NCBI RefSeq assembly: GCF_003024685.1
Contig: NZ_PYLQ01000003.1
Coordinates: 124,001-188,000, forward strand
Direction of reading: 5' to 3'
Source: Faecalibacillus intestinalis
Lineage (GTDB): Bacteria; Bacillota_I; Bacilli_A; Erysipelotrichales; Coprobacillaceae
DNA length: 64,000 nt
Shown piece by piece: positions 1-64,000 of this stretch. The number at the start of each line of letters is the position of its first letter. Position 1 is the stretch's first letter. The position numbers were made by a program, and so were the translations under genes. The notes beneath the pieces are model-generated. The model saw only the letters and a list, made by a program, of their open reading frames with translations. It was not told where the DNA came from and did no database searches.

Positions 1-2
1 GG

Positions 3-764
3 AATCAGGAAGACAGTGGTTATTTTCATAACAATAAAAAACTGGCAAATAGAAAATCTGTAAAGAACGCAGTTTTAGAGCTGCAGAACAGCTATCAGAA
101 ATATTTTGAAGAGAATAAGGAAAGAATCTGCGAGACCGATTATACGGACGAAACTTTTGAGACAGAAAAGATTACATTAGTGTCAAATCCTATTCACACA
201 GGTTCCAAAGAACCAGTAGTGTGGTATCAGTTAGGAGAATTGATGAAAAATGCACAAAATCGTGTGAAGATCCACACGCCATATATTATCTGTAATGATA
301 TGATGTATAATACATGGGAGGAGATTGCAGAGAACGTTTCAGATTTTTCTATCATGACAAATTCAGTTGCGAATAATGGGAATCCATTTGGGTCTGCCGA
401 TTATGCGAAAAACAAAAATAGAATCTTAAGTACAGGAATTAATATCTGAGAATATGAAGGCGGTTATTCATACCACGGAAAAAGTATTCTGATTGACGAT
501 GATCTGTCTGTAATCGGTTCCCTTAATATGGACATGAGAAGTGCATATCTGGATACGGAACTGATGCTTGTAATACGCAGTAAAGATATTAATAAACAGT
601 TGGAAGAGGGCATGATGGAATATGAAAAAGTATCCCGCCAGATATTAGAAGGCGGAACTTATAATGATCCATATCATGTAGAGCCGATCGAATTAACAAA
701 GAAACGTCAGAGAAAAATATTTTTGGTACAGCATCTGCTTGGATGGGCAAGGTGTCTGTTTTAA
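3..764 (+). pseudogene. Cardiolipin synthase / phospholipase D family protein, C-terminal part, broken by an in-frame TGA
   Basis: The frame is open from the left edge, so the 5' end lies outside the window. The visible part holds the second HKD catalytic motif (H-x-K-x4-D in YHGKSILIDDD, then GSLNMDMRSAYLDTE), typical of cardiolipin synthases, which join two phosphatidylglycerols or phosphatidyl groups at the membrane. A TGA at 447-449 interrupts the frame directly before EYEGGYSYHGK, and the same frame continues without any indel to TAA at 762-764. A Trp codon (TGG) there would restore the protein. As it stands the product lacks the second catalytic motif, so it is probably inactive unless the stop is read through or restart occurs at 528. 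The two-component system begins 17 bases downstream. Confidence 0.8.
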
Positions 765-781
765 TAAGGAGGAAGGAAAAC

Positions 782-1453
782 GTGTTTCAAATATTGATTG
801 TAGAAGATGATAAAGAATTAAGCCAGCTATTCCAAAAAGTGCTTGAGAAGAATGGATATCAAGTCAAAAGTGCATCGGATGGAGTACAGGCATTAGAAGT
901 ATTGGATAAGGAATATATTGATCTGATCATTTCTGATATTATGATGCCGGTTATGGATGGCTATGAACTGGTGTCAGAACTTCGTTCAGCAGGATATCAG
1001 ATACCAGTGCTTATGATCACTGCGAAAGGTTCCTTTGATGATATGCGTCAGGGATTTTTTTCGGGAAGTGATGATTATATGGTAAAACCGGTAAATGTGA
1101 ATGAAATGGTTTTAAGAGTCGGAGCACTGCTTCGCCGTGCACAGATATTGAGTGAACACAAAATTGTGATCGGTTCAACAGAGTTTGATTATGATGCAAT
1201 GACGGTTACAACTGATAAGGAAAGTCTTGTTTTACCTAAAAAACAATTCCTGCTTTTATATAAGCTTGCAGCTTCGCCAGGCAGAACATTTACAAAACAA
1301 CAGTTGATGGATGAAGTATGGGGATACGAGACGGAGGCAGACCCACATACAATAGAGGTACATATAGGAAGACTCAGAGAGCGTTTTAAAGATAACCCGG
1401 ATTTTGAAATCGTAACAATGCGTGGAATTGGATACAAGGTGGTGAAAAAATAA
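782..1453 (+). CDS. OmpR/PhoB-family response regulator
   Basis: A 223-residue transcriptional response regulator. The receiver domain (about 1-115) shows the acidic pair E8-D9, phospho-acceptor D52, T80 and K102. The C-terminal winged helix (about 130-222) has the usual ending with HTIEVHIGRLRERF and RGIGYK. A GTG start at 782 is chosen over the upstream ATG at 743 because AAGGAGGAAGG (766-776) lies just before it and the VFQILIVEDD start matches the family. Its stop overlaps the start of the histidine kinase gene, so the two are translationally coupled and surely partners. Neighbours suggest control of membrane-lipid or envelope genes, as inferred from context only. Confidence 0.93.
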   Translation: MFQILIVEDDKELSQLFQKVLEKNGYQVKSASDGVQALEVLDKEYIDLIISDIMMPVMDGYELVSELRSAGYQIPVLMITAKGSFDDMRQGFFSGSDDYMVKPVNVNEMVLRVGALLRRAQILSEHKIVIGSTEFDYDAMTVTTDKESLVLPKKQFLLLYKLAASPGRTFTKQQLMDEVWGYETEADPHTIEVHIGRLRERFKDNPDFEIVTMRGIGYKVVKK

Positions 1454-2496
1454 TGGAACAAAAGAAAAAAAAAGGATTGCGGATCCGATCCTGTCTGACT
1501 GGTGCAATCTGGCTGGCACTTGTATTTTCAACAGTCATATCTGCTTTATTATTTGTTTTTTTGAATCATTTTTTTAATCTGCCGGGCAGCATACCTGTGC
1601 TTGGCTGGCTTTTGATTTTCAATACATTGATTGCAGGGCTGATCACTTCCTTTATCAATGCAAAGTTACTGGAACCAATTGCCAGACTTAGTAAAGCAGT
1701 GAAGGAAGTTTCTCAGGGAGATTTTGAACAGCATTTGGAAACGAACAGCCGTATAGCAGAAGTTGGAGAATCTTATCAAAGTTTTAACGTTATGACAAAA
1801 GAACTTCGTGCAACAGAGGTGCTGCAGATGGATTTTGTATCTAATGTTTCTCATGAGTTTAAGACCCCGATTAATGCCATTGAAGGATATACAATGCTGC
1901 TTCAGGGAGAAGAACTGTCTCCGGATCAAGAGGAATATGTAGAAAAAATCTTATTTAACACCCAAAGACTTTCCGGATTGGTTGGTAATATTTTGCTGTT
2001 ATCCAAGTTAGAGAATCAGAATATACCAATGAAAAAAACAGAATATCGTCTGGATGAACAGATCCGTCAGGCATTTCTTTCATTGGAAACAAAATGGACA
2101 GAAAAAGAAATTGGTTTTCAGGTAGAATTGGAGGAAGTTAAATATACTGGGAATGAAGGACTTTTTATGCATATCTGGATAAATCTTTTGGATAATGCGA
2201 TTAAGTTCAGCCCTTCAAAGGGGACAATTACGATGTTTCTGAAACAAGAACAGGATTTTGTTAAGTTCATTCTGGAAGATGAAGGACCAGGAATAGAGGA
2301 TGATGTAAAATCCAGAATATTTGACAAGTTCTATCAGGTAGATGGATCTCATAAAGCAGAAGGAAATGGCCTAGGTCTTGCACTTGTAAAACGGATTGTA
2401 GATAGTGCCGGAGGAACAATCAAAGCAGAAAACCGTGAATATGGTGGATGCAGATTTGTTATAGAGCTGCCAAAGCAGAAAGATGAGATTATATAG
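1453..2496 (+). CDS. Membrane sensor histidine kinase
   Basis: A 347-residue kinase with two membrane segments (about 19-40 and 49-71) separated by a loop of only about eight residues, a HAMP linker (about 70-122), a HisKA domain with the phospho-acceptor His134 in NVSHEFKTPI, and a HATPase domain with N box (LLDNAIKFS), G1 (DEGPGIEDD) and G2 (GNGLGLALVKRIV). With almost no outside domain it probably senses the membrane itself or a partner protein, as known for intramembrane-sensing kinases of envelope stress. It starts one base inside the end of the response regulator. The downstream FUSC and PgsA genes follow closely and may be regulated by, or be the output of, the pair. Confidence 0.93.
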   Translation: MEQKKKKGLRIRSCLTGAIWLALVFSTVISALLFVFLNHFFNLPGSIPVLGWLLIFNTLIAGLITSFINAKLLEPIARLSKAVKEVSQGDFEQHLETNSRIAEVGESYQSFNVMTKELRATEVLQMDFVSNVSHEFKTPINAIEGYTMLLQGEELSPDQEEYVEKILFNTQRLSGLVGNILLLSKLENQNIPMKKTEYRLDEQIRQAFLSLETKWTEKEIGFQVELEEVKYTGNEGLFMHIWINLLDNAIKFSPSKGTITMFLKQEQDFVKFILEDEGPGIEDDVKSRIFDKFYQVDGSHKAEGNGLGLALVKRIVDSAGGTIKAENREYGGCRFVIELPKQKDEII

Positions 2497-2528
2497 TTTT
2501 AAGATAAATTAGAAGATGGGAGATTTAT

Positions 2529-3575
2529 ATGACATTTTATCAGGAGTTGCAGTTAAATCAGGCGGGTTCTAAAAACCTGTTGAAAAAGAGTGAAACACTA
2601 AAAGAAAAATTATATCATATGTGGGTATATCTGGTGAAGATAGCTGTTACAATGGCATTTTGTTTTTTCTTTGTTAGTATTTTCAGCATCCTATTTGGAA
2701 ATGAGAACAGCATTGTAGGTGTAGTAGTCTTATTATATCTCATGGTGTTTAGAAATGCGGATCTGGGGATCCACACCGGACAATCTACGATGCTTTTGGC
2801 TTTGTTCTTTGTAATTATGACTGTATGTCCGCATTTAGCAAATCAGTTTTCACCGGTATTGGGAATGCTGTTAAATATTGCGGCACTGGCTGTGTTGATT
2901 CTGTTCGGATGCCATAATCCATTCATGTTTAATCAATCTACATTGGTTCTTGGGTATCTGCTGCTATATGGTTATGATGTTACGGGAAAAAGCTATCAGA
3001 TGCGATTAACCGGAATGGCTTTAGGTGCAGCACTTACCTGCTTTGTATTTTATCGAAATCATAAAAACAGAACTTATAAAAGAAATCTGAAAGATCTGAT
3101 ACAAGAATTTGATATCACTTCTTCCAGAACAAAATGGCAGATATGTCAGATTTTATGCGTACCGATTGTCCTTTGCATTGCAGAACTTTGTAATATGCCA
3201 CGTGCAATGTGGGCTGGTATTGCGGCCATGTCCGTAATTTTGCCGTTTATGGAAGATATGCACTACAGAGTCCGTAAAAGGATTGTCGGAAATATTTCAG
3301 GTGTTATATGTTTTACAGTATTATATTTTCTGCTTCCTTCGTCAATCTATGCATATATAGGAATCCTTGGCGGAATTGGTGTAGGACTTTCTGCAAAATA
3401 TGGCTGGCAGGCAGTATTTAACACATTTGGTGCTTTGGCCATTGCTACAGAGAGTTATGGACTACAAGGAGCGGTTAGTCTTAGAGTGATTCAAAATGTT
3501 TTTGGTGTTGTGTTTGCTTTAGCATTTTGTGTTATATTTTATTGGTTTATGTCTAAAAAAAGGAAAGTGAGGTGA
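2529..3575 (+). CDS. FUSC-family multi-pass membrane protein
   Basis: A 348-residue membrane protein with two blocks of hydrophobic helices (about 37-145 and 190-340) separated by a basic stretch, an arrangement seen in FUSC/aromatic-acid-exporter-like proteins. The segment around RNADLGIHTGQS and the repeated helical hairpins support this family. The substrate is unknown; relatives export aromatic acids or other small amphiphiles. It lies 32 bases after the kinase gene and 6 bases before the phosphatidyltransferase gene, so it is probably cotranscribed with both. Its base composition matches the acquired segment rather than the rest of the window. Confidence 0.75.
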   Translation: MTFYQELQLNQAGSKNLLKKSETLKEKLYHMWVYLVKIAVTMAFCFFFVSIFSILFGNENSIVGVVVLLYLMVFRNADLGIHTGQSTMLLALFFVIMTVCPHLANQFSPVLGMLLNIAALAVLILFGCHNPFMFNQSTLVLGYLLLYGYDVTGKSYQMRLTGMALGAALTCFVFYRNHKNRTYKRNLKDLIQEFDITSSRTKWQICQILCVPIVLCIAELCNMPRAMWAGIAAMSVILPFMEDMHYRVRKRIVGNISGVICFTVLYFLLPSSIYAYIGILGGIGVGLSAKYGWQAVFNTFGALAIATESYGLQGAVSLRVIQNVFGVVFALAFCVIFYWFMSKKRKVR

Positions 3576-3581
3576 CCGTAC

Positions 3582-4154
3582 ATGCAGAGTGAAGTGAATC
3601 AGGAAGAAAATTTGAATAGAATTATTACGGTTCCTAATCTTCTTTCTTTTTTTCGGCTTTGTCTGATTCCGGTAATTATATGGAGTTATTGTGTAAAGAA
3701 AAATCCTCTGTTAGCTGGTGAAATCTTATTGCTGTCTGGTCTTACGGATCTTGCTGATGGATATATCGCAAGAAGATTCCATAGGATTAGTAATTTAGGA
3801 AAAATACTTGATCCGGTGGCTGATAAGCTGACACAGGCAGCGATGTTAATCTGTCTGTTTACTCGTTTTCCGCATGTGCTTCTTTTAATCGTAATAATGG
3901 CAGGTAAGGAGCTGTATATGGTAGTCAGTGGATGTCTTGTGATACGAAAGACAGGAAAAGTACATGGTGCAGACTGGCATGGAAAGATAGTAACCTTTTT
4001 ATTATATGGAACTGCAGCGGTGCATATTATATGGTTCCACATTACACCGATGGTATCAGATCTGTTGATTGGTTTGTGCGCTATAATGATGGTCATATCG
4101 GTCGCTCTGTATATTATCCAGAATACCAGGACTCTTAAGGGAGAGACTGTATAA
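3582..4154 (+). CDS. CDP-alcohol phosphatidyltransferase, PgsA-like
   Basis: A 190-residue integral membrane enzyme. It carries the CDP-alcohol phosphatidyltransferase signature DG-x2-AR-x8-G-x3-D-x3-D as DGYIARRFHRISNLGKILDPVAD (split here only for naming: DGYIAR then GKILDPVAD), followed by several hydrophobic helices. The N-terminal TVPNLLSFFRLCLIPVI is typical of phosphatidylglycerophosphate synthase, which makes the precursor of phosphatidylglycerol and cardiolipin. With the cardiolipin-synthase pseudogene on the other side of the two-component genes, it forms a small phospholipid-remodelling cluster. It is probably a second copy beside a housekeeping pgsA elsewhere, as inferred from the acquired context. 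Confidence 0.85.
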   Translation: MQSEVNQEENLNRIITVPNLLSFFRLCLIPVIIWSYCVKKNPLLAGEILLLSGLTDLADGYIARRFHRISNLGKILDPVADKLTQAAMLICLFTRFPHVLLLIVIMAGKELYMVVSGCLVIRKTGKVHGADWHGKIVTFLLYGTAAVHIIWFHITPMVSDLLIGLCAIMMVISVALYIIQNTRTLKGETV

Positions 4155-4284
4155 GCAATTTTATATTGCAATGACTAGAAAAATATTTAGGAGAAGATAG
4201 ATATAAACAGTAAGTCAAACACACAAACTATGGAGTATTTAGTCGGTTTAATAAAATTTTAGATAGAAAATAAATCATTATAAA

Positions 4285-4323
4285 AAGATCCTGTTCATAC
4301 TATGATATATAGAATAGGATCTT
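4285..4323. terminator. Bidirectional terminator between convergent genes
   Basis: AAGATCCT (4285-4292) pairs with AGGATCTT (4316-4323), with additional TTC/GAA pairing inside, between the + strand pgsA-like gene and the - strand ImmA-like gene. The position between convergent stops supports termination in both directions. Confidence 0.6.
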
Positions 4324-4331
4324 CATTTACT

Positions 4332-4796
4332 TTATTTCGCCAGGAAATTGCTCTGAATCTCCATCGGCATATGATAAGCCTGGCCTCGTTTTGTCAGGCT
4401 GTATAATTTAAAGCTCATTAGTTCCGGAGTCGCATTCAATGAACTGCAGAGTCCGAAATAATCCAGGTCCTCGTTCTGAACCATATCTTCGATTTCCTCA
4501 TCTTCAATCAGCAGATCGGCAGCAAACAGATTGGCCTGGTATTCTGTATTATCCGTCATATTGTAGAGTGTATCATCTTGCATCGGAGCCATTTTCAGCT
4601 GGGAACGATGCAGGATGATGCGCCCTAATTCATGGGCGGCAACGATCATCTTCTCTTCTTCTGAAGGGAAACTGCTGATCATGACATAGACCGTCTTACA
4701 GCTCATAAAACAGTATCCTTTCAGTGTCTTATCTGTAAGACGTAATCCTATAAAATGTCTGTGATTTAGTTCTTTATCTTTGTTTTCTGTTCTCAT
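4332..4796 (-). CDS. ImmA/IrrE-like protein with degenerate zinc site
   Basis: A 154-residue protein resembling ImmA/IrrE metallopeptidases, which cleave partner repressors of mobile elements or stress genes. The core AAHELGRIILH aligns with the HExxH motif, but the second zinc His is Arg59 (codon at 4620-4622, CGC, one base away from CAC). The third-ligand region EYQANLFAADLLI is retained. It may therefore be inactive as a peptidase. The start at 4796 has AAAGGAGG directly upstream. Such genes usually travel on integrative elements beside a helix-turn-helix repressor, but none is visible here. It diverges from the structured RNA at 4815-5080. Confidence 0.75.
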   Translation of the reverse strand: MRTENKDKELNHRHFIGLRLTDKTLKGYCFMSCKTVYVMISSFPSEEEKMIVAAHELGRIILHRSQLKMAPMQDDTLYNMTDNTEYQANLFAADLLIEDEEIEDMVQNEDLDYFGLCSSLNATPELMSFKLYSLTKRGQAYHMPMEIQSNFLAK

Positions 4797-4814
4797 ATTC
4801 CTCCTTTCGCTGTG

Positions 4815-5080
4815 ACTATTCCTCCCACCGGGAGTCCACGTATTTTAGTATCGGCTGTCCCTTCCGATATTAGAAATAGTGCTGTGAACACCTTTAGGTG
4901 GAACCAACAGACAAGTGAAACGTCTGTTATGAAGAGAGTATGGGGAGATCCCCATCAAGATAAAACCCATAGGTTGACGGGAGGCTAAATGGCAATACCG
5001 TTAAACATGGGTGGATCTTGCTCTGTATGTGTACCCCTCTATATAACGAAACGCTCAGAGGCTGTTTTACAGTGGGGGAA
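4815..5080 (+). ncRNA. Candidate structured non-coding RNA
   Basis: No reading frame covers this ~270-base gap, but it is dense in helices: TATCGG/CCGATA (4849-4869), CACC-TTTA-GGTG (4889-4900), AACAGAC/GTCTGTT (4906-4928), ATGGGG-AGAT-CCCCAT (4940-4955), then CAAGAT/ATCTTG (4956-4961 with 5015-5020) enclosing CCCAT/ATGGG (4966-4970 with 5007-5011) enclosing AATGG/CCGTT (4988-5002). At the 3' end CTGTA/TACAG (5023-5027 with 5068-5072) and CCCC/GGGG (5034-5037 with 5074-5077) would form a pseudoknot. The U-G pair in AATGG/CCGTT would be a mismatch on the opposite strand, so the + strand is favoured. The family is not assigned; large clostridial RNAs such as raiA are a guess to test. Boundaries are approximate. 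Confidence 0.65.
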
Positions 5081-5178
5081 AAGAAAAAATATCAAAAAAA
5101 TGATGATTAATGGTGAGCTTGTGATAGAATAGAAAAAAGAGAAAAGCATAAAGGATGTAGTTGTGGAGAATTTTTGTT

Positions 5179-6528
5179 ATGATTAGAAAGTTGCCGAACG
5201 GAGATATCGATAGAGTCGCTGACATATGGTTAAAGACAAATCTGAAAGCACATTATTTTATTTCCAATCAATACTGGAAAAGTAATTATGAATTAGTGAA
5301 AGAAATGATGTTACAATCCGAAGTCTATGTGTTTGAAGTGGATAAAATGATACAAGGAGTTGTAGGACTAAATGATGAATATATCGAAGGTATTTTTATC
5401 TCTGATGAAATGCAGTCATGTGGCATAGGGAAGCTTTTATTGGATTATATTAAGGATAAAAAAGAAAGATTACAATTAAATGTATACCAGAAGAATGCCA
5501 GAGCAATTTCTTTTTACCAAAGAGAAGGGTTCATTATTGAAGGTGAAGGTTTGGATGAAGCCACTGGTGAAAAAGAATACACCATGCTATGGAAACAAAA
5601 TAGAAATCGGAATTTTTATAAAGAGCTGATCCAAAAAGCAGGCGCTGAAACGGAACTTGTCTATATGAAAGCCAGTAAGGAGCTTTTGAAAAAAAGACTA
5701 TATAAAAGAAATCAGGTCTTAAATGCCAATTCGCCGTTTGTGATAACAGATGAAATATTGGAACATCATTATCACGCATTTCAGGAGCCATGGGGCGAAG
5801 GAGAAAAAGTAATTTTGCAGAAAGGGGATATTATGCAGTATTCAAAGGAAGAAAGTAAAGCAATCTGGAATCAAAACGCTGAATTTTGGGATTGTGCAAT
5901 GGGGGATGAATCAAATGATTTTCACAGAGAAGTTGTCCGCCCCAAAGTAACAGAGCTTCTAAATCCTGATTCAACAGACTATATTTTAGATATTGCCTGT
6001 GGAAATGGAAATTATTCTGCATATCTTGCAGAAAAAGCTGTCTCTGTTTTGGCTTTTGATTATAGTGAGAAAATGGTGGAACTGGCAAAAAAGCGCCAAA
6101 AACGGTATGCTGATCACATTGAGTTTTGTGTAGCAGACGCCACGAATGAAACAAGTCTGATGGCATTAAAAAGAAATAAGCCGTTTACAAAAGCAGTCTC
6201 CAATATGGCGATCATGGATATTACCAATATTAAGCCGCTTTTTACCTCTGTTTATAAATTGCTTGAGGATAACGGAGTATTTGTATTTGCGACACAGCAC
6301 CCCTGTTTTGTAACGCTTACAGAAAAATATATGACGCCGCACAGCTATTACGATATTGCGATTGAAGGACAGCCGCAAAAACAATGTTATTATCATCGTT
6401 CTTTACAGGATATTTTTAATCTGTGTTTTGATACCGGATTTGTCATAGACGGATTTTACGAAGAATGCTATTTTAATAAAGAAATCCCGGATATTATCAT
6501 TGTCAGAGCCATAAAAATTGAGAGGTAG
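5179..6528 (+). CDS. Chimeric ORF: GNAT acetyltransferase, kinase remnant, SAM methyltransferase
   Basis: One open frame of 449 codons joins three unrelated parts. Residues 1-140 are a GNAT N-acetyltransferase with the acetyl-CoA loop region around QSCGIGKLLLDY and the end NVYQKNARAISFYQREGF. Residues 141-218 match the C-terminal part of a small AAA/P-loop nucleotide kinase (LVYMKASKELLKKRLYKRNQ, then FVITDEILEHHYHAFQEPWGEGE) whose P-loop half is missing. Residues 219-449 are a class I SAM-dependent methyltransferase with motif I ILDIACGNGNYSAY. The ATG at 5833 has AAAGGGG (5821-5827) before it, so the methyltransferase can be made alone (231 residues). The frames probably joined by deletion inside a row of resistance-type genes. 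A truncated copy of the GNAT half recurs at 8038-8277. Confidence 0.8.
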   Translation: MIRKLPNGDIDRVADIWLKTNLKAHYFISNQYWKSNYELVKEMMLQSEVYVFEVDKMIQGVVGLNDEYIEGIFISDEMQSCGIGKLLLDYIKDKKERLQLNVYQKNARAISFYQREGFIIEGEGLDEATGEKEYTMLWKQNRNRNFYKELIQKAGAETELVYMKASKELLKKRLYKRNQVLNANSPFVITDEILEHHYHAFQEPWGEGEKVILQKGDIMQYSKEESKAIWNQNAEFWDCAMGDESNDFHREVVRPKVTELLNPDSTDYILDIACGNGNYSAYLAEKAVSVLAFDYSEKMVELAKKRQKRYADHIEFCVADATNETSLMALKRNKPFTKAVSNMAIMDITNIKPLFTSVYKLLEDNGVFVFATQHPCFVTLTEKYMTPHSYYDIAIEGQPQKQCYYHRSLQDIFNLCFDTGFVIDGFYEECYFNKEIPDIIIVRAIKIER

Positions 6529-6587
6529 ATAGTAGATTTGCCATTTCCTGTAATTGTAAAAAGCTTAAAACTATGTAGGTATCTATT

Positions 6588-7097
6588 TTGATTATAAGAC
6601 AAGAAAGACCAGAAGATTATGATACGGTATATCATGTTGTAAAAGAAGCATTTGAAAATGCTGAATATACAGATGGAAATGAACAGAACTTAGTTGCTGC
6701 GTTAAGAAAAAGCAAATCGTTTATTCCGGAACTTTCTCTTGTTGCTGTCGAGGGCGAAAAAATTGTAGGACATATTCTTTTTACAAAAGCAGTTGTTCAA
6801 GGGGTTGAGGTTCTTGCGCTTGCCCCTCTTTCTGTATTACCCGATTATCAGAACAGGGGAATCGGATTATCTTTGATGAAAGAAGGACACAGTATAGCAC
6901 ATAAATTGGGATATGAATATTCAGTTGTTTTGGGACATTCCAAATACTATCCAAAGGCAGGATATATTCCGGCAAGTGTGTGTGGAATAAAAGCGCCATT
7001 TGAAGTTGACGATGAAAGTTTTATGGCACTTAATCTTAACGGAAGTCAAAACAAATTAAATGGAGTTATTGAGTACGACAAGGCTTTTGGGATATGA
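6588..7097 (+). CDS. GNAT-family N-acetyltransferase, YhbS-like
   Basis: A 169-residue acetyltransferase of the YhbS type. The N-terminal IIRQERPEDYDTVYHVVKEAF and the acetyl-CoA-binding loop QNRGIG (88-93, followed by LSLMKEG) are clear, as is the YYPKAGY segment near 125. The substrate is unknown; the family acetylates small amines or protein N-termini. The only suitable start is TTG at 6588, with a weak ribosome site (TAGGT). It lies in the acquired segment between the chimeric ORF and a methyltransferase fragment, among genes typical of mobile antibiotic-resistance-like rows, but resistance cannot be shown from sequence. Confidence 0.85.
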   Translation: MIIRQERPEDYDTVYHVVKEAFENAEYTDGNEQNLVAALRKSKSFIPELSLVAVEGEKIVGHILFTKAVVQGVEVLALAPLSVLPDYQNRGIGLSLMKEGHSIAHKLGYEYSVVLGHSKYYPKAGYIPASVCGIKAPFEVDDESFMALNLNGSQNKLNGVIEYDKAFGI

Positions 7098-7128
7098 TGT
7101 AAAAAATTAGAAGTTGGGAAGGTAAAAC

Positions 7129-7440
7129 ATAGATCCTGTTTTTACTGCCTATGGAACACAAGACTGGCATTATAACGAAAAAGGAGAAATACTGCATTTT
7201 CCGGTGGATAATTATTATTATGAGGGCAAACGGACAGCTGTGTTTTTGGAAGAAAAGGTTACAAAATATCATAGAACACTGACCACATATCTAAATACAC
7301 TGCTTTCAAATGGTTTTATAATAAATCATATTGTGGAGCCACAGCCGCCGGAATACATGATGGATATTCCGGGGATGCAGGATGAAATGCGCCGTCCCAT
7401 GATGCTGATTGTATCGGCGAACAAAAAAGTGGATAGATAG
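7129..7440 (+). pseudogene. C-terminal fragment of a class I SAM methyltransferase
   Basis: Translation from 7129 gives IDPVFTAYGTQDWHYNEKGE, then FPVDNYYYEGKR, EEVTKYHRTLTTYL-like text (here EEKVTKYHRTLTTY) and VEPQPPEYMMD before the stop at 7440. This matches the last ~100 residues of small clostridial SAM-dependent methyltransferases. The SAM-binding N-terminal half is absent: the upstream ~30 bases after the acetyltransferase stop carry no homologous sequence. No ATG in a suitable place precedes it, so it is a remnant rather than a gene, although a short product from GTG 7204 is formally possible. Confidence 0.75.
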
Positions 7441-7477
7441 AACTAAAACACCTATAAGGTATAAATGGAGGTAATTT

Positions 7478-7972
7478 ATGTTTAAAGAAAAAATTATTAT
7501 AGAGATGAAAGAAGTATTCAAAGAAATTCCTTTTGGCATAGAGCATACTCTCAAAGTTTTGAAAAATGCAGAAGATATAATGAAAGGAGAAAATATCGGA
7601 GAGGAAGAAAAAGAATTCATCAGTATTATTGCTATACTACATGATATTGGTGCGGTTGAAGCACAAAAAAAATACGGTTCTATTGATGGTGTCTATCAAG
7701 AAAAGGAAGGACCAGAAGTAGCGAAAGAAATATTAAAAAAGGTAGGCTATAACAAAAATATTGATAGAATATGCTTTATAATAGGCAACCATCATACTCC
7801 ATCTAAAATTGATGGACTTGATTTTCAAATACAATGGGAAGCTGATTTGCTTGAAAATTTAACGGTTATGGATAAAGAAAAAGAACAGGAAAAGATAAAA
7901 AAGTGTATAGATGAAAACTTTAAAACAAACACAGGAAAAAGGATAGCTTATAATCGCTTTATTTTAGATTAG
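7478..7972 (+). CDS. HD-domain phosphohydrolase
   Basis: A 164-residue protein of the HD superfamily of metal-dependent phosphohydrolases. The metal ligands are visible as His23 (FGIEHTL), His55-Asp56 (AILHDIG), the pair His105-His106 (GNHHTPSK) and an Asp in EADLLENL. It fits the small stand-alone HD proteins that act on nucleotides or phosphorylated metabolites; the substrate is unknown. GGAGG stands eight bases before the ATG. It sits between two degenerate transferase fragments in the acquired segment and itself appears intact. Its A+T content is somewhat higher than the genes around it. Confidence 0.85.
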   Translation: MFKEKIIIEMKEVFKEIPFGIEHTLKVLKNAEDIMKGENIGEEEKEFISIIAILHDIGAVEAQKKYGSIDGVYQEKEGPEVAKEILKKVGYNKNIDRICFIIGNHHTPSKIDGLDFQIQWEADLLENLTVMDKEKEQEKIKKCIDENFKTNTGKRIAYNRFILD

Positions 7973-8037
7973 TAGTAGATTATTACAGTTATGTATTTTA
8001 TATCGCAAAGAAAAAATAGTAGTTAAGTTTAACCCTA

Positions 8038-8277
8038 GGGTTAAATGATGAATATGTTGAGGGCATTTTTGTTTCTGGTGAAATGCAATCGCAGGGTCTA
8101 GGTAAAATTCTGCTGAATTATGCAAAGGATAAAAGGAATAAGTTGTACTTGAACGTATACCAAAAGAACGCACGTGCAATATCTTTTTATAAGAGAGAAG
8201 AATTTGAGATTCAGCATAGTGGCTTAGATGAGGCTACCGGAGAAAAAGATTATGTAATGACATGGCAACACAAATAG
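8038..8277 (+). pseudogene. Truncated second copy of the GNAT acetyltransferase
   Basis: The translation from 8038 (GLNDEYVEGIFVSGEMQSQG, then LNVYQKNARAISFYKREEF and LDEATGEKDYVMTW) is a close match to residues 63-138 of the acetyltransferase half of the chimeric ORF at 5179. The first ~60 residues are missing and a TAG at 8020-8022 closes the frame upstream. It is the decayed partner of a duplicated gene. The two homologous blocks bracket about 2.5 kb of transferase genes and fragments, which points to recombination between related cassettes. Confidence 0.85.
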
Positions 8278-8325
8278 AAATTCCAGTTTTTGAAACTGAG
8301 GAATTTGAATTTGGAGGATTGAATT

Positions 8326-8523
8326 ATGTGGAATGAATTAGGCATAAGCGGAGGAACCGCAATTGTTATTTTGATAGCACTATATTTTGTCATTAAGTGG
8401 GCTGTGAAGAATGGTGTGAAAGAAGCATATAAGGATATTACCGGAAAGAAACCTGTTGAAGATGAAAAAAATGAAAAAGAGCTAGAAGGACTGGTAAATG
8501 ATTCACAAGACGCAAAAATTTAA
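8326..8523 (+). CDS. Small single-pass membrane protein
   Basis: A 65-residue protein with one hydrophobic segment (about 10-27, GTAIVILIALYFVIKW) followed by a charged Lys/Glu-rich tail. GGAGG with seven bases of spacing precedes the ATG, which supports expression. It resembles small uncharacterised membrane proteins common in Lachnospiraceae (possibly the family called DUF6019, from memory). No function is known. It is the last gene of the G+C-richer segment; the truncated aldo/keto reductase of the host-like DNA begins within ~25 bases after its stop. Confidence 0.7.
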   Translation: MWNELGISGGTAIVILIALYFVIKWAVKNGVKEAYKDITGKKPVEDEKNEKELEGLVNDSQDAKI

Positions 8524-8545
8524 TATGAAATCTGAACGTAGAGCG

Positions 8546-9397
8546 TATAGAGAAATCTGTTACTTGTTTAACAGCTTCTTGTTCTTTTAAAGATAATGGT
8601 TGAAAATCTTTCATAAAACTTAAGTTATCTTTCATTTGATTCATATCACTCATTCCCGATAAAACCATCATCATACCATCAAATCCAACCGCAAAGCGTA
8701 AAGCATAACTTGCATAAGACATTGTTCCTCATTTATCATAAACAACTTTTTCTTCTTTTGGAAGATTTACAAGGTTACCACCTTTAACAGGTTCCATTAC
8801 AATAACAGGTTTATTGTGTTTACGACATACTTCATAACATGCCTTTCTTTGGATGGCAGGATCTTCATAATCAACATAATTAAATTGAATTTGAACTACT
8901 TCAATATCAGGATTTTCAGTTAGAATCATGTCTAAAACATCAGCGTTATCATGAAAGGAAATTTCAAAGTGTTTAATTTTTCCTTCTTCTTTTAATTTAC
9001 TTGCTTCATCATAAGCGTGTAATTTTTTATATTTTGCATAGATTTCATCGCTTTGAGCATACATTAAATAAAAATCAAAATAATCAACACCACAAGCTTC
9101 TAATTGACTTTCAAATAAAGGAAAAATTTCTTCTTGTTTATTGAAATGATGTGTTGAAAGTTTGTTTGTAAGAATATACTGATTTCTAGGATAACGTGAA
9201 GTTAAACATTCTTTTAAGGCAATTTCACTTTTTCCTCCTAAATAACCATGGGCTGTATCAAAATAATTAAATCCTTGTTGGATAAAGTAATCAACCATTT
9301 TTGAAGTTAATTCATAATCGACTTCTTCACTATTCATTGGAAGTCGCATGCAGCCAAAACCAAAATTTTTCTTTACTTCGTTAAAATATGTATTCAT
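8546..9397 (-). pseudogene. Aldo/keto reductase, 3' truncated and with an in-frame TGA
   Basis: The frame from ATG 9397 encodes an aldo/keto reductase ([34 protein letters not shown]). A TGA at 8729-8731 stops it at 222 residues; two codons later the same frame continues as MSYASYALRFAVG and VLSGMSDMNQMKDNL, so only a point change separates the halves. Homology to the intact paralogue at 10579 ends near 8546, before the expected Cys-rich ferredoxin domain, exactly where the acquired G+C-richer segment begins. The gene has therefore lost its 3' third at the junction. Confidence 0.85.
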
Positions 9398-9515
9398 TTT
9401 TCCTTTCTCCTTTAACGACTATTAAAAAGAAAGATAACTGAAGAAACAATCTTTTCTTAATAGATGTAATAAGTAAAACTTATTAAAGGAATATTTAAAA
9501 ATATGAAAATAATTC

Positions 9516-9546
9516 TTGCTCCTAAAGTGGACTTTAGGTTTATAGT
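9516..9546 (+). promoter_or_regulatory. MerR-type promoter with 19-bp spacer and palindromic operator
   Basis: TTGCTC (9516-9521) and TATAGT (9541-9546) are separated by 19 bases, which is longer than the normal 17 and is the hallmark of promoters twisted into shape by MerR-family activators. The spacer contains the palindrome CCTAAAGT-GG-ACTTTAGG (9521-9538). It drives the DUF362 gene and probably the following aldo/keto reductase. The cognate regulator is not in the window. Confidence 0.75.
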
Positions 9547-9569
9547 GAAATAGAGATAGGAGGATTTTT

Positions 9570-10439
9570 ATGAAATCAAAAGTATATTTTACAAAAACAA
9601 TAACACCGGAAAAAGTTTTAGAAATGTATGAAGTTTTAGGTAAAGAATTAAAAGGTAATATTGCAGTAAAACTTCATTCAGGGGAAGAAGGAAATCAAAA
9701 CTTTTTAAAACCTGATTTTTGGAGACCAATTATTGATAAGTTAAATGGAACAGTTGTTGAATGTAATACGGCTTATGAAGGGTCTAGAAATACAACAGAA
9801 AAACATTTAAAGACTATTGAAAAACATGGATGGTCTAAATATTTTAATGTTGATTTAATGGATGCTGAAGGTCCTGATATGGTTTTAGATATTCCTGAAG
9901 GAAAAGTGATTCAAAAAAACTATGTGGGAAAAGATATGGTTAAATATGATGGAATGATTGTTTTATCTCATTTTAAAGGACATCCTATGGGTGGTTATGG
10001 TGGTGCTTTAAAACAACTTTCAATTGGTTGTGCATCATCTTATGGAAAAGCGTATATCCATGGAGCTGGTGAACCTGAAAAAATTTGGACAGCAGAGCAT
10101 GATTTATTTTTAGAATCGATGGCCGATGCGGCTAAATCAGTTCATAAATATTTTAAAGATAATATTGTTTATATCAATGTGATGAAAAATATGTCTGTTG
10201 ACTGTGATTGTTGTGCAGTGGCAGAAGATCCATGTATGGATGATATTGGTATTTTAATTTCTACTGATCCAATAGCAATCGATCAAGCATGTATTGATCT
10301 TGTTTATGCTTCAAATGATAAAGGAAGAGATCATTTGATTGAAAGAATTGAATCACGTAATGGTGTTCATACCATTGAAGCAGCAGCAAAACTTGGTTAT
10401 GGTTCAAGAGAATATGAACTTATTGAAATTGATGATTAA
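9570..10439 (+). CDS. DUF362-domain protein
   Basis: A 289-residue cytoplasmic DUF362 protein. Typical features are NIAVKLHSGEEGNQNFLKP near the N-terminus, the central VLSHFKGHPMGGYGGALKQL and IGCASSYGKAYIHG, and a Cys cluster VDCDCCAVAEDPCMDDIGIL. DUF362 proteins are often fused to or encoded with ferredoxins and are thought to act in redox or iron-sulfur processes; no reaction is established. This one lacks a separate ferredoxin domain, but the neighbouring reductase has one. GGAGG precedes the ATG. Expression is likely under the MerR-type promoter directly upstream. Confidence 0.85.
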   Translation: MKSKVYFTKTITPEKVLEMYEVLGKELKGNIAVKLHSGEEGNQNFLKPDFWRPIIDKLNGTVVECNTAYEGSRNTTEKHLKTIEKHGWSKYFNVDLMDAEGPDMVLDIPEGKVIQKNYVGKDMVKYDGMIVLSHFKGHPMGGYGGALKQLSIGCASSYGKAYIHGAGEPEKIWTAEHDLFLESMADAAKSVHKYFKDNIVYINVMKNMSVDCDCCAVAEDPCMDDIGILISTDPIAIDQACIDLVYASNDKGRDHLIERIESRNGVHTIEAAAKLGYGSREYELIEIDD

Positions 10440-10578
10440 TCTGTTCCATGCTTAAAAGACATAGTGCGCTATTTAAAAGAGGTATTTGCCTCAACTATGC
10501 AAGAATGATAAAATAATAAAAGGTAAGAATACTTACTTGAAGGCTAATTTAAGGAAAATAAATAGGAGGAAAAAGGAA

Positions 10579-11703
10579 ATGAGTCAAAAGAAATTAGGTT
10601 TTGGTTTAATGCGTTTACCATCGTTAGATCCAAATGATGCTTCAAAAATTGATATTGAACAAACCAAAAAGATGGTTGATACATTTATTGAAAGAGGTTT
10701 TACATATTTTGATACAGCATGGATGTATTGTGGATTTAATAGCGAAAATGCGACTAAAGAAGCATTAGTTTCACGTTATCCAAGAGATGCTTATACACTT
10801 GCTACAAAATTACATTCAGGGTTTATTAAAACAAAAGAAGATCGTGATCGTATTTTTAATGAACAATGTGCAAAAACAGGTGTTGATTATTTTGATTACT
10901 ATTTATTACATGATATCAATACCCATAGTATTGAAGTTTATAATGAATTAGATTGCTTTAACTGGATACAAGATAAAAAAGCAAAAGGTTTAGTTAAAAC
11001 TATTGGTTTTTCTTATCATGATGGTCCTGAATTGCTTGATCAAGTTTTAACAGAACACCCAGAATTTGAATTTGTACAACTACAAATCAACTATCTTGAT
11101 TGGGACAGTGTTGGCGTTCAATCAAGAAAATGTTATGAAGTAGCTACAAAACATCATAAACCTGTTATCGTTATGGAACCTGTAAAAGGTGGAACACTTG
11201 CGAAAGTACCAGAAGAAGTTGAAAAGATGTTTAAAGAATATCATCCGGATATGTCAATTCCTTCTTGGGCTATTCGTTTTGCAGCAAGTCAAGAAAACGT
11301 TATGATGGTTTTAAGTGGTATGTCTAATATGGAACAATTAGAAGATAACTTAGGTTATATGGAAAATTTTAAACCATTAAATGAAGAAGAATATGCTTTA
11401 ATTAAAAAAGCGGTTACTGCCATTAATTCAACAATTACTGTCCCATGTACAGGATGTGCTTATTGTGTTGATGGTTGTCCTATGAATATTGCCATTCCAA
11501 AATACTTCTCATTATATAATGCAGATTTACAAGAAGTAGAAGAAAAAGGATGGACACCACAAGGAGAATACTACAACAACTTAACAAAAACATTTGGTAA
11601 AGCCAGTGACTGTGTTGAATGTGGTCAATGCGAAGGCGTATGTCCACAACATTTATCAATTATTCAATATTTAAAAGATGTTGCAGGTCATTTTGAAAAA
11701 TAA
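10579..11703 (+). CDS. Aldo/keto reductase with C-terminal 2[4Fe-4S] ferredoxin domain
   Basis: A 374-residue reductase. The TIM-barrel part (about 1-285) begins [11 protein letters not shown] and includes [24 protein letters not shown] and [13 protein letters not shown]. The C-terminus has two Cys sets, [13 protein letters not shown] and [12 protein letters not shown], that would bind two [4Fe-4S] clusters, so electrons probably pass from ferredoxin-type carriers rather than from NADPH alone. ATG 10579 is chosen because AGGAGG lies 13 bases before it and it matches the family start, rather than the earlier in-frame codon at 10486. It follows the DUF362 gene after ~140 bases that include a short coding-like remnant near 10453-10510. 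Substrate unknown. Confidence 0.9.
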
Positions 11704-11736
11704 CGGAATATAGAAAATTGCTACATAGAAATGAAG

Positions 11737-12547
11737 AAATAAATATTATTAGTTTAGGGGTAGGTTCTTTAGAATAAGTAAGTCAAGAAGTAATCAAATT
11801 TACTTACAAATTCATTTTAGTGTTGAATATTCATCAGAAGAGTACGGTTGGACAACGAATTTAAAACCTATTATGGTGCTTTAGATTATATATTAGATTA
11901 AAAAAAGCAATTATTTATCATATTGATTTATCATCACATTCGCTAAAACTTGTTCATCAAGTTTTAGATATTGACATGTTTAGTATTGATTCAACTTATG
12001 ATTTGAAGTTTGAAGACTTCGCCATTGATGAACGTATGGATTTATATCGTTGTCTTAAAAAAGAAGGCGTAGGTATTACTGTAATGAAAGCCTTTTGTGG
12101 AGGAAAACTTTGAGAAGAAGATGAGTCACCATTTCATTAAGCCTTGACAGAAACTCAATATATGCAGTATGCTTTAGATAAACTGTCTATTTTAACAGTT
12201 TTGCCAGGAATTAGAAATGATGATTTAACACGTATTCTTCATTATTTAGAAGTATCTGATGTAGAAAAAGATTATTCAATTTTAAAAATATTTCCAATAT
12301 TAGAAAATTGTAATTAATTTGTTTATTATAAACATTGTCATCCTTGTTCAAAAGGGTTAGACACTACCTTGATTAATAATATTATGATCTTGCTCGTTTA
12401 AAAGATGAACTTGCTACAGATCATTATCATCATTTAGCTTTAAAAGCAAGTGATTGTATTGTTTGTCACCATTGTGATAAACGATGTCCATTTCATGTTC
12501 AACAGAGTAAACATATGCAAGAAATTACTGATTATTCTCATAAATAA
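11737..12547 (+). pseudogene. Decayed aldo/keto reductase with ferredoxin domain
   Basis: No open gene covers this stretch, but from about 11925 one frame reads as an aldo/keto reductase: GVGITVMKAFCGGKL, then TGA (12111-12113), EEDESPFH, TAA (12138-12140), TQYMQYALD, VLPGIRNDDL, and TAA (12315-12317). Beyond a frame change the end encodes CIVCHHCDKRCPFHVQQ, a [4Fe-4S] ferredoxin motif. The 5' part (NIISLGVGSLE) is more eroded. It is a dead paralogue of the reductase beside it; no function is expected. Confidence 0.85.
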
Positions 12548-12605
12548 GATATAGAGATACGAAATCGAAAATAAACAAGAAGTTTATTATATATCAGGAG
12601 GGAAA

Positions 12606-13013
12606 ATGGAAATTGTTGTTATTGATGGACAAGGTGGCGGAATTGGAAAAAATATTATACAAGTTTTAAAAGAAAAGCATCCAGAATATACCATCATTGG
12701 TGTTGGAACCAATAGTATGGCAACAACACAGCTAAAAAAGGGTGGTGCTGATATTATTGCAACGGGGGAAAATGCTGTTGTTTATAATGTTAAACATGCC
12801 TCTATTGTTGTTGGTCCGATTGGAGTTGCTTTTGCAAATTCAATGTATGGTGAAATTACACCAGCTATGGCAAAAGCTATTGGAGAAAGTGAAGCGCGTA
12901 AATATTTTATTCCTGTTTCTAAATGCAGTGCTCAAGTCGTAGGTGTTGCATCAAAATCAATATCTGAATATATTGATGACCTTGTTGTTATGATTGAAAA
13001 ATTAGAAAAATAG
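12606..13013 (+). CDS. DUF3842-family protein
   Basis: A 135-residue protein of the DUF3842 family: it starts MEIVVIDGQGGGIGKNII with a glycine-rich loop, then IIGVGTNSMATTQLKKGGAD, GENAVVYN, and VGPIGVAFANSMYGEITP. The fold looks like a nucleotide-binding Rossmann-type domain, but the function is unknown. The family is common in anaerobic Firmicutes and often lies beside redox or metal-cofactor genes, which fits its place between reductase genes and the lar operon. GGAGG precedes the ATG, and a strong terminator follows directly, so it ends its own transcript. Confidence 0.85.
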   Translation: MEIVVIDGQGGGIGKNIIQVLKEKHPEYTIIGVGTNSMATTQLKKGGADIIATGENAVVYNVKHASIVVGPIGVAFANSMYGEITPAMAKAIGESEARKYFIPVSKCSAQVVGVASKSISEYIDDLVVMIEKLEK

Positions 13014-13016
13014 AGG

Positions 13017-13083
13017 ATATCGTATACATGAAGTATCGATTATAGTTGAAACTATAAACTACTTATGTATACGATATTTTTTT
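13017..13083 (+). terminator. Long hairpin terminator after DUF3842
   Basis: ATATCGTATACAT (13017-13029) pairs exactly with ATGTATACGATAT (13065-13077), with a second stem TTATAG/CTATAA inside, and a T-run follows at 13077-13083. Confidence 0.85.
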
Positions 13084-13165
13084 GAGTAAAATAATAAATA
13101 TAACTTTTTTCAATGTTAAATGAAGCCTTTAAGTAGAAGTCATAGAGGAGTTTAGGGAGATTTAT

Positions 13166-13969
13166 ATGAATAAATTAGAATTATTACAAGAAGAATTAAG
13201 AAATTATGGAAAAGTTGCGATTGCTTATAGTGGGGGTGTTGATTCCAACTTTTTATTCCATGTAGCTCTTGAAACATTAGGAAAAGAAAATGTTTTACCT
13301 GTTTTATGTCGAGGAGCAATGATGTCAAAAGAAGACATTGAAGGTGCTCTTGAACAATTAAAAGATTCAAATCATGTGGTTTTATCAGTCAATCCATTAG
13401 ACGTAGAAGCTTTTCATTTTAATCATAAAGATCGTTGTTTTCATTGTAAAAGAAGCATTATGTCAAAAGTTATTGCCGTTGCTAAAGAACATGACTTTGC
13501 TTATGTTTTAGATGGGAAAAATAAAGATGATGAAAAAGTGTATCGACCAGGATTAAAAGCTTGTGAAGAATTAGGTATTATTTCACCTCTAGCGAACAAT
13601 GATTTAGCAAAACAAGAAATTAGAGATTATTCTAAACAGCTTGGTATTGTTACTTATAATAAACCATCCAATGCCTGTCTGGCTTCTCGTTTTGACTACA
13701 ATACAGAGCTTACTTTAGAAAAATTAAAACTTGTTGAAACAGGTGAAAAATATTTACATGATTTAGGAATGCTTCATGTACGTTTAAGAGTACATGGAGA
13801 TGTGGCACGTCTTGAAGTTGAACCACAAGATTTTATGAAAATCATTGAAAATAAAGAATTGATTCAAAATATTAAAAATCTTGGATTTAGATTTGTAACA
13901 CTTGATTTAGAAGGAATTAGAAGTGGAGGTTATGATATTGAAAACACTAGAAATTCTACAAAAGGTTAA
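13166..13969 (+). CDS. larE: LarE, ATP-dependent sacrificial sulfur transferase
   Basis: A 267-residue PP-loop enzyme. It has the ATP pyrophosphatase motif SGGVDS (22-27) and the conserved CLASR motif with Cys171, which corresponds to the Cys that gives its own sulfur to the nickel-pincer precursor in Lactiplantibacillus plantarum LarE (known for the family). Length fits the family. LarE adds sulfur to the dicarboxylated pyridinium adenylate made by LarB; LarC then inserts nickel. The gene overlaps larB by 38 bases. GGGAG precedes the ATG. The gene order larE-larB-larC with a nickel importer downstream makes the assignment firm. Confidence 0.95.
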   Translation: MNKLELLQEELRNYGKVAIAYSGGVDSNFLFHVALETLGKENVLPVLCRGAMMSKEDIEGALEQLKDSNHVVLSVNPLDVEAFHFNHKDRCFHCKRSIMSKVIAVAKEHDFAYVLDGKNKDDEKVYRPGLKACEELGIISPLANNDLAKQEIRDYSKQLGIVTYNKPSNACLASRFDYNTELTLEKLKLVETGEKYLHDLGMLHVRLRVHGDVARLEVEPQDFMKIIENKELIQNIKNLGFRFVTLDLEGIRSGGYDIENTRNSTKG

Positions 13970-14678
13970 AAATAATGAACTAACAATTGAACAAGCTCAA
14001 AAACTGATTGAACAACCCTTAGATTATGCAACGATTGATTATAATCGAAAAAAAAGAACAGGAAATAATGAAGTAATCTATGGTGCTGGTAAAACCAAAG
14101 AACAAATTATTGGGATTGTAAAAAATATGTTAGACCATGATATCCATTCTATTTTAATTACACGTGTCGACCAAGAAAAAAGTGAAGCTATCTTAAAAGA
14201 ATTTCCACAAATGATTTATGATTCTTTATCGCACATTTGTTATATCGATGAAGATCAAAAAGAAATCAATAAAGGAAAAATTGTTGTTGTTTGTGCGGGA
14301 ACATCAGACTTGCCAGTTGCTCGTGAAGCTATGCTTACAGCTCAATTTTTAGGTAACGAAGTTGAACTTGTCAGTGATGTGGGTGTTGCCGGTATTCATC
14401 GTTTGTTTCATCGTTTAGATATCATTCAAAGTGCAAATGTTTTAGTTGTATGTGCAGGAATGGAAGGGGCCCTTGCTTCCGTTGTTGGAGGACTTGTGGA
14501 TAAACCAGTTATTGCTGTACCGACATCCATTGGTTATGGTGCTAATTTTGAAGGATTATCAGCTCTTCTTGCGATGCTTAATAGCTGTGCGAGTGGGGTT
14601 AGTGTTGTTAATATTGATAATGGATTTGGGGCAGGATTTATGGCTCATACCATTAATTGTTTAGGAGGAAAGAAATAG
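13932..14678 (+). CDS. larB: LarB, pyridinium-3,5-biscarboxylic acid mononucleotide synthase
   Basis: A 248-residue LarB. The family is known to carboxylate nicotinic acid adenine dinucleotide and hydrolyse it, the first step of nickel-pincer cofactor synthesis. The C-terminal AIR-carboxylase-like domain shows IVVVCAGTSDLPVAREAMLTA, then VSDVGVAGIHR, VVCAGMEGALASVVGGL and the ending FGAGFMAHTIN. ATG 13932 is chosen because GGAGG lies just upstream inside larE; the earlier GTG at 13923 lacks this spacing. The stop TAG shares its G with the GTG start of larC, giving tight translational coupling. Confidence 0.95.
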   Translation: MILKTLEILQKVKNNELTIEQAQKLIEQPLDYATIDYNRKKRTGNNEVIYGAGKTKEQIIGIVKNMLDHDIHSILITRVDQEKSEAILKEFPQMIYDSLSHICYIDEDQKEINKGKIVVVCAGTSDLPVAREAMLTAQFLGNEVELVSDVGVAGIHRLFHRLDIIQSANVLVVCAGMEGALASVVGGLVDKPVIAVPTSIGYGANFEGLSALLAMLNSCASGVSVVNIDNGFGAGFMAHTINCLGGKK

Positions 14679-15472
14679 TGAAAGTATTATATTTTGATTG
14701 TAGTAGTGGAATTAGTGGAAATATGACTTTAGGAGCGTTATCTGAATTGATTGATGACCCTCATTATTTAGTTAATGAATTAAAAAAATTAAATGTAGAT
14801 GGGTATCATATCCATATTTCTAAAGAAAAGAAAAATGGGATTACAGGAACTTATGTTGATGTTCATTTAGAACACGAACATCATCATGAACATGAGCATG
14901 AACACTTACATCATGAACACGCTCATCACCATCATCATGAACATCGTAATTTATTCGATGTTAATAAAATTATTGATGAAAGTGAAATTGACGAAAAAGC
15001 AAAAGATTTGGCTAAACGTATCTTTTTAAGAGTTGCCAAAGCTGAAAGCAAAGTTCATAATGAAACATTAGAAAATGTTCATTTTCATGAAGTAGGAGCC
15101 ATTGACTCTATTGTTGATATTATTGGAACAGCGATTTTATTATGTAAAATTAATCCGGATGTTATTTATAGTAGTGTCGTTAATGATGGTTATGGATTTA
15201 TTGAATGTGCTCATGGAATGATTTCTGTCCCTGTACCTGCAACATCTGAAATCTTTGCAGCAAGTAATGCTATCACTCGACAAATTGATGTAGATACAGA
15301 ACTTGTTACACCAACAGGTGCTGCAATCATCGCAGAAATTGCGAGTGAATTTACTACAATGCCTGCTATGAATGTTCAAAAAGTAGGTTGGGGAACGGGT
15401 ACAAAAGATTTGGTAATTCCAAATGTTTTAAAAGTATCCCTTGGAGAAATTAAAAAAAAAACGAAATTATAG
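14678..15472 (+). CDS. larC: LarC1, nickel insertion protein, N-terminal frame
   Basis: A 264-residue frame covering the N-terminal part of LarC, the CTP-dependent nickel insertase. It begins with KVLYFDCSSGISGNMTLGAL, carries a His-rich stretch (about 63-89, 17 or more His) likely to hold nickel, and then the conserved HFHEVGAIDSIVDI and TPTGAAIIAEIA. The start is the GTG at 14678 that overlaps the larB stop. The frame ends at TAG 15470-15472, directly after a run of ten A, and the rest of LarC continues in the -1 frame. In L. plantarum, LarC is likewise made from larC1 and larC2 through a programmed frameshift (known). Confidence 0.93.
   Translation: MKVLYFDCSSGISGNMTLGALSELIDDPHYLVNELKKLNVDGYHIHISKEKKNGITGTYVDVHLEHEHHHEHEHEHLHHEHAHHHHHEHRNLFDVNKIIDESEIDEKAKDLAKRIFLRVAKAESKVHNETLENVHFHEVGAIDSIVDIIGTAILLCKINPDVIYSSVVNDGYGFIECAHGMISVPVPATSEIFAASNAITRQIDVDTELVTPTGAAIIAEIASEFTTMPAMNVQKVGWGTGTKDLVIPNVLKVSLGEIKKKTKL
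15443..15461 (+). promoter_or_regulatory. Candidate programmed -1 frameshift site in larC
   Basis: Codons ATT AAA AAA AAA ACG contain a ten-A slippery run (15452-15461). A -1 slip gives AAA AAC GAA ATT ATA GTC ATG GAA ACC, which enters the larC2 frame and restores the LarC reading ETNIDD. A Shine-Dalgarno-like GGAG (15443-15446) sits just upstream of the slip site, as in known bacterial -1 signals. The position, between the two larC frames, is the strongest support. Confidence 0.8.
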
Positions 15473-15474
15473 TC

Positions 15475-15873
15475 ATGGAAACCAACATTGATGATTGTAG
15501 TGGAGAAATGCTAGGTTTTGTAATGGAACAGCTTTTAGATCAGGGAGCTTTAGATGTTTTCTTTACTTCTATCTTTATGAAAAAAAATAGACCAGCTTAT
15601 CGCTTGACGGTCGTTTGTAATGAAGAAAAGATGGGTCTCTTACAAAAAGTGATTTTTACGCAAACAACAACTATTGGTATTCGGTATCGTAAGGAACAAA
15701 GAACTGTTTTAAAAAGACAAATTAAAGAAATCGAAACACCTCTTGGAAAACTTCAAGTAAAAGAAGTAGAAATTGATGGTGAAAAAAGATGTTATCCAGA
15801 ATATGAAAGTGCTAAAAAATTAGCGTTAAAACATCAATGTTCTTTACAGGAAATATATCATCTTGTTAAATAA
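15475..15873 (+). CDS. larC: LarC2, nickel insertion protein, C-terminal frame
   Basis: The 132-residue C-terminal part of LarC in the -1 frame relative to larC1. METNIDDCSGEMLGFVMEQLLDQGALDVFFT and MKKNRPAYRLTVVC are the well-conserved second half of LarC, including the region that binds CTP and shapes the nickel site (family knowledge). The ATG at 15475 is only two bases after the larC1 stop and has no separate ribosome site, so the frame is most likely reached by frameshifting rather than by fresh initiation. A fused LarC would be close to 400 residues, the usual length. Restart after termination is the alternative. Confidence 0.9.
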   Translation: METNIDDCSGEMLGFVMEQLLDQGALDVFFTSIFMKKNRPAYRLTVVCNEEKMGLLQKVIFTQTTTIGIRYRKEQRTVLKRQIKEIETPLGKLQVKEVEIDGEKRCYPEYESAKKLALKHQCSLQEIYHLVK

Positions 15874-15883
15874 AGGAGAATTT

Positions 15884-16591
15884 ATGACAAGTCAGTTAAA
15901 TAAAATTGCAGATTATTGGAATCAACGTTCTTTTGGTTATTCTTTGGATAACCAAGAAGAACTTTTACATGATCAAGAAAAATGGATAGAATTAATAAAT
16001 CGTTATCTAAAAATAAATAAAGGAATGAAAGTGTTAGATTTAGGGTGTGGCCCAGGATTTTTTTCTGTTATGCTTACAAATTATGGATGTCAAGTTATCG
16101 GTATTGATTACAGTGACAAAATGTTGGAGGAAGCAAGAAATAATGCAGGTAAATTTAAAGCGAATGTCGAATTTCAAAAAATGGATGTTCAAAATTTAGC
16201 TTTTCAGGATGAAACTTTTGATTTGGTTATCACACGTAATGTGACATGGAATTTAGAAAAGCCAGTACAAGCTTATAAGGAAATATTGAGAGTCTTGAAA
16301 AATAAAGGGCATCTTTTAAATGTTGATGGTAATCATTATTATCACTATCAAGATCGAGATTATAATAGGTCAGGGCATAGTGATCATCAACATATGGAAG
16401 GAATTGATGTTTCTATTATTGATAATATTGCTAAAGAATTAAAGTTATCTTATGTTTTACGACCTCAATATGATATAAAAATTCTAAAGGAAATCGGTTT
16501 TCAACAAATTGAAAGTGAAATACTTTCAAAAGAAAAAACAAAGGAAGGAAAAGAATTGATTCGTCAATTCTTAATACATGCGATTAAATAA
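15884..16591 (+). CDS. Class I SAM-dependent methyltransferase in the lar-nickel operon
   Basis: A 235-residue methyltransferase. Motif I is VLDLGCGPGFFSVML, followed by acidic motif II in IGIDYSDKML and a motif IV region LVITRNVTWNL. The N-terminal IADYWNQRSFGYS is typical of a group encoded beside nickel/peptide-type ABC importers in Firmicutes. A His-rich patch (NHYYHYQDRDYNRSGHSDHQH) lies near the middle. The substrate is unknown; methylation of a small metal chelator imported by the neighbouring transporter is a hypothesis from context. ATG 15884 has AAGGAG upstream, and the stop overlaps the next gene start (TAATG). Confidence 0.85.
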   Translation: MTSQLNKIADYWNQRSFGYSLDNQEELLHDQEKWIELINRYLKINKGMKVLDLGCGPGFFSVMLTNYGCQVIGIDYSDKMLEEARNNAGKFKANVEFQKMDVQNLAFQDETFDLVITRNVTWNLEKPVQAYKEILRVLKNKGHLLNVDGNHYYHYQDRDYNRSGHSDHQHMEGIDVSIIDNIAKELKLSYVLRPQYDIKILKEIGFQQIESEILSKEKTKEGKELIRQFLIHAIK

Positions 16592-17529
16592 TGAAAAGAA
16601 TTTTATCATTATTTTCAGTTCTTTTCTTGGTGACACTTGTTACCTTTATTATGACAAATTTGGCACCAAGTGATAGTGCTGAAATGTATTATTTATCTAA
16701 AGGAATTACACCTAGCGAGGAAGTTTTAAATGAAACACGACATGAAATGGGTCTCGATAAAAATATTGTTGTTCGCTATGTTGACTGGTTGAATGATTTT
16801 GTTCATGGTGATTTAGGTTATTCTTATCATTATGGACAAGATGTGAATCAACAAATGTTATCAAAGTTACCAAATACTTTAAAATTAGCGATGTTTTCAT
16901 TTGTTGTTGTTTTAGCTTTTTCGATTCCTTTAGGAATTTATAGTGCTACTCATCGTCATAGTTTGATTAATTCTATTTTAAAAAATATCTCTTTTTTAGG
17001 TTTATCTTTACCTAATTTTTGGTTAGCGCTTCTTTTAATTCTGCTTTTTTCAGTAAAGATTCAATTGTTTCCTGTTATTAGTGGAAGTAGTTTAAAAGGT
17101 CTTGTTTTACCTGTTTGTTGTTTAAGTTTTCCGCTGATTTGTTCTTATACAAGAATGATTCAAAATGCTATTTTAGAACAATTAAATCAAGATTATATTA
17201 TTGGACTCAAAGCAAGAGGAATGAAACAATCAGAAATTTTATTAAAGCATGTTTTACCTCATGTTTTTACGACACTTTCTTCTTTATTAGGTCTTTCTAT
17301 TGGACATTTACTTGGTGGAACGGCAATTATTGAAACGATTTTTTCATATCAAGGTTTAGGTAACATGGTTGTAGAAGCTATTCGTTATCGTGATTATCCA
17401 ATTATTCAAGCTTATGCAATTTATATGGCATTGATCTATGTTTTTGTTAATCTATTTGTTGATATTTTTCAACAAGTATTAAATCCACGATTAAGGAGGC
17501 GTTTCAATGAAAAGAAAGTTAAAAATTGA
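16591..17529 (+). CDS. Nickel/peptide ABC importer permease, NikB-type
   Basis: A 312-residue inner permease of the dipeptide/oligopeptide/nickel group. It has the N-terminal membrane anchor, the short outside region with GDLGYSYHYGQDV, five further membrane helices, and the cytoplasmic EAA-like coupling motif in LKARGMKQSEILLKHVLPH, where the ATPases dock. The gene starts within the stop of the methyltransferase gene and overlaps the second permease by 23 bases. The operon context (nickel-pincer cofactor genes) favours nickel or a nickel chelate as cargo, but sequence alone does not exclude peptides. Confidence 0.9.
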   Translation: MKRILSLFSVLFLVTLVTFIMTNLAPSDSAEMYYLSKGITPSEEVLNETRHEMGLDKNIVVRYVDWLNDFVHGDLGYSYHYGQDVNQQMLSKLPNTLKLAMFSFVVVLAFSIPLGIYSATHRHSLINSILKNISFLGLSLPNFWLALLLILLFSVKIQLFPVISGSSLKGLVLPVCCLSFPLICSYTRMIQNAILEQLNQDYIIGLKARGMKQSEILLKHVLPHVFTTLSSLLGLSIGHLLGGTAIIETIFSYQGLGNMVVEAIRYRDYPIIQAYAIYMALIYVFVNLFVDIFQQVLNPRLRRRFNEKKVKN

Positions 17530-18319
17530 GATTGGTCTTGCTGTTTTATTATTACTTATTGCTCTATTTGGTTCTTTTTTAGCGCCTTATGATCCTTTAA
17601 AAGTTAATTATGATTTCTCTTTACAACCACCAAGTTTCTTACATATTTTTGGTACAGATAAATTAGGAAGAGATGTTTTTAGTCGTATTCTTTGTGGTGC
17701 AAAAACTTCTTTTGGTTTGACTTTTTTGATGTTGTTTTTAATTGTTTTTATTGGAATGATTGTTGGCTTAATTGCAGGCTTGTCTAATGATAAAGTTGAA
17801 TCTTTTTTTAATAATATAATTAATGGATTACTTGCTTTTCCTGATACGATTTTTGCCATTGCAATAGTAGGAATCGTCGGGGCAGGTCTCTTTAATACAG
17901 TATTTGCTTTAGCACTTATTTGGTGGACAAAATATGCAAGATTGACTCTTGCTCTTGTCAAACAAGAAAAGAAAAAGAATTATTTAGTGATATCTAAAAT
18001 GTCGGGTGTCCCACCACTGCAAAGAATCATTCGTTATCTATTACCTAATATTTTATCACAAATACTTGTAACAGCTTTTTTAGATATTGGAAATATGATG
18101 ATTTCACTTGCAGGTTTAAGCTTTTTAGGACTTGCTAGTCAGCCACCACAACCTGAATGGGGAGCGATGCTTTATGAAAGTAAACAATTTATGCAAGTGG
18201 CTCCTTGGATGATGTTTTTTCCAGGGCTTGTTTTATTTATTTGTGTGCTTATTTTTAATTTATTATCAGAAGATATAAGGGATTATTTAGATCCTAAACA
18301 TTATGAGGAGAAGTTATGA
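17507..18319 (+). CDS. Nickel/peptide ABC importer permease, NikC-type
   Basis: A 270-residue second permease of the same importer. It has the family N-terminal region FLAPYDPLKVNYDFSLQPPS and HIFGTDKLGRDVFSRIL, several membrane helices, and an EAA-like loop around KMSGVPPLQRIIRYLLPNIL. GGAGG inside the first permease gene gives its ribosome site. It ends four bases past the start of the binding-protein gene, so it is translationally coupled. It forms the heterodimeric membrane channel with the gene before it. Confidence 0.9.
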   Translation: MKRKLKIEIGLAVLLLLIALFGSFLAPYDPLKVNYDFSLQPPSFLHIFGTDKLGRDVFSRILCGAKTSFGLTFLMLFLIVFIGMIVGLIAGLSNDKVESFFNNIINGLLAFPDTIFAIAIVGIVGAGLFNTVFALALIWWTKYARLTLALVKQEKKKNYLVISKMSGVPPLQRIIRYLLPNILSQILVTAFLDIGNMMISLAGLSFLGLASQPPQPEWGAMLYESKQFMQVAPWMMFFPGLVLFICVLIFNLLSEDIRDYLDPKHYEEKL

Positions 18320-19833
18320 AGAAAATAAAATTATTACTTTGTTTATTTATGTTAACAACTTTATGTGGATGTTCTAATTCAAACAAAAATGAATCAAGTA
18401 AAACACTTAATGCTGCTATGTTTTGGATTTCAACATCTTTAGATCCTACAAATAATTATGATGGTTGGGTTTTAAGTCGTATTGGGGTAGGAGAAACATT
18501 GTTAAAACTTAATGAAAAATATGAAGTGGAACCATATCTTGCAAAATCCTATGAACAAATTGATGATACAACTTGGAAATTGACTTTAAAAGATTCTATT
18601 ACTTTTTCAAATGGTAAAAAAGTAACAGGAGAAAATGTCAAATCATGTTTAGAAAGAGCTTTTGAAAAAAATACAAGAGCGATTGATTATTTTGATTTAA
18701 ATCATGTTGAAGCAAAGGGGCAAGATATTTATCTTTATTTAAATAAATCAAGTGGGGCAATCTTAAATAATCTTTGTGAACCACTCTTTACTATTTATGA
18801 TGCAAGTCAAAGTGAAGAAGATATTGCGAGTCATCCAATTTGTACCGGCCCTTTTGTGGTGGATGATTTTGTTTCAGAAAAAACAATCGATACAAGCAAA
18901 AATAAAAAATATTACGATGGTAAAGCAAAACTTGATCATGTTCATTTTAGTCAAGTGGCAGATTCTGATGCACGTGTTTTAGCGTTACAATCGGGTGAAG
19001 TTGATCTTGCTAATACGATTGATTATTCAAGTTTAAAATTATTTAGAAATAATAAAGATTATCAGGTTTTAGAAGTTTTAGGGCCACGTACAAATGTTAT
19101 TTATATGAATAATGAAACAACATTTTTAAGTGATTTAACGATTAGAAAAGCTTTATCTTATAGTGTAAATCGTAAAAGTATTGTTAAATTGATTGGGGGA
19201 AAAGAAGCAACTGGTCTTTATTCAAGTGCATTACCTTATGGAGATGTTTCTAATGGCTATAGTCTTAATTTAAAAGAAGCCAATCGTCTTTTAGATGAAG
19301 CGGGCTATGTTGATACGAATAATGATGGTATCAGAGAAAAAGATGGACAAGAAATCATTTTAAATTATTATGAAAGCGCGGATCATGGTTCAGCAGATGC
19401 AAATATTATTGCGCAATCTATGCAAAGTGAAGCAAAAAAGATTGGTATTAAAATTAAACTTAATCAAGTTGAAAATGTGAATGATATTAAAGCAGCAGGA
19501 ACTTTTGATTTATGTTCGGCTAATGATTCAAGTGCACCTACAGGTGATCCAGAAATCTTTATTCAACAACGTTATTTATCAACGGGTTCAAGTAATACAG
19601 GACGTTATAAAAACTCAAATCTTGATAATTTGATTCAACAATTTTCCACAACTTATGATTTAAAACAAAGACAACAACTTGCTATTCAAGCAAGTGAAAT
19701 GATTTTAGATGATGCTGCCAATATTTATGTTTCTTATGTTCCTTTAAATACGGTAACTTCTTCTAAGGTCAAAGGAGCTATTTGCCATCCGGTTGATTAT
19801 TATATGATTACAAAGGATATTGATCTTAAATGA
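18316..19833 (+). CDS. Substrate-binding lipoprotein, SBP family 5 (nickel/peptide)
   Basis: A 505-residue extracellular binding protein. The signal peptide ends in a lipobox with Cys19 (TLCGC), so the mature protein is lipid-anchored on the outside of the membrane. The body matches family 5 solute-binding proteins: LDPTNNYDGWVLSRIGVGETL, YLAKSYEQIDDTTWKLTLKD and a C-terminal region NTGRYKNSNLDNLIQQ. This family includes NikA, OppA and DppA. Cargo is inferred from context as nickel, free or chelated. ATGA overlaps couple it to the genes on both sides. Confidence 0.9.
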   Translation: MKKIKLLLCLFMLTTLCGCSNSNKNESSKTLNAAMFWISTSLDPTNNYDGWVLSRIGVGETLLKLNEKYEVEPYLAKSYEQIDDTTWKLTLKDSITFSNGKKVTGENVKSCLERAFEKNTRAIDYFDLNHVEAKGQDIYLYLNKSSGAILNNLCEPLFTIYDASQSEEDIASHPICTGPFVVDDFVSEKTIDTSKNKKYYDGKAKLDHVHFSQVADSDARVLALQSGEVDLANTIDYSSLKLFRNNKDYQVLEVLGPRTNVIYMNNETTFLSDLTIRKALSYSVNRKSIVKLIGGKEATGLYSSALPYGDVSNGYSLNLKEANRLLDEAGYVDTNNDGIREKDGQEIILNYYESADHGSADANIIAQSMQSEAKKIGIKIKLNQVENVNDIKAAGTFDLCSANDSSAPTGDPEIFIQQRYLSTGSSNTGRYKNSNLDNLIQQFSTTYDLKQRQQLAIQASEMILDDAANIYVSYVPLNTVTSSKVKGAICHPVDYYMITKDIDLK

Positions 19834-20561
19834 GTATATTAAATTATCAAAATTTAACATTGACTTATAATGAACAAGAAATTTTACATCATATAGATTT
19901 AATGATTCCTAAAAATCAAATTACAGTTATTGTCGGTCAAAGTGGTAGTGGGAAATCAACATTACTTAAAGCAACAATGGGATTGTTAAGTGATGATGCA
20001 AAAATTATAGAGGGTAAAATTTTATTTGAAGAAGATAATTTATTAGAAAAGGATTTAGATTGTTATAGAGGGAAAAAAATAGGCATGATTTTTCAAAATC
20101 CTTTAACTTATTTTGATGATTATCAAAATATTGAAGAACATTTCTATGAAAGTTTACATACTCATTTTAAATATTCTAAAAAACAGTCAAGAGAAATAGC
20201 TATTCATTATTTAAAACAAATGGGGCTAGAAAAAACTATTTTAAACAAGTATCCTTTTGAATTATCAGGAGGAATGGCTCAAAGAGTGATGATTGCTTTA
20301 GTATTATGTTTACAACCTTCACTTGTTTTGGCTGATGAACCGACAAGCAGTTTAGATGTCGTTATTCAAAAACAAATTTTAGATTATCTTTTAAATTTAA
20401 AAAAACAAACAACTTTTGTGTTTGTAACACATAATATTCAAGTAGCACGTTATATTGCAGATCAAATAGTTGTTATTAAAGATGGAATGATTGTAGAAAA
20501 AGGAAATGTAGAGACTCTTTTTAATGCTCCTAAGCATCCCTATACAAAGTCACTATTATGA
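19830..20561 (+). CDS. ABC importer ATPase, NikD-type
   Basis: A 243-residue ATPase with Walker A GQSGSGKST, Q-loop IGMIFQNPLTYFDD, signature LSGGMAQRV, Walker B LVLADEPTS and switch His in VTHN. It energises the importer together with the next ATPase. Slightly short at the C-terminus: it stops soon after APKHPYTKSLL, where the longer OppD-type proteins carry an iron-sulfur or peptide-import extension, which fits NikD-like proteins better. It starts inside the end of the binding-protein gene. Confidence 0.9.
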   Translation: MSILNYQNLTLTYNEQEILHHIDLMIPKNQITVIVGQSGSGKSTLLKATMGLLSDDAKIIEGKILFEEDNLLEKDLDCYRGKKIGMIFQNPLTYFDDYQNIEEHFYESLHTHFKYSKKQSREIAIHYLKQMGLEKTILNKYPFELSGGMAQRVMIALVLCLQPSLVLADEPTSSLDVVIQKQILDYLLNLKKQTTFVFVTHNIQVARYIADQIVVIKDGMIVEKGNVETLFNAPKHPYTKSLL

Positions 20562-20574
20562 AAGGAAAAGAATA

Positions 20575-21303
20575 ATGCGTTTATTTGAAGCTAAAGATCT
20601 TACAAAAAAATACGATAAGACTGTTTTAAATCATCTTGATTTTAGCATTGATGAAGGTGAAGTTGTTGGTATTATTGGTGTTAGTGGATGTGGAAAAAGT
20701 ACCCTTGCAAGACTTGTTTCAGGTATTGAAAAACCTTCTTCAGGTTCTTTATTATATCAAGGAAAAACAGTTGATTTTAAAAAGAGTCGTAAAGATATAC
20801 AACTTATTCTTCAAAATCCAATTGAAAGCTTTTCGCCACGAATGAAAATCAAACAGTTTCTTTATGAACCTTATCATTATTTTTATCATTTAAATAAAAA
20901 AGAAGCGATGACTGCTATTAAAAAGATATTAGAACAAGTAGGTATGGATGAGACTTGTTTGGGAAAATATCCTCATGAATTAAGTGGAGGACAGTTACAA
21001 AGAATATCAATTGCTAGAGCATTGATTATACAACCCCAATTACTTATTTGTGATGAAATTACCAGCAGTCTCGATCAAGTGATTCAAAGAGATATTATCG
21101 AATTATTAAAACAATGTGTTTATAAATATCATATGGCTATTCTTTTCGTTAGTCATGATCTCTCATTGGTTCATGAGTTTTGCCATCAGGTTCTTGTTTT
21201 AAATGATGGAAAAATCATAGAAAAAGGAACAATACAACAATTATATAAAAGTGAAAATGAAGTTGTACAAAACTTATTAAAAGCAGCTTATTTAAATGGT
21301 TAG
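20575..21303 (+). CDS. ABC importer ATPase, NikE-type
   Basis: A 242-residue ATPase with Walker A GVSGCGKST, Q-loop LILQNPIESFSPR, signature LSGGQLQRI, Walker B LLICDEITS and switch His in VSHD. ATG 20575 with AAAGGAAAAG upstream fits the family start MRLFEAKDLTKKY; an earlier in-frame codon at 20524 would overlap the previous gene. It closes the importer operon, and a terminator overlaps its stop. With the preceding ATPase it forms the cytoplasmic motor of the importer. Confidence 0.9.
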   Translation: MRLFEAKDLTKKYDKTVLNHLDFSIDEGEVVGIIGVSGCGKSTLARLVSGIEKPSSGSLLYQGKTVDFKKSRKDIQLILQNPIESFSPRMKIKQFLYEPYHYFYHLNKKEAMTAIKKILEQVGMDETCLGKYPHELSGGQLQRISIARALIIQPQLLICDEITSSLDQVIQRDIIELLKQCVYKYHMAILFVSHDLSLVHEFCHQVLVLNDGKIIEKGTIQQLYKSENEVVQNLLKAAYLNG

Positions 21304-21326
21304 GATATTTTGAAATATCCTTTTTT
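21303..21326 (+). terminator. Intrinsic terminator of the nickel importer operon
   Basis: GGATATTT (21303-21310) pairs with AAATATCC (21313-21320), followed by six T (21321-21326). Confidence 0.85.
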
Positions 21327-21327
21327 C

Positions 21328-21379
21328 TTTACAATGACAAGAAGATATTGTTATAATTATAACAAGAGTTATATATAAC
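21328..21379 (+). promoter_or_regulatory. Promoter and palindromic operator of the TetR/ABC exporter operon
   Basis: TTTACA (21328-21333) and TATAAT (21352-21357) are 18 bases apart. The perfect 18-base palindrome TTGTTATAATTATAACAA (21348-21365) covers the -10 box, and a second palindrome GTTATATATAAC (21368-21379) follows. Both sites share the GTTAT half-site. The TetR protein encoded downstream is the likely ligand-released autorepressor. Confidence 0.75.
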
Positions 21380-21403
21380 GTTAGTTATAGAAAGGAGGCT
21401 TTT

Positions 21404-22024
21404 ATGCCAGCAAAAAGAAAAATACAAAAAGAAGATATTTTAAAAGCAAGTATTTCGATTATTAGCCATGAAGGACTCAATGCTTTAAATGCCAGAAAGA
21501 TTGCAAAGAAATTGGGCTGTTCAACACAACCACTTTTTTATATTTATGAGAATATGGATGTTTTAAAAAAAGATGTGATAGATGAAATTGTAAAGATTTT
21601 TGATCGAGAAGTTTTAAAAAGTGAAACAGGTCAATTAGAATACAAGGATATTGGAATCAATTATATTCGTTTTGCTAAGGAAGAGCATGAATTATTTAAA
21701 ATTATGTTTAACCGAAAAATAAATGAAGGAGCATTTGATTTTATTGATTTAACAGGATCAGCAAAGACAATCCTTGAAACAATCTCTAAACAAACGGGTA
21801 TGTCAAATGAAGATGCCAAACAATTCCATTTAAGAATGTGGTTATATGTCAATGGGATTGCTAGTTTAGCAGCCAATCAGACCGTTGAATTTAATGATGA
21901 AGAAATTATAGATTTGTTGAAGGATCAATATGTTTCAATGCTTCTTTATGAAGTAAAAAAAGGAAATGTAAAAGAAGAAATTTTGGTACAACTTGCAAAA
22001 AAGAATAAGGAAGGAAAAGAATGA
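21404..22024 (+). CDS. TetR-family transcriptional regulator
   Basis: A 206-residue regulator. The N-terminal helix-turn-helix (about 10-55) reads ILKASISIISHEGLNALNARKIAKKLGCSTQPLFYIYEN in family order (helix, turn, recognition helix with STQPLFYIYEN); the rest is an all-helical ligand domain of the TetR C-terminal type. It is the first gene of an operon with an ABC exporter and overlaps the ATPase gene by four bases. It probably represses the operon through the palindromes on its promoter and lets go when an exported compound binds. AAAGGAGG precedes the ATG. Confidence 0.9.
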   Translation: MPAKRKIQKEDILKASISIISHEGLNALNARKIAKKLGCSTQPLFYIYENMDVLKKDVIDEIVKIFDREVLKSETGQLEYKDIGINYIRFAKEEHELFKIMFNRKINEGAFDFIDLTGSAKTILETISKQTGMSNEDAKQFHLRMWLYVNGIASLAANQTVEFNDEEIIDLLKDQYVSMLLYEVKKGNVKEEILVQLAKKNKEGKE

Positions 22025-22785
22025 TGGAAAAAGTAATAGAGGTTTCACATCTTACAAAAGAGTATAAAAATTTAAAAGCAATTGATGATTTATCCTTTAA
22101 TGTTTATCAAGGAGAAATTTTAGGATTATTAGGACCTAATGGTTGTGGAAAAAGTACAACTATTAACTCTATTTTATCATTACTTAAATATCAAGAAGGA
22201 TTTATTAAGGTTTTTGGTAAAGAGATGAAACCTGATTCTTATGATTTAAAAGCAAAGATAGGAGTTATTTTTCAAGAAGTAGCTGTTTTTGATGAATTGA
22301 ATGTTTATGATAATATTAATTATTTTTGTGGTTTATATATTCGAGATAAAAAACAAAGAAAACAATATGTTGATGATGCAATTAACTTAGTAGGATTAAA
22401 TGATTTTAAAAAGTTCTTACCTAAACAACTTTCCGGAGGTTTACTTCGAAGATTAAATATTGCTTGTGGGATTGCCCATAAGCCTAAACTGATTTTTTTA
22501 GATGAACCAACAGTTGCAGTTGATCCACAAAGTCGTAATCATATTTTAGATGGTATAAAAAAATTAAGAGATCAAGGGGCTACAATTGTTTATACAACAC
22601 ATTATATGGAAGAAGTAGAAATACTTTGTGATCGTATTATTATTTTAGATAAAGGAAAGATTATTGCTCAAGGAACAAGTGATGAATTAAAGAAAGAAGC
22701 AAATATTGAGGAAAAGATTGAACGTGTAGGTCCAACTCTTAATGACGTTTTCCTAAAATTAACAGGAAAGGAATTGAGGGATTGA
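22021..22785 (+). CDS. ABC exporter ATPase
   Basis: A 254-residue ATPase of the drug/daunorubicin-type exporter group. Walker A GPNGCGKST, signature LSGGLLRRL, Walker B LIFLDEPTV followed by AVDPQSRNHIL (typical of this group), and switch His in TTHYMEE are all present. Two consecutive ATG codons (22021 and 22024) are possible starts. It is followed by two ABC-2 type permeases with overlapping starts, so the three form one exporter. The cargo is unknown; control by a TetR regulator suggests export of a toxic compound. Confidence 0.92.
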   Translation: MMEKVIEVSHLTKEYKNLKAIDDLSFNVYQGEILGLLGPNGCGKSTTINSILSLLKYQEGFIKVFGKEMKPDSYDLKAKIGVIFQEVAVFDELNVYDNINYFCGLYIRDKKQRKQYVDDAINLVGLNDFKKFLPKQLSGGLLRRLNIACGIAHKPKLIFLDEPTVAVDPQSRNHILDGIKKLRDQGATIVYTTHYMEEVEILCDRIIILDKGKIIAQGTSDELKKEANIEEKIERVGPTLNDVFLKLTGKELRD

Positions 22786-23966
22786 TGTTTATTCATAATC
22801 TAAAGTATACAGTTAAAATACTTTTTAAAAATAAAGTTCTTATTTTTTGGATGTTTGCTTTTCCTATTATTTTAGGTATTTTCTTTCACATGGCTTTTGA
22901 AAATATTGAAAAAGACGAAGCTTTACAAGTTTTTGATATTGCAGTTATTGACAATAAGGAATATCAAAACCAAACAATTTATCAAGAAACCTTTAAAGAG
23001 CTTTCTGATAAAAAAAATAAGGATCAGTTATTTCATATTCATTTTGTAAATAAAAAAGAAGCGAATCAGCTTTTAGAAGATAATGAAATAGAAGGATATG
23101 TTCTCTTTAATAAACAAGAACCACAAATTGTGATTAAAGAAAATGGTATGGAACAAACAATCTTGCAATTTGTTATGGATGAAATTAAACAAAATAAGAG
23201 GATGATAGAAGATTTAACAAAGAAACAAATTGAAGATGAAATACAACAAGGAAACTATAATTTTAATGTTCAACAAATTGTACATGATATTCTTCAAAAG
23301 CTCAATAACCAAGAAGTATCTTTAAAAGACACATCAAGTAGTCATTTAAGTTATATGCAAATTGAATATTATACCTTAATTGCCATGGCTTGTATGTATG
23401 GTGGGATGTTAGGTTTAACAGCTATTAATAATCAATTGGCGAATATGTCCGCTAAAGGGAAAAGAGTTTCTGTTTCACCAAATAAAAAAGGAATACTTGT
23501 CTTATCTTCAGCACTAGGTTCTTATTTAGTAAGCCTTGTTGGTTTAGCAATTCTTTTAATCTTTTTAAAATTTGGTTTAAATGTAGAATTTGGTAGTCAA
23601 TGGCTTTATATAATCATTCTTTCTTTAGTTGGTGATTTAGCAGGTATTTCGATGGGAATATTTATTGCTTCTGTTTTTAGAGTTTCTGAACAAGCAAAAA
23701 CAGGAATTAATATTGCGATTTCTATGTTTTTCTCGGTTCTATCTGGAATGATGGGTGTTACTTTAAAATATGTTATTGATAAAAATATACCTATTGTTAA
23801 TCTTATCAATCCTAATAATTTGATTACCGATGGTTTTTATGCTTTATATTATTACAATACATTTAATCGATATATCAGAGATATTTGTTGTTTAGGAGTA
23901 TTTATTATTGTATGTTTATTTATTTCTTTTAGGGCTTTAAGGAGGGAACGATATGATTATATTTAG
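22785..23966 (+). CDS. ABC-2 type exporter permease, first subunit
   Basis: A 393-residue permease. One N-terminal membrane helix (about 20-35) is followed by an outside domain of ~150 residues and then five or six membrane helices (about 195-390), the ABC-2 layout. ATG 22785 overlaps the ATPase stop (TGATG) and is preferred over TTG 22782. It overlaps the second permease gene by 14 bases. The outside domain is rich in Lys and Asp. It probably forms a heterodimer with the next protein. Confidence 0.85.
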   Translation: MFIHNLKYTVKILFKNKVLIFWMFAFPIILGIFFHMAFENIEKDEALQVFDIAVIDNKEYQNQTIYQETFKELSDKKNKDQLFHIHFVNKKEANQLLEDNEIEGYVLFNKQEPQIVIKENGMEQTILQFVMDEIKQNKRMIEDLTKKQIEDEIQQGNYNFNVQQIVHDILQKLNNQEVSLKDTSSSHLSYMQIEYYTLIAMACMYGGMLGLTAINNQLANMSAKGKRVSVSPNKKGILVLSSALGSYLVSLVGLAILLIFLKFGLNVEFGSQWLYIIILSLVGDLAGISMGIFIASVFRVSEQAKTGINIAISMFFSVLSGMMGVTLKYVIDKNIPIVNLINPNNLITDGFYALYYYNTFNRYIRDICCLGVFIIVCLFISFRALRRERYDYI

Positions 23967-25098
23967 TACCGTTTTTAAAATCTTAAATAAATTAAAAGGA
24001 AACTTAATTCTTTATACAGTGATCTTACTTGCAATTACATTATTTAATACAACTTCTGGTAATATGAATCATTATGAGGCAACAAAACCAGATATTTTGA
24101 TTGTAAATAAGGATCAAAACAATGAAATAACCAAAGGATTTGTTTCGTATTTAAAAGAACAAGCGACATTAAAAGATATTGACATCAATGATCAAGAAAA
24201 AGTAGACGATGTATTGTTTTATCGTGATATAAGTTATGTTGTGTATATTCCTGAAAACTTTGGTGATGATCTTGTAAATGATAAAAATCCAACGATTGAA
24301 TATAAATCAAATGGTAATGAAAATGCATCTTTTACCCAAATGTTAATTGAAAAATATATAAAGACAGTAAATCTTTATAAAGAGCATTATCAAGGTAAAG
24401 CTTTAAATCAAAAAGTCAAACAAGTGATTAACCAAAAAACAAAAGTAAACCTCAACACATCCTTAGATAGTTCTAAATTGAATCAAGTGAATGTTTATTT
24501 TAATTTCTTAAACTATGCCTTACTTGCTGGGGGAGTTTATTGTATGACAATGATTCTTGCAAGTTTAAATCAAGAGGGTGTACGTAAAAGAACAATTATG
24601 AGCAGTTTTTCATATCGTAAATATAATTGGATTGTTTTTGCTTCATTAGGTCTTGCTTCTTTTATTGTATGGTTAGCCTATATGATTATTAGTTTTATCT
24701 TATTTAAAGAAATTATGTTAAGTGGGAATGGGATTGCTTATATTTCAAATTCATTTGTTTTTTCAATATGTAGTTTGGCCGTAGGATTCTTAATTGGAAC
24801 TATTACCCATAATAAGCAAGCTATTGGAGGTATTGTCAATGTTGTTGCTTTAGGAACATCGTTTCTTTGTGGATGCTTTGTGCCAATGTCATTTATGCCA
24901 AGTTATGTTTTAAAGATTGCTCATATTTTACCAACGTATTATTTTGTACAAAATAATGAACTTATTAAAACATTAGAATATTTTAAATTAGAAACATTAC
25001 AACCAATAATTATTAATGGTATTATTGTTTTAGGATTTACCTTAAGCTTTGTTTTGATTACCTTAATGATTAGTAAAAGAAAACAAAAGATTGGGTGA
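23953..25098 (+). CDS. ABC-2 type exporter permease, second subunit
   Basis: A 381-residue permease with the same layout as the gene before it: an N-terminal helix (about 15-33), an outside domain (about 35-165), and a C-terminal bundle of helices ending with the conserved region CFVPMSFMPSYVLKIAHILPTYY that is typical of ABC-2 permeases. AAGGAGGG near the end of the first permease gene serves as its ribosome site. It completes the exporter. No further transporter subunit follows. Confidence 0.85.
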   Translation: MIIFSTVFKILNKLKGNLILYTVILLAITLFNTTSGNMNHYEATKPDILIVNKDQNNEITKGFVSYLKEQATLKDIDINDQEKVDDVLFYRDISYVVYIPENFGDDLVNDKNPTIEYKSNGNENASFTQMLIEKYIKTVNLYKEHYQGKALNQKVKQVINQKTKVNLNTSLDSSKLNQVNVYFNFLNYALLAGGVYCMTMILASLNQEGVRKRTIMSSFSYRKYNWIVFASLGLASFIVWLAYMIISFILFKEIMLSGNGIAYISNSFVFSICSLAVGFLIGTITHNKQAIGGIVNVVALGTSFLCGCFVPMSFMPSYVLKIAHILPTYYFVQNNELIKTLEYFKLETLQPIIINGIIVLGFTLSFVLITLMISKRKQKIG

Positions 25099-25102
25099 GT
25101 GT

Positions 25103-25222
25103 ATGAAAGAATTTCTATTAATTGTTGTCATTGTTATTTTGATGAATACAAAGAAACAAATATCAAAAGATCGTTATTTAAGTTTAGGAATGTTAATGGG
25201 AAGCAATAGGATACTATTTTAA
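25103..25222 (+). CDS. Possible 39-residue membrane peptide
   Basis: A short frame begins four bases after the exporter stop: MKEFLLIVVIVILMNTKKQ and a polar tail. It has one hydrophobic segment and a weak GGGTGAG ribosome site. It may be a small exporter-linked protein or a remnant of a longer gene. No homologue is recognised. Confidence 0.35.
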   Translation: MKEFLLIVVIVILMNTKKQISKDRYLSLGMLMGSNRILF

Positions 25223-25240
25223 AAAGGACAAGTAATAAAA

Positions 25241-25483
25241 ATGGAAAAGAATGAATTGTTAATAAATATTTACAAAATTCACACAACATATTTAGGTATA
25301 TCAAGAATTAAAAGAAATTTAGGAATTGAAGAAGATGTTGTAGAATTTTGTAAGAATAAAGTTTTAGATAAAAAGAGTTTGATATATCGTAAAGGGAAAA
25401 ACTGGTATATTGAAAATGGTGCTATAAAAATAACAATTAATGCAACAAGCTATACCATTATTACGGCACATATAATAAAATAG
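25241..25483 (+). CDS. DUF3781-family protein
   Basis: An 80-residue protein of the DUF3781 family. The whole length matches the usual pattern: LLINIYKIHTTYLGISRIKRNL, VVEFCKNKVLDK, RKGKNWYIE and SYTIITAHIIK. The function is unknown. The gene stands alone after the exporter operon, with only a weak ribosome site. The family is small, cytoplasmic, and often found beside transporters or regulators in Firmicutes. Confidence 0.8.
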   Translation: MEKNELLINIYKIHTTYLGISRIKRNLGIEEDVVEFCKNKVLDKKSLIYRKGKNWYIENGAIKITINATSYTIITAHIIK

Positions 25484-25546
25484 ATTTTCACAAGTTGTGC
25501 ACATTATGCACATTTTATTCACATTGAAATTAAAATATAAAGTTAG

Positions 25547-25898
25547 GTTATCATCATTTTGATATAGGACAATCATATGGTAATGAAAAAGGTATAGGCA
25601 AAGATATCCGTAAACATGTCAAGTAACCAAAGAAAGTATTGTCCAAACCATTGAAACAACGGGACTAGGTTATTTAGATAGGATGATTATTCATAGAGCT
25701 TAACCTTAGGAGAAAGTCAATCAAAGCGATGATCGTTATCTAGAAGGAAATAAAATTGCTTGTAAAGCTTTAGAAGATGTTTATAAGGAAGGAAAGTTAA
25801 AAGTAATTTGTGAAATTTTATATGAAGAATTTCGTGCAGAACACATGGATTTTATTGATGGTCTAGCTACTAATACTTCTATTTTAGATGAAGATTAA
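25547..25898 (+). pseudogene. Decayed aldo/keto reductase
   Basis: Fragments of a classic NADPH aldo/keto reductase survive in several frames: HFDIGQSYGNEKGIGKDIRK, then in another frame ESIVQTIETTGLGYLDRMIIHRA, two stops, and EKVNQSDDRYLEGNKI with ACKALEDVYKEGKLK. The catalytic part is interrupted and the tail after KVICEILYEEF does not match the family. It is a dead gene with both frame changes and stops. Between 25484 and 25546 there is only AT-rich sequence with a repeated TGCACATT. Confidence 0.75.
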
Positions 25899-25937
25899 AA
25901 AGTGATGTTATTTGGGTTTTCTATAGAGCGTAACGAT

Positions 25938-25971
25938 TAAAAGATATTGACAATTTGTTAGTATCTTTTTT
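25938..25971 (+). terminator. Hairpin terminator before the marR promoter
   Basis: AAAGATA and TATCTTT enclose TTGACAA/TTGTTAG pairing, and a T-run follows to 25971. It insulates the marR promoter from upstream transcription. Confidence 0.6.
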
Positions 25972-25972
25972 C

Positions 25973-26027
25973 TTGACAATCTTTTTTATAATTATATAAT
26001 TACCAATGATAATTAACATTGGTAATT
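25973..26027 (+). promoter_or_regulatory. marR promoter with palindromic operator
   Basis: TTGACA (25973-25978) and TATAAT (25995-26000) are 16 bases apart. AATTACCAATG (25998-26008) and CATTGGTAATT (26017-26027) form an inverted repeat with perfect 11-base arms that overlaps the -10 box and the start of transcription. It is a strong candidate for the MarR autorepression site. Confidence 0.8.
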
Positions 26028-26041
26028 AATAGGAGAAATTA

Positions 26042-26485
26042 ATGAAAAGCGAAAAAGTAAAAGAAATGTTAGATAGCTGTTACATGGCTAAAAGGATTTT
26101 AGATATGTTGCCTAAACTTCCTGAAGGAGTTTTACCATCCTATGTACGTTATTTAGAAACGATTATCGAACTTGAAGAAAAAAATCAAAAAGTGAAGGTT
26201 TCAGATGTGAGTGAAGTTTTAAATCTTCCTCGTCCGGGAGTTACACGTACAATTAATGCAATGGAAGAAAAAGGATATTTAAAAAAAGAAACAGCTAAAC
26301 ATGATGGACGTGTCACTTATGTGACCGTTACAAAAGAAGGAAAAATGATTTTTGAAAAATACAATAAAGATTATTTTCAAAAATTAGCCTTGTGTTTGAA
26401 TCATGTTTCTAATGATGAAGCAGATTGTATGATTCAAACTATTGAAAAGTTTTATGAAATTATGTGTGAAGGGAGAGAAAAATAA
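26042..26485 (+). CDS. MarR-family transcriptional regulator
   Basis: A 147-residue winged-helix regulator. The DNA-binding core reads VKVSDVSEVLNLPRPGVTRTINAMEEKGYLKKE followed by the wing DGRVTYVTVTKEGK, flanked by dimerising helices. It probably represses its own operon through the inverted repeat at 25998-26027 and controls the MATE efflux pump that follows. Its stop overlaps the pump start (TAATG). AGGAG precedes the ATG. Confidence 0.92.
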   Translation: MKSEKVKEMLDSCYMAKRILDMLPKLPEGVLPSYVRYLETIIELEEKNQKVKVSDVSEVLNLPRPGVTRTINAMEEKGYLKKETAKHDGRVTYVTVTKEGKMIFEKYNKDYFQKLALCLNHVSNDEADCMIQTIEKFYEIMCEGREK

Positions 26486-27831
26486 TGGATCACTCTAAAT
26501 CGGATTTTACACAGGGAAGTATTTTAAAAAAATTAACGTTGTTTATGATTCCTGTTTTAGGTGCGCTTATTTTACAAGCGGCTTATGGAGCGGTTGATTT
26601 ACTTGTTGTTGGAAGGTTTGGAACAACAGCAGGACTTTCAGCAGTTTCTACAGGAAGTCAAGTTTTAAACTTGATAACATTTGTGGTAACACAATTTGCG
26701 ATGGGAATTACAGTTTTAATTGCAAGATATATTGGTGAAAAGAAAATGAATTCGATTGGTGCTTTAATAGGAGGAGCAACGGTAGTTTTTGCAATTATTT
26801 CTGCAATTATATTTGTAGTTATGATTACGTTAGCATCACCAATTTCAACTTTAATGCAAGCACCTAAAGAAGCACTTGGTTTAACTGCTACTTATGTAAG
26901 AATTTGTGGGGCAGGTATTTTCTTTATTGTTGCTTATAATCTATTATCAGCAATCTTTAGAGGTTTAGGCGATAGTAAATCACCTCTTTTATTTGTGGCA
27001 GTTGCCTGTGTTATTAATATTATTGGTGATTTAGTTCTTGTTGCAGGATTACACTTAGATGCAGCAGGAGCCGCCATGGCCACTGTCTTTGCCCAAGCAA
27101 TCAGTGTTGTGTTTGCTTTAATGTTATTATTTAAAAGAAAATTACCATTTAAAATTACAAAGCATGATTTTAAAATCAATCCACATTGTGTTCAAGCTTT
27201 AAAAATTGGATTACCATTAGCGCTTCAAGAATGTTTAACACAAATTTCATTTTTAGCTTTATGTGCTTTTATTAACCGTTTAGGATTAGAAGCATCATCC
27301 GGTTATGGTGTTGCTTGTAAAATCGTTAACTTTGCCATGTTAGTACCAAGTTCATTAATGCAATCAATGGCTTCTTTTGTTGCCCAAAATGTGGGTGCTG
27401 GTGATGAAAAAAGAGCAAAACATGCAATGTTTACAGGAATGGGTATTGGCTTAATAATTGGTGTTGTTGTTTTTATCTCAGTTTTATTTAAAGGAGATTT
27501 ACTTACAAGTATTTTTACAACAGAAAAAGCCGTTATTTTACAAGGGTATGCTTATTTAAAAGGATTTGCTATTGAAACAATTGTAACAGCAGTATTATTT
27601 AGTATGGTTGGTTATTTTAACGGTCATTATCAAACGGTATGGGTCATGGTACAAGGACTTATTCAAACACTTCTTGTACGTTTACCACTTTCTTACTATA
27701 TGTCAATTCAACCTCATGCAAATTTAACAAATATTGGTTTAGCTGCACCAATTGCGACAATTGTTGGTATTATACTAAATGTATGTTTCTATATTTATTT
27801 AAGTAAAAAAATGAAAAAAGAAAATGCTTAG
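26485..27831 (+). CDS. MATE-family multidrug efflux transporter
   Basis: A 448-residue MATE protein with twelve predicted membrane helices in two similar halves; the first half starts LTLFMIPVLGALILQAAYGAVDLLVVGRFG and the second includes KIGLPLALQECLTQISFLALC. These pumps use a Na+ or H+ gradient to expel cationic drugs or metabolites. It is cotranscribed with the MarR regulator, so its expression probably rises when MarR binds a ligand. A terminator directly follows. Confidence 0.92.
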   Translation: MDHSKSDFTQGSILKKLTLFMIPVLGALILQAAYGAVDLLVVGRFGTTAGLSAVSTGSQVLNLITFVVTQFAMGITVLIARYIGEKKMNSIGALIGGATVVFAIISAIIFVVMITLASPISTLMQAPKEALGLTATYVRICGAGIFFIVAYNLLSAIFRGLGDSKSPLLFVAVACVINIIGDLVLVAGLHLDAAGAAMATVFAQAISVVFALMLLFKRKLPFKITKHDFKINPHCVQALKIGLPLALQECLTQISFLALCAFINRLGLEASSGYGVACKIVNFAMLVPSSLMQSMASFVAQNVGAGDEKRAKHAMFTGMGIGLIIGVVVFISVLFKGDLLTSIFTTEKAVILQGYAYLKGFAIETIVTAVLFSMVGYFNGHYQTVWVMVQGLIQTLLVRLPLSYYMSIQPHANLTNIGLAAPIATIVGIILNVCFYIYLSKKMKKENA

Positions 27832-27856
27832 GAAGTGTGAAAAACACTTCTTTTTT
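27832..27856 (+). terminator. Intrinsic terminator of the marR-MATE operon
   Basis: GAAGTGT (27832-27838) pairs with ACACTTC (27844-27850), loop GAAAA, followed by six T. Confidence 0.9.
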
Positions 27857-27949
27857 AATAAGAAGAATTTTTTGTGTTGGAGCTACTGTTGCCATTGCTG
27901 TTGCAATTGAAGAAGCTATAAATATTGATGAATATTTTATTGCTCTATC

Positions 27950-27995
27950 TTTACAATTACACTGAAAAATAATGGATTTTCAGTGTAATTGTAAA
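27950..27995. repeat. Perfect 19-base inverted repeat
   Basis: TTTACAATTACACTGAAAA (27950-27968) and its exact reverse complement (27977-27995) flank an eight-base loop, between the MATE operon and the convergent WYL gene. There is no T-run on either side. Just before it, 27864-27965 holds a coding-like remnant (CVGATVAIAVAIEEAINIDEYF) of unknown origin that runs into the left arm. It may end transcription, or be a small repeat element. Confidence 0.6.
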
Positions 27996-28039
27996 ACACC
28001 TGTTATAAGTATATTAGATGAAAAAATGCTGAATACGTT

Positions 28040-29050
28040 TTAATCAGCATTATTTTTATTTATAAAATTTTCCATTAAAAAATCTCTAAATTGTTTTTTA
28101 TGTACATCATTATCTGCAATTTGAATACGTCCACCAAAACCGATGATCCATGAATAAAATGTACTATTTATAATGTGTCTTACTTGGACACAATAAAGAT
28201 TTTCATTTATTTTTTTTGGATGAATATTTTTACCAAATTTATCAATCATATTGGAATAGACATTTGGTGTAAATTCAAGTTCAATAACTTCGATTTTTCC
28301 TTCACCATACATGTACGTCATATTATTGAGCTTCTTTTCAAATGAGTTTAATTGATAATCATCAAACTTTACATCACTATCTTTAACGATCTCAACATTT
28401 TTTACATAGTCTAAACGATATTGAATGCATGTATTTGGATCTTTTGCACCTTGACATAAAAGATAATATTCATTGTTAGAAAAGACAGTATCGATAGGAG
28501 CTAATTCGGTTAATTTATGTTTTTCATTAAATGTTAAAGAAGGTTTTTGATATTCAAAGCGAATTTTTTTCTTTTCTTTGATAGCTTTGGTAATGACTTC
28601 TAATTCTTGATAGAAAACTTGTTCATTTTCATTTTTAACAACATGCAGATTTAGTCTTTTTTGAAAATAAGCTTGGTTATGAATACTAAATAGATCTTGC
28701 ATTCTTTTTTTATAGTTTTCTTTTGTTTTTAAAGTAAAGAAATGAGAACTATAAACAAGATCAATAATCGCTTTGGCTTCCATTAAGTCTAGATTTGGAT
28801 TTTCATAATAAAAGTAATTATTTCTTCCTTCTTTATAAGTTTTAATGATTGTATCTTCATAATAATTATTATAGTTTTCTACAAATTTTTTAACGATTCT
28901 AAAGTCTATTTTAAAATCATAGCCTTTATCATAAATCAAATCTTGAATTTGATTAATCGTGATTGGATTTTTTTCATCACTATTTTTAATAATTAAATCA
29001 ATCACAGATATATATTTAATATATGAATCATGATCTTTATTTCTATTCAT
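28040..29050 (-). CDS. WYL-domain transcriptional regulator
   Basis: A 336-residue regulator. The N-terminal ~90 residues form a winged-helix-like domain; the middle and C-terminus (about 130-330) carry a WYL-type ligand domain (KKIRFEYQKPSL, LAPIDTVFSNNEYYLLCQG, YRLDYVKNVEIV) followed by the WCX-like end. WYL proteins bind nucleotides or nucleic acid and often repress defence genes (established for BrxR and CapW). It diverges from the NYN-domain gene and lies ~4 kb before the BREX genes. GAGGTGATTTA precedes the ATG on the minus strand. Confidence 0.85.
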   Translation of the reverse strand: MNRNKDHDSYIKYISVIDLIIKNSDEKNPITINQIQDLIYDKGYDFKIDFRIVKKFVENYNNYYEDTIIKTYKEGRNNYFYYENPNLDLMEAKAIIDLVYSSHFFTLKTKENYKKRMQDLFSIHNQAYFQKRLNLHVVKNENEQVFYQELEVITKAIKEKKKIRFEYQKPSLTFNEKHKLTELAPIDTVFSNNEYYLLCQGAKDPNTCIQYRLDYVKNVEIVKDSDVKFDDYQLNSFEKKLNNMTYMYGEGKIEVIELEFTPNVYSNMIDKFGKNIHPKKINENLYCVQVRHIINSTFYSWIIGFGGRIQIADNDVHKKQFRDFLMENFINKNNAD

Positions 29051-29089
29051 TTAAATCACCTCGTATCAATATCATAAACGAAAACATTC

Positions 29090-29121
29090 GCTAATACCTG
29101 CTTATATAAGACGGTATTAGC
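29090..29121. promoter_or_regulatory. Inverted repeat between divergent WYL and NYN genes
   Basis: GCTAATACC (29090-29098) and GGTATTAGC (29113-29121) are perfect 9-base arms with a 14-base spacer, followed by TTTTTT on the + strand. A TATAAT (29135-29140) lies downstream for the NYN gene. It may be the operator of the WYL protein or a leader terminator of the NYN gene. Confidence 0.5.
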
Positions 29122-29165
29122 TTTTTTATCATTATATAATAGATTCAAAGAAAAGGGGGATTTGC

Positions 29166-30029
29166 ATGTTAAAAAGAATCATAAATAAAATCAAATATCA
29201 TTTGATTAAAGAAATTGTTTTAGTGGATAGTGAAAATATTGGTTATCAAATACCAGAAGAAATACCCAAGCATACATTAGTTTATCTTTTTATTAGTGAT
29301 CCGTATATTGATGAAGACTATAAAAATAATAAACATATAAAACTTATCAATATTTCAAATATCAGAAAAGAATGTATAACGAAAAATATTATGGATTTTT
29401 GTATTGTTGCAGAACTTACAAATTTACTTTCTTATGTTTCAAAGAAAACAAGAATTGTCATTTGTTCAAAAGATAGAGGTTATGATGCAAGTATCTTATA
29501 TTTAAAAGAAAAATATCCAAAACAATTAGTTTCAAGACATCCAGGATCATTTTGTTATTATTATAATGAAGGAAATGAGGATTACCTTTCTATTATGTCA
29601 AAGACAAATGATTCTTTAAGAAAGAAAATATTAAGTTATACATGTATGGATTCTTTGAAAAATGCTTTAAGTAAAAATGAAAAGAAATTATTTGTTGTAG
29701 AAGAATATATTAATACAATTGGTATGGTTAAAACATTTATTGAATTTGATATTTATCAAATGAGTTACGAACTTTATTATTCTGGAACACATGTTGGATC
29801 TTTTGAAAATAAAGAAGATGCTTTCTATGAATATCACCAATGTATTGCAAAAATTCATCATATTTATGATAAATATGAATCTCATGAAAGATTTCTAAAA
29901 TCAAGACATCTTCATATTAGACATTATATTGAAGAAGCATCAATACAAAATCTACCATTAGAAGAATGTTTAATTAATCATTTAGGAAAGGAACAAGGAC
30001 ATTTTGTTTATAAAGAATATGTTAGTTAG
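29166..30029 (+). CDS. NYN/PIN-like domain protein, candidate nuclease
   Basis: A 287-residue protein. The N-terminal half looks like a NYN/PIN-like RNase fold: a first strand with an acidic residue IVLVDSENIG (about 17-26), a central MDFCIVAELTNLL with Asp, and the strand RIVICSKDRGYDASILYL with the conserved Asp after SKD. These acidic residues would bind the catalytic metal. The C-terminal half (about 150-287) is helical and charged and matches no family I recognise. The divergent WYL regulator suggests it is kept repressed and may be toxic. GGGGGA lies before the ATG. Confidence 0.65.
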   Translation: MLKRIINKIKYHLIKEIVLVDSENIGYQIPEEIPKHTLVYLFISDPYIDEDYKNNKHIKLINISNIRKECITKNIMDFCIVAELTNLLSYVSKKTRIVICSKDRGYDASILYLKEKYPKQLVSRHPGSFCYYYNEGNEDYLSIMSKTNDSLRKKILSYTCMDSLKNALSKNEKKLFVVEEYINTIGMVKTFIEFDIYQMSYELYYSGTHVGSFENKEDAFYEYHQCIAKIHHIYDKYESHERFLKSRHLHIRHYIEEASIQNLPLEECLINHLGKEQGHFVYKEYVS

Positions 30030-30040
30030 GAAAAAATATT

Positions 30041-30700
30041 ATGGAAAGAACAATAAGAGTAACAGGTAAAGGAAAACTTGCAGTCAAACCAGATTTAATA
30101 GAGTTAACTTTATCAATAAAAGATATAAAAAAAGAATACGATGAGCTACTAAAAAGATCGTCAAGTGCGACAAATGAAGTAAAAGAATTACTTGAAAAAA
30201 TTGGCTTTGAACGAAAAAATATCAAAACAAAAAGTTTTGATATCAATATAGAATATGATAGTTATAGAGATAAAAATGATAAATGGGTTGAAGAATTTAA
30301 AGGGTATAGTTTTATTCATAAGATGAAAATAGAATTTGAAGCAAATAATAAAATGCTAGGCCGTGTTTTATATACATTATCTAAAAGTACGTCTTATCCA
30401 TCATTTTCTATATCATATACAGTATCAAATCCAGAAAAATATAAAAATAAATTATTAGAAAACGCCATTAATAATTCTAAGGAAAAAGCAATTGTTCTAG
30501 CAAATGCTTCAGGTGTTAAATTAGGAAATATTCTATCAATAGATTATTCGTGGAGTGAACTTAGAATATCGTCATCACCATTTGAAAACAAGAAATGGTT
30601 CTTTGAAGAAGATAATGATGAATCTGATTATGTAATAGATGTAGAAATAGATGATATAGATGTTACAGACACAGTAACAGTTATTTGGAATATAGAATAA
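30041..30700 (+). CDS. SIMPL-domain (DUF541) protein
   Basis: A 219-residue SIMPL/DUF541 protein: it begins RTIRVTGKGKLAVKPDLIELTLSI, has the repeated central region VKELLEKIGFERKNIKT, and ends DVTDTVTVIWNIE. No signal peptide is seen, so unlike many relatives it is probably cytoplasmic. The molecular role is unknown. It starts 11 bases after the NYN gene stop and may be cotranscribed with it. Confidence 0.8.
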   Translation: MERTIRVTGKGKLAVKPDLIELTLSIKDIKKEYDELLKRSSSATNEVKELLEKIGFERKNIKTKSFDINIEYDSYRDKNDKWVEEFKGYSFIHKMKIEFEANNKMLGRVLYTLSKSTSYPSFSISYTVSNPEKYKNKLLENAINNSKEKAIVLANASGVKLGNILSIDYSWSELRISSSPFENKKWFFEEDNDESDYVIDVEIDDIDVTDTVTVIWNIE

Positions 30701-30714
30701 AGAAGTGATAGACT

Positions 30715-30813
30715 ATGTGGACAATATTTAAATTGTTTTTTTACATCATTATTTTGCCATTAAGAGCAATATGGTGTTTGTTGATGTCACTGTGTGGAAT
30801 GTATAAGAGATAG
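30715..30813 (+). CDS. Possible 32-residue membrane peptide
   Basis: A short frame MWTIFKLFFYIIILPLRAIW with one hydrophobic helix and a Cys/Arg tail begins 14 bases after the SIMPL stop. A weak GAAGTGATAG lies upstream. Tiny hydrophobic proteins of this kind are common in Firmicutes but the call is weak. The stretch 30814-30957 that follows holds nothing I can name. Confidence 0.4.
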   Translation: MWTIFKLFFYIIILPLRAIWCLLMSLCGMYKR

Positions 30814-30957
30814 AAAACAAGTATAATTGGTGTGTTTTGATTTAAAGAAATTATTGATTTATTAAAAAAGAGCTTTAAACGAAATTACTAAGATATGATG
30901 AAAATGAAGAATTTAATGATATAATTGATATTAGTTAAATAGAATTTAGGTGAAATT

Positions 30958-32970
30958 ATGAAAGAGTTTGAAATATCTGAAAAGGTTTATAACGAAATAT
31001 TAAATTCAAAAATTGTAATTTTTGTTTTACTTGGATATATAGATTCAAAAGGAAATGTGTGTAATAAAAAATTAATTGATTTATTACCTACTTATAAAAG
31101 AAAAGAATTAACTGAGTATTATGAGATTAATATTAATGAATTAGCTAATGAAAATGAGGTGATATTTACCTGTGATGATAAAGATCCTGTTTATTGCATG
31201 TTTAAATCAAAATTTATGAAATCTGAAAAAGGGTACACAAGAAGTATAAAATATGTTATGCCCAAAAAGGAATGGGAAAAATCTCTAGAAAAAGAGAAAG
31301 AAGTATTTTTCAAGAATAAAGAAAAATTTTCTGAAAGAGTAGAAGATAACAAACATAATAGTACAGACTTATCTTATATTAATTTTGAAAATAGTGATAA
31401 ATTAATATCTTCTCATGTAGAAATAATGAATGATGTTTTTCTTATAGAATTACCAAAAAATATAAAAAAAAACACATTAAAAGATAATTTAAAAACCATT
31501 AAGTACCTTATTAATAAAAATGATATCTATTATGTTAATGATATTAAAATAAAATGCTTTACTAAAAAAAATTGCATAGTTGGAAAAATATTAAAAAAAA
31601 TTACATTCAAAAAAAATATAGCATTTAAATCAAATCATTTAATCTTTTTTCCTATATCAAGCTTGTATAGTGGCACACGTTATTTGTTTTTGAATTTAAA
31701 GAATTCCATTCAAAAAGAACAGAATAATTTAACTTCAGTAGATTTTTTCTGTGACAAAGAAGTCATCGATAAAGTGCTTTGTCAAAAAAATATTAATATC
31801 AAATATAATAGTAAATTAATAACACTTATTCCAAAAATACAAAATATATGTTTTACCTCAGCAAGTAAATCATACTATTATAAATTGCAAAATGTTCAAT
31901 TTTTAAATAATTATATTCGATTGAATTTAGAAAAAACTACAGCTGCTGATTTTCTTAACAAAACTGATTTTATAGTTTTTAAACTAATAAAAATGTCTGA
32001 TTGTTATACAGCACAATTACAAACATCGGATAATAAATTTAAAACGGACAAAAATTCTAAAAGTGAAGTGAATAATTATAAAACCAATATAAAATCTAAG
32101 CATAATAAAACTTCTAAAAGAAAAACGGCAATAGAAAATAATTGTTCTGTCAAATATGTGGGAGATGTTCTATTTATTCGTTGCAAAGCTCCTTCTTTTT
32201 TCCACGCTATAAAAAATGGAGAAATTACCGAATTGAATCTTATAAAATATAAACATAACCTAATCTCTAGTCGATATTTAGAAAATGTCAAAACTGTTAT
32301 CAGCTATCCAGAATTAGAAGCGATTCATTGTAAATCGACACTAAGAGATGGACTTGTTCATTTTCAATTACATAATGATGATATAGAAAAGAAACCAATA
32401 CTTATAAAACAATATAATTATTCGTATGATTATTTTGCGTTTTTTAATTCAAAAGAAACAAAAGAAAAGCTACAACTTATCAAATCATCAAATAATCATG
32501 CAACCAAACATCATAATGTAATAGAAAATGAGATACAAATGGTTTATTTTGATAAGAAATTCGAAAAATATAGCACAATAAAAATTATAGCGTTTTATTG
32601 TCGAAATTGTGGTATGTATTTTTGCTATTATGAACAATTTTTAGCAGAATTAAAACGGCTTGGACTTACACTAAATGACTTTCTTGGAAAATTTTATGAT
32701 GAAAATAATACGAATTTGACTTTACAAGTAAACTCCTTAAATGTTAAATCTATACTTACTAAATATGGATATAGTGTTTCTAAGCAAAAGGGATTATCTT
32801 CAGCAAAAAGATACCAAATTCTTTCATTCATTATAGATAAAAATATTATGACAAAAGCACACGTTATTTCACATATTCAATATTTGATTCATTATAATGG
32901 GAAGAAAAACTCTAATAAAGATGCAGTTGTGAAATGGAAAGAAGATATTGAAAATATTACATTTAAATAA
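30958..32970 (+). CDS. Unknown 670-residue protein upstream of BREX
   Basis: A large Lys/Asn-rich soluble protein that I do not recognise as a named family. A short CxxC element (FYCRNCGMYFCYYEQF, about 545-560) lies near the C-terminus. The last ~90 residues (LNVKSILTKYGYSVSKQKGL, SSAKRYQILSFIIDKNIM, VVKWKEDIENI) resemble a C-terminal module seen in other uncharacterised clostridial proteins. It has no membrane segment or clear catalytic motif. It stands between the SIMPL gene and the BREX regulator, separated from the latter by ~230 bases with a new promoter, so it is a separate unit. A role in defence is only suggested by position. Confidence 0.6.
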   Translation: MKEFEISEKVYNEILNSKIVIFVLLGYIDSKGNVCNKKLIDLLPTYKRKELTEYYEININELANENEVIFTCDDKDPVYCMFKSKFMKSEKGYTRSIKYVMPKKEWEKSLEKEKEVFFKNKEKFSERVEDNKHNSTDLSYINFENSDKLISSHVEIMNDVFLIELPKNIKKNTLKDNLKTIKYLINKNDIYYVNDIKIKCFTKKNCIVGKILKKITFKKNIAFKSNHLIFFPISSLYSGTRYLFLNLKNSIQKEQNNLTSVDFFCDKEVIDKVLCQKNINIKYNSKLITLIPKIQNICFTSASKSYYYKLQNVQFLNNYIRLNLEKTTAADFLNKTDFIVFKLIKMSDCYTAQLQTSDNKFKTDKNSKSEVNNYKTNIKSKHNKTSKRKTAIENNCSVKYVGDVLFIRCKAPSFFHAIKNGEITELNLIKYKHNLISSRYLENVKTVISYPELEAIHCKSTLRDGLVHFQLHNDDIEKKPILIKQYNYSYDYFAFFNSKETKEKLQLIKSSNNHATKHHNVIENEIQMVYFDKKFEKYSTIKIIAFYCRNCGMYFCYYEQFLAELKRLGLTLNDFLGKFYDENNTNLTLQVNSLNVKSILTKYGYSVSKQKGLSSAKRYQILSFIIDKNIMTKAHVISHIQYLIHYNGKKNSNKDAVVKWKEDIENITFK

Positions 32971-33137
32971 AGGTGTAAGGTATATGTCGAAAGTTGGTCA
33001 ACAAATAGAAATTATTTCTTATTAAAATGACACAATATTGATATTTGATTTGACTAGAAATAATAACGAAAATTATTAATTTGTAAAAATAAATTTCATA
33101 AATAAAAAAAATATTGTACTTCTGCAAGGAAGATTGT

Positions 33138-33165
33138 TCATATTTAAATAAAATAATTGTATAAT
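33138..33165 (+). promoter_or_regulatory. Promoter of the BREX operon
   Basis: TTCATA (33138-33143) and TATAAT (33160-33165) with 16 bases between lie 38 bases before the XRE gene; TTGTTC at 33134 is an alternative -35. The preceding 32971-33130 is AT-rich and shows no gene. Confidence 0.5.
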
Positions 33166-33202
33166 TAAATTATAAATCTTAAAGAAGGCAGAGGAATGAA
33201 AA

Positions 33203-33424
33203 ATGGATGTGAATTATAATAAATTCTTTAAACTGTTAATTGATAAAGGCTTGAAAAAAATGGAATTTGCTAAGATGGCAGGAATAAGTGCTAATACGAT
33301 GGCAAAGCTTTCTAAAAACGAAAATGTGTCTTTAGATGTATTATCGAAAATTTGTCGAACACTTAATTGTAAAATGGATGATATCTTAGAAGTGTTACCT
33401 GAAGAAAGCAGAGGGGAAAATTAG
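33203..33424 (+). CDS. Small XRE-family regulator of BREX
   Basis: A 73-residue single-domain helix-turn-helix protein of the YozG type: MEFAKMAGISANTMAKLSKNENVSLDVLSKICRTLNCKMDDIL covers the five helices of the XRE domain. It is the first gene of the BREX operon, and its stop TAG overlaps the GTG start of brxA. It is probably the autoregulator that limits BREX expression. The ATG at 33203 has GAGG about eleven bases upstream. Confidence 0.88.
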   Translation: MDVNYNKFFKLLIDKGLKKMEFAKMAGISANTMAKLSKNENVSLDVLSKICRTLNCKMDDILEVLPEESRGEN

Positions 33425-34023
33425 TGAATATTCATACATCATATCGAACAATTACAAGAGAACAATTTTTATTTCATGAAATGCGAATTGTTGCAAAATT
33501 ATTAATTGCAGGGAAGAATGACAAACAAATTATAGATGAGGTTGTTTCGAAAAACTTATTTCAATACCCTACAGAAAAATCATTAAATAATATAACAAAA
33601 GTTTGCTTAGCGAGATTTCATGAAACAAATAGCAATGAACTTATTAATATTGTAGCAAATGCATCAGCTGATGCAGCAAAACAAGCATGTTTATTTTTAA
33701 TGATGAATTATTATCGACTCGTTTGGGATTTTATGACTACTGTTATTGGCGAAAAATTTAGAACAAAAGATACTACTTTAACTAAAGTTGATTTCAATTC
33801 GTTTTTTACAAGGCTACAAGAGCAAAATGAAACAGTCGCTTCTTGGAGTGATACAACGATTATTAAATGCAAACAAGTTTTAAAGAAAATATTAGTCGAA
33901 AATGGTTATTTAGATAACGTTAGATCACAAATATTAAATCCTATTTTAATAGATTTTGATGTAAAAGAAGTAATAGAAAATATAAATCATAAAGATGCGT
34001 TGATTGCATTTTGCTGTTTGTAA
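33424..34023 (+). CDS. brxA: BrxA (DUF1819), BREX protein
   Basis: A 199-residue helical DUF1819 protein, known as BrxA, a small DNA-binding-like component of type I BREX phage-exclusion systems. Features include YRTITREQFLFHEMRIVAKLL at the start and FLMMNYYRLVWDFMTTVIGEKF in the middle. The GTG start shares its G with the XRE stop. It is followed by brxB with a small overlap of frames; the true brxB ATG lies 11 bases after the brxA stop. The family is defined mainly by its place in BREX operons, which fits here. Confidence 0.92.
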   Translation: MNIHTSYRTITREQFLFHEMRIVAKLLIAGKNDKQIIDEVVSKNLFQYPTEKSLNNITKVCLARFHETNSNELINIVANASADAAKQACLFLMMNYYRLVWDFMTTVIGEKFRTKDTTLTKVDFNSFFTRLQEQNETVASWSDTTIIKCKQVLKKILVENGYLDNVRSQILNPILIDFDVKEVIENINHKDALIAFCCL

Positions 34024-34034
34024 GGAGAATTGTC

Positions 34035-34589
34035 ATGTCAAGTATTACAGAAAGATTAGATGAACTTAGAAAAAGAATACAAGAAGAAGATTTTCTAAAA
34101 GGAAAAGGATTGAGTAATGAAGTTAATATACGAATATTTTGTTATGATCCTAAAAATGAAATGGTTGTTCGTTACTTTGTAGAACAACTAAGTAGTATGG
34201 ATTTAAAAAGCAATGTACAAATTGTAGATTTATATGAAACTTTCCTATCTATATGCGAGGATAAACGTATTTTAAATCGTATTCCTCAACTAGAAGAAAA
34301 ACGAGGTAAAGAATTCTTAGAAAAGCAATTTGAAAAAACATGTGATGCAAAAACATTCGCTAAAAAGGTAATAGATAGTTTTGATGGTAATAATGACTTA
34401 TTAATGATTACAGGAGTTGGTAAAGCATTTCCGTTCATGAGAGTGCATGCATTACTCAATGCTTTACAAGAAGATTTTAATGAAAAGCCAATCGTTGTTT
34501 TATATCCAGGAGCATTCGATGGCCATTATGTAAAGCTATTTAATAGACTCAAATCTAATGAATATTATAGAGCATTCAATATGATATAA
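34035..34589 (+). CDS. brxB: BrxB (DUF1788), BREX protein
   Basis: A 184-residue DUF1788 protein, BrxB. It reads SSITERLDELRKRIQEEDFL, VNIRIFCYDPKNEMVVRYF, LLMITGVGKAFPFMRVHALLNAL and ends with VVLYPGAFDGHYVKLFNRL, all typical. Its exact role in BREX is unknown; it is needed for full protection in studied systems. ATG 34035 with AAGGAG upstream is chosen over an earlier in-frame start inside brxA. brxC starts 13 bases after its stop. Confidence 0.92.
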   Translation: MSSITERLDELRKRIQEEDFLKGKGLSNEVNIRIFCYDPKNEMVVRYFVEQLSSMDLKSNVQIVDLYETFLSICEDKRILNRIPQLEEKRGKEFLEKQFEKTCDAKTFAKKVIDSFDGNNDLLMITGVGKAFPFMRVHALLNALQEDFNEKPIVVLYPGAFDGHYVKLFNRLKSNEYYRAFNMI

Positions 34590-34602
34590 GGAGATAAGGA
34601 TA

Positions 34603-37600
34603 ATGGAAATCAAAAAGATGTTTAAGGACGATATTGATCGTACAATAAATGGGGTTGTTCAAGTAGAACAAGAAAAGGAAGAAGTTGTAGAACAAGAAGT
34701 CAAAGAATACGTAGTTACAACCGAATTAAAGAAACACTTTACTAAATTTTTTAATGAATATAGTGAATCATTTGATACACCAACTGATAATGTTGGAGTA
34801 TGGATTACGGGTTTCTTTGGAAGTGGGAAATCACACTTTTTAAAAATGCTTTCTTATTTATTAGAAAACAAAGAAATCAAGGACAAAAAAATAGTAGATT
34901 ATTTTGAAGAAAAATTTGATGATCAATTATCGTTCATGAATATTCAAAAATGTGTCCAAGTACCAACTGAAACAATTTTGTTTAATATCGATGTTGAAGG
35001 ATCGATGCATAAAGATGATACAGCTGTATTGAAAGTATTTGCAAAGGTATTTTATGATCATCTTGGTTTTTATGGTAATGATTTAAAACTAGCAAAATTA
35101 GAGCAATTCATTTCTAAACAAGGGAAAATGGAAGCTTTTAAAGATGCTTATGAAGAAATCAATGGAGAATCTTGGATTGAATCAAGAGCAGAATATCAAT
35201 TTTTTGAACAGGATGTCATTGATGCATTAGTACAAGCGAATATCATGAATGAAGTAACTGCTCAACATTGGTTTGATGGAACAGAAACTGCTGATATTTC
35301 TATTGCTCAATTAGTTGATGAAATTAAAGCCTATGTTGATACAAAACCTAAAGGTTTTCGTTTATTATTTATGATTGATGAAGCTGGTCAATATATTGGT
35401 ACTAATACAAGTATGTTATTAAACTTGCAATCGTTAATTGAAAAATTAGGTTCTGTATGTCGTGGCCAAGTATGGATTGTTGCAACTGGACAAGAAGCAT
35501 TAGATGAAATGATTAAAGTACGTACAGATGAATTCTCACGCATCATGGCTCGTTTTGCAATTCGTTTGAGCTTAACATCTTCTTCAGTAGGTGAAGTTAT
35601 TGAAAAACGTTTACTTACTAAAACAGATGAAGCAAATAAAGTCTTGAGTCATGTTTATGAAAACAATGAAAATGTATTAAGTAATCTATATGCTTTTGAT
35701 ACTGAACTAAAGGATTTAAAAGGATATTCATCTGAAGATGAGTTTGTTCGTATTTATCCATTTGTACCTTATCAATTTACCATTATGCAAAAAGTATTTA
35801 ATGAAATTCGTAAACATGGTCATGCTGGTAAACATCAATCAAGTGGAGAAAGATCAATGCTTAATGGGTTCCAAGAATCAGCACAGCGTATCGGAGATAA
35901 AAATGAATTAACATTGGTTCCAATGTTTGCATTCTATGATACATTGCATAGTTTCTTAGATACATCTGTTCGTTTAGTTATTGAAAGAGCTGAAAAAGCA
36001 GCAATTAATAATAATGGTTTAATAAATGAAGATGTTAATTTATTAAAATTATTATATTTAGTACGCTATATTGATGATATTAAATCTAATATTGAAAACT
36101 TAACAATCTTAATGGCTGATTCAATCAATGTGGATAAGTTAGAATTAAGAAAGCAAGTGACAGAATCATTAGATCATCTACAAAAACAAAATTATATTGC
36201 TCGCAATGGGGATATTTATCAATTCTTAACTGATGAAGAACAAGATATTACTAGAGAAATCAATAATCAAAATATTGATGCTGCAAATGTTATTTCACAA
36301 GTATGTAAAACAATCTTTGATGACATTTACACAACTAAAAAATATAGATATACTAAAAATGGTTATAATTATGACTTTGAATTTGATAAATCGGTAGATG
36401 GACAAAATCATGGAAATACAACAGGTGGCATGAAATTAAAGTTTGTCACTGAAGTAAATGATGATGTAAATAATGAATTAAAATTGATTACTGACTCAAA
36501 AGATTATGCAGCTATTTGTAAGCTATCAAATCAATATGAAATCTTTGCTGACATTGAAAATGCCTTAAAAATTAATAAATATATTAGACAAAAAAATGTC
36601 AGTCAATTACCTGAATCAGTACAAATAATTATCACTAATAAACAAAAAGAAGCACGTCGTTTATTAAATGGAGTAAAAGGTAAAATCACTGATGCTATTG
36701 TTAATGGTAAATTCTATATTGATGGGGATGTATCAACAATTGCTGGAACAAATGTAAAAGTCGTATTAGATAAAGCACTTGAAACATTAGTAGATCATAC
36801 TTATTCAAGTATTACACTAGTTGATACACCTGTAAGTACAGATGCAGATATTAGAGATATATTAAATGGTAATAATATTGGTTTTGATGGATTAGAACCT
36901 AACAAAAAAGCATGTGATGATGTTTATAGATATCTATACGCTCTTCATATGAAGAAGATGCCAACATCCATGAATGATATTCAATCACGTTATCAAGGTA
37001 TTCCATATGGATGGAAAGAAATAGATATTGCAGCTGTTGTGGCAAGATTAGTTCAAGAACAAAAAGTAACGATTAAACATTCAGGAGAAACGATTCGACC
37101 TAATGATTATCGGTTAGTTGAATTTTTAAGAAAAAAAACAGAAATAGGTTTTACAAACATTTCAATTCGTGAATCTATCCCTGCTCAAAAAATAAAAACA
37201 GTAAGAGACATATTAAAAGATTATTTTGATGTTATGGATGTACCAAGTGATGAAGATGGTTTAGTCGCTTATATTACTAAAGAATATAAAACTGAAAAAA
37301 ATAAATTAGAATATATGGCAAATCAAAATAATACTTTATTGCATCCTGGTGCTCAAGAAATTCAAAATTTGTTAGGATATGTTAATAAAATATTATCAGC
37401 TCAAAGTGACAATCTTGTACTTGTTAATACTCTCTGTGATTTGGAAGGTGATCTATTAGATAGTAAAGATGATATACGTGCTGTAGAAAATTTCTATGAT
37501 ACACAAATTAAACTGTTTGATAATGCAATTGATATCAGAAATGCAGTCATAAATCATGAAAAGGATTATTTATTAGATAATGAAGATATAAAAAAAGCAA

Positions 37601-38139
37601 TAGAAAAAATCGATGATATCACAAGAGTAACAACACCATTTAAATACAATCGTATTCCTGAATTAAATGATTGTATTTCAATCATTAATGATCAAAGAAA
37701 TAAAGTAATTCAAGCTAAAAAGCATGAATTAAATGATTTTATTGACTCATGTTTACATGAACTAGAATTAAAAGCAACTAATGAAGATAAATTACAATTT
37801 GAATTACAAAATGTAAAACATAAATTTGATGCAAAAAAACAAGATGTAGCAAGGCTTAATAATATAGTAGCATTAGATGCTAAAAAGAATACGATTACTT
37901 CTTTAAAAGATACAATCATTAATCAAATGGATAATATTCTTAATAATAATGATGATACGGATAATATACCAACTGATATACTTGTTCAACCAAGAAGAAG
38001 TGTTCGTCAATTACAACGTACAGTCATATTTAGTCAAGTTAATTTAAAAACTGAAGCTGATGTCAATCGATATCTAGCAAATATAAAAAATAGATTACTA
38101 AGTTATATCAATGATGACGAAGAAATTGAAATCAGATAG
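34603..38139 (+). CDS. brxC: BrxC, BREX ATPase
   Basis: A 1178-residue P-loop ATPase, the BrxC subunit of type I BREX. Walker A is GFFGSGKS (70-77) and a Walker B-like LLFMIDEAGQYIG lies near 255. The Orc/STAND-like middle contains RLSLTSSSVGEVIEKRLL and YPFVPYQFTIMQKVF. The C-terminal half is long, helical and rich in coiled-coil segments. Length is as expected for the family. It forms part of the complex with PglX and PglZ that methylates host DNA and blocks phage replication (established for the system). It lies 14 bases before pglX. Confidence 0.95.
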   Translation: MEIKKMFKDDIDRTINGVVQVEQEKEEVVEQEVKEYVVTTELKKHFTKFFNEYSESFDTPTDNVGVWITGFFGSGKSHFLKMLSYLLENKEIKDKKIVDYFEEKFDDQLSFMNIQKCVQVPTETILFNIDVEGSMHKDDTAVLKVFAKVFYDHLGFYGNDLKLAKLEQFISKQGKMEAFKDAYEEINGESWIESRAEYQFFEQDVIDALVQANIMNEVTAQHWFDGTETADISIAQLVDEIKAYVDTKPKGFRLLFMIDEAGQYIGTNTSMLLNLQSLIEKLGSVCRGQVWIVATGQEALDEMIKVRTDEFSRIMARFAIRLSLTSSSVGEVIEKRLLTKTDEANKVLSHVYENNENVLSNLYAFDTELKDLKGYSSEDEFVRIYPFVPYQFTIMQKVFNEIRKHGHAGKHQSSGERSMLNGFQESAQRIGDKNELTLVPMFAFYDTLHSFLDTSVRLVIERAEKAAINNNGLINEDVNLLKLLYLVRYIDDIKSNIENLTILMADSINVDKLELRKQVTESLDHLQKQNYIARNGDIYQFLTDEEQDITREINNQNIDAANVISQVCKTIFDDIYTTKKYRYTKNGYNYDFEFDKSVDGQNHGNTTGGMKLKFVTEVNDDVNNELKLITDSKDYAAICKLSNQYEIFADIENALKINKYIRQKNVSQLPESVQIIITNKQKEARRLLNGVKGKITDAIVNGKFYIDGDVSTIAGTNVKVVLDKALETLVDHTYSSITLVDTPVSTDADIRDILNGNNIGFDGLEPNKKACDDVYRYLYALHMKKMPTSMNDIQSRYQGIPYGWKEIDIAAVVARLVQEQKVTIKHSGETIRPNDYRLVEFLRKKTEIGFTNISIRESIPAQKIKTVRDILKDYFDVMDVPSDEDGLVAYITKEYKTEKNKLEYMANQNNTLLHPGAQEIQNLLGYVNKILSAQSDNLVLVNTLCDLEGDLLDSKDDIRAVENFYDTQIKLFDNAIDIRNAVINHEKDYLLDNEDIKKAIEKIDDITRVTTPFKYNRIPELNDCISIINDQRNKVIQAKKHELNDFIDSCLHELELKATNEDKLQFELQNVKHKFDAKKQDVARLNNIVALDAKKNTITSLKDTIINQMDNILNNNDDTDNIPTDILVQPRRSVRQLQRTVIFSQVNLKTEADVNRYLANIKNRLLSYINDDEEIEIR

Positions 38140-38153
38140 AAAGGAGACTTACT

Positions 38154-41100
38154 ATGAATAAAACAGCAATTAAAAATTATGCCACATGGGCTCGTACTGA
38201 ATTAATAAAAAAAATTGCACAAAAAGCCTACCAATTTGAAGTAACTGAAACAAGCTTACCAGAATATAATACTGATTCTGTTCATGGCAATCTTCTTTCT
38301 AATGAACAAAAACAACAATTAAATGAATTAATTATTCAAGTAAAAAAACATGGCTATATGCATGTCATTGAAGAAGTTGCTTATACTTGGTTTAATAGAT
38401 TTATTGCATTGCGTTATATGGAAGTTAATAATTATCTTCCACAAAGGGTAAGAGTATTTACAAATGAAAGTAATGAATTACAACCTGAAATCTTAACGGA
38501 TGCTATGCATATTGAACTAGATGGGTTGGATAAACAAAAAGTATTTAAATTATTAGAAGATAATAATAAAGATGAATTATATAAATATCTTTTACTTACA
38601 TTATGTAATGATATGAACAGATATTTACCTGAGATGTTTTCATCTATTAGTGACTATAAAACTTTATTACTGCCTGATAATCTATTAGAACATGAGGGTG
38701 TCTTATTTAGATTGGTTAATGATATGGATGAGGATACTTGGAGTGACCAAGTTCAAATTATTGGTTGGTTATATCAGTATTATAATTCCGAACTAAAAGA
38801 TACCGTCATGAAAAAGAAAAACTATACTAAGGATGATATTCCCGCTGCAACTCAATTATTCACACCTGATTGGATTGTACGTTATATGACTGAAAATTCA
38901 TTAGGTAGATTGTGGATTGATGGACATCCAAATTTTGATCATTCTAATTGGAAGTATTATTTAGAAGAAGCAAAGCAAAATCAAGACGTTTTAGAACAAT
39001 TAAACAAAATAAAAGAAGAACATTCGAAATTAAAACCAGAGGAAATTAGAGTCATCGATCCATGTATGGGTTCAGGTCATATTCTTGTTTATGCTTTTGA
39101 TGTATTAATGGATATTTATAGAGATGCAGGATGGTCAGATCGAGATGCATCAAAGTCAATATTAGAAAATAATTTATATGGTCTAGAAATAGATGAACGT
39201 GCTTATCATTTAGCATACTTTGCTATAATGATGAAAGCAAGATTTTATAATAGACGTATTTTATCTTGTAATACAGAAGTTAATTTAGTAGAAATTAGAG
39301 AATCAAATTATGATGTCGATGATGACGTAATAGAACATTTAGGTGAATGTAAAAATTTAGGATATTACTTGTTAAACACGTTTAAAGAAGCAAAAGAATT
39401 TGGGTCTATATTAAATCTTGATTGTTCAATAGAACAATTAAATGAACTAGTTAATAAACTAGATGAAGTTAATAAAATTTCTAATTATGGATCATTGATA
39501 GATCAAGCGGATTTAATTAAATTGATTGATATATTTAATCCATTATTAAAACAAGCTAAATTGTTAGTTCAAAAATATGATGTTGTTATAACAAATCCAC
39601 CATATATGGCACCTTCGCCAAAACAAAAACCATTTGTTCAAAAGCATTATCCAAATTCAAAGACTGATTTATTTGCAGTTTTTATTGATAGAAATATTAA
39701 TTTTTCTAAAAATAAAGGTTACATTTCTATGATTACACAGCCTTCATTAACTTCATTAGTATCATTCGAAAAATTAAGAAAATATTTGTTCTCTAAAAAG
39801 TTATTTTTATCTGTTTTACATATGGGAAGAGGAATTTTTGGAATAGATTTCGGCTCTTTAGCATTTTGTATTTGCAATGATAAAATCGATGCCTATATAG
39901 GTAAATATTTTAAATTATATAACAGAACTTTCCAATATATTACGAGTGACAGTATAAAAGAATTATTTTTAAATGCTAGAAGAGATAATAATGTTAGATT
40001 TGATTTTTCAACATATGATACGGCTTTAGAAATTAATAAAACAAATCTAAATACGGGAGATAAAATTTGTTATGATGCGTGTCAAAATTATTTTTTAGAT
40101 GTTCCTGGAATTCCATTTGCTTATTCAATGACGAGGCAGATGGTTGATTCCTATAAAAATGGAATATTGAAAAACGTTTTCACTACTAGAGAAGGTATGG
40201 CTACTGCAGGTAATGATATTTTTTTAAGATTATGGTATGAAGTTTCTTTTTTGGATATTAATTTTAAATGTATGCCATATATTTATAATACAAATACAAA
40301 ATGGGTTCCTTACAATAAAGGCGGTGATTTTAGAAAGTGGTATGGTAATAATTATTATATTGTTTATTGGCTTGAAGATGGTTTGGCTATAAAGAATAAT
40401 AAAGACATGAAAACCGGGAGAGTTAGGTCCCACAATTATAATGGTGAATATGCGTTTAGAAAAGGATTAACATGGTCTTCTATTAGCGCTGGAAATATAT
40501 CTGTCAGATGGTGCGGAGAAGGATTTTTATTTGATTCTAAAGGAGCAAAAGGGTTTGCAGCAAATGATAATATCCTATATGGTATATTAGCCTTTCTAAA
40601 TAGTTCAGTAACAATGGAATATTTAAAAGTATTAGCACCTACAATGGATTATAAGGTTGGAGACATTTCTATGCTACCATTTAGTAATCATTTGTCCCAA
40701 AAATCTTTTTTAACTAACGTAAAACAATGCATTAATTATAGTAAAAAGGATTGGGATTCTTTTGAAACTTCGTGGGACTTTAAAGTACATCCACTTGTAA
40801 AGAATCATGCTTCTACTATTGGTGAGGCATATAATCTTTGGTCAAAAGAATGTGAAGATAGATTCAATACATTAAAGAGTAATGAAAAAGAATTAAATAG
40901 AATCTTTATTGAAATCTATGGATTACAGGGTGAATTAGATCCTTATGTAGAAGATAAGGATGTAACTGTTCGAAAAGCTGACTTAGCTAGAGATATTAAA
41001 TCATTCATATCTTATGCTGTTGGTTGTATGTTTGGACGTTATTCATTAGATGTTGAAGGATTGGCATATGCTGGTGGTGAATGGGATAATAATAAGTATT

Positions 41101-41711
41101 CAACTTTTATACCAGATAATGATGATATTATTCCAATTTGTGATGAGGATTATTTTGAAGATGATATCTTAACAATGTTCATTGAATTTGTAAAAGTTGT
41201 GTATGATTCTGATACATTAGAAGAAAACTTGCAATTAATTGCGAATGCTTTAGGTGGTAAAGGAACACCTAGAGAAGTATTACGCAATTACTTTTTGAAT
41301 GATTTCTTTAAGGATCATTGTAATACATATCAAGTAACAGGATCTGGTAAACGACCTATTTATTGGTTGTTTGATAGTGGAAAGAAAAATGGTTTTAAAG
41401 CATTAGTTTATATACATAGATATACACCTGATCTAATTGCAAGAATGAGAACGGGGTATATACATCCCCAACAAGCTCGTTATAGAACTCAAATTGAAAT
41501 GTTACAAGGACAAATTCATGATGCTTCTAATTCAAGTGAAAAGGTCAAGTTATCTAAACAATTTAAGAAAATTAATGAGCAATTATTAGAATTGAATAAG
41601 TATGAAGAAGTTATTCACCATTGGGCAGATAAAATGGAACCAATGGATTTAGATGATGGTGTTAAAGTAAACTATGCTAAATTTCAAGAATTGTTAGCTA
41701 AGATAAAGTGA
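38154..41711 (+). CDS. pglX: PglX, BREX adenine-specific DNA methyltransferase
   Basis: A 1185-residue N6-adenine methyltransferase. The SAM motif DPCMGSG (302-308) and catalytic NPPY (481-484) are clear. The C-terminal half (about 650-1185) is the target-recognition and spacer part, which sets the methylated sequence; this is the fastest-changing BREX gene. In BREX the host is marked at one non-palindromic site per strand and phage lacking the mark is blocked. Full length with no frame break, so the system may be active. AAAGGAG precedes the ATG. Confidence 0.96.
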   Translation: MNKTAIKNYATWARTELIKKIAQKAYQFEVTETSLPEYNTDSVHGNLLSNEQKQQLNELIIQVKKHGYMHVIEEVAYTWFNRFIALRYMEVNNYLPQRVRVFTNESNELQPEILTDAMHIELDGLDKQKVFKLLEDNNKDELYKYLLLTLCNDMNRYLPEMFSSISDYKTLLLPDNLLEHEGVLFRLVNDMDEDTWSDQVQIIGWLYQYYNSELKDTVMKKKNYTKDDIPAATQLFTPDWIVRYMTENSLGRLWIDGHPNFDHSNWKYYLEEAKQNQDVLEQLNKIKEEHSKLKPEEIRVIDPCMGSGHILVYAFDVLMDIYRDAGWSDRDASKSILENNLYGLEIDERAYHLAYFAIMMKARFYNRRILSCNTEVNLVEIRESNYDVDDDVIEHLGECKNLGYYLLNTFKEAKEFGSILNLDCSIEQLNELVNKLDEVNKISNYGSLIDQADLIKLIDIFNPLLKQAKLLVQKYDVVITNPPYMAPSPKQKPFVQKHYPNSKTDLFAVFIDRNINFSKNKGYISMITQPSLTSLVSFEKLRKYLFSKKLFLSVLHMGRGIFGIDFGSLAFCICNDKIDAYIGKYFKLYNRTFQYITSDSIKELFLNARRDNNVRFDFSTYDTALEINKTNLNTGDKICYDACQNYFLDVPGIPFAYSMTRQMVDSYKNGILKNVFTTREGMATAGNDIFLRLWYEVSFLDINFKCMPYIYNTNTKWVPYNKGGDFRKWYGNNYYIVYWLEDGLAIKNNKDMKTGRVRSHNYNGEYAFRKGLTWSSISAGNISVRWCGEGFLFDSKGAKGFAANDNILYGILAFLNSSVTMEYLKVLAPTMDYKVGDISMLPFSNHLSQKSFLTNVKQCINYSKKDWDSFETSWDFKVHPLVKNHASTIGEAYNLWSKECEDRFNTLKSNEKELNRIFIEIYGLQGELDPYVEDKDVTVRKADLARDIKSFISYAVGCMFGRYSLDVEGLAYAGGEWDNNKYSTFIPDNDDIIPICDEDYFEDDILTMFIEFVKVVYDSDTLEENLQLIANALGGKGTPREVLRNYFLNDFFKDHCNTYQVTGSGKRPIYWLFDSGKKNGFKALVYIHRYTPDLIARMRTGYIHPQQARYRTQIEMLQGQIHDASNSSEKVKLSKQFKKINEQLLELNKYEEVIHHWADKMEPMDLDDGVKVNYAKFQELLAKIK

Positions 41712-41720
41712 GGAGGTATA

Positions 41721-42365
41721 TTGTTTGTGAAAAAGGTTATAATTAACACTTTCAACGATGACGTTGATAAAAATGCGTACATGAATTGGAGATTAAATCA
41801 TCATGAACCAATTCAAAATATGATAGTTATGGCTGATGGATACATGACAAGTGTTATAGTAAATGCAAAATCATGTTTAGAAAATACTTTTGATAAAACA
41901 GCTGACATCTTAATTTTTCCTATGTTTTTTTCACTTAATCAAGGTATTGAATTATATTTAAAATCTATTTGCTGGTCTTTGAACATTTTATTAAATTACA
42001 AGTCAAAATATGGAAAGAATCATGATATAAGAAATATTTGGTTTTTAGTAAAAAATAAAATTAACGAATTTGGATTCAATGAAGAGAGACCTGAAGATTC
42101 TTTTAATAAAATGGTCAAGAATATTGAACCTTATCTAAATGAACTTGCCAATTATTTAAAAAAAGATAACATAAATGATTATCATCATAATATAGATTTT
42201 AGTCGTTATCCTGTAAATAATAGAGATGAATATCATTTTTTTGTCAATCAATTTGACAATGTAACAGTAGATTTAGAAGTTATAAAAAAATTTGCTACAC
42301 AGATTAATGGAGATTTAAAGTGCTTAACAGATTACTACTATGGGTTGGTAGTTGAAAGCTGGTAG
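41721..42365 (+). CDS. Unclassified 214-residue protein inside the BREX operon
   Basis: An extra gene between pglX and pglZ. The product is soluble and helical; the segment FFSLNQGIELYLKSICWSLN followed by KYGKNHDIRNIW resembles the layout of HEPN-type proteins (amphipathic helix, then a basic/His motif NHDIR), but the match is too weak for a firm call. AGGAGG (41711-41716) lies before two candidate starts, TTG 41721 and GTG 41727. It ends 31 bases before pglZ and is in the same operon. Type I BREX operons often carry one accessory gene at this place; this one is not among those I know. Confidence 0.65.
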   Translation: MFVKKVIINTFNDDVDKNAYMNWRLNHHEPIQNMIVMADGYMTSVIVNAKSCLENTFDKTADILIFPMFFSLNQGIELYLKSICWSLNILLNYKSKYGKNHDIRNIWFLVKNKINEFGFNEERPEDSFNKMVKNIEPYLNELANYLKKDNINDYHHNIDFSRYPVNNRDEYHFFVNQFDNVTVDLEVIKKFATQINGDLKCLTDYYYGLVVESW

Positions 42366-42396
42366 CAAGAATAGAAAAATAAGTAGGAGGTTCGGT

Positions 42397-44982
42397 ATGG
42401 CTATCGAAGATATAAAAAAAGAATTGGAACAAAGGTTTGCTGAACCTTTAGATGAATTCTATAAAAGACGAATTATCTTTTGGAATGATGAAGATAGCGA
42501 GTTTATTGATGAAGTTAAAGATTTAGAATTATCTAATGCTAAGGTATTAATATTAGATGATTCTAATCAATTTATTTCAAAAAAGTTATTATCTAATGAT
42601 GATTTAGAAAATAACTATTTAGTTTACAATTCTTTAAATGTAAATCAAGAACATGATTGGTTTTTGGATATAAAGTTATATAGTGATGAATATCGTGCTG
42701 ATAAAACTTCAAGATTAATGCAAGAAATGAATATTTTAAATATTCCTGAGTTAAGAAAAGAAGTAAGAAAATTTAAAGGTTTCTTTAAGGCTACCAGTAG
42801 GCGTAAATTGATTTCTTCTTTTGAAGGATCAATTGACAGTAAATCTACATTATATATGTCTATATTATCGGCTATTGCATCTGTTAAAGATAGAAAACCA
42901 GATTATATTATAAAATCAGTAATGTCATCAGGAACGGATTTAGAAAATCCAATTAAATTAGATTTATTAAAATATGGTGCTACAGGATTATTTTGGTCTA
43001 TGGTACATAGAACAACAGGATTCAATAAATCAGAAAATATTGATGATTTAACAAATCATGTTGTATTGAGTGCAATTTCTAGAACGATATCTAGTAATGT
43101 ATTAGATGGCTTAGAAGATAAATATTCTGATAAATATAGTGGTTTTTGTTACGATTTAATTTTTAATTGGTTGCATAGTAGTGATAAGGATTTATTTAAG
43201 CATGTCGGTGAGTATGTTACAAGTAATCTTCATTTGATTGATCGTTTTAATCAATTTGAAATTAAAGATTTAGAAGATACAGATGTTTTACCAATTATTG
43301 ATGAAATCATTTTATCAAAGCTTATGTATTTAATTTTTACTAGAACAATTGATAGTGATTCTATTATTAGTATTGTTGAAAAGAGAAGAACATCTTCTTG
43401 GTATGAAGATTATTCTTACTTCTATGATGGTATTTACCAAGTAGCATTAATGAATAAGTTTTACCTAGATCATGTAAATAGTTTCCATCATGTGAATGCT
43501 AAAGAAATGTGGGAAGCTTATATAAGTGATTATTATCAAATGGATAGTTTGTATAAAGAATTTCATATTGCTTTTTCGATGTGTTTACAAACACTTCATC
43601 CTTCATTGGATGATGGGTTTAAGGATTTAGCTGATTATGTAGAAAAAGAATATAAAAATTGGTATTTAGATAAACTCGCATCTAATTGGAATAAAATCAT
43701 TGAAGATGATTTAGGTGCTACAGGTAAAATTAAAGGAATACCACAACAAATTGATTTCTTTCAAGATGTTGTTAAAAATGTAGATGGGAAAGTATTTGTG
43801 ATTATATCGGATGCTATGCGATATGATGTTGCTTATACACTTGCTAAACAATTAGAAATTGAAAAAAGAGCTGATGTTGAAATAAGTGCTCAGCAAGCTA
43901 TTTATCCAACCATTACTAAATTTGGTATGGCTGCATTACTACCACATAGAAAACTCGAAGTGGTTAACAAAAATGATTCGTTAAAAGTTTTGATTGATGG
44001 TCAAATAAGTGAAATGAGTAATCGAGAAAATATATTAAAAAGATATGTTGAAAATAGTATTGTTTTAAAATATAAAGATGTTATTTCTATGAAACGTGTT
44101 GATAGGAGAAAAGCTTTTAAAGGAAAAGATGTCATTTATATTTATCATGATATAATTGATGCATATAGTCATAATGATGAATCATTTGTGTTCGAAGCGT
44201 GCGATAAAGCAGTTAATGAGATAATGAATCTAATAAGTATTATAGATGCTGATTTGCATGGGATTAACGCAATTATTACATCTGACCATGGTTTTTTATA
44301 TACATATCAAGAATTAAATGAAGAAGATAAAATGGATAAATCATCATTTAAAAAAGATATCGTTGAACAAAGTCGACGTTATGTTATTACCACTGAACAA
44401 GCTAAACCAGACTTTCTAATGCCAATTAAAGGTATTTATAATAATTCTAATTTATTAGGATTTTCTCCAAGGGAAAATATACGTATTAAAGGAAGGGGTG
44501 GCTTAAAATTTGTTCATGGAGGTACAAGTTTACAAGAAATATGCGTTCCCATCATAAAATACAAGTCATTGAGATCTACGAATAAGTCATACAAAATTAA
44601 TAAAGACAAATATGATATTAAACCAGTTACAATTTCATTACTATCTTCAAATAGAAAGATAAGCAATATGATATTTAACTTAAGTTTTTACCAAAAAGAA
44701 GCAGTAAAAGATAACTATATTGCATGTAATTATATGACTTATATTACAGATTCGGTTGGTAATGAAGTAAGTGATAGACAAAAAATTATTGCGGATAAAA
44801 CAAGTACTATACCTAAAGATAGAGAATTTAAATGCATATTTAATTTAAAATCTCAAAAATTTGATAATACTGAAACGTATTATTTAGTTATTGCTGATGA
44901 AGAAGGAATTCAAGTTCCTATTAAAGAAGAAATGCAAATTGATATTGCGATGGCAATTGATGATTTTGAGTTCTTTGATTAA
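42397..44982 (+). CDS. pglZ: PglZ, BREX alkaline-phosphatase-superfamily protein
   Basis: An 861-residue PglZ. The defining domain of the alkaline phosphatase superfamily starts at VFVIISDAMRYDVAYTLA (about 467-484) with its metal-binding Asp, and a second metal site is AIITSDHGFLY (about 625-635, Asp-His). The N-terminal ~450 residues are helical and all-BREX-specific. The enzyme's target is debated (nuclease or phosphodiesterase) but it is required for BREX. ATG 42397 with AGGAGG upstream fits the family start; an earlier frame start at 42352 overlaps the previous gene. Confidence 0.95.
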   Translation: MAIEDIKKELEQRFAEPLDEFYKRRIIFWNDEDSEFIDEVKDLELSNAKVLILDDSNQFISKKLLSNDDLENNYLVYNSLNVNQEHDWFLDIKLYSDEYRADKTSRLMQEMNILNIPELRKEVRKFKGFFKATSRRKLISSFEGSIDSKSTLYMSILSAIASVKDRKPDYIIKSVMSSGTDLENPIKLDLLKYGATGLFWSMVHRTTGFNKSENIDDLTNHVVLSAISRTISSNVLDGLEDKYSDKYSGFCYDLIFNWLHSSDKDLFKHVGEYVTSNLHLIDRFNQFEIKDLEDTDVLPIIDEIILSKLMYLIFTRTIDSDSIISIVEKRRTSSWYEDYSYFYDGIYQVALMNKFYLDHVNSFHHVNAKEMWEAYISDYYQMDSLYKEFHIAFSMCLQTLHPSLDDGFKDLADYVEKEYKNWYLDKLASNWNKIIEDDLGATGKIKGIPQQIDFFQDVVKNVDGKVFVIISDAMRYDVAYTLAKQLEIEKRADVEISAQQAIYPTITKFGMAALLPHRKLEVVNKNDSLKVLIDGQISEMSNRENILKRYVENSIVLKYKDVISMKRVDRRKAFKGKDVIYIYHDIIDAYSHNDESFVFEACDKAVNEIMNLISIIDADLHGINAIITSDHGFLYTYQELNEEDKMDKSSFKKDIVEQSRRYVITTEQAKPDFLMPIKGIYNNSNLLGFSPRENIRIKGRGGLKFVHGGTSLQEICVPIIKYKSLRSTNKSYKINKDKYDIKPVTISLLSSNRKISNMIFNLSFYQKEAVKDNYIACNYMTYITDSVGNEVSDRQKIIADKTSTIPKDREFKCIFNLKSQKFDNTETYYLVIADEEGIQVPIKEEMQIDIAMAIDDFEFFD

Positions 44983-44986
44983 AATT

Positions 44987-45054
44987 AAAGAGCATCATGC
45001 TCTTTATATGAAATGATGGGTTTTAATGTTAGGTTCAACTCCTAACCATTTCAT
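44987..45054 (+). other. Two hairpins between pglZ and brxL, the second tRNA-like
   Basis: AAAGAGCAT/ATGCTCTTT (44987-45005) is a palindrome right after pglZ. Next, ATGAAATG (45008-45015) pairs with CATTTCAT (45047-45054) and GTTAGG (45028-45033) pairs with CCTAAC (45041-45046) around the loop TTCAACT. The 3' arms are contiguous and the loop fits the T-loop consensus TTCRANY, so the shape equals a tRNA acceptor stem plus T-arm with the D and anticodon arms replaced by 12 bases. Confidence 0.6.
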
Positions 45055-45088
45055 CATAGTATATTTTACAAAAATGTAAGGAGGATAT

Positions 45089-47128
45089 ATGACAGATAGA
45101 GAAGAATTAAAACAAAAACTACGTGATAATTTTGCTGGTAAGATAGTAAGAAAAGATTTAACTAAAAAAATCAAAGAAGGAGCTAATGTTCCCGTCTATG
45201 TGTTGGAATTTCTTCTTGGTAAATATTGTGTATCAGATGATGAAGATATCATTGAGCGAGGAATTAGTAAAGTGAAGAAAATATTAGAAAAAAATTTTGT
45301 ACGTTCCGATGAAGCACAAAAGACTTTATCGATTTTGCGCTCAAAAGGATTTTATTCAGTTATTGATAAAATCACAATCAATTTAAATATCAAAACTGAT
45401 ACATATGAAGCAGAGTTTTCAAATTTAGGTATTAAAAATATACCAATTTCAGCCGAATATCCTGAAAAGTATGATCGATTATTATCAGGTGGTATTTGGT
45501 GTATGGTTCAACTTGAATATGATTATAATGAAGAAGATAAAAAATCAAGTCCTATTAAGATTGCTAAATTGAATCCAATTCAAATGCCGCATGTTGATAT
45601 TAATGAATTAAAAGAAGGACGAAAAGCTTTTACCAAAGAAGAATGGATAGACATACTTCTCCGTTCTATTGGTATGGAACCAGATGAATTAACAGAAAGA
45701 GAAAAATGGTTATTATTACTTCGTTTAGTACCATTAGTAGAAAATAATTATAATTTGTGTGAATTAGGTCCTAGAAGTACTGGTAAATCACATATTTATA
45801 AAGAAATATCGCCAAATAGTATCTTAGTTTCTGGTGGTCAAACGACAGTAGCAAATCTTTTCTATAATATGGGTAAAAGAACAATTGGTTTAGTTGGATT
45901 ATGGGATTGTGTAGCTTTTGATGAAGTTGCAGGAATTAGGTTTAAAGATAAAGACGGTATTCAAATTATGAAAGATTATATGGCATCAGGATCCTTTGCA
46001 AGAGGAAAAGAAGAAAAATCAGCTAGTGCTTCAATGGTTTTTGTTGGCAATATTAATCAAGATGTTGATATATTATTGCAAACTTCTTCGCTATTTGATC
46101 CATTTCCTCCTGAAATGGGAATGGATACAGCTTTTTTAGATCGTATTCATTGTTATTTACCTGGTTGGGAAGTGCCTAAATTTAGACCTGATCATTTTAC
46201 TGATGATTATGGATTTATTACTGATTATTTTGCTGAATTTATTAGAGAATTAAGAAAGACTCAAGAAAGCGATGCCTTAGATAAGTATTTTAAATTAGGT
46301 AAAAACTTAAATCAAAGAGATACGATTTCAGTTAGAAAAACAGTATCAGGATTAGTTAAATTGATTTATCCTAATGGTAAATATGACAAAGAAGAATTAG
46401 AAGAAATTATCCGAATTGCTTTAGAAATGAGAAGACGTGTTAAGGAACAATTAAAGAAGATAGGCGGAATGGAATTCTACGATGTTAATTTTTCATATAT
46501 TGATAATGATACATTTGAAGAAAAGTATGTATCAGTACCAGAACAAGGTTCTAGTACTTTAATTCCTGAGGGAATTTGTAATCCAGGACATATTTATACT
46601 GTTTCAAGTGGTAAATCAGGCATGATTGGTTTATTTAGATTAGAAACACAAATATTACCTGGCAATGGTAAATTGACATGCAACGGAATTGGTAATGATA
46701 GAGAAGCCAGAGAAAGTACTCAAAATGCTTTTAATTATTTAAAAGCAAATAGTAATAGAATAAGTCAATCAATAAGTACAACAACTAAGGATTATATTAT
46801 TCAGTATCAAGACTTACAAGGTATTGGTATGACAAATAAATTATCTTTACCAACATTGATTGCAATATGTTCAATTGCTTTAACAAGACCAACACTTAGT
46901 TCATTAGCAATATTAGGTGATATTAGTGTTAGTGGAACTGTCTCAAAAGTTGATAATTTAGCTAATACATTACAAGTATGCTTGGATTCAGGAGCAAAAA
47001 GGGTTTTGTTACCTATTACATCAGCTGGTGATTTGGGTTCAGTTCCTCCTGAACTTGTTGGATGCTTTAATTTGATTTTCTTTAATGATGCAGAAGATGC
47101 TGTTTTTAAAGCATTGGGGGTGGAATAG
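45089..47128 (+). CDS. brxL: BrxL, BREX Lon-like ATPase/protease-fold protein
   Basis: A 679-residue BrxL. The AAA+ part has Walker A GPRSTGKSH (about 227-235) and a Walker B-like LWDCVAFDEVAG; the N-terminal DUF4357-like/BrxL-specific region begins LKQKLRDNFAGKIVRKDLTKK. The C-terminus is a Lon-protease-type domain (ALTRPTLSSLAILGDISVSG, then GAKRVLLPITSAGDLGSVP). BrxL is now known to be a DNA-binding, MCM-like hexameric ring in some systems, acting on phage DNA replication. It closes the core type I operon. AAGGAGG precedes the ATG. Confidence 0.95.
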   Translation: MTDREELKQKLRDNFAGKIVRKDLTKKIKEGANVPVYVLEFLLGKYCVSDDEDIIERGISKVKKILEKNFVRSDEAQKTLSILRSKGFYSVIDKITINLNIKTDTYEAEFSNLGIKNIPISAEYPEKYDRLLSGGIWCMVQLEYDYNEEDKKSSPIKIAKLNPIQMPHVDINELKEGRKAFTKEEWIDILLRSIGMEPDELTEREKWLLLLRLVPLVENNYNLCELGPRSTGKSHIYKEISPNSILVSGGQTTVANLFYNMGKRTIGLVGLWDCVAFDEVAGIRFKDKDGIQIMKDYMASGSFARGKEEKSASASMVFVGNINQDVDILLQTSSLFDPFPPEMGMDTAFLDRIHCYLPGWEVPKFRPDHFTDDYGFITDYFAEFIRELRKTQESDALDKYFKLGKNLNQRDTISVRKTVSGLVKLIYPNGKYDKEELEEIIRIALEMRRRVKEQLKKIGGMEFYDVNFSYIDNDTFEEKYVSVPEQGSSTLIPEGICNPGHIYTVSSGKSGMIGLFRLETQILPGNGKLTCNGIGNDREARESTQNAFNYLKANSNRISQSISTTTKDYIIQYQDLQGIGMTNKLSLPTLIAICSIALTRPTLSSLAILGDISVSGTVSKVDNLANTLQVCLDSGAKRVLLPITSAGDLGSVPPELVGCFNLIFFNDAEDAVFKALGVE

Positions 47129-47194
47129 GCAGGCGGTTTATTTTTTACAAGGATATTACAATAATAAATTATGAATATGTAAAGGAGATATAAA

Positions 47195-47458
47195 ATGTTA
47201 GATAGTATTAATACTAAAAGAAAAAGTGATGATTTTGAAGAAAAAATAAAGGAAGTGTATGATAAATATTGTGAGATGGATATAGACGAAAAGTATTTAG
47301 AATTATGGAATTCTTTTGTGGAATTAATAGAATATATTCAACAAATTGATTCGGGAAATGAAATGTCTGCTTCTGAAGCGATTAATTTAATGAAGGAATT
47401 GGGTATGTCTAATGATGATTTGAAAGATTTATTAATGGCAAGTATGAAAAATGGATAA
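47195..47458 (+). CDS. Small acidic helical protein after brxL
   Basis: An 87-residue acidic protein I do not recognise. It is entirely helical in pattern (DFEEKIKEVYDKYCEMDIDEKYLELW) with an end ASEAINLMKELGMSNDDLKDLL that resembles a small DNA- or protein-binding helix-turn-helix. AAGGAG precedes the ATG. Its last eight bases overlap the FRG-domain gene, so the two are translationally coupled. That pairing suggests either an antitoxin-like partner or a regulator of the FRG protein, as inferred from order only. Confidence 0.6.
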   Translation: MLDSINTKRKSDDFEEKIKEVYDKYCEMDIDEKYLELWNSFVELIEYIQQIDSGNEMSASEAINLMKELGMSNDDLKDLLMASMKNG

Positions 47459-48332
47459 AAAAAAGATTACTAGTGTTTCAAACTTTATTGAAATAATTGA
47501 GCAATTTCAGTCTAAAAATCTTTTAGGGCAAATTTATTATCGAGGACAACACAACGGACTCAAACAAAATTGGAAATTAATACCATCATTTTATAGAAAA
47601 AAGAAAACACATGAGAGAATACCGTTCTATAATGATTTAAACGAGGAATTGAATAGTATATATAAATTTGTTGAAAAAAATGTAGATTATTTTAATAATA
47701 TTGATTTTAGTGATATTATAAGTATATTAAATATTTTACAACATTATGGTTTTCCTACAAGAGTATTGGATGTGACAAATAATCCATTAGTGGCATTATA
47801 TTTTGCTTTAGAAAATATTGAACCTACTGACAATCCGGTTGTTTATCTTATTAAAAGTAATAAATGTTATTCTGGATATTTTACAAATCAAATGCTGAAT
47901 GATTTTTATTATGAAGAAAAAGTCAAAGACAAAGTTGTAATGGTCAATGGAAGTGTGTTATCTGACAGAATTAAGAATCAAAAAGGTGATTTTATTCTTT
48001 TTTTTGAAGAAGAAGATATTCATTCTATAGAAAATTTCAGGATAGAAGAAATTTCTATAGAAAAAGCTGCACTAAAAAAGATAAAAAAAGAATTAGACAT
48101 TCTAGGAATAAATAAGAGTACTATTTATCCTTCTTTGGAGGAGGAATCCACAAAATTCACAGCATTGTTAGATAATTCTGAAGAAGAATTTATTAAAATG
48201 GCAAAGTATTTTAATTTTGGAATAAACAAAGCTAATAATGTTATAAAAAATGATCTCAACAAAAATAGAAAATATCTAAAAAAGCCTGGTGCTATTGCTA
48301 CAATTAATACAAAAAATCGAAAAAGAAAATAG
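47451..48332 (+). CDS. FRG-domain protein
   Basis: A 293-residue protein with an FRG domain at the N-terminus (about 20-125): IYYRGQ, WKLIPSFYRK, ILQHYGFPTRVLDVTNNPLVALYFAL. The domain is named for its F/RG residues, is found across defence islands and resembles ADP-ribosyltransferase-like folds; the activity is not established. The C-terminal half is Lys-rich. It directly follows and overlaps the small acidic protein gene at the end of the BREX operon. It is a probable accessory defence effector. Confidence 0.8.
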   Translation: MDKKKITSVSNFIEIIEQFQSKNLLGQIYYRGQHNGLKQNWKLIPSFYRKKKTHERIPFYNDLNEELNSIYKFVEKNVDYFNNIDFSDIISILNILQHYGFPTRVLDVTNNPLVALYFALENIEPTDNPVVYLIKSNKCYSGYFTNQMLNDFYYEEKVKDKVVMVNGSVLSDRIKNQKGDFILFFEEEDIHSIENFRIEEISIEKAALKKIKKELDILGINKSTIYPSLEEESTKFTALLDNSEEEFIKMAKYFNFGINKANNVIKNDLNKNRKYLKKPGAIATINTKNRKRK

Positions 48333-48395
48333 AATTATTTATAATGATATTTTATTTTCTTCCGCTTATTAGCTTATGTGTAAACTTCATTTCAT

Positions 48396-48424
48396 TTGAT
48401 ACCACTTTTGCATAATGCTATGAT
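48396..48424 (+). promoter_or_regulatory. Promoter before the decayed old-yellow-enzyme gene
   Basis: TTGATA (48396-48401) and TATGAT (48419-48424) with 17 bases between, about 40 bases before the first codon of the pseudogene. The signal outlived the gene. Confidence 0.6.
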
Positions 48425-48465
48425 TAAGAGAAAAAAAGCAAACGCTTAGGAGGAAAAAGGAATAT

Positions 48466-49805
48466 TTGAAATTATTTGAACCGATACAGATTCGTGGCAT
48501 GGAATTAAAAAATCGTATTATGATGTCTGCGATAGGTACGCATGAAAGTGTGGAAAGTGAAGGCAGAAAAAGTGTTATAGATAAGTTGATTGCTTATCAT
48601 GTAGCACGTGCTAAGGGTGGCAATGGTTTAAATACGGTTGAGGTTACTGCTGTTGACAAAGCAAGTGCACATTTTGGATTTTTATTTATAGCTGAAGATA
48701 AGTATACTAATGGCTTAAAAAAATTAAATGATGTAGTACATGATGCTGGTGATAAAACATGTATTCAACTTTGGCAAGGAGGTTTAGCTGTTGCTTTAGA
48801 TTAAAAAGCAAAAATTCTAGTTCCAAATGATATACCAGTAAATGCAGAATATACTATGCAAGAAATTACTTTTGAGAGATTATTAGATGTCATTAATAAG
48901 TTTGGTGAGGTAGCTAAATGTTCAGTTGAAGCTGGATTTGATTTTTTAGAATTTCATTGTGCTCATAATTATTTACCACACTCAATGCTTTCTAGTGGAA
49001 TCAATCATCGAAGTAATGAATGGGGTGGGAGTTTTGAAAATCAATAGAAATTTCCACTTTAATGTATTAAAGCTATTCGTCAAAATATACCAGAAGACAT
49101 GCCTCTATTTTTGAAAATAGATTGTCATGATGATATGCTTGAAAGTGGATTAATTCTTAAAGAAGTGATTGACTTTTGTAAAGATGCCAAAGAATATGGT
49201 GTCAATGTTTTAAATATATCACGTGGAAATATTATAACAGCTGTAACTCTTTATGAAGTAGCTCCTGTAGATATTAAAAATGGATTCAATGTAGAAGATG
49301 GTGAACGTATTCGTAAAGAAACAGGAAAGTTTACAATGCCTTGTGGACGTATCAATACTCCTGAAGTTGCTGAAAAGATATTAGAAGATGATAAAGCAGA
49401 TTTAATTGTAATGGCGCGTGCGCAACTTGTCGATGCAAATTTTTGTAATAAAGCTAAAAATGGTCAAGTGAATCAAATTCGTTATTGTATTGGATGTAAT
49501 CAAGGCTGTTATGATTACTTTTGTAATTCTTTGTATAATCCAAGTATCAAACATATTACGTGAATAAGAAATCCAGGATTATTAGAAGAAGCAACAGATA
49601 GTCTCTCTATGACTTTACATCCTAAAAAAGTTGTTATTGCAAGTGGAAAAGAATATTTATAAGATGGTGTTATTATGGTAGTTGTTTTAAATCAAATGAC
49701 ACAAGTGATTATGAAAAACTTGACATATCAACTCATATTATTGGTGATTGTAAAAAAGCAAATTTTGCTTTGATGCGTTTAGAGATGCATGTTATGCAGT
49801 ATTAG
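48466..49805 (+). pseudogene. NADH:flavin oxidoreductase (old yellow enzyme) with several in-frame stops
   Basis: From TTG 48466 the frame encodes an FMN-dependent ene-reductase (LFEPIQIRGMELKNRIMMSA, then FDFLEFHCAHNYLPHSMLS and RYCIGCNQGCYDYF with the iron-sulfur Cys motif). It is interrupted in the same frame by TAA (48802-48804), TAG (49045-49047), TAA (49060-49062) and TGA (49561-49563), with no frameshift up to there. Beyond that, an internal deletion joins remnants of the NAD-binding part (THIIGDCKKANFALM) up to 49805. GGAGG before the TTG and a good promoter survive. It must once have been a 2-enoate-reductase-like enzyme. Confidence 0.88.
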
Positions 49806-49823
49806 ATATTAATAAATAATAAT

Positions 49824-49866
49824 AAAACAGGATGAACAACAATTCTGTTGTAATATTCCTGTTTTT
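49824..49866 (+). terminator. Hairpin terminator after the old-yellow-enzyme pseudogene
   Basis: AAAACAGGA (49824-49832) pairs with TCCTGTTTT (49857-49865), with ACAACA/TGTTGT inside, followed by T. Confidence 0.75.
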
Positions 49867-49965
49867 AAATTATTTTTAGAATTAGTATGGAACAATTATT
49901 AAATATGATAAAATTAGATAAAAGAAAGTTGATTATAATAGTTTAAAACCAAAGGAGATATGTCT

Positions 49966-50397
49966 ATGTATTTTAAAGAACCGTTTGACAAAGAAAAAAT
50001 TGAAAAACAACATGAAGAATTATTAAATATTTTTAAAGAAGATCTCTCAAATCTATCTGATAAAACAATTAAGAAACATGTACAAAATGTTGATTTTTTT
50101 ATCAATGAATATTTATTAAATCGTAATAATGCAAATTATGAAGAAGTTAATAATGAAGTTGATTTGTTCTTTAGAGATTTCTTTATTAGAAAATGTATGT
50201 GGTCTTCACCAAATTCTATAAAAGAAACAGCAGCTAGTTTTAAAAAGTTTTATAAATCAATGATGAATCATGATAAATTTAAAAAAGATGACTATAAATG
50301 TTTATGCGATACCATTAAAGATGAAATGAAATCTTGGCAAGAATCATGTGATTACTATGATAGTGGAAAACCAAATTGGGATCCATTTAAATTTTAA
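49966..50397 (+). CDS. Orphan recombinase-like SAM domain protein
   Basis: A 143-residue helical protein. The pattern SDKTIKKHVQNVDFFINEYLL, FFIRKCMWSSPNSIKETAASFKKFY and DDYKCLCDTIKDEM matches small proteins usually annotated as phage-integrase SAM-like N-terminal domains, but no catalytic tyrosine-recombinase domain follows. It may therefore bind DNA without cutting it, or have another role. The ATG at 49966 has AAGGAG with good spacing; ATG 49960 is too close. It is followed after ~17 bases by the spermidine-synthase-like gene, with which it may form an operon. Confidence 0.65.
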   Translation: MYFKEPFDKEKIEKQHEELLNIFKEDLSNLSDKTIKKHVQNVDFFINEYLLNRNNANYEEVNNEVDLFFRDFFIRKCMWSSPNSIKETAASFKKFYKSMMNHDKFKKDDYKCLCDTIKDEMKSWQESCDYYDSGKPNWDPFKF

Positions 50398-50414
50398 AGG
50401 TAGGGTAATAAGAA

Positions 50415-51257
50415 TTGTATAACGATAAGATTGAAATAGAAAGCCCTTATGGACATATTACCATTAGCTATGGTCGACATGATAAGCATCGAGTAAGAGT
50501 TCTTGATATAGATGGTGGTATGGAATCAGCAACTTATATAGAAGAAGAATTACAAAATGAATTACTTTTTGAATATATGTATTTATTTGATTTAATGTTT
50601 GATGAAAATTATTTAGAAGATAGACAAATTAATGATGTTTTATTAATTGGTGGTGGTGTTTTTCATTATCCCAAATATTTTTTAGCACATCATCAAGGAA
50701 ATATTGATGTTGTTGAAATTAACAAAGTTCTTTATGATATTTCTAATAAATACTTCTATTTAGAAGAAACTATTAATAAATTTGATAAGAATAAAAATAG
50801 ATTTCATTGTTATTTTGAAAATGGAAGAGATTATATAAAAAGGAACAAAAAGAAATATGATGCTATTTTAAATGATGTCTTTATTGGTGAAAATTTAGTA
50901 TTAGAACTTCATTCATTGGAAGCAATCAAAAGAATAAAAGAATCTTTAAACCCACAAGGAATTTATATAACAAATATCATTGGTTCATTAAGTGGTAAAT
51001 ATAGTCAAAATATAAAGAATGTTATAAAAACACTCAAACAATGTTTTAAATATATTTATGTCTTTAAAGCACAAGAAAAGAATGAGCATCAAAAAAGACA
51101 AAACTTAATCGTTGTTGCAGTAGATCAAGAAGTTCATTTTAATATTGTAAGTTATCATAATATTAATCAAAAGAGATATCATCAAGGAATGATCGATCAT
51201 GTTGATGATATTGATTATACAAATGGACGTATTTTAAGAGATAAAAATTTATTATAA
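50415..51257 (+). CDS. Spermidine-synthase-like methyltransferase-fold protein
   Basis: A 280-residue protein of the spermidine synthase (SpeE) fold. It has DVLLIGGGVFHYPKYFLAHH as the nucleotide-binding glycine loop, VVEINKVLYDIS with the acidic end of strand 2, FENGRDYIKRNKKKYDAILNDVF with the conserved Asp, and a C-terminal RNLIVVAV-like strand. It lacks some polyamine-site residues, so the true substrate is uncertain. TTG 50415 is the start that fits; a weak AAAGGTAGGG lies upstream. Confidence 0.75.
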   Translation: MYNDKIEIESPYGHITISYGRHDKHRVRVLDIDGGMESATYIEEELQNELLFEYMYLFDLMFDENYLEDRQINDVLLIGGGVFHYPKYFLAHHQGNIDVVEINKVLYDISNKYFYLEETINKFDKNKNRFHCYFENGRDYIKRNKKKYDAILNDVFIGENLVLELHSLEAIKRIKESLNPQGIYITNIIGSLSGKYSQNIKNVIKTLKQCFKYIYVFKAQEKNEHQKRQNLIVVAVDQEVHFNIVSYHNINQKRYHQGMIDHVDDIDYTNGRILRDKNLL

Positions 51258-51296
51258 TTATTGTTTTATCTTAAAAAATATGATAAGTTTAATCCA

Positions 51297-51383
51297 TGGG
51301 AATGAGGTTCTCCCTCGATTTATATCGAAACCGCTATTTGGCTAATGACTTCTGTGTAATACACAGGGTGATTAGCTTTTTTT
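51297..51383 (+). promoter_or_regulatory. Fluoride riboswitch (crcB motif) with terminator
   Basis: The leader matches the fluoride aptamer: GGGAATGAGGTTCTCCC (51298-51314), a hairpin CGAT/ATCG, AACCGCTATTTGGCTAATGACTTCTG. The 3' part of the aptamer doubles as a terminator, GCTAAT (51341-51346) with ATTAGC (51371-51376) followed by seven T. Fluoride binding would hold the aptamer fold and let transcription continue into the ClC genes 12 bases downstream. Confidence 0.92.
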
Positions 51384-51395
51384 GTAGGAGGAAAC

Positions 51396-52034
51396 ATGGA
51401 AAATAAAAAAGAATTATTAAAGTATATGATATTTGCAGGTGTTATGGGAATCGTTGTAGGAGGTATTGATACTGTTTTTGGTAAAGGACTTATTTTAATA
51501 GGTGAGATACGAAATAAATATTTTTGGTATTTAATTCCTTTTTTACCAATTGCAGGAATAGTGATTACTTGGCTTTACTATCACTTTAATGAACTGAGTT
51601 TAAAAGGAATGACACTTGTCTTTGAAACAGGTCAACAAAAAAGAAAAGGGATTCCTTTAGCACTTATTCCTTTAGTTATGATTGGAACATGGTTAACTCA
51701 TTTATTTGGAGGAAGTGCAGGTAGAGAAGGGGTGGCTGTACAAATTGGAGCGACGCTCTCTCATTATTTTACAAAATATTTTCATTTTCCTAAGAATGGA
51801 AAAGTTTTGTTGATTACCGGAATGGCAGCTGGATTTGCTGGATTATTTCAAACACCACTTACTGCTTTGTTTTTTGCTATGGAAGTTATGGTTATAGGTA
51901 AAATAGAGTATGAAGCTTTACTTCCAGGGGTTATAGCATCTTTTACTGCTTCTTATACGTCACATTTTTTAGGATTGGAAAAGTTTAGTGTAAATATTCA
52001 ACAAAGTATTAATATGAATGATTTAAAAATATGA
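51396..52034 (+). CDS. ClC-type fluoride exporter, N-terminal frame
   Basis: A 212-residue frame that covers the first half of a ClC antiporter of the fluoride-exporting branch. It includes the GSAGREGVAVQIGATLSHYF motif and a run of membrane helices, then ends in SINMNDLKI-TGA. The rest of the protein follows in the -1 frame. It lies directly behind a fluoride riboswitch, so the cargo is surely fluoride. The frame stops at an ATGA shared with the next frame. Either both halves associate, or frameshifting at T TTA AAA gives one polypeptide, or the gene is frameshifted and dead. Confidence 0.88.
   Translation: MENKKELLKYMIFAGVMGIVVGGIDTVFGKGLILIGEIRNKYFWYLIPFLPIAGIVITWLYYHFNELSLKGMTLVFETGQQKRKGIPLALIPLVMIGTWLTHLFGGSAGREGVAVQIGATLSHYFTKYFHFPKNGKVLLITGMAAGFAGLFQTPLTALFFAMEVMVIGKIEYEALLPGVIASFTASYTSHFLGLEKFSVNIQQSINMNDLKI
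52020..52034 (+). promoter_or_regulatory. Candidate -1 frameshift heptamer T TTA AAA in the ClC gene
   Basis: Zero-frame codons GAT TTA AAA ATA TGA contain T TTA AAA (52022-52028) in the right phase for a -1 slip. Slipping gives TTT AAA AAT ATG ATG, the frame of the C-terminal half. No Shine-Dalgarno-like element or strong hairpin is seen around it. Confidence 0.5.
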
Positions 52035-52582
52035 TGTTAATGATTCTAGTAGGAATTATTTTGGGAATTGTTGGAAGAATATTTTCAACGTCGTTGAGTG
52101 CTTTAAAAACATTTTTTAAAAATAAAATAGAAAATCCCTATAAAAGAATAGGTTATATTTCTATTTTATTGGTGATAGGGCTAATGATTTTTAAAGGAAG
52201 ATACAGTGGCTTAGGCACAAATTTAATTGATTTATCATTTTATGGAAATGTGACTTATTATGATTGGTTTTTAAAACTTATTTTTACTGTTGTAACTCTT
52301 GCAATTGGATTTCAAGGTGGAGAAGTAACACCCTTATTTTCAATAGGAGCAACTCTAGGATTTATACTTGCCCCAATTTTTCATTTGCCTATTGAATTAT
52401 GTGTAGCTTTAGGATATACGGGAGTTTTTGCTTCAGCAACAAATACACTTTTAGCACCAATGATGATAGGTTTAGAAGTCTTTGGTGGGCATCAAATGAT
52501 AGCATTTCTTATTATATGTATTTTTTCTTATTTAGTTAATGGAAATAAATCTATATATACTGCCCAAATCAAAAATTTCTAA
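52031..52582 (+). CDS. ClC-type fluoride exporter, C-terminal frame
   Basis: A 183-residue frame with the second half of the ClC protein: helices starting MILVGIILGIVGRIF, the motif GGEVTPLFSIGATLG and the end ASATNTLLAPMMIGLEVFGG. The sum of both halves (~395 residues) equals a full-length fluoride ClC. Its ATG overlaps the stop of the N-terminal frame (ATGA), so it could be made by coupled re-initiation, although it lacks a ribosome site of its own. Functional ClC proteins are homodimers of complete chains, so frameshift synthesis is the more natural way. Confidence 0.85.
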   Translation: MMLMILVGIILGIVGRIFSTSLSALKTFFKNKIENPYKRIGYISILLVIGLMIFKGRYSGLGTNLIDLSFYGNVTYYDWFLKLIFTVVTLAIGFQGGEVTPLFSIGATLGFILAPIFHLPIELCVALGYTGVFASATNTLLAPMMIGLEVFGGHQMIAFLIICIFSYLVNGNKSIYTAQIKNF

Positions 52583-52650
52583 CAAACATTACACGATGAA
52601 AGGCTTTACATTTCGCTATGTCAAAGATAAAATAGTAATGGTGATGGAAA

Positions 52651-53625
52651 ATGGAATTTGATGAATTATTTATAAAATTAAAGGTGAATCCATTAAAACT
52701 CATTGAGTCAATTGTTCATGCTGGTGGATCATCAGTTATTTTGTTTAAAAATAGAAAAAGTGAAATCTTATATGTTAATGATCAGTTTTATCAAAAACAT
52801 CCACAGTTTAAAAATAATAAGGAAGCAGTTATTGGTAAAACTGATTTTGATTTGTTTCCGGACTCACAAGAACACGCTAAACAAGCTTTTGAAGATGAAC
52901 AACGTGTCATGGAAACAGGACAAGCAATTAATGTTGTAGAAACTGAAGGAAAAAATCATGATGGCTATACGCTTATTGCACATACAAGAAAATATCCGTT
53001 ATATGATAGTCAAGGAGAAACAATCGGTGTTTTTGTTATTACAGAAGATATGACAAGTGATGTAAAGGCACTTAGAGAAAATCAAGAAAAAGCCAAAATT
53101 TTAACAAAGCTTAATGTTGAACTTTCACAAGAAAACGCTACAGATGCTTTAACACAACTTTATAATCGACGTTTTATTCATGCAGAATTAGATACATTGC
53201 ATAAAGAATATTTAGAAAATAATACACCATTTTCTATTTTGTTATTAGATTTAGATAACTTTAAAAGTGTTAATGATAATTATGGACATCATATTGGAGA
53301 TGAGGTTATTAAACATGTTGGAACTGTTTTAAATAATATTAAACATCAAAAATATCCAACTATGGAGCCATGTCGTTATGGCGGAGACGAATTTTTAGTT
53401 ATTCTACCAGCTTATCAAAAAGATGGGGCAGTTTCAATTGCCAGAGATATTAAAGATGCCTTTGATCATGTTATTTTACATGCTGGGGCTTATCATGATA
53501 TCGTAAGATTAAGTATTGGTGTTGCTGGTATTCGCGATGAAGAAACAATACAAGATTTATTAAATAAATGTGATCAAAGAATGTATATTTCAAAAAGAGA
53601 TGGAAAACATCGTATTACTTATTGA
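52651..53625 (+). CDS. PAS-GGDEF diguanylate cyclase
   Basis: A 324-residue soluble protein. A PAS domain (about 20-140) starts IVHAGGSSVILFKNRKSEILYVND and includes IGKTDFDLFPDSQEHAKQAFEDE, a linker helix follows, and a GGDEF domain (about 155-320) has the catalytic RYGGDEF (242-248). It would make cyclic di-GMP in response to a PAS-bound signal. The RxxD inhibitory site normally five residues before GGDEF is absent (TMEPC there), so product inhibition is unlikely. No membrane segment. A terminator overlaps its stop. Confidence 0.93.
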   Translation: MEFDELFIKLKVNPLKLIESIVHAGGSSVILFKNRKSEILYVNDQFYQKHPQFKNNKEAVIGKTDFDLFPDSQEHAKQAFEDEQRVMETGQAINVVETEGKNHDGYTLIAHTRKYPLYDSQGETIGVFVITEDMTSDVKALRENQEKAKILTKLNVELSQENATDALTQLYNRRFIHAELDTLHKEYLENNTPFSILLLDLDNFKSVNDNYGHHIGDEVIKHVGTVLNNIKHQKYPTMEPCRYGGDEFLVILPAYQKDGAVSIARDIKDAFDHVILHAGAYHDIVRLSIGVAGIRDEETIQDLLNKCDQRMYISKRDGKHRITY

Positions 53626-53656
53626 TGATAGTGTAAAAAGCTATCATCATTTTTTA
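53623..53656 (+). terminator. Terminator of the GGDEF gene
   Basis: TGATGATAG (53623-53631) pairs with CTATCATCA (53641-53649) followed by TTTTTT; the arm begins in the stop codon. Confidence 0.85.
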
Positions 53657-53694
53657 TTTTGAGATATAATAAAATCAACAAGGAAGTGATAAAA

Positions 53695-54996
53695 ATGTAT
53701 GAGGCAATCAAACAACTTGCAAAAAAATACCATCAAGAAACAATTAATCAGCGCCGAGATTTTCACCACTTTGCTGAAAGAGGCTGGTTAGAAATACGTA
53801 CAGCATGTCAAATTGCAACTACTTTAGAAAACTTAGGTTATGAGGTTTTAGTAGGAAAAGAAATTATGGATAAAGATGCGCGTATGGGATTACCGCCAGA
53901 AGCGATTTTTAATATTAATTATTTACGTGCTAAAAAAGAAGGGGCAAATCCTAAATATTTAGAACAAGTTAAAAATGGAATGACAGCTGTTGCAGGTATC
54001 TTAAAAAACGGTGTAGGGCCTGTTGTAGCTATTCGTTTTGATATTGATGCTTTAGGGCTTGTTGAAGATTCAACAGATGGGCATTATCCAAAACAAGAAG
54101 GTTTTTCTTCTTGTCATTTAGGAGCGATGCATGCTTGTGGACATGATGGTCATGCATCTATTGGTTTAACAACTGCTAAAATATTGATGGAGCTTAAAGA
54201 ACACTTACATGGGACTTTGAAAATTATTTTTCAACCGGCTGAAGAAGGTGTAAGAGGAGCAAAATCCATTTGTGAAAGTGGTTTTTTAGATGATGTCGAT
54301 TATATTTTTGCAGCGCATATTATGCCTCGTGTTAAAGATTACGATCTTTATTTTGGAATGAATGAATCATTTGCAACAACGAAATTAGATGTCATTTATC
54401 ATGGAGTTTCAACACATGCGGCAGAATCTCCACAATTCGGTAAGAATGCATTGCTTTCAGCAGCTAACTGTATTATTAATTTGCATTCGATTCCTCGAAA
54501 CAGTGATGGACAAACACGTGTCAATGTAGGAACGGTTCATGCAGGAACAGGTAGAAATGTTGTTCCTGATACAGCAAAACTTGAAATAGAAGTACGTGGT
54601 GTAACGACAGAATTAAATCGTTATATGGAAATTTATGCAAGAGATATTATTAACGCCTGTGCTTTGATGCATGATACTGTTGTTGAAATTAAACAAATGG
54701 GGAAAGCATTTGCTTTAAATTGTGATGAAGATTTTATGAATCAAATACGAAATATTTGTGTTAAAGAAATGCCCGATTTAAAATTACCTCCAGAAAATTT
54801 AAATCCATTAGGAGGTAGTGATGATTTTTCTTATATGATGGAATATGTCCAAGTTCATGGGGGTAAAGCTACTTATATGAAATTATTGACAGATATTACA
54901 GCTTCACCTCATAACACATCATTTAATTTCAATGAAGAAGTACTTAATAAAGGACCACGAATCATGGCGTCTATTGCTTATACATTATTAAAATAA
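53695..54996 (+). CDS. M20-family amidohydrolase, AbgA-like
   Basis: A 433-residue metal-dependent amidohydrolase. Metal-binding motifs are HACGHDGHASIG and QPAEEGVRGAKSI, with a later AAHIMP and a C-terminal HNTSFNFNEE. The relatively long insertion MDKDARMGLPPEA after the first 50 residues matches aminobenzoyl-glutamate utilisation protein A rather than plain N-acyl amino-acid hydrolases. It probably cleaves amide bonds of an acyl- or aryl-amino acid, in the cytoplasm. ATG 53695 with AAGGAAGTG upstream is chosen over an earlier in-frame start. Confidence 0.9.
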   Translation: MYEAIKQLAKKYHQETINQRRDFHHFAERGWLEIRTACQIATTLENLGYEVLVGKEIMDKDARMGLPPEAIFNINYLRAKKEGANPKYLEQVKNGMTAVAGILKNGVGPVVAIRFDIDALGLVEDSTDGHYPKQEGFSSCHLGAMHACGHDGHASIGLTTAKILMELKEHLHGTLKIIFQPAEEGVRGAKSICESGFLDDVDYIFAAHIMPRVKDYDLYFGMNESFATTKLDVIYHGVSTHAAESPQFGKNALLSAANCIINLHSIPRNSDGQTRVNVGTVHAGTGRNVVPDTAKLEIEVRGVTTELNRYMEIYARDIINACALMHDTVVEIKQMGKAFALNCDEDFMNQIRNICVKEMPDLKLPPENLNPLGGSDDFSYMMEYVQVHGGKATYMKLLTDITASPHNTSFNFNEEVLNKGPRIMASIAYTLLK

Positions 54997-54999
54997 AGA

Positions 55000-55259
55000 A
55001 GATAATTATTTTAGAATTTAAATCTGATACACAATTATTAATTGAAGGAAAAAATTTAAATGAAGATGAAATTAGTGAATACTTTACAACACATTTTAAG
55101 GGAGATTGCTTATTAGCTGTTGGAGATGATGAATTGATTAAAATTCATTTTCATACAAATGAACTATAGAAGGTTTTAGAATATTGTTCAACACTTGGTG
55201 AAATCTATGATATTCTTATTGAAGATATGGATCGACAATCAAGAGGATTAAAAGGATAA
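55000..55259 (+). pseudogene. Remnant of a DAK2/FakA-type kinase, C-terminal part
   Basis: In one frame: LLIEGKNLNEDEISEYFTTH, LLAVGDDELIKIHFHTNEL, TAG (55167-55169), KVLEYCSTLGEIYDILIEDM. This matches the C-terminal domain of fatty-acid-kinase/DAK2 proteins (family pattern VVGDDELIKVHVHTN). The N-terminal domain is missing and the frame has a stop, so it is a decayed remnant. Confidence 0.7.
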
Positions 55260-55280
55260 AGATGCGAAAGCATCTTTTTT
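55260..55280 (+). terminator. Intrinsic terminator before the Wadjet operon
   Basis: AGATGC-GAAA-GCATCT followed by TTTTTT (55260-55280). Confidence 0.9.
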
Positions 55281-55353
55281 AAGTTATTAAAAAATGTTAT
55301 AATTGCAAAGCTATTTATAAATAAAAAAGAGTTTTTAATGATTGGAGGTAACC

Positions 55354-56706
55354 ATGGTTAATATATTTGATACATTACCAAGAAACTTTTTTAATATATT
55401 TAATACAGCTGATCGTGTTGTTATCAGTGAATGTATTTGTGTTCTTTATGAGTATATTAAGGATGATGCATCCTTTGCATCTTTAAAAGAAAACTTGATT
55501 TATGAGTTAACAAAATATTTTAGTAGTCACTTAATTGAACTTGAAGAACTTCAAAGTCAATCGCCAAGAGAACGTGCTTTTTATGTTTATCGAAGATTAA
55601 AAGAATGTGGTTGGTTGAGTGAAGAAGTAGGGGAAAACTATCATGTGTATGCTAGTTTTGAAGATTATGCTATTAGTATTATTGAAACTTTAATGAATTT
55701 AGAAGAAGACAGAGACATAGAATACTCAAGTATGGTTTATAGTATTTATTCGCAGTTTAAAAATTTTGATATTGAAAATGGACATAAGATTCTTGATGCA
55801 CAATATAGTATGACAAAAAGTTTAATGACAAAATTAAAAAATTTGAATACAAATATTAAGCGTTATATCAAACGTCTTGTTCAAGATAATATGAAAAATG
55901 ATTTAAATCAAATTTTAGATTCTTTATTAAGTGATTATCAATTAAAGATAGTAGATCGTGCTTTTTATAATCTAACAACTAAAGATCATCCTTTAAAATA
56001 TCGTAATAGTATCATTTCTCAAATTCAAAGAATACAAGATGATCAAGCAACATCTGAAACAATTATAGGAAATATCATGCTTTCTAAAGATTTAACTTAT
56101 CAAGAGGCAATGGATTTGTTTTATAAACAAACATCTTATATTATTGATGCCTTTGAAAGTATTTTAGATTTAATTAATGAAATCAATCGTAAAAATGAAA
56201 AGTTTGTTGCTTCAGCAACAAATCGTATTATGTTTTTAATGAATGTAAAAGAAGATATTGGTGGAAAAATCAATGACATCATTAAAGAAGGGCAAGAATG
56301 TCCAGAAGTGTTTGATCAAGTAGCAACGATTTCAATTAATAAATACTTAGATCAAAATTCTTTATATTTACCACGACAAATAAAAAAAGTTAAAAATACG
56401 GATTTGATTTTAGATACACAATTAGATGAACAAACACGTTTAATGGCGATTGAAAAACTAAAACAAAATGAAAAATATACAAAAACAGCCATTGAAAAAA
56501 ATGTTTTACAATGTTTGGATCAACAAGAAACAATATTGGGTTCAAATTATTATGATCAAAATAAAGATTTATCTTTATTTATTTTGACATGGCTTTATGG
56601 TTATAGTCAAAATGCTCTATATAAAATAGAACCACAAGAAAATATTATAAAGAAAGATCATTATCAATTTAGAGAATTTATAATAAGGAGAGTTGAAGAT
56701 GAATAA
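55354..56706 (+). CDS. jetA: JetA, Wadjet kleisin-type subunit
   Basis: A 450-residue, mainly helical protein matching the JetA family (possibly the DUF5716 type). It begins NIFDTLPRNFFNIFNTADRVVIS, has SQSPRERAFYVYRRLKECGWLSEE with winged-helix-like character, and a long coiled-coil middle, as expected for a MukF-like kleisin. In Wadjet, JetABC forms an SMC-type loop extruder that recognises small circular DNA and JetD cuts it (established). ATG 55354 has GGAGG with good spacing. Overlaps jetB. Confidence 0.9.
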   Translation: MVNIFDTLPRNFFNIFNTADRVVISECICVLYEYIKDDASFASLKENLIYELTKYFSSHLIELEELQSQSPRERAFYVYRRLKECGWLSEEVGENYHVYASFEDYAISIIETLMNLEEDRDIEYSSMVYSIYSQFKNFDIENGHKILDAQYSMTKSLMTKLKNLNTNIKRYIKRLVQDNMKNDLNQILDSLLSDYQLKIVDRAFYNLTTKDHPLKYRNSIISQIQRIQDDQATSETIIGNIMLSKDLTYQEAMDLFYKQTSYIIDAFESILDLINEINRKNEKFVASATNRIMFLMNVKEDIGGKINDIIKEGQECPEVFDQVATISINKYLDQNSLYLPRQIKKVKNTDLILDTQLDEQTRLMAIEKLKQNEKYTKTAIEKNVLQCLDQQETILGSNYYDQNKDLSLFILTWLYGYSQNALYKIEPQENIIKKDHYQFREFIIRRVEDE

Positions 56707-57337
56707 AAATGAACTGATGAAAAATATGTCACAGGCATATTTGTTATTATCTGAAAAAAGAAAAGAAGAATTTTCACGTATTTTAAATCGGTTATTAGCG
56801 GTTAATTTTATTTGTGGTGGAAGAAAAAGAGATCGCGAAGATTATTATTTTATTAGTGAAAATGAACAACTATTTAAAGATTTTTTAATGATGCTTGATT
56901 ATGATTTTCATTTATATAAAGCAGACCGTGTAATCTATATCCATAATTTAAATAATTACAATCATTTAAATCTTAATCAAATGCAAACAATTGTTTTATT
57001 GTTACTTAGAAAACTTTATTTTCAAAAATCACAAGAGTTACAAGATACTGAATTTATTCATATTTCCCTTGGGGAACTTCATAGTGAAATAGAAGCAACT
57101 GGTATTTATAACGAACGTCTAAAAAAGACAGATTTAAAAAATATCTATCATTTCTTGTCAAGGTATAATATATGTGAACGTATTGGTGATTTAAACGAAG
57201 ATGATACACGTTTAATTATTTATCCAACAATTAATTATATTTTACCAATTCAAAAAATTGATGAAATCAATCAACGTATTCAACAATATAAAAAAGGAGA
57301 TCACGATGAAAACATTAACGAAAGTGAAACTGATTAA
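56699..57337 (+). CDS. jetB: JetB (DUF4194-like), Wadjet subunit
   Basis: A 212-residue protein matching the MukE-like JetB subunit. It reads RKEEFSRILNRLLAVNFICGG, DYYFISENEQLFKDFLMMLDYDF and contains the winged-helix body with FIHISLGELHSEIEATGIYNE. It starts eight bases before the jetA stop and ends 32 bases after the jetC start, so the three are translated together. In the complex JetB pairs with JetA and bridges the JetC arms (family knowledge). Confidence 0.9.
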   Translation: MNKNELMKNMSQAYLLLSEKRKEEFSRILNRLLAVNFICGGRKRDREDYYFISENEQLFKDFLMMLDYDFHLYKADRVIYIHNLNNYNHLNLNQMQTIVLLLLRKLYFQKSQELQDTEFIHISLGELHSEIEATGIYNERLKKTDLKNIYHFLSRYNICERIGDLNEDDTRLIIYPTINYILPIQKIDEINQRIQQYKKGDHDENINESETD

Positions 57338-60300
57338 TTGGCATACTTTTTCTAATGAAGAATTTGAAATCTATAAAAATGCCTTAATTACTGGAGAAAA
57401 TGGAACAGGGAAATCTACAATTTTAGATGCGATTCAATATGTTTTAACTGCTGGTAAATGTAAATTTAATAAAGCAGCAAGTGATATTGGAAATCGTACA
57501 TTAGAGTCTTATATTCGTTGTAAAACAGGAATTGAAGGGCATGAATATGCTAGAAATGGTGATGTGACAACCTATATTGCATTAGAGTTTTATGATGAAA
57601 AAACAGAAAAATATCAAATTATTGGAACTGTTATTGATTTACCAGCTGGCGGAAGATTAAATAGAGATTTTTTTCAAATTATTGATTGTAAAATCAGCGA
57701 TGTAGCATTTATTGAAGAAAGAAGAGTTTTGACGAGAAAAGAATTTAAAAAAGCTTTAATTGATCATCAACAAACAGGTATTTTTAAAGATACAATTAAA
57801 GAAGGAGAAAGTTTATTTGGAAATGCTTTAGGTGTTAAAAGTAAATATTTTGATTTAGTAACGAGAGCACTTGCTTTTAAAGCGATTGATAATGTTTATC
57901 AATTCATTGTTGACTTTTTATTAAAAGAAGACTTTGTTGATATTCAAAATTTAAGAGACAGTATCAAACACTATAAAGTTCTTGAAGAAAAATTAAAAAT
58001 ATCTAAAAAAGAATGTGAATCATTAGAAGGTGTTGTAAGTCAATATGACACTTATTTAGATACGCACTTTCAAATGGATGTTTTAGAATGTTTAAAAGAG
58101 AAATTACAAGAAAAGCAATTACAAGCTATTATTGATAATAGTCAAAAGAAATATCAAAAAATAAATGATCAACTCAATTTTGTACAACAAAAACTTACAC
58201 AATTAAATCAAGATGAAGAAACTTATCAAGAAAGATATCATCGTTTAGATGAATCATTAAGAGAAAACGAAACCTATAACTTAAAAAATGAATTACAAAA
58301 AGAAAGTGAACAACTCAAAAAAGAAAAAGAAAAAAAAGAAAACAGTTATCAAACTCTTATAACAGAAATTAAACAAGAAATACAATTATTAAAGAAAGTA
58401 AAAATACCAAATAGTTATATCCAAATTCTTCAAAATCAAGATTATCAAACAGAAACATTGACACATGCATTTAGAAATATTGTAGAAGAAGTTTCTAAAA
58501 GAACAAAGGATGTTACTGAAAAAATATCACATTTAAAAATTGAAATGACACAAACAGTTGATCGTTTTAATGAATATTGTAAAGAATATGATTCTCTTAA
58601 AGAAAATCAACTTTATTATAGAAAAGAAATTCAAGAATTAATTCAATTATTAAATGAAAAACTTACAAGTCATTATGGAAAAATAATTGAAGTTAAACCA
58701 TTATGTGAATATATTGAAGTTAAAGATGAAAAATGGCGAAATGCATTAGAAGGATATCTTAATAGTCAAAGATTTGATTTAATTATTGAACCAGAATATT
58801 TTGAATATGCATTACTTGTTTATGAAGAATATAAAAATAAAAGAGGTATATATGGTGTAGGAATTGTTGATGTTGCGAAAATGTCAAGATATGAAGATGT
58901 GGATGTTAAAGACACACTTGCAAGTCAATTAGATTGTAAAAATACATATGCTAGATGGTATGTCAACATGTTGCTTTCTAAAGTACAATGTGTCGATGAT
59001 GTTACACAACTTAGAAATTATGCTACAGCGATTACGCCAACATGTATGCTTTATAAAAATTATACAGCACGTGCAATCAATCCACGTATTTACAATAAAC
59101 CATACATTGGATTAGGTGCTATTAAAATTCAATTAGCGACAATTGAACAAGAATTGGAAAACCTAAAACAAGAAATCAAATTACAAAAAGCAAATTATGA
59201 AGATTTAAAAAATGGTCAAGCATTATTAAATCAATCCAAAGCAGATCATATCTTCTATCGCTTAGATTTAATTGATGAATATCATAATTTACTAAAAGAA
59301 TATCAAGAAATTAATGATCGCTATGAAAAATTAATTTTAGATGATTCACTTATTTCTTTACAAGAAGAATGTGATGCAGTAAAAAAACAACTTGAAAAAA
59401 CAAAAAGAGAAAAAGAAGACTCACTTATGAAAAAAGGAAGTCTTGAAAATAATCTAGAAACATTTAAAGAACAACTTGAACAAACGCAAGAAGAATATCA
59501 ATTATTACATGAAAAAATAGTTCAATTTGAAATGGAGCATGTTGATGTTACTCAAGTAGCTGATCAACAAGTCGTTATTTATTTAAAACGTTTTTCTAAA
59601 GATTTTAATGGTATGAAAAATGATATTGAACAACAAGGAAATGGTTATCAACGAAAGGCAAACCAAATTGAAAATCAAATAGTCATGAAAATGAAAGATT
59701 ATAATGATGATTATAATATTGGTTTTGAAAATGCTTTAACAGATATTGAAAGTTATAAACAAAGATACCATCAATTAAAGGAGATGGATATTGTTTCTAA
59801 AGAAGAAAAAACAAGACAAGCAAAACTTAAATGCGAGGAATCTTTTAAAACATCTTTTATTTCTGGATTAAATGAAAAAATTGAAAATGCTAAAAAAGAT
59901 ATTGCTGAATTAAATAAAGGATTAGCACAAAGAGATTTTAATGGTGAAACCTATGAATTCTGTGTTTCACCAACTTCAAGAGATGATTTTAAAGAATACT
60001 ATAAGATCATCCAATCAGGAAAAGAATATATGGTGAATAATCTTTTATCTGAAACATTAAGTGAAAGTCAAAGAAGAATTATGGATGATTTATTTGTAAA
60101 ATTATCATCTGTAGAAAATGATCAAGAAACTGAACAAATGCTCATGGAATATACAGATTATCGAAATTATTTAGATTATGATATTAAAATCAAATATGCA
60201 AGTGGAGATTATGCATATTTTTCTAAAGTTAATAAAGAAAAATCTGGTGGAGAAACACAAACACCATTCTATGTCATTATGGCAGCAAGTTTTGAACAAG

Positions 60301-60542
60301 TTATTCGTAATAGAAATCAAAATGAAGATTTTGGTTGTGTCGTTATTTTTGATGAAGCATTCAATAATATGGATGAACAAAGAATACAAGAAATGATTAA
60401 GTTCTATAATGAACGTGAAATACAAACATTTATTGCTGTACCACCTTCAAGAGCAGGTACAATTATTCCTTATGTTAATACAAGATTGCTTGTCATTAAA
60501 CAGGGACAACAATCTTTTGTCGAAGGATTTAGAGATGAATGA
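57306..60542 (+). CDS. jetC: JetC, Wadjet SMC-like ATPase
   Basis: A 1078-residue SMC-type ATPase. Walker A GENGTGKST (30-38) is near the N-terminus, long coiled coils (about 230-450 and 600-860) flank a hinge-like middle, and the C-terminus has the signature KSGGETQTPFYVIMAA and Walker B CVVIFDEAF. It extrudes DNA loops with JetA and JetB. ATG 57306 with AAAGGAG is chosen over an upstream in-frame start inside jetB. The ending overlaps jetD by eight bases. Confidence 0.95.
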   Translation: MKTLTKVKLINWHTFSNEEFEIYKNALITGENGTGKSTILDAIQYVLTAGKCKFNKAASDIGNRTLESYIRCKTGIEGHEYARNGDVTTYIALEFYDEKTEKYQIIGTVIDLPAGGRLNRDFFQIIDCKISDVAFIEERRVLTRKEFKKALIDHQQTGIFKDTIKEGESLFGNALGVKSKYFDLVTRALAFKAIDNVYQFIVDFLLKEDFVDIQNLRDSIKHYKVLEEKLKISKKECESLEGVVSQYDTYLDTHFQMDVLECLKEKLQEKQLQAIIDNSQKKYQKINDQLNFVQQKLTQLNQDEETYQERYHRLDESLRENETYNLKNELQKESEQLKKEKEKKENSYQTLITEIKQEIQLLKKVKIPNSYIQILQNQDYQTETLTHAFRNIVEEVSKRTKDVTEKISHLKIEMTQTVDRFNEYCKEYDSLKENQLYYRKEIQELIQLLNEKLTSHYGKIIEVKPLCEYIEVKDEKWRNALEGYLNSQRFDLIIEPEYFEYALLVYEEYKNKRGIYGVGIVDVAKMSRYEDVDVKDTLASQLDCKNTYARWYVNMLLSKVQCVDDVTQLRNYATAITPTCMLYKNYTARAINPRIYNKPYIGLGAIKIQLATIEQELENLKQEIKLQKANYEDLKNGQALLNQSKADHIFYRLDLIDEYHNLLKEYQEINDRYEKLILDDSLISLQEECDAVKKQLEKTKREKEDSLMKKGSLENNLETFKEQLEQTQEEYQLLHEKIVQFEMEHVDVTQVADQQVVIYLKRFSKDFNGMKNDIEQQGNGYQRKANQIENQIVMKMKDYNDDYNIGFENALTDIESYKQRYHQLKEMDIVSKEEKTRQAKLKCEESFKTSFISGLNEKIENAKKDIAELNKGLAQRDFNGETYEFCVSPTSRDDFKEYYKIIQSGKEYMVNNLLSETLSESQRRIMDDLFVKLSSVENDQETEQMLMEYTDYRNYLDYDIKIKYASGDYAYFSKVNKEKSGGETQTPFYVIMAASFEQVIRNRNQNEDFGCVVIFDEAFNNMDEQRIQEMIKFYNEREIQTFIAVPPSRAGTIIPYVNTRLLVIKQGQQSFVEGFRDE

Positions 60543-61728
60543 TTATCGTCAATTGATCTTAATAGAGTTTATTAATCGTTATGAAAATAGTAGTTACTAT
60601 AAAGGTAAAAGCGATGGTCCAAGGAAAATATCTATTGTATTGCATAAAAGATTTCCAGAATATGGACAAAGCTTCTTTTATGAAATTACTGAAGAACTAG
60701 AAAATATATCTTTTCAATTAAAAGAAGAAGGAATAGTTACTTTTTCTAAGAAAAGTATTCCAGGAAATAGAGAAATAATTTTAAATCAAGAAGAAAGCAG
60801 TATTAAAAAAATATATCAGGAACTTAAAAGAGTCTCAATTAAAGAAAAAATAATGAATTATCTACATCAGCTTGATGAATATCATGTAGAAGGATTTGTG
60901 AAAGACTTTATAGATGAAATGAAAAAGAAAATCATGCATGATCAAAGTCTTTCTCCTTATTTAAAAAGTTATGATTTAGAAGATTTAGATTCTGTTATAA
61001 AAATACTTAATGGAATGTATTATCAAGATGAAGAAATTTCATTTAGAAAATTTTCTGAGAAAATATTAAATGATACTAAGAAATTAATAAAGTATAAAAA
61101 AAGAATATTACATATTGTACATGATTTTTATGATGATTCTTTAGAAAATGAAGATGAGGTCTTTGAAACTTTTTACATTAGAAAGAATCCAGCTTATGTT
61201 TACATTAGAGGAAATGCTATTTTTAAAATTAATAATCAACTGATTGATTTAAAACAAATGAAGCAATATTTTGTTTTACCAAGTTTATGTATTAAAGATT
61301 TAACAATTCAAAATATTGATGCAAAACAAGTAATGACAATTGAGAATTTAACATCTTTTCATGATCTTTCTTTAAATGATAATTTTTATATTTATACAAA
61401 TGGTTTTCATAATCATGCGATTCAACAATTTTTAATAAAACTTTATGATTTTTTAGGTGATGAAGTGAATTATCTTCATTTTGGTGATATTGATGCTGGT
61501 GGTTTTCATATATATAACGATTTGTGTAAAAAGACACATATTCCTTTTCAAACGTACCATATGGATGTAGATACGTTAAAAAAATATTATATATATACAA
61601 AGAAATTAACTAAAAATGATAGAAAAAGATTAAAATCTATGAAAAATAATGAAGTTATTACTTACATGTTAAAAAATAATGTCAAGTTAGAACAAGAAAT
61701 AGTAGGAGATAGCTTTAATGAAAGGTGA
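60535..61728 (+). CDS. jetD: JetD, Wadjet nuclease subunit
   Basis: A 397-residue protein, JetD. The N-terminal region (about 1-180) is a winged-helix/DUF3322-like domain, and the C-terminal domain (about 270-397) has a toprim fold of the topoisomerase VI type (DUF2220-like) with VNYLHFGDIDAGGFHIYNDL, where the two Asp residues bind the metal. It cuts the plasmid DNA caught by JetABC. ATG 60535 inside the end of jetC is the coupled start. The full set jetABCD is present and unbroken, so Wadjet is likely active. The type is probably III-like, to be confirmed. Confidence 0.93.
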   Translation: MNDYRQLILIEFINRYENSSYYKGKSDGPRKISIVLHKRFPEYGQSFFYEITEELENISFQLKEEGIVTFSKKSIPGNREIILNQEESSIKKIYQELKRVSIKEKIMNYLHQLDEYHVEGFVKDFIDEMKKKIMHDQSLSPYLKSYDLEDLDSVIKILNGMYYQDEEISFRKFSEKILNDTKKLIKYKKRILHIVHDFYDDSLENEDEVFETFYIRKNPAYVYIRGNAIFKINNQLIDLKQMKQYFVLPSLCIKDLTIQNIDAKQVMTIENLTSFHDLSLNDNFYIYTNGFHNHAIQQFLIKLYDFLGDEVNYLHFGDIDAGGFHIYNDLCKKTHIPFQTYHMDVDTLKKYYIYTKKLTKNDRKRLKSMKNNEVITYMLKNNVKLEQEIVGDSFNER

Positions 61729-61990
61729 AACACTAATACGTTTAGAAAGTTTACAGAAGATTGTCTTTCATTCACTAGCTAATTTGGCTAAATCTATATC
61801 TATAGAGACAAGCAAACTTTAAGAATGCTACCAATGGGATGATAATAATTACGATTTACAGCAGATAAAAAAAGAATTAGCAGATGTGATTATTTATTGT
61901 CAAGATTTATTGGATTGATTAAATCTAGATGTAGATGAAATTGTTCAAATGAAAATGGTAATGAATGAAAAGAAATATCCAATTAAATAA
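61718..61990 (+). pseudogene. MazG-like nucleotide pyrophosphohydrolase remnant
   Basis: Starting at an ATG that overlaps the jetD stop, one frame reads LANLAKSISIETSKL, TAA (61820-61822), ECYQWDDNNYDLQQIKKELADVI, TGA (61916-61918), and LNLDVDEIVQMKMVMNEKKYP to the final TAA. This matches the MazG-like fold of small house-cleaning enzymes that hydrolyse NTPs (metal site around ECYQW and KKELADV). The two stops are the only defects; there is no frameshift. The overlap suggests it once belonged to the Wadjet operon. Confidence 0.85.
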
Positions 61991-61997
61991 GAGTTGA

Positions 61998-62024
61998 AAA
62001 ATGGCAGAATATGTCATTTTTTTC
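61998..62024 (+). terminator. Terminator at the end of the Wadjet region
   Basis: AAAATGGCA (61998-62006) pairs with TGTCATTTT (62012-62020) followed by more T. Confidence 0.65.
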
Positions 62025-62039
62025 TTATTTTGTGATTAT

Positions 62040-62068
62040 TTGCAAAAAAATGTAATTCAGTATATAAT
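62040..62068 (+). promoter_or_regulatory. Promoter of the DUF969/DUF979/pcp operon
   Basis: TTGCAA (62040-62045) and TATAAT (62063-62068) with 17 bases between, 28 bases before the first gene. Confidence 0.75.
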
Positions 62069-62096
62069 TTGCAAGTCACTAAGGAGGAAAAATATA

Positions 62097-62807
62097 ATGG
62101 GAGACGCTATCAAATTAATCGGGATAGTTATTGTTATCATTGGTTTTGCTTTAAAATTTGATACATTAGCTACCGTAGTTGTTGCTGGTATTGTTACAGG
62201 TTTAGTTGGTGGAATGTCTATTATGGATATTTTATCAACACTTGGCTCTGCCTTTTTAACAAATAGAACAGCAACATTATTTATTTTAACATTGCCAGTT
62301 ATTGGATTATGTGAACGTATGGGTCTACGTGATAAGGCCGTTGATTTTATCAGTGGCATTAAAAGTGCGACTACAGGTAGATTATTATCTATTTGGCAAG
62401 TTATTCGTACTATTGCTTCTGCATTTTCATTACGTATTGGAGGACATCCACAATTCATTCGTCCTTTAATTAATCCAATGGCACAAGCATGTGCAATTGC
62501 TAAATATGGGGAAATTGATGAAAAAACTGAAGATGAAATTAAAGGGATGGCTGCAGGAACAGAAAACTATGGAAATTTCTTTGCTCAAAACTGTTTTATG
62601 GGCTCATCAGGAACTTTATTAATTGTTTCGACTTTAAATGAAATCTTCAAATCAAACAATATTGCTCAAGAAGTAACTGCTAATCAAATTGCTTTAAATT
62701 CAATTCCAATTGCTGTTATTTCAGTTATTGTGGGTATTGGTTATGCTTTATGGTATGATCGTAAATTAAAAAAACGTTTTGGTAAAAAGCAAGGAGGAGA
62801 AAAATAG
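62097..62807 (+). CDS. DUF969-family membrane protein
   Basis: A 236-residue membrane protein of the DUF969 family with about six helices. Typical parts are IGIVIVIIGFALKFDTLATVVVAG, LGSAFLTNRTATLFILTLPVIGLCER and SLRIGGHPQFIRPLINPMAQAC. It is always paired with DUF979, and both often precede pcp (known from gene order in Firmicutes), so together they are the likely importer for pyroglutamyl peptides or 5-oxoproline. ATG 62097 with AGGAGG is chosen; the upstream in-frame codon at 62001 lies inside the terminator. Confidence 0.9.
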   Translation: MGDAIKLIGIVIVIIGFALKFDTLATVVVAGIVTGLVGGMSIMDILSTLGSAFLTNRTATLFILTLPVIGLCERMGLRDKAVDFISGIKSATTGRLLSIWQVIRTIASAFSLRIGGHPQFIRPLINPMAQACAIAKYGEIDEKTEDEIKGMAAGTENYGNFFAQNCFMGSSGTLLIVSTLNEIFKSNNIAQEVTANQIALNSIPIAVISVIVGIGYALWYDRKLKKRFGKKQGGEK

Positions 62808-62808
62808 T

Positions 62809-63747
62809 ATGTTAGAAATAGATTGGAATACAAGTACAATTTTAGCAGAAGTTTTCTATTGTATTATTGGACTTATTTTTGCTTTTACTGGAGTCAATGC
62901 TTTAAAAAATAAAGAAGTTGAAAAACGAACAACAACAGCAATCTTTTGGTTTATTTTAGCTATTACTTTCATTGCTGGGCCTTATATTCCTACATGGATT
63001 ACAGGAGCATGTATTATTGTTTTAGCTATCTTAACTGCTGTTGGTTTAGTACAACCAGCAGCAATGCATATTCCTACTGCTAAAGAAACAAGAGAAAATG
63101 CAGATAAATATGGATATAAATCATTTATTCCACCTGTTGTTTTAGCTTTATCAGCAGTAGTTGTGGCTACATTCTTTACAGATTTAGGAGCAAACAATGC
63201 CATTGGTATTAGTGCTGCTATTGGTTTAATTGTTGCTTACTTTATTTTCAAACCTAAATTTTCTTTACCATTTAAAGATGGTATTCGTTTAACTGATAAT
63301 GTAGGAACTACAGGTATTTTACCTCAAGTTTTAGCTGCATTAGGTTCATTATTTACAGCTGCAGGAGTAGGTGCTGTTATTGCTGCAGGAGTAGGTGCTA
63401 TTATTCCTGAAGGAAATCATTTTATTGCCGTTGCTGTTTATTGTATTGGAATGGCTTTATTTACAATGATTATGGGTAATGGTTTTGCTGCCTTTGCGGT
63501 TATTACAGTGGGTATTGGTTATCCATTCTTAATCGCTCAAGGTGCTAATCCGGTTGTTGTTGGTGCTTTAGGTTTAACTGCAGGATATTGTGGTACATTA
63601 ATGACACCAATGGCAGCAAATTTCAATATTATGCCAGCGGCTTTATTGGAAACAAAAAGTAAATATGCTATAATAATTTCACAATTACCAGTTGCATTAA
63701 TTATGTTAGCAATACACATTGTTTTAATGTATGTATTAGCTTTCTAG
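62809..63747 (+). CDS. DUF979-family membrane protein
   Basis: A 312-residue membrane protein of the DUF979 family with about nine or ten helices, including [44 protein letters not shown]-like text ([20 protein letters not shown]) and [17 protein letters not shown]. It would form a two-part transporter with DUF969 one base upstream. The gene is complete, and pcp follows 11 bases after the stop. The substrate is inferred from pcp, not shown. Confidence 0.9.
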
Positions 63748-63758
63748 GAGGAAATGAA

Positions 63759-64000
63759 ATGAAATTATTATTAACTGCATTTGATCCTTTTGGAGGAGAA
63801 AAAATCAATCCAGCTTTAGAAGCTGTTAAACGTGTTCAAGACAAAATTGGTGATCTTGAAATCGTTAAATTAGAAGTACCAACTGTTTTCTATAAATCAA
63901 TTGATACAGTTACAAATGCTATTGAAAAAGAACATCCTGATGTCGTTTTATGTATTGGACAAGCAGGTGGAAGATTTGACATAACACCAGAAAGAGTTGC
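63759..64000 (+). CDS. pcp: Pyroglutamyl-peptidase I, N-terminal part (cut by the window end)
   Basis: The visible 80 residues start [22 protein letters not shown], the well-known beginning of pyroglutamyl-peptidase I, and go on to [19 protein letters not shown], which includes the residue region of the catalytic Glu. The enzyme removes N-terminal pyroglutamate from peptides in the cytoplasm. GGAGG with suitable spacing precedes the ATG at 63759. The rest lies outside the window. It completes the DUF969/DUF979/pcp operon. Confidence 0.93.

Follow-up and report, generated by a model that had tools for sequence, protein, structure and literature searches.

A complete type I Wadjet operon with a variable jetD front in Faecalibacillus intestinalis

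Four genes that follow one another in the genome of Faecalibacillus intestinalis raise the question of whether they make up a working plasmid-defence system of the Wadjet family, to which Wadjet type they belong, and what their closeness to a BREX operon says about their origin. The stretch of DNA that we analysed, here called the window, comprises 64,000 nucleotides of contig NZ_PYLQ01000003.1 (positions 124,001 to 188,000 of the forward strand), and all coordinates below are those of the window. By the reading of open reading frames, jetA, jetB, jetC and jetD are four consecutive intact frames, all on the + strand, that span 55354-61728. The overlapping starts that a preliminary description of this DNA had seen in a complete jetA-jetD operon are there, with overlaps of 8 nt (jetA/jetB), 32 nt (jetB/jetC) and 8 nt (jetC/jetD), so that translation of the four genes is likely coupled. 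The features on which the argument draws are the following.

55258-55277, + strand: terminator-like hairpin with a T run on its 3' side, between the upstream gene remnant and jetA (terminator scan)
55343-55350, + strand: Shine-Dalgarno-like GGAGGT 5' of jetA (sequence reading)
55354-56706, + strand: jetA, ATG start, 450 aa, kleisin-like subunit, DUF5716/JetA
56699-57337, + strand: jetB, ATG start, 212 aa, KITE (MukE-like) subunit, DUF4194
57306-60542, + strand: jetC, ATG start, 1078 aa, SMC-like ATPase
57393-57419, + strand: JetC Walker A GENGTGKST, residues 30-38 (G30, G35, K36, S37 and T38 invariant)
60243-60254, + strand: JetC ABC signature SGGE, residues 980-983, invariant
60351-60356, + strand: JetC Walker B D1016-E1017 (IFDEAF), invariant
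60535-61728, + strand: jetD, ATG start, 397 aa, CAP-toprim nuclease subunit
60535-60960, + strand: variable 5' part of jetD, N-terminal domain, about the first 140 codons (interspecies identity)
61342-61344, + strand: JetD toprim Glu270 (IEN motif), invariant in 30 JetD
61486-61494, + strand: JetD toprim Asp318-x-Asp320 (GDIDAGG), invariant in 30 JetD
61718-61990, + strand: MazG-like pseudogene that begins inside the 3' end of jetD and is disrupted by small indels and two in-frame stops

The hairpin at 55258-55277 and the GGAGGT before the jetA ATG together suggest that the jet operon may have its own start. Terminator-like sites number five in the region against 0.8 expected, and a promoter scan of the region gave a result no better than chance.

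We compared the four proteins with the PADLOC and Pfam profiles. JetA matches PADLOC JetA1 at E 8.9e-89 and Pfam PF18982 (JetA) at 9.4e-81, JetB matches JetB1 at E 3.4e-69 and PF13835 (DUF4194) at 6.9e-23, JetC matches JetC1 at E 0 with 1089 bits (its Pfam matches are SbcC_Walker_B and AAA_29), and JetD matches JetD1 at E 1.1e-106 and JetD_C (PF09983) at 6.2e-19. The PADLOC E-values exclude a chance match, and the top PADLOC model is of type I for every one of the four proteins. Hence the identification of JetA, JetB and JetD as Wadjet proteins, on which the preliminary description depended, holds for all four Jet proteins with the type I models best, and at the level of sequence the stretch 55354-61728 is confirmed as a complete type I Wadjet operon of the ordinary kind, another member of a known family.

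The catalytic motifs are retained. Over 13 relatives of JetC, the Walker A, signature and Walker B motifs are all invariant, as had been stated for the single sequence. The toprim Asp residues credited to JetD (D318 and D320) are, together with E270, likewise unchanged in a set of 30 JetD proteins, drawn from the order plus a single Lachnospiraceae genome, in which a C-terminal EQE is invariant too. When a profile built from the 13 JetC relatives is run against the PDB, it finds solved JetC (8as8 and entries related to it) at 5e-37, in an alignment that covers almost the full length. A single-sequence search of the PDB gave no match of the window's JetD to a solved JetD, identity to the studied systems being too low, and family-profile searches of the PDB with JetA and with JetD found none. 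The predicted model of JetD (pLDDT 89, built on 12 relatives) has as its top fold match MksG of Corynebacterium glutamicum (8b7f, 3.8e-10), with Topo VI-A and Spo11 next; the TM-scores of 0.35-0.42 are modest, which a simultaneous comparison of two flexibly linked domains would lead one to expect. In MksBEFG of that organism MksG corresponds to JetD, although it comes from another host phylum and is 13% identical to the window's JetD over the aligned part.

With the type I JetABCD systems of Bacillus cereus Q1 and Escherichia coli GF4-3, the window's operon has in common the gene order, the domain make-up, the ATPase motifs, the toprim Glu and Asp-x-Asp, and a JetC of near 1100 aa; identity to these systems is low, and the likeness is known here from sequence and predicted fold. 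An IFDR motif at the JetB N-terminus, described through cross-linking work on a studied system and not type-defining (PMC10586767), is not visible by eye in the window's JetB. In studied systems JetABC is a dimeric DNA-extruding SMC motor, and on a small circle extrusion is completed, the motors collide and JetD cuts (PMC10586767; PMC12287153; PMC12647877). In Clostridium cellulovorans, a native Bacillota host, deletion of jetABCD has been used to study the uptake of conjugative plasmids (PMC12287153). By analogy with these homologues, we consider it very probable (about 0.95) that the window encodes a functional type I Wadjet, in which an SMC motor extrudes small circular DNA for JetD to cut. 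The kleisin JetA, the KITE protein JetB and the SMC ATPase JetC would assemble into a dimeric motor that extrudes DNA loops; if the DNA is a small circle, both motor units would bring extrusion to completion and meet, and their meeting would activate the CAP-toprim nuclease of JetD, by which the plasmid would be cut. For this host, complex assembly, extrusion, cleavage and plasmid restriction are what we infer from the homologues.

The same SMC-kleisin-KITE core is found in the MukBEF and MksBEF condensins, and one could therefore read the operon as a Muk-like condensin (MksBEF) that organises the chromosome, with JetD secondary or functionally lost. Indeed, JetC resembles MukB, to which its C-terminal head aligns in the PDB search, and MksBEF is thought to have arisen through JetD loss (PMC10586767). 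However, MukBEF and MksBEF are without a nuclease subunit, whereas the window has a conserved and intact jetD that overlaps jetC, keeps an open frame and conserves all catalytic residues, and the JetC profile outscores that of MukB by a wide margin, so that we regard a condensin as very improbable.

Similarly slight is the chance that the Wadjet was recently inactivated or is decaying, like its broken neighbours (mazG, the FakA-like fragment and CLC). Pseudogenes do flank the operon on both sides, and JetD has diverged faster than its partner Jet proteins, but all four jet frames are full length with their motifs intact, and synonymous changes dominate in comparison with the sister species (dN/dS 0.06-0.18 for jetA-C and 0.2-0.33 for jetD). 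Across five congeneric genomes the four jet genes are likewise open, with dN/dS of 0.04-0.33, which indicates that the operon is kept by selection. In a plasmid-burden survey of the family, one of 43 genomes, which carries Wadjet, had Rep3, and none of the 43 had Rep_1, whose control was silent too, so that these counts carry no weight for or against function.

Type II and type III Wadjets have traits of their own, such as a DUF2398 JetB and a JetC of about 1360 aa. These are not seen here, the JetC of 1078 aa fitting type I, and despite weak secondary matches to PADLOC JetB2, JetC2 and JetD2 (E 7e-5 to 1e-10) an assignment of the operon to either type can be dismissed, as the E-values of the type I models are lower by tens to hundreds of powers of ten and DUF5716/PF18982 is present in JetA.

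Within the family, JetD matches occur in 14 and JetA matches in 15 of the 43 genomes surveyed, and Wadjet is present in five of the six genomes of the genus, the sixth being 72% complete. A scan of public genomes with JetD returned one distant locus only. An apparent closeness of jetC in another genome (G243, 77%) was discarded, because its contig ends within jetC and only the conserved end was compared. The operon lies 3' of the same M20 peptidase gene in three species, namely that of the window and the two sister species G013 and G012, and on its 3' side are DUF969/DUF979 genes, which lie close by in the window and in G013 and are separated from it by an insertion of 34 kb in G012; in two other genomes (G015 and G016) the jet operon is at another place.

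Upstream of jet, the window holds a BREX operon (BrxA, BrxB, BrxC, PglX, PglZ and BrxL). The distance of about 7 kb given in the preliminary description is fair: brxL ends at 47128, 8.2 kb before jetA, and the FRG-domain gene that follows it ends at 48332, 7.0 kb before jetA. BrxL has no real match in the five other genomes of the genus, where we observed at most a weak match of about 150 C-terminal residues inside other frames of about 780 aa. Since Wadjet occurs in five of six genomes, and at the same place in three species, while BrxL is confined to the window within the genus, BREX and Wadjet are neighbours with separate histories. The view of Wadjet as a second defence system in the region thus stands in that BREX is real and lies beside it, and falls in so far as the two would form one co-acquired island, BrxL being absent from the congeners; their closeness is no evidence of shared origin. 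The FRG-domain protein (47451-48332), directly after brxL, matches PADLOC candidate PDC-S15, and within the BREX operon a 214-aa frame that sits between pglX and pglZ (41721-42365) has no PADLOC match.

Several other genes lie between BREX and jetA. A fragment resembling the N-terminal part of phage integrases (49960-50397, below the Pfam cut-off) may be what remains of an earlier mobile element. A fluoride riboswitch (RF01734) and the CLC channel gene that it precedes lie at 51289-52582; the gene is split into two overlapping frames and hence probably encodes a fluoride exporter that has suffered a frameshift. The interval from the M20 peptidase gene to jetA contains what is left of a FakA-like middle domain (55002-55258), interrupted by an in-frame stop; its counterpart in G013 is open and 83 aa long.

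On the other side of the operon, the MazG-like frame matches PF12643 at 1.8e-8 with its stops masked, and the gene is intact in G013 (99 aa). We considered MazG as a fifth Wadjet gene, since in the window, as in one of the sister species, its start lies within the end of jetD, yet elsewhere in the family it is away from jet. The idea was also rejected because the window's copy is broken and that of G012 is split, and in the literature searched no paper names MazG and Wadjet together. The MazG-like gene is a neighbour, outside Wadjet. In G012 it is interrupted by a 34-kb element (contig C24, about 95136-129470; L030, L031), so that residues 5-47 are encoded immediately 3' of jetD and residues 47-99 about 34 kb downstream. 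Among the genes of this element are those of two predicted tyrosine recombinases and of a type I restriction-modification system, besides other large genes; repeated related proteins bearing an N-terminal hydrophobic segment lie at both ends, and the gene order presumably resembles that of Tn554-type elements.

Within the operon, conservation is uneven. Over the first 140 or so codons of jetD, the window and two of its congeners share about 50% amino acid identity, against 79-92% for jetA-C. Between G013 and G012, JetA, JetB and JetC are 93%, 96% and 94% identical, while JetD is 52% identical over residues 1-160 and 87% over the rest. In blocks of 20 codons, nucleotide identity between these two species stays at 90-98% through the final 200 codons of jetC (about 97% at the jetC end) and is 55-77% and mostly 55-68% over the first 140 or so jetD codons, and 82-97% beyond; the same step is seen for the window against both G013 and G012.

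Changes in codons for conserved amino acids are more frequent in the jetD 5' part than in jetA-C in two of three pairs (0.28 against 0.16, p 0.01, and 0.49 against 0.27, p 0.0002), the third pair giving p 0.16; the counts are small and the p-values optimistic, as the cut at codon 140 was picked after the profile was seen. Four-fold sites alone give no clear sign of raised change. The excess of changes in codons for conserved amino acids speaks for a diverged allele having taken the place of the jetD 5' part, in G013 if nowhere else. Nine independent pairs were compared as well, and in most of them JetD is less conserved in its N-terminal part than elsewhere (p 0.012), which may be no more than the usual weaker constraint on a domain without a catalytic role. 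The jetD 5' data would fit diversifying selection, recombination and relaxed constraint alike. A search of 395 genomes of the class, G013 not among them, for a donor of the window's jetD 5' part gave as its best match the sister species G012, at 49%. That the N-terminal, CAP-side domain of JetD is in this genus an exchangeable or fast-diversifying module, swapped between alleles and perhaps escaping plasmid-borne Wadjet inhibitors, is a speculation that we hold to be rather unlikely, and no paper on such inhibitors was found in the literature searched. If the module were truly exchanged, it would mark where plasmid counter-defences act on Wadjet.

The fast-changing front of jetD is the sole mildly unusual detail of an otherwise normal family member. 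The operon adds one more well-formed type I Wadjet, from a low-G+C Bacillota-like lineage, and if it is active, the strains that carry it would be hard to transform with small plasmids, which would be relevant to anyone engineering them.
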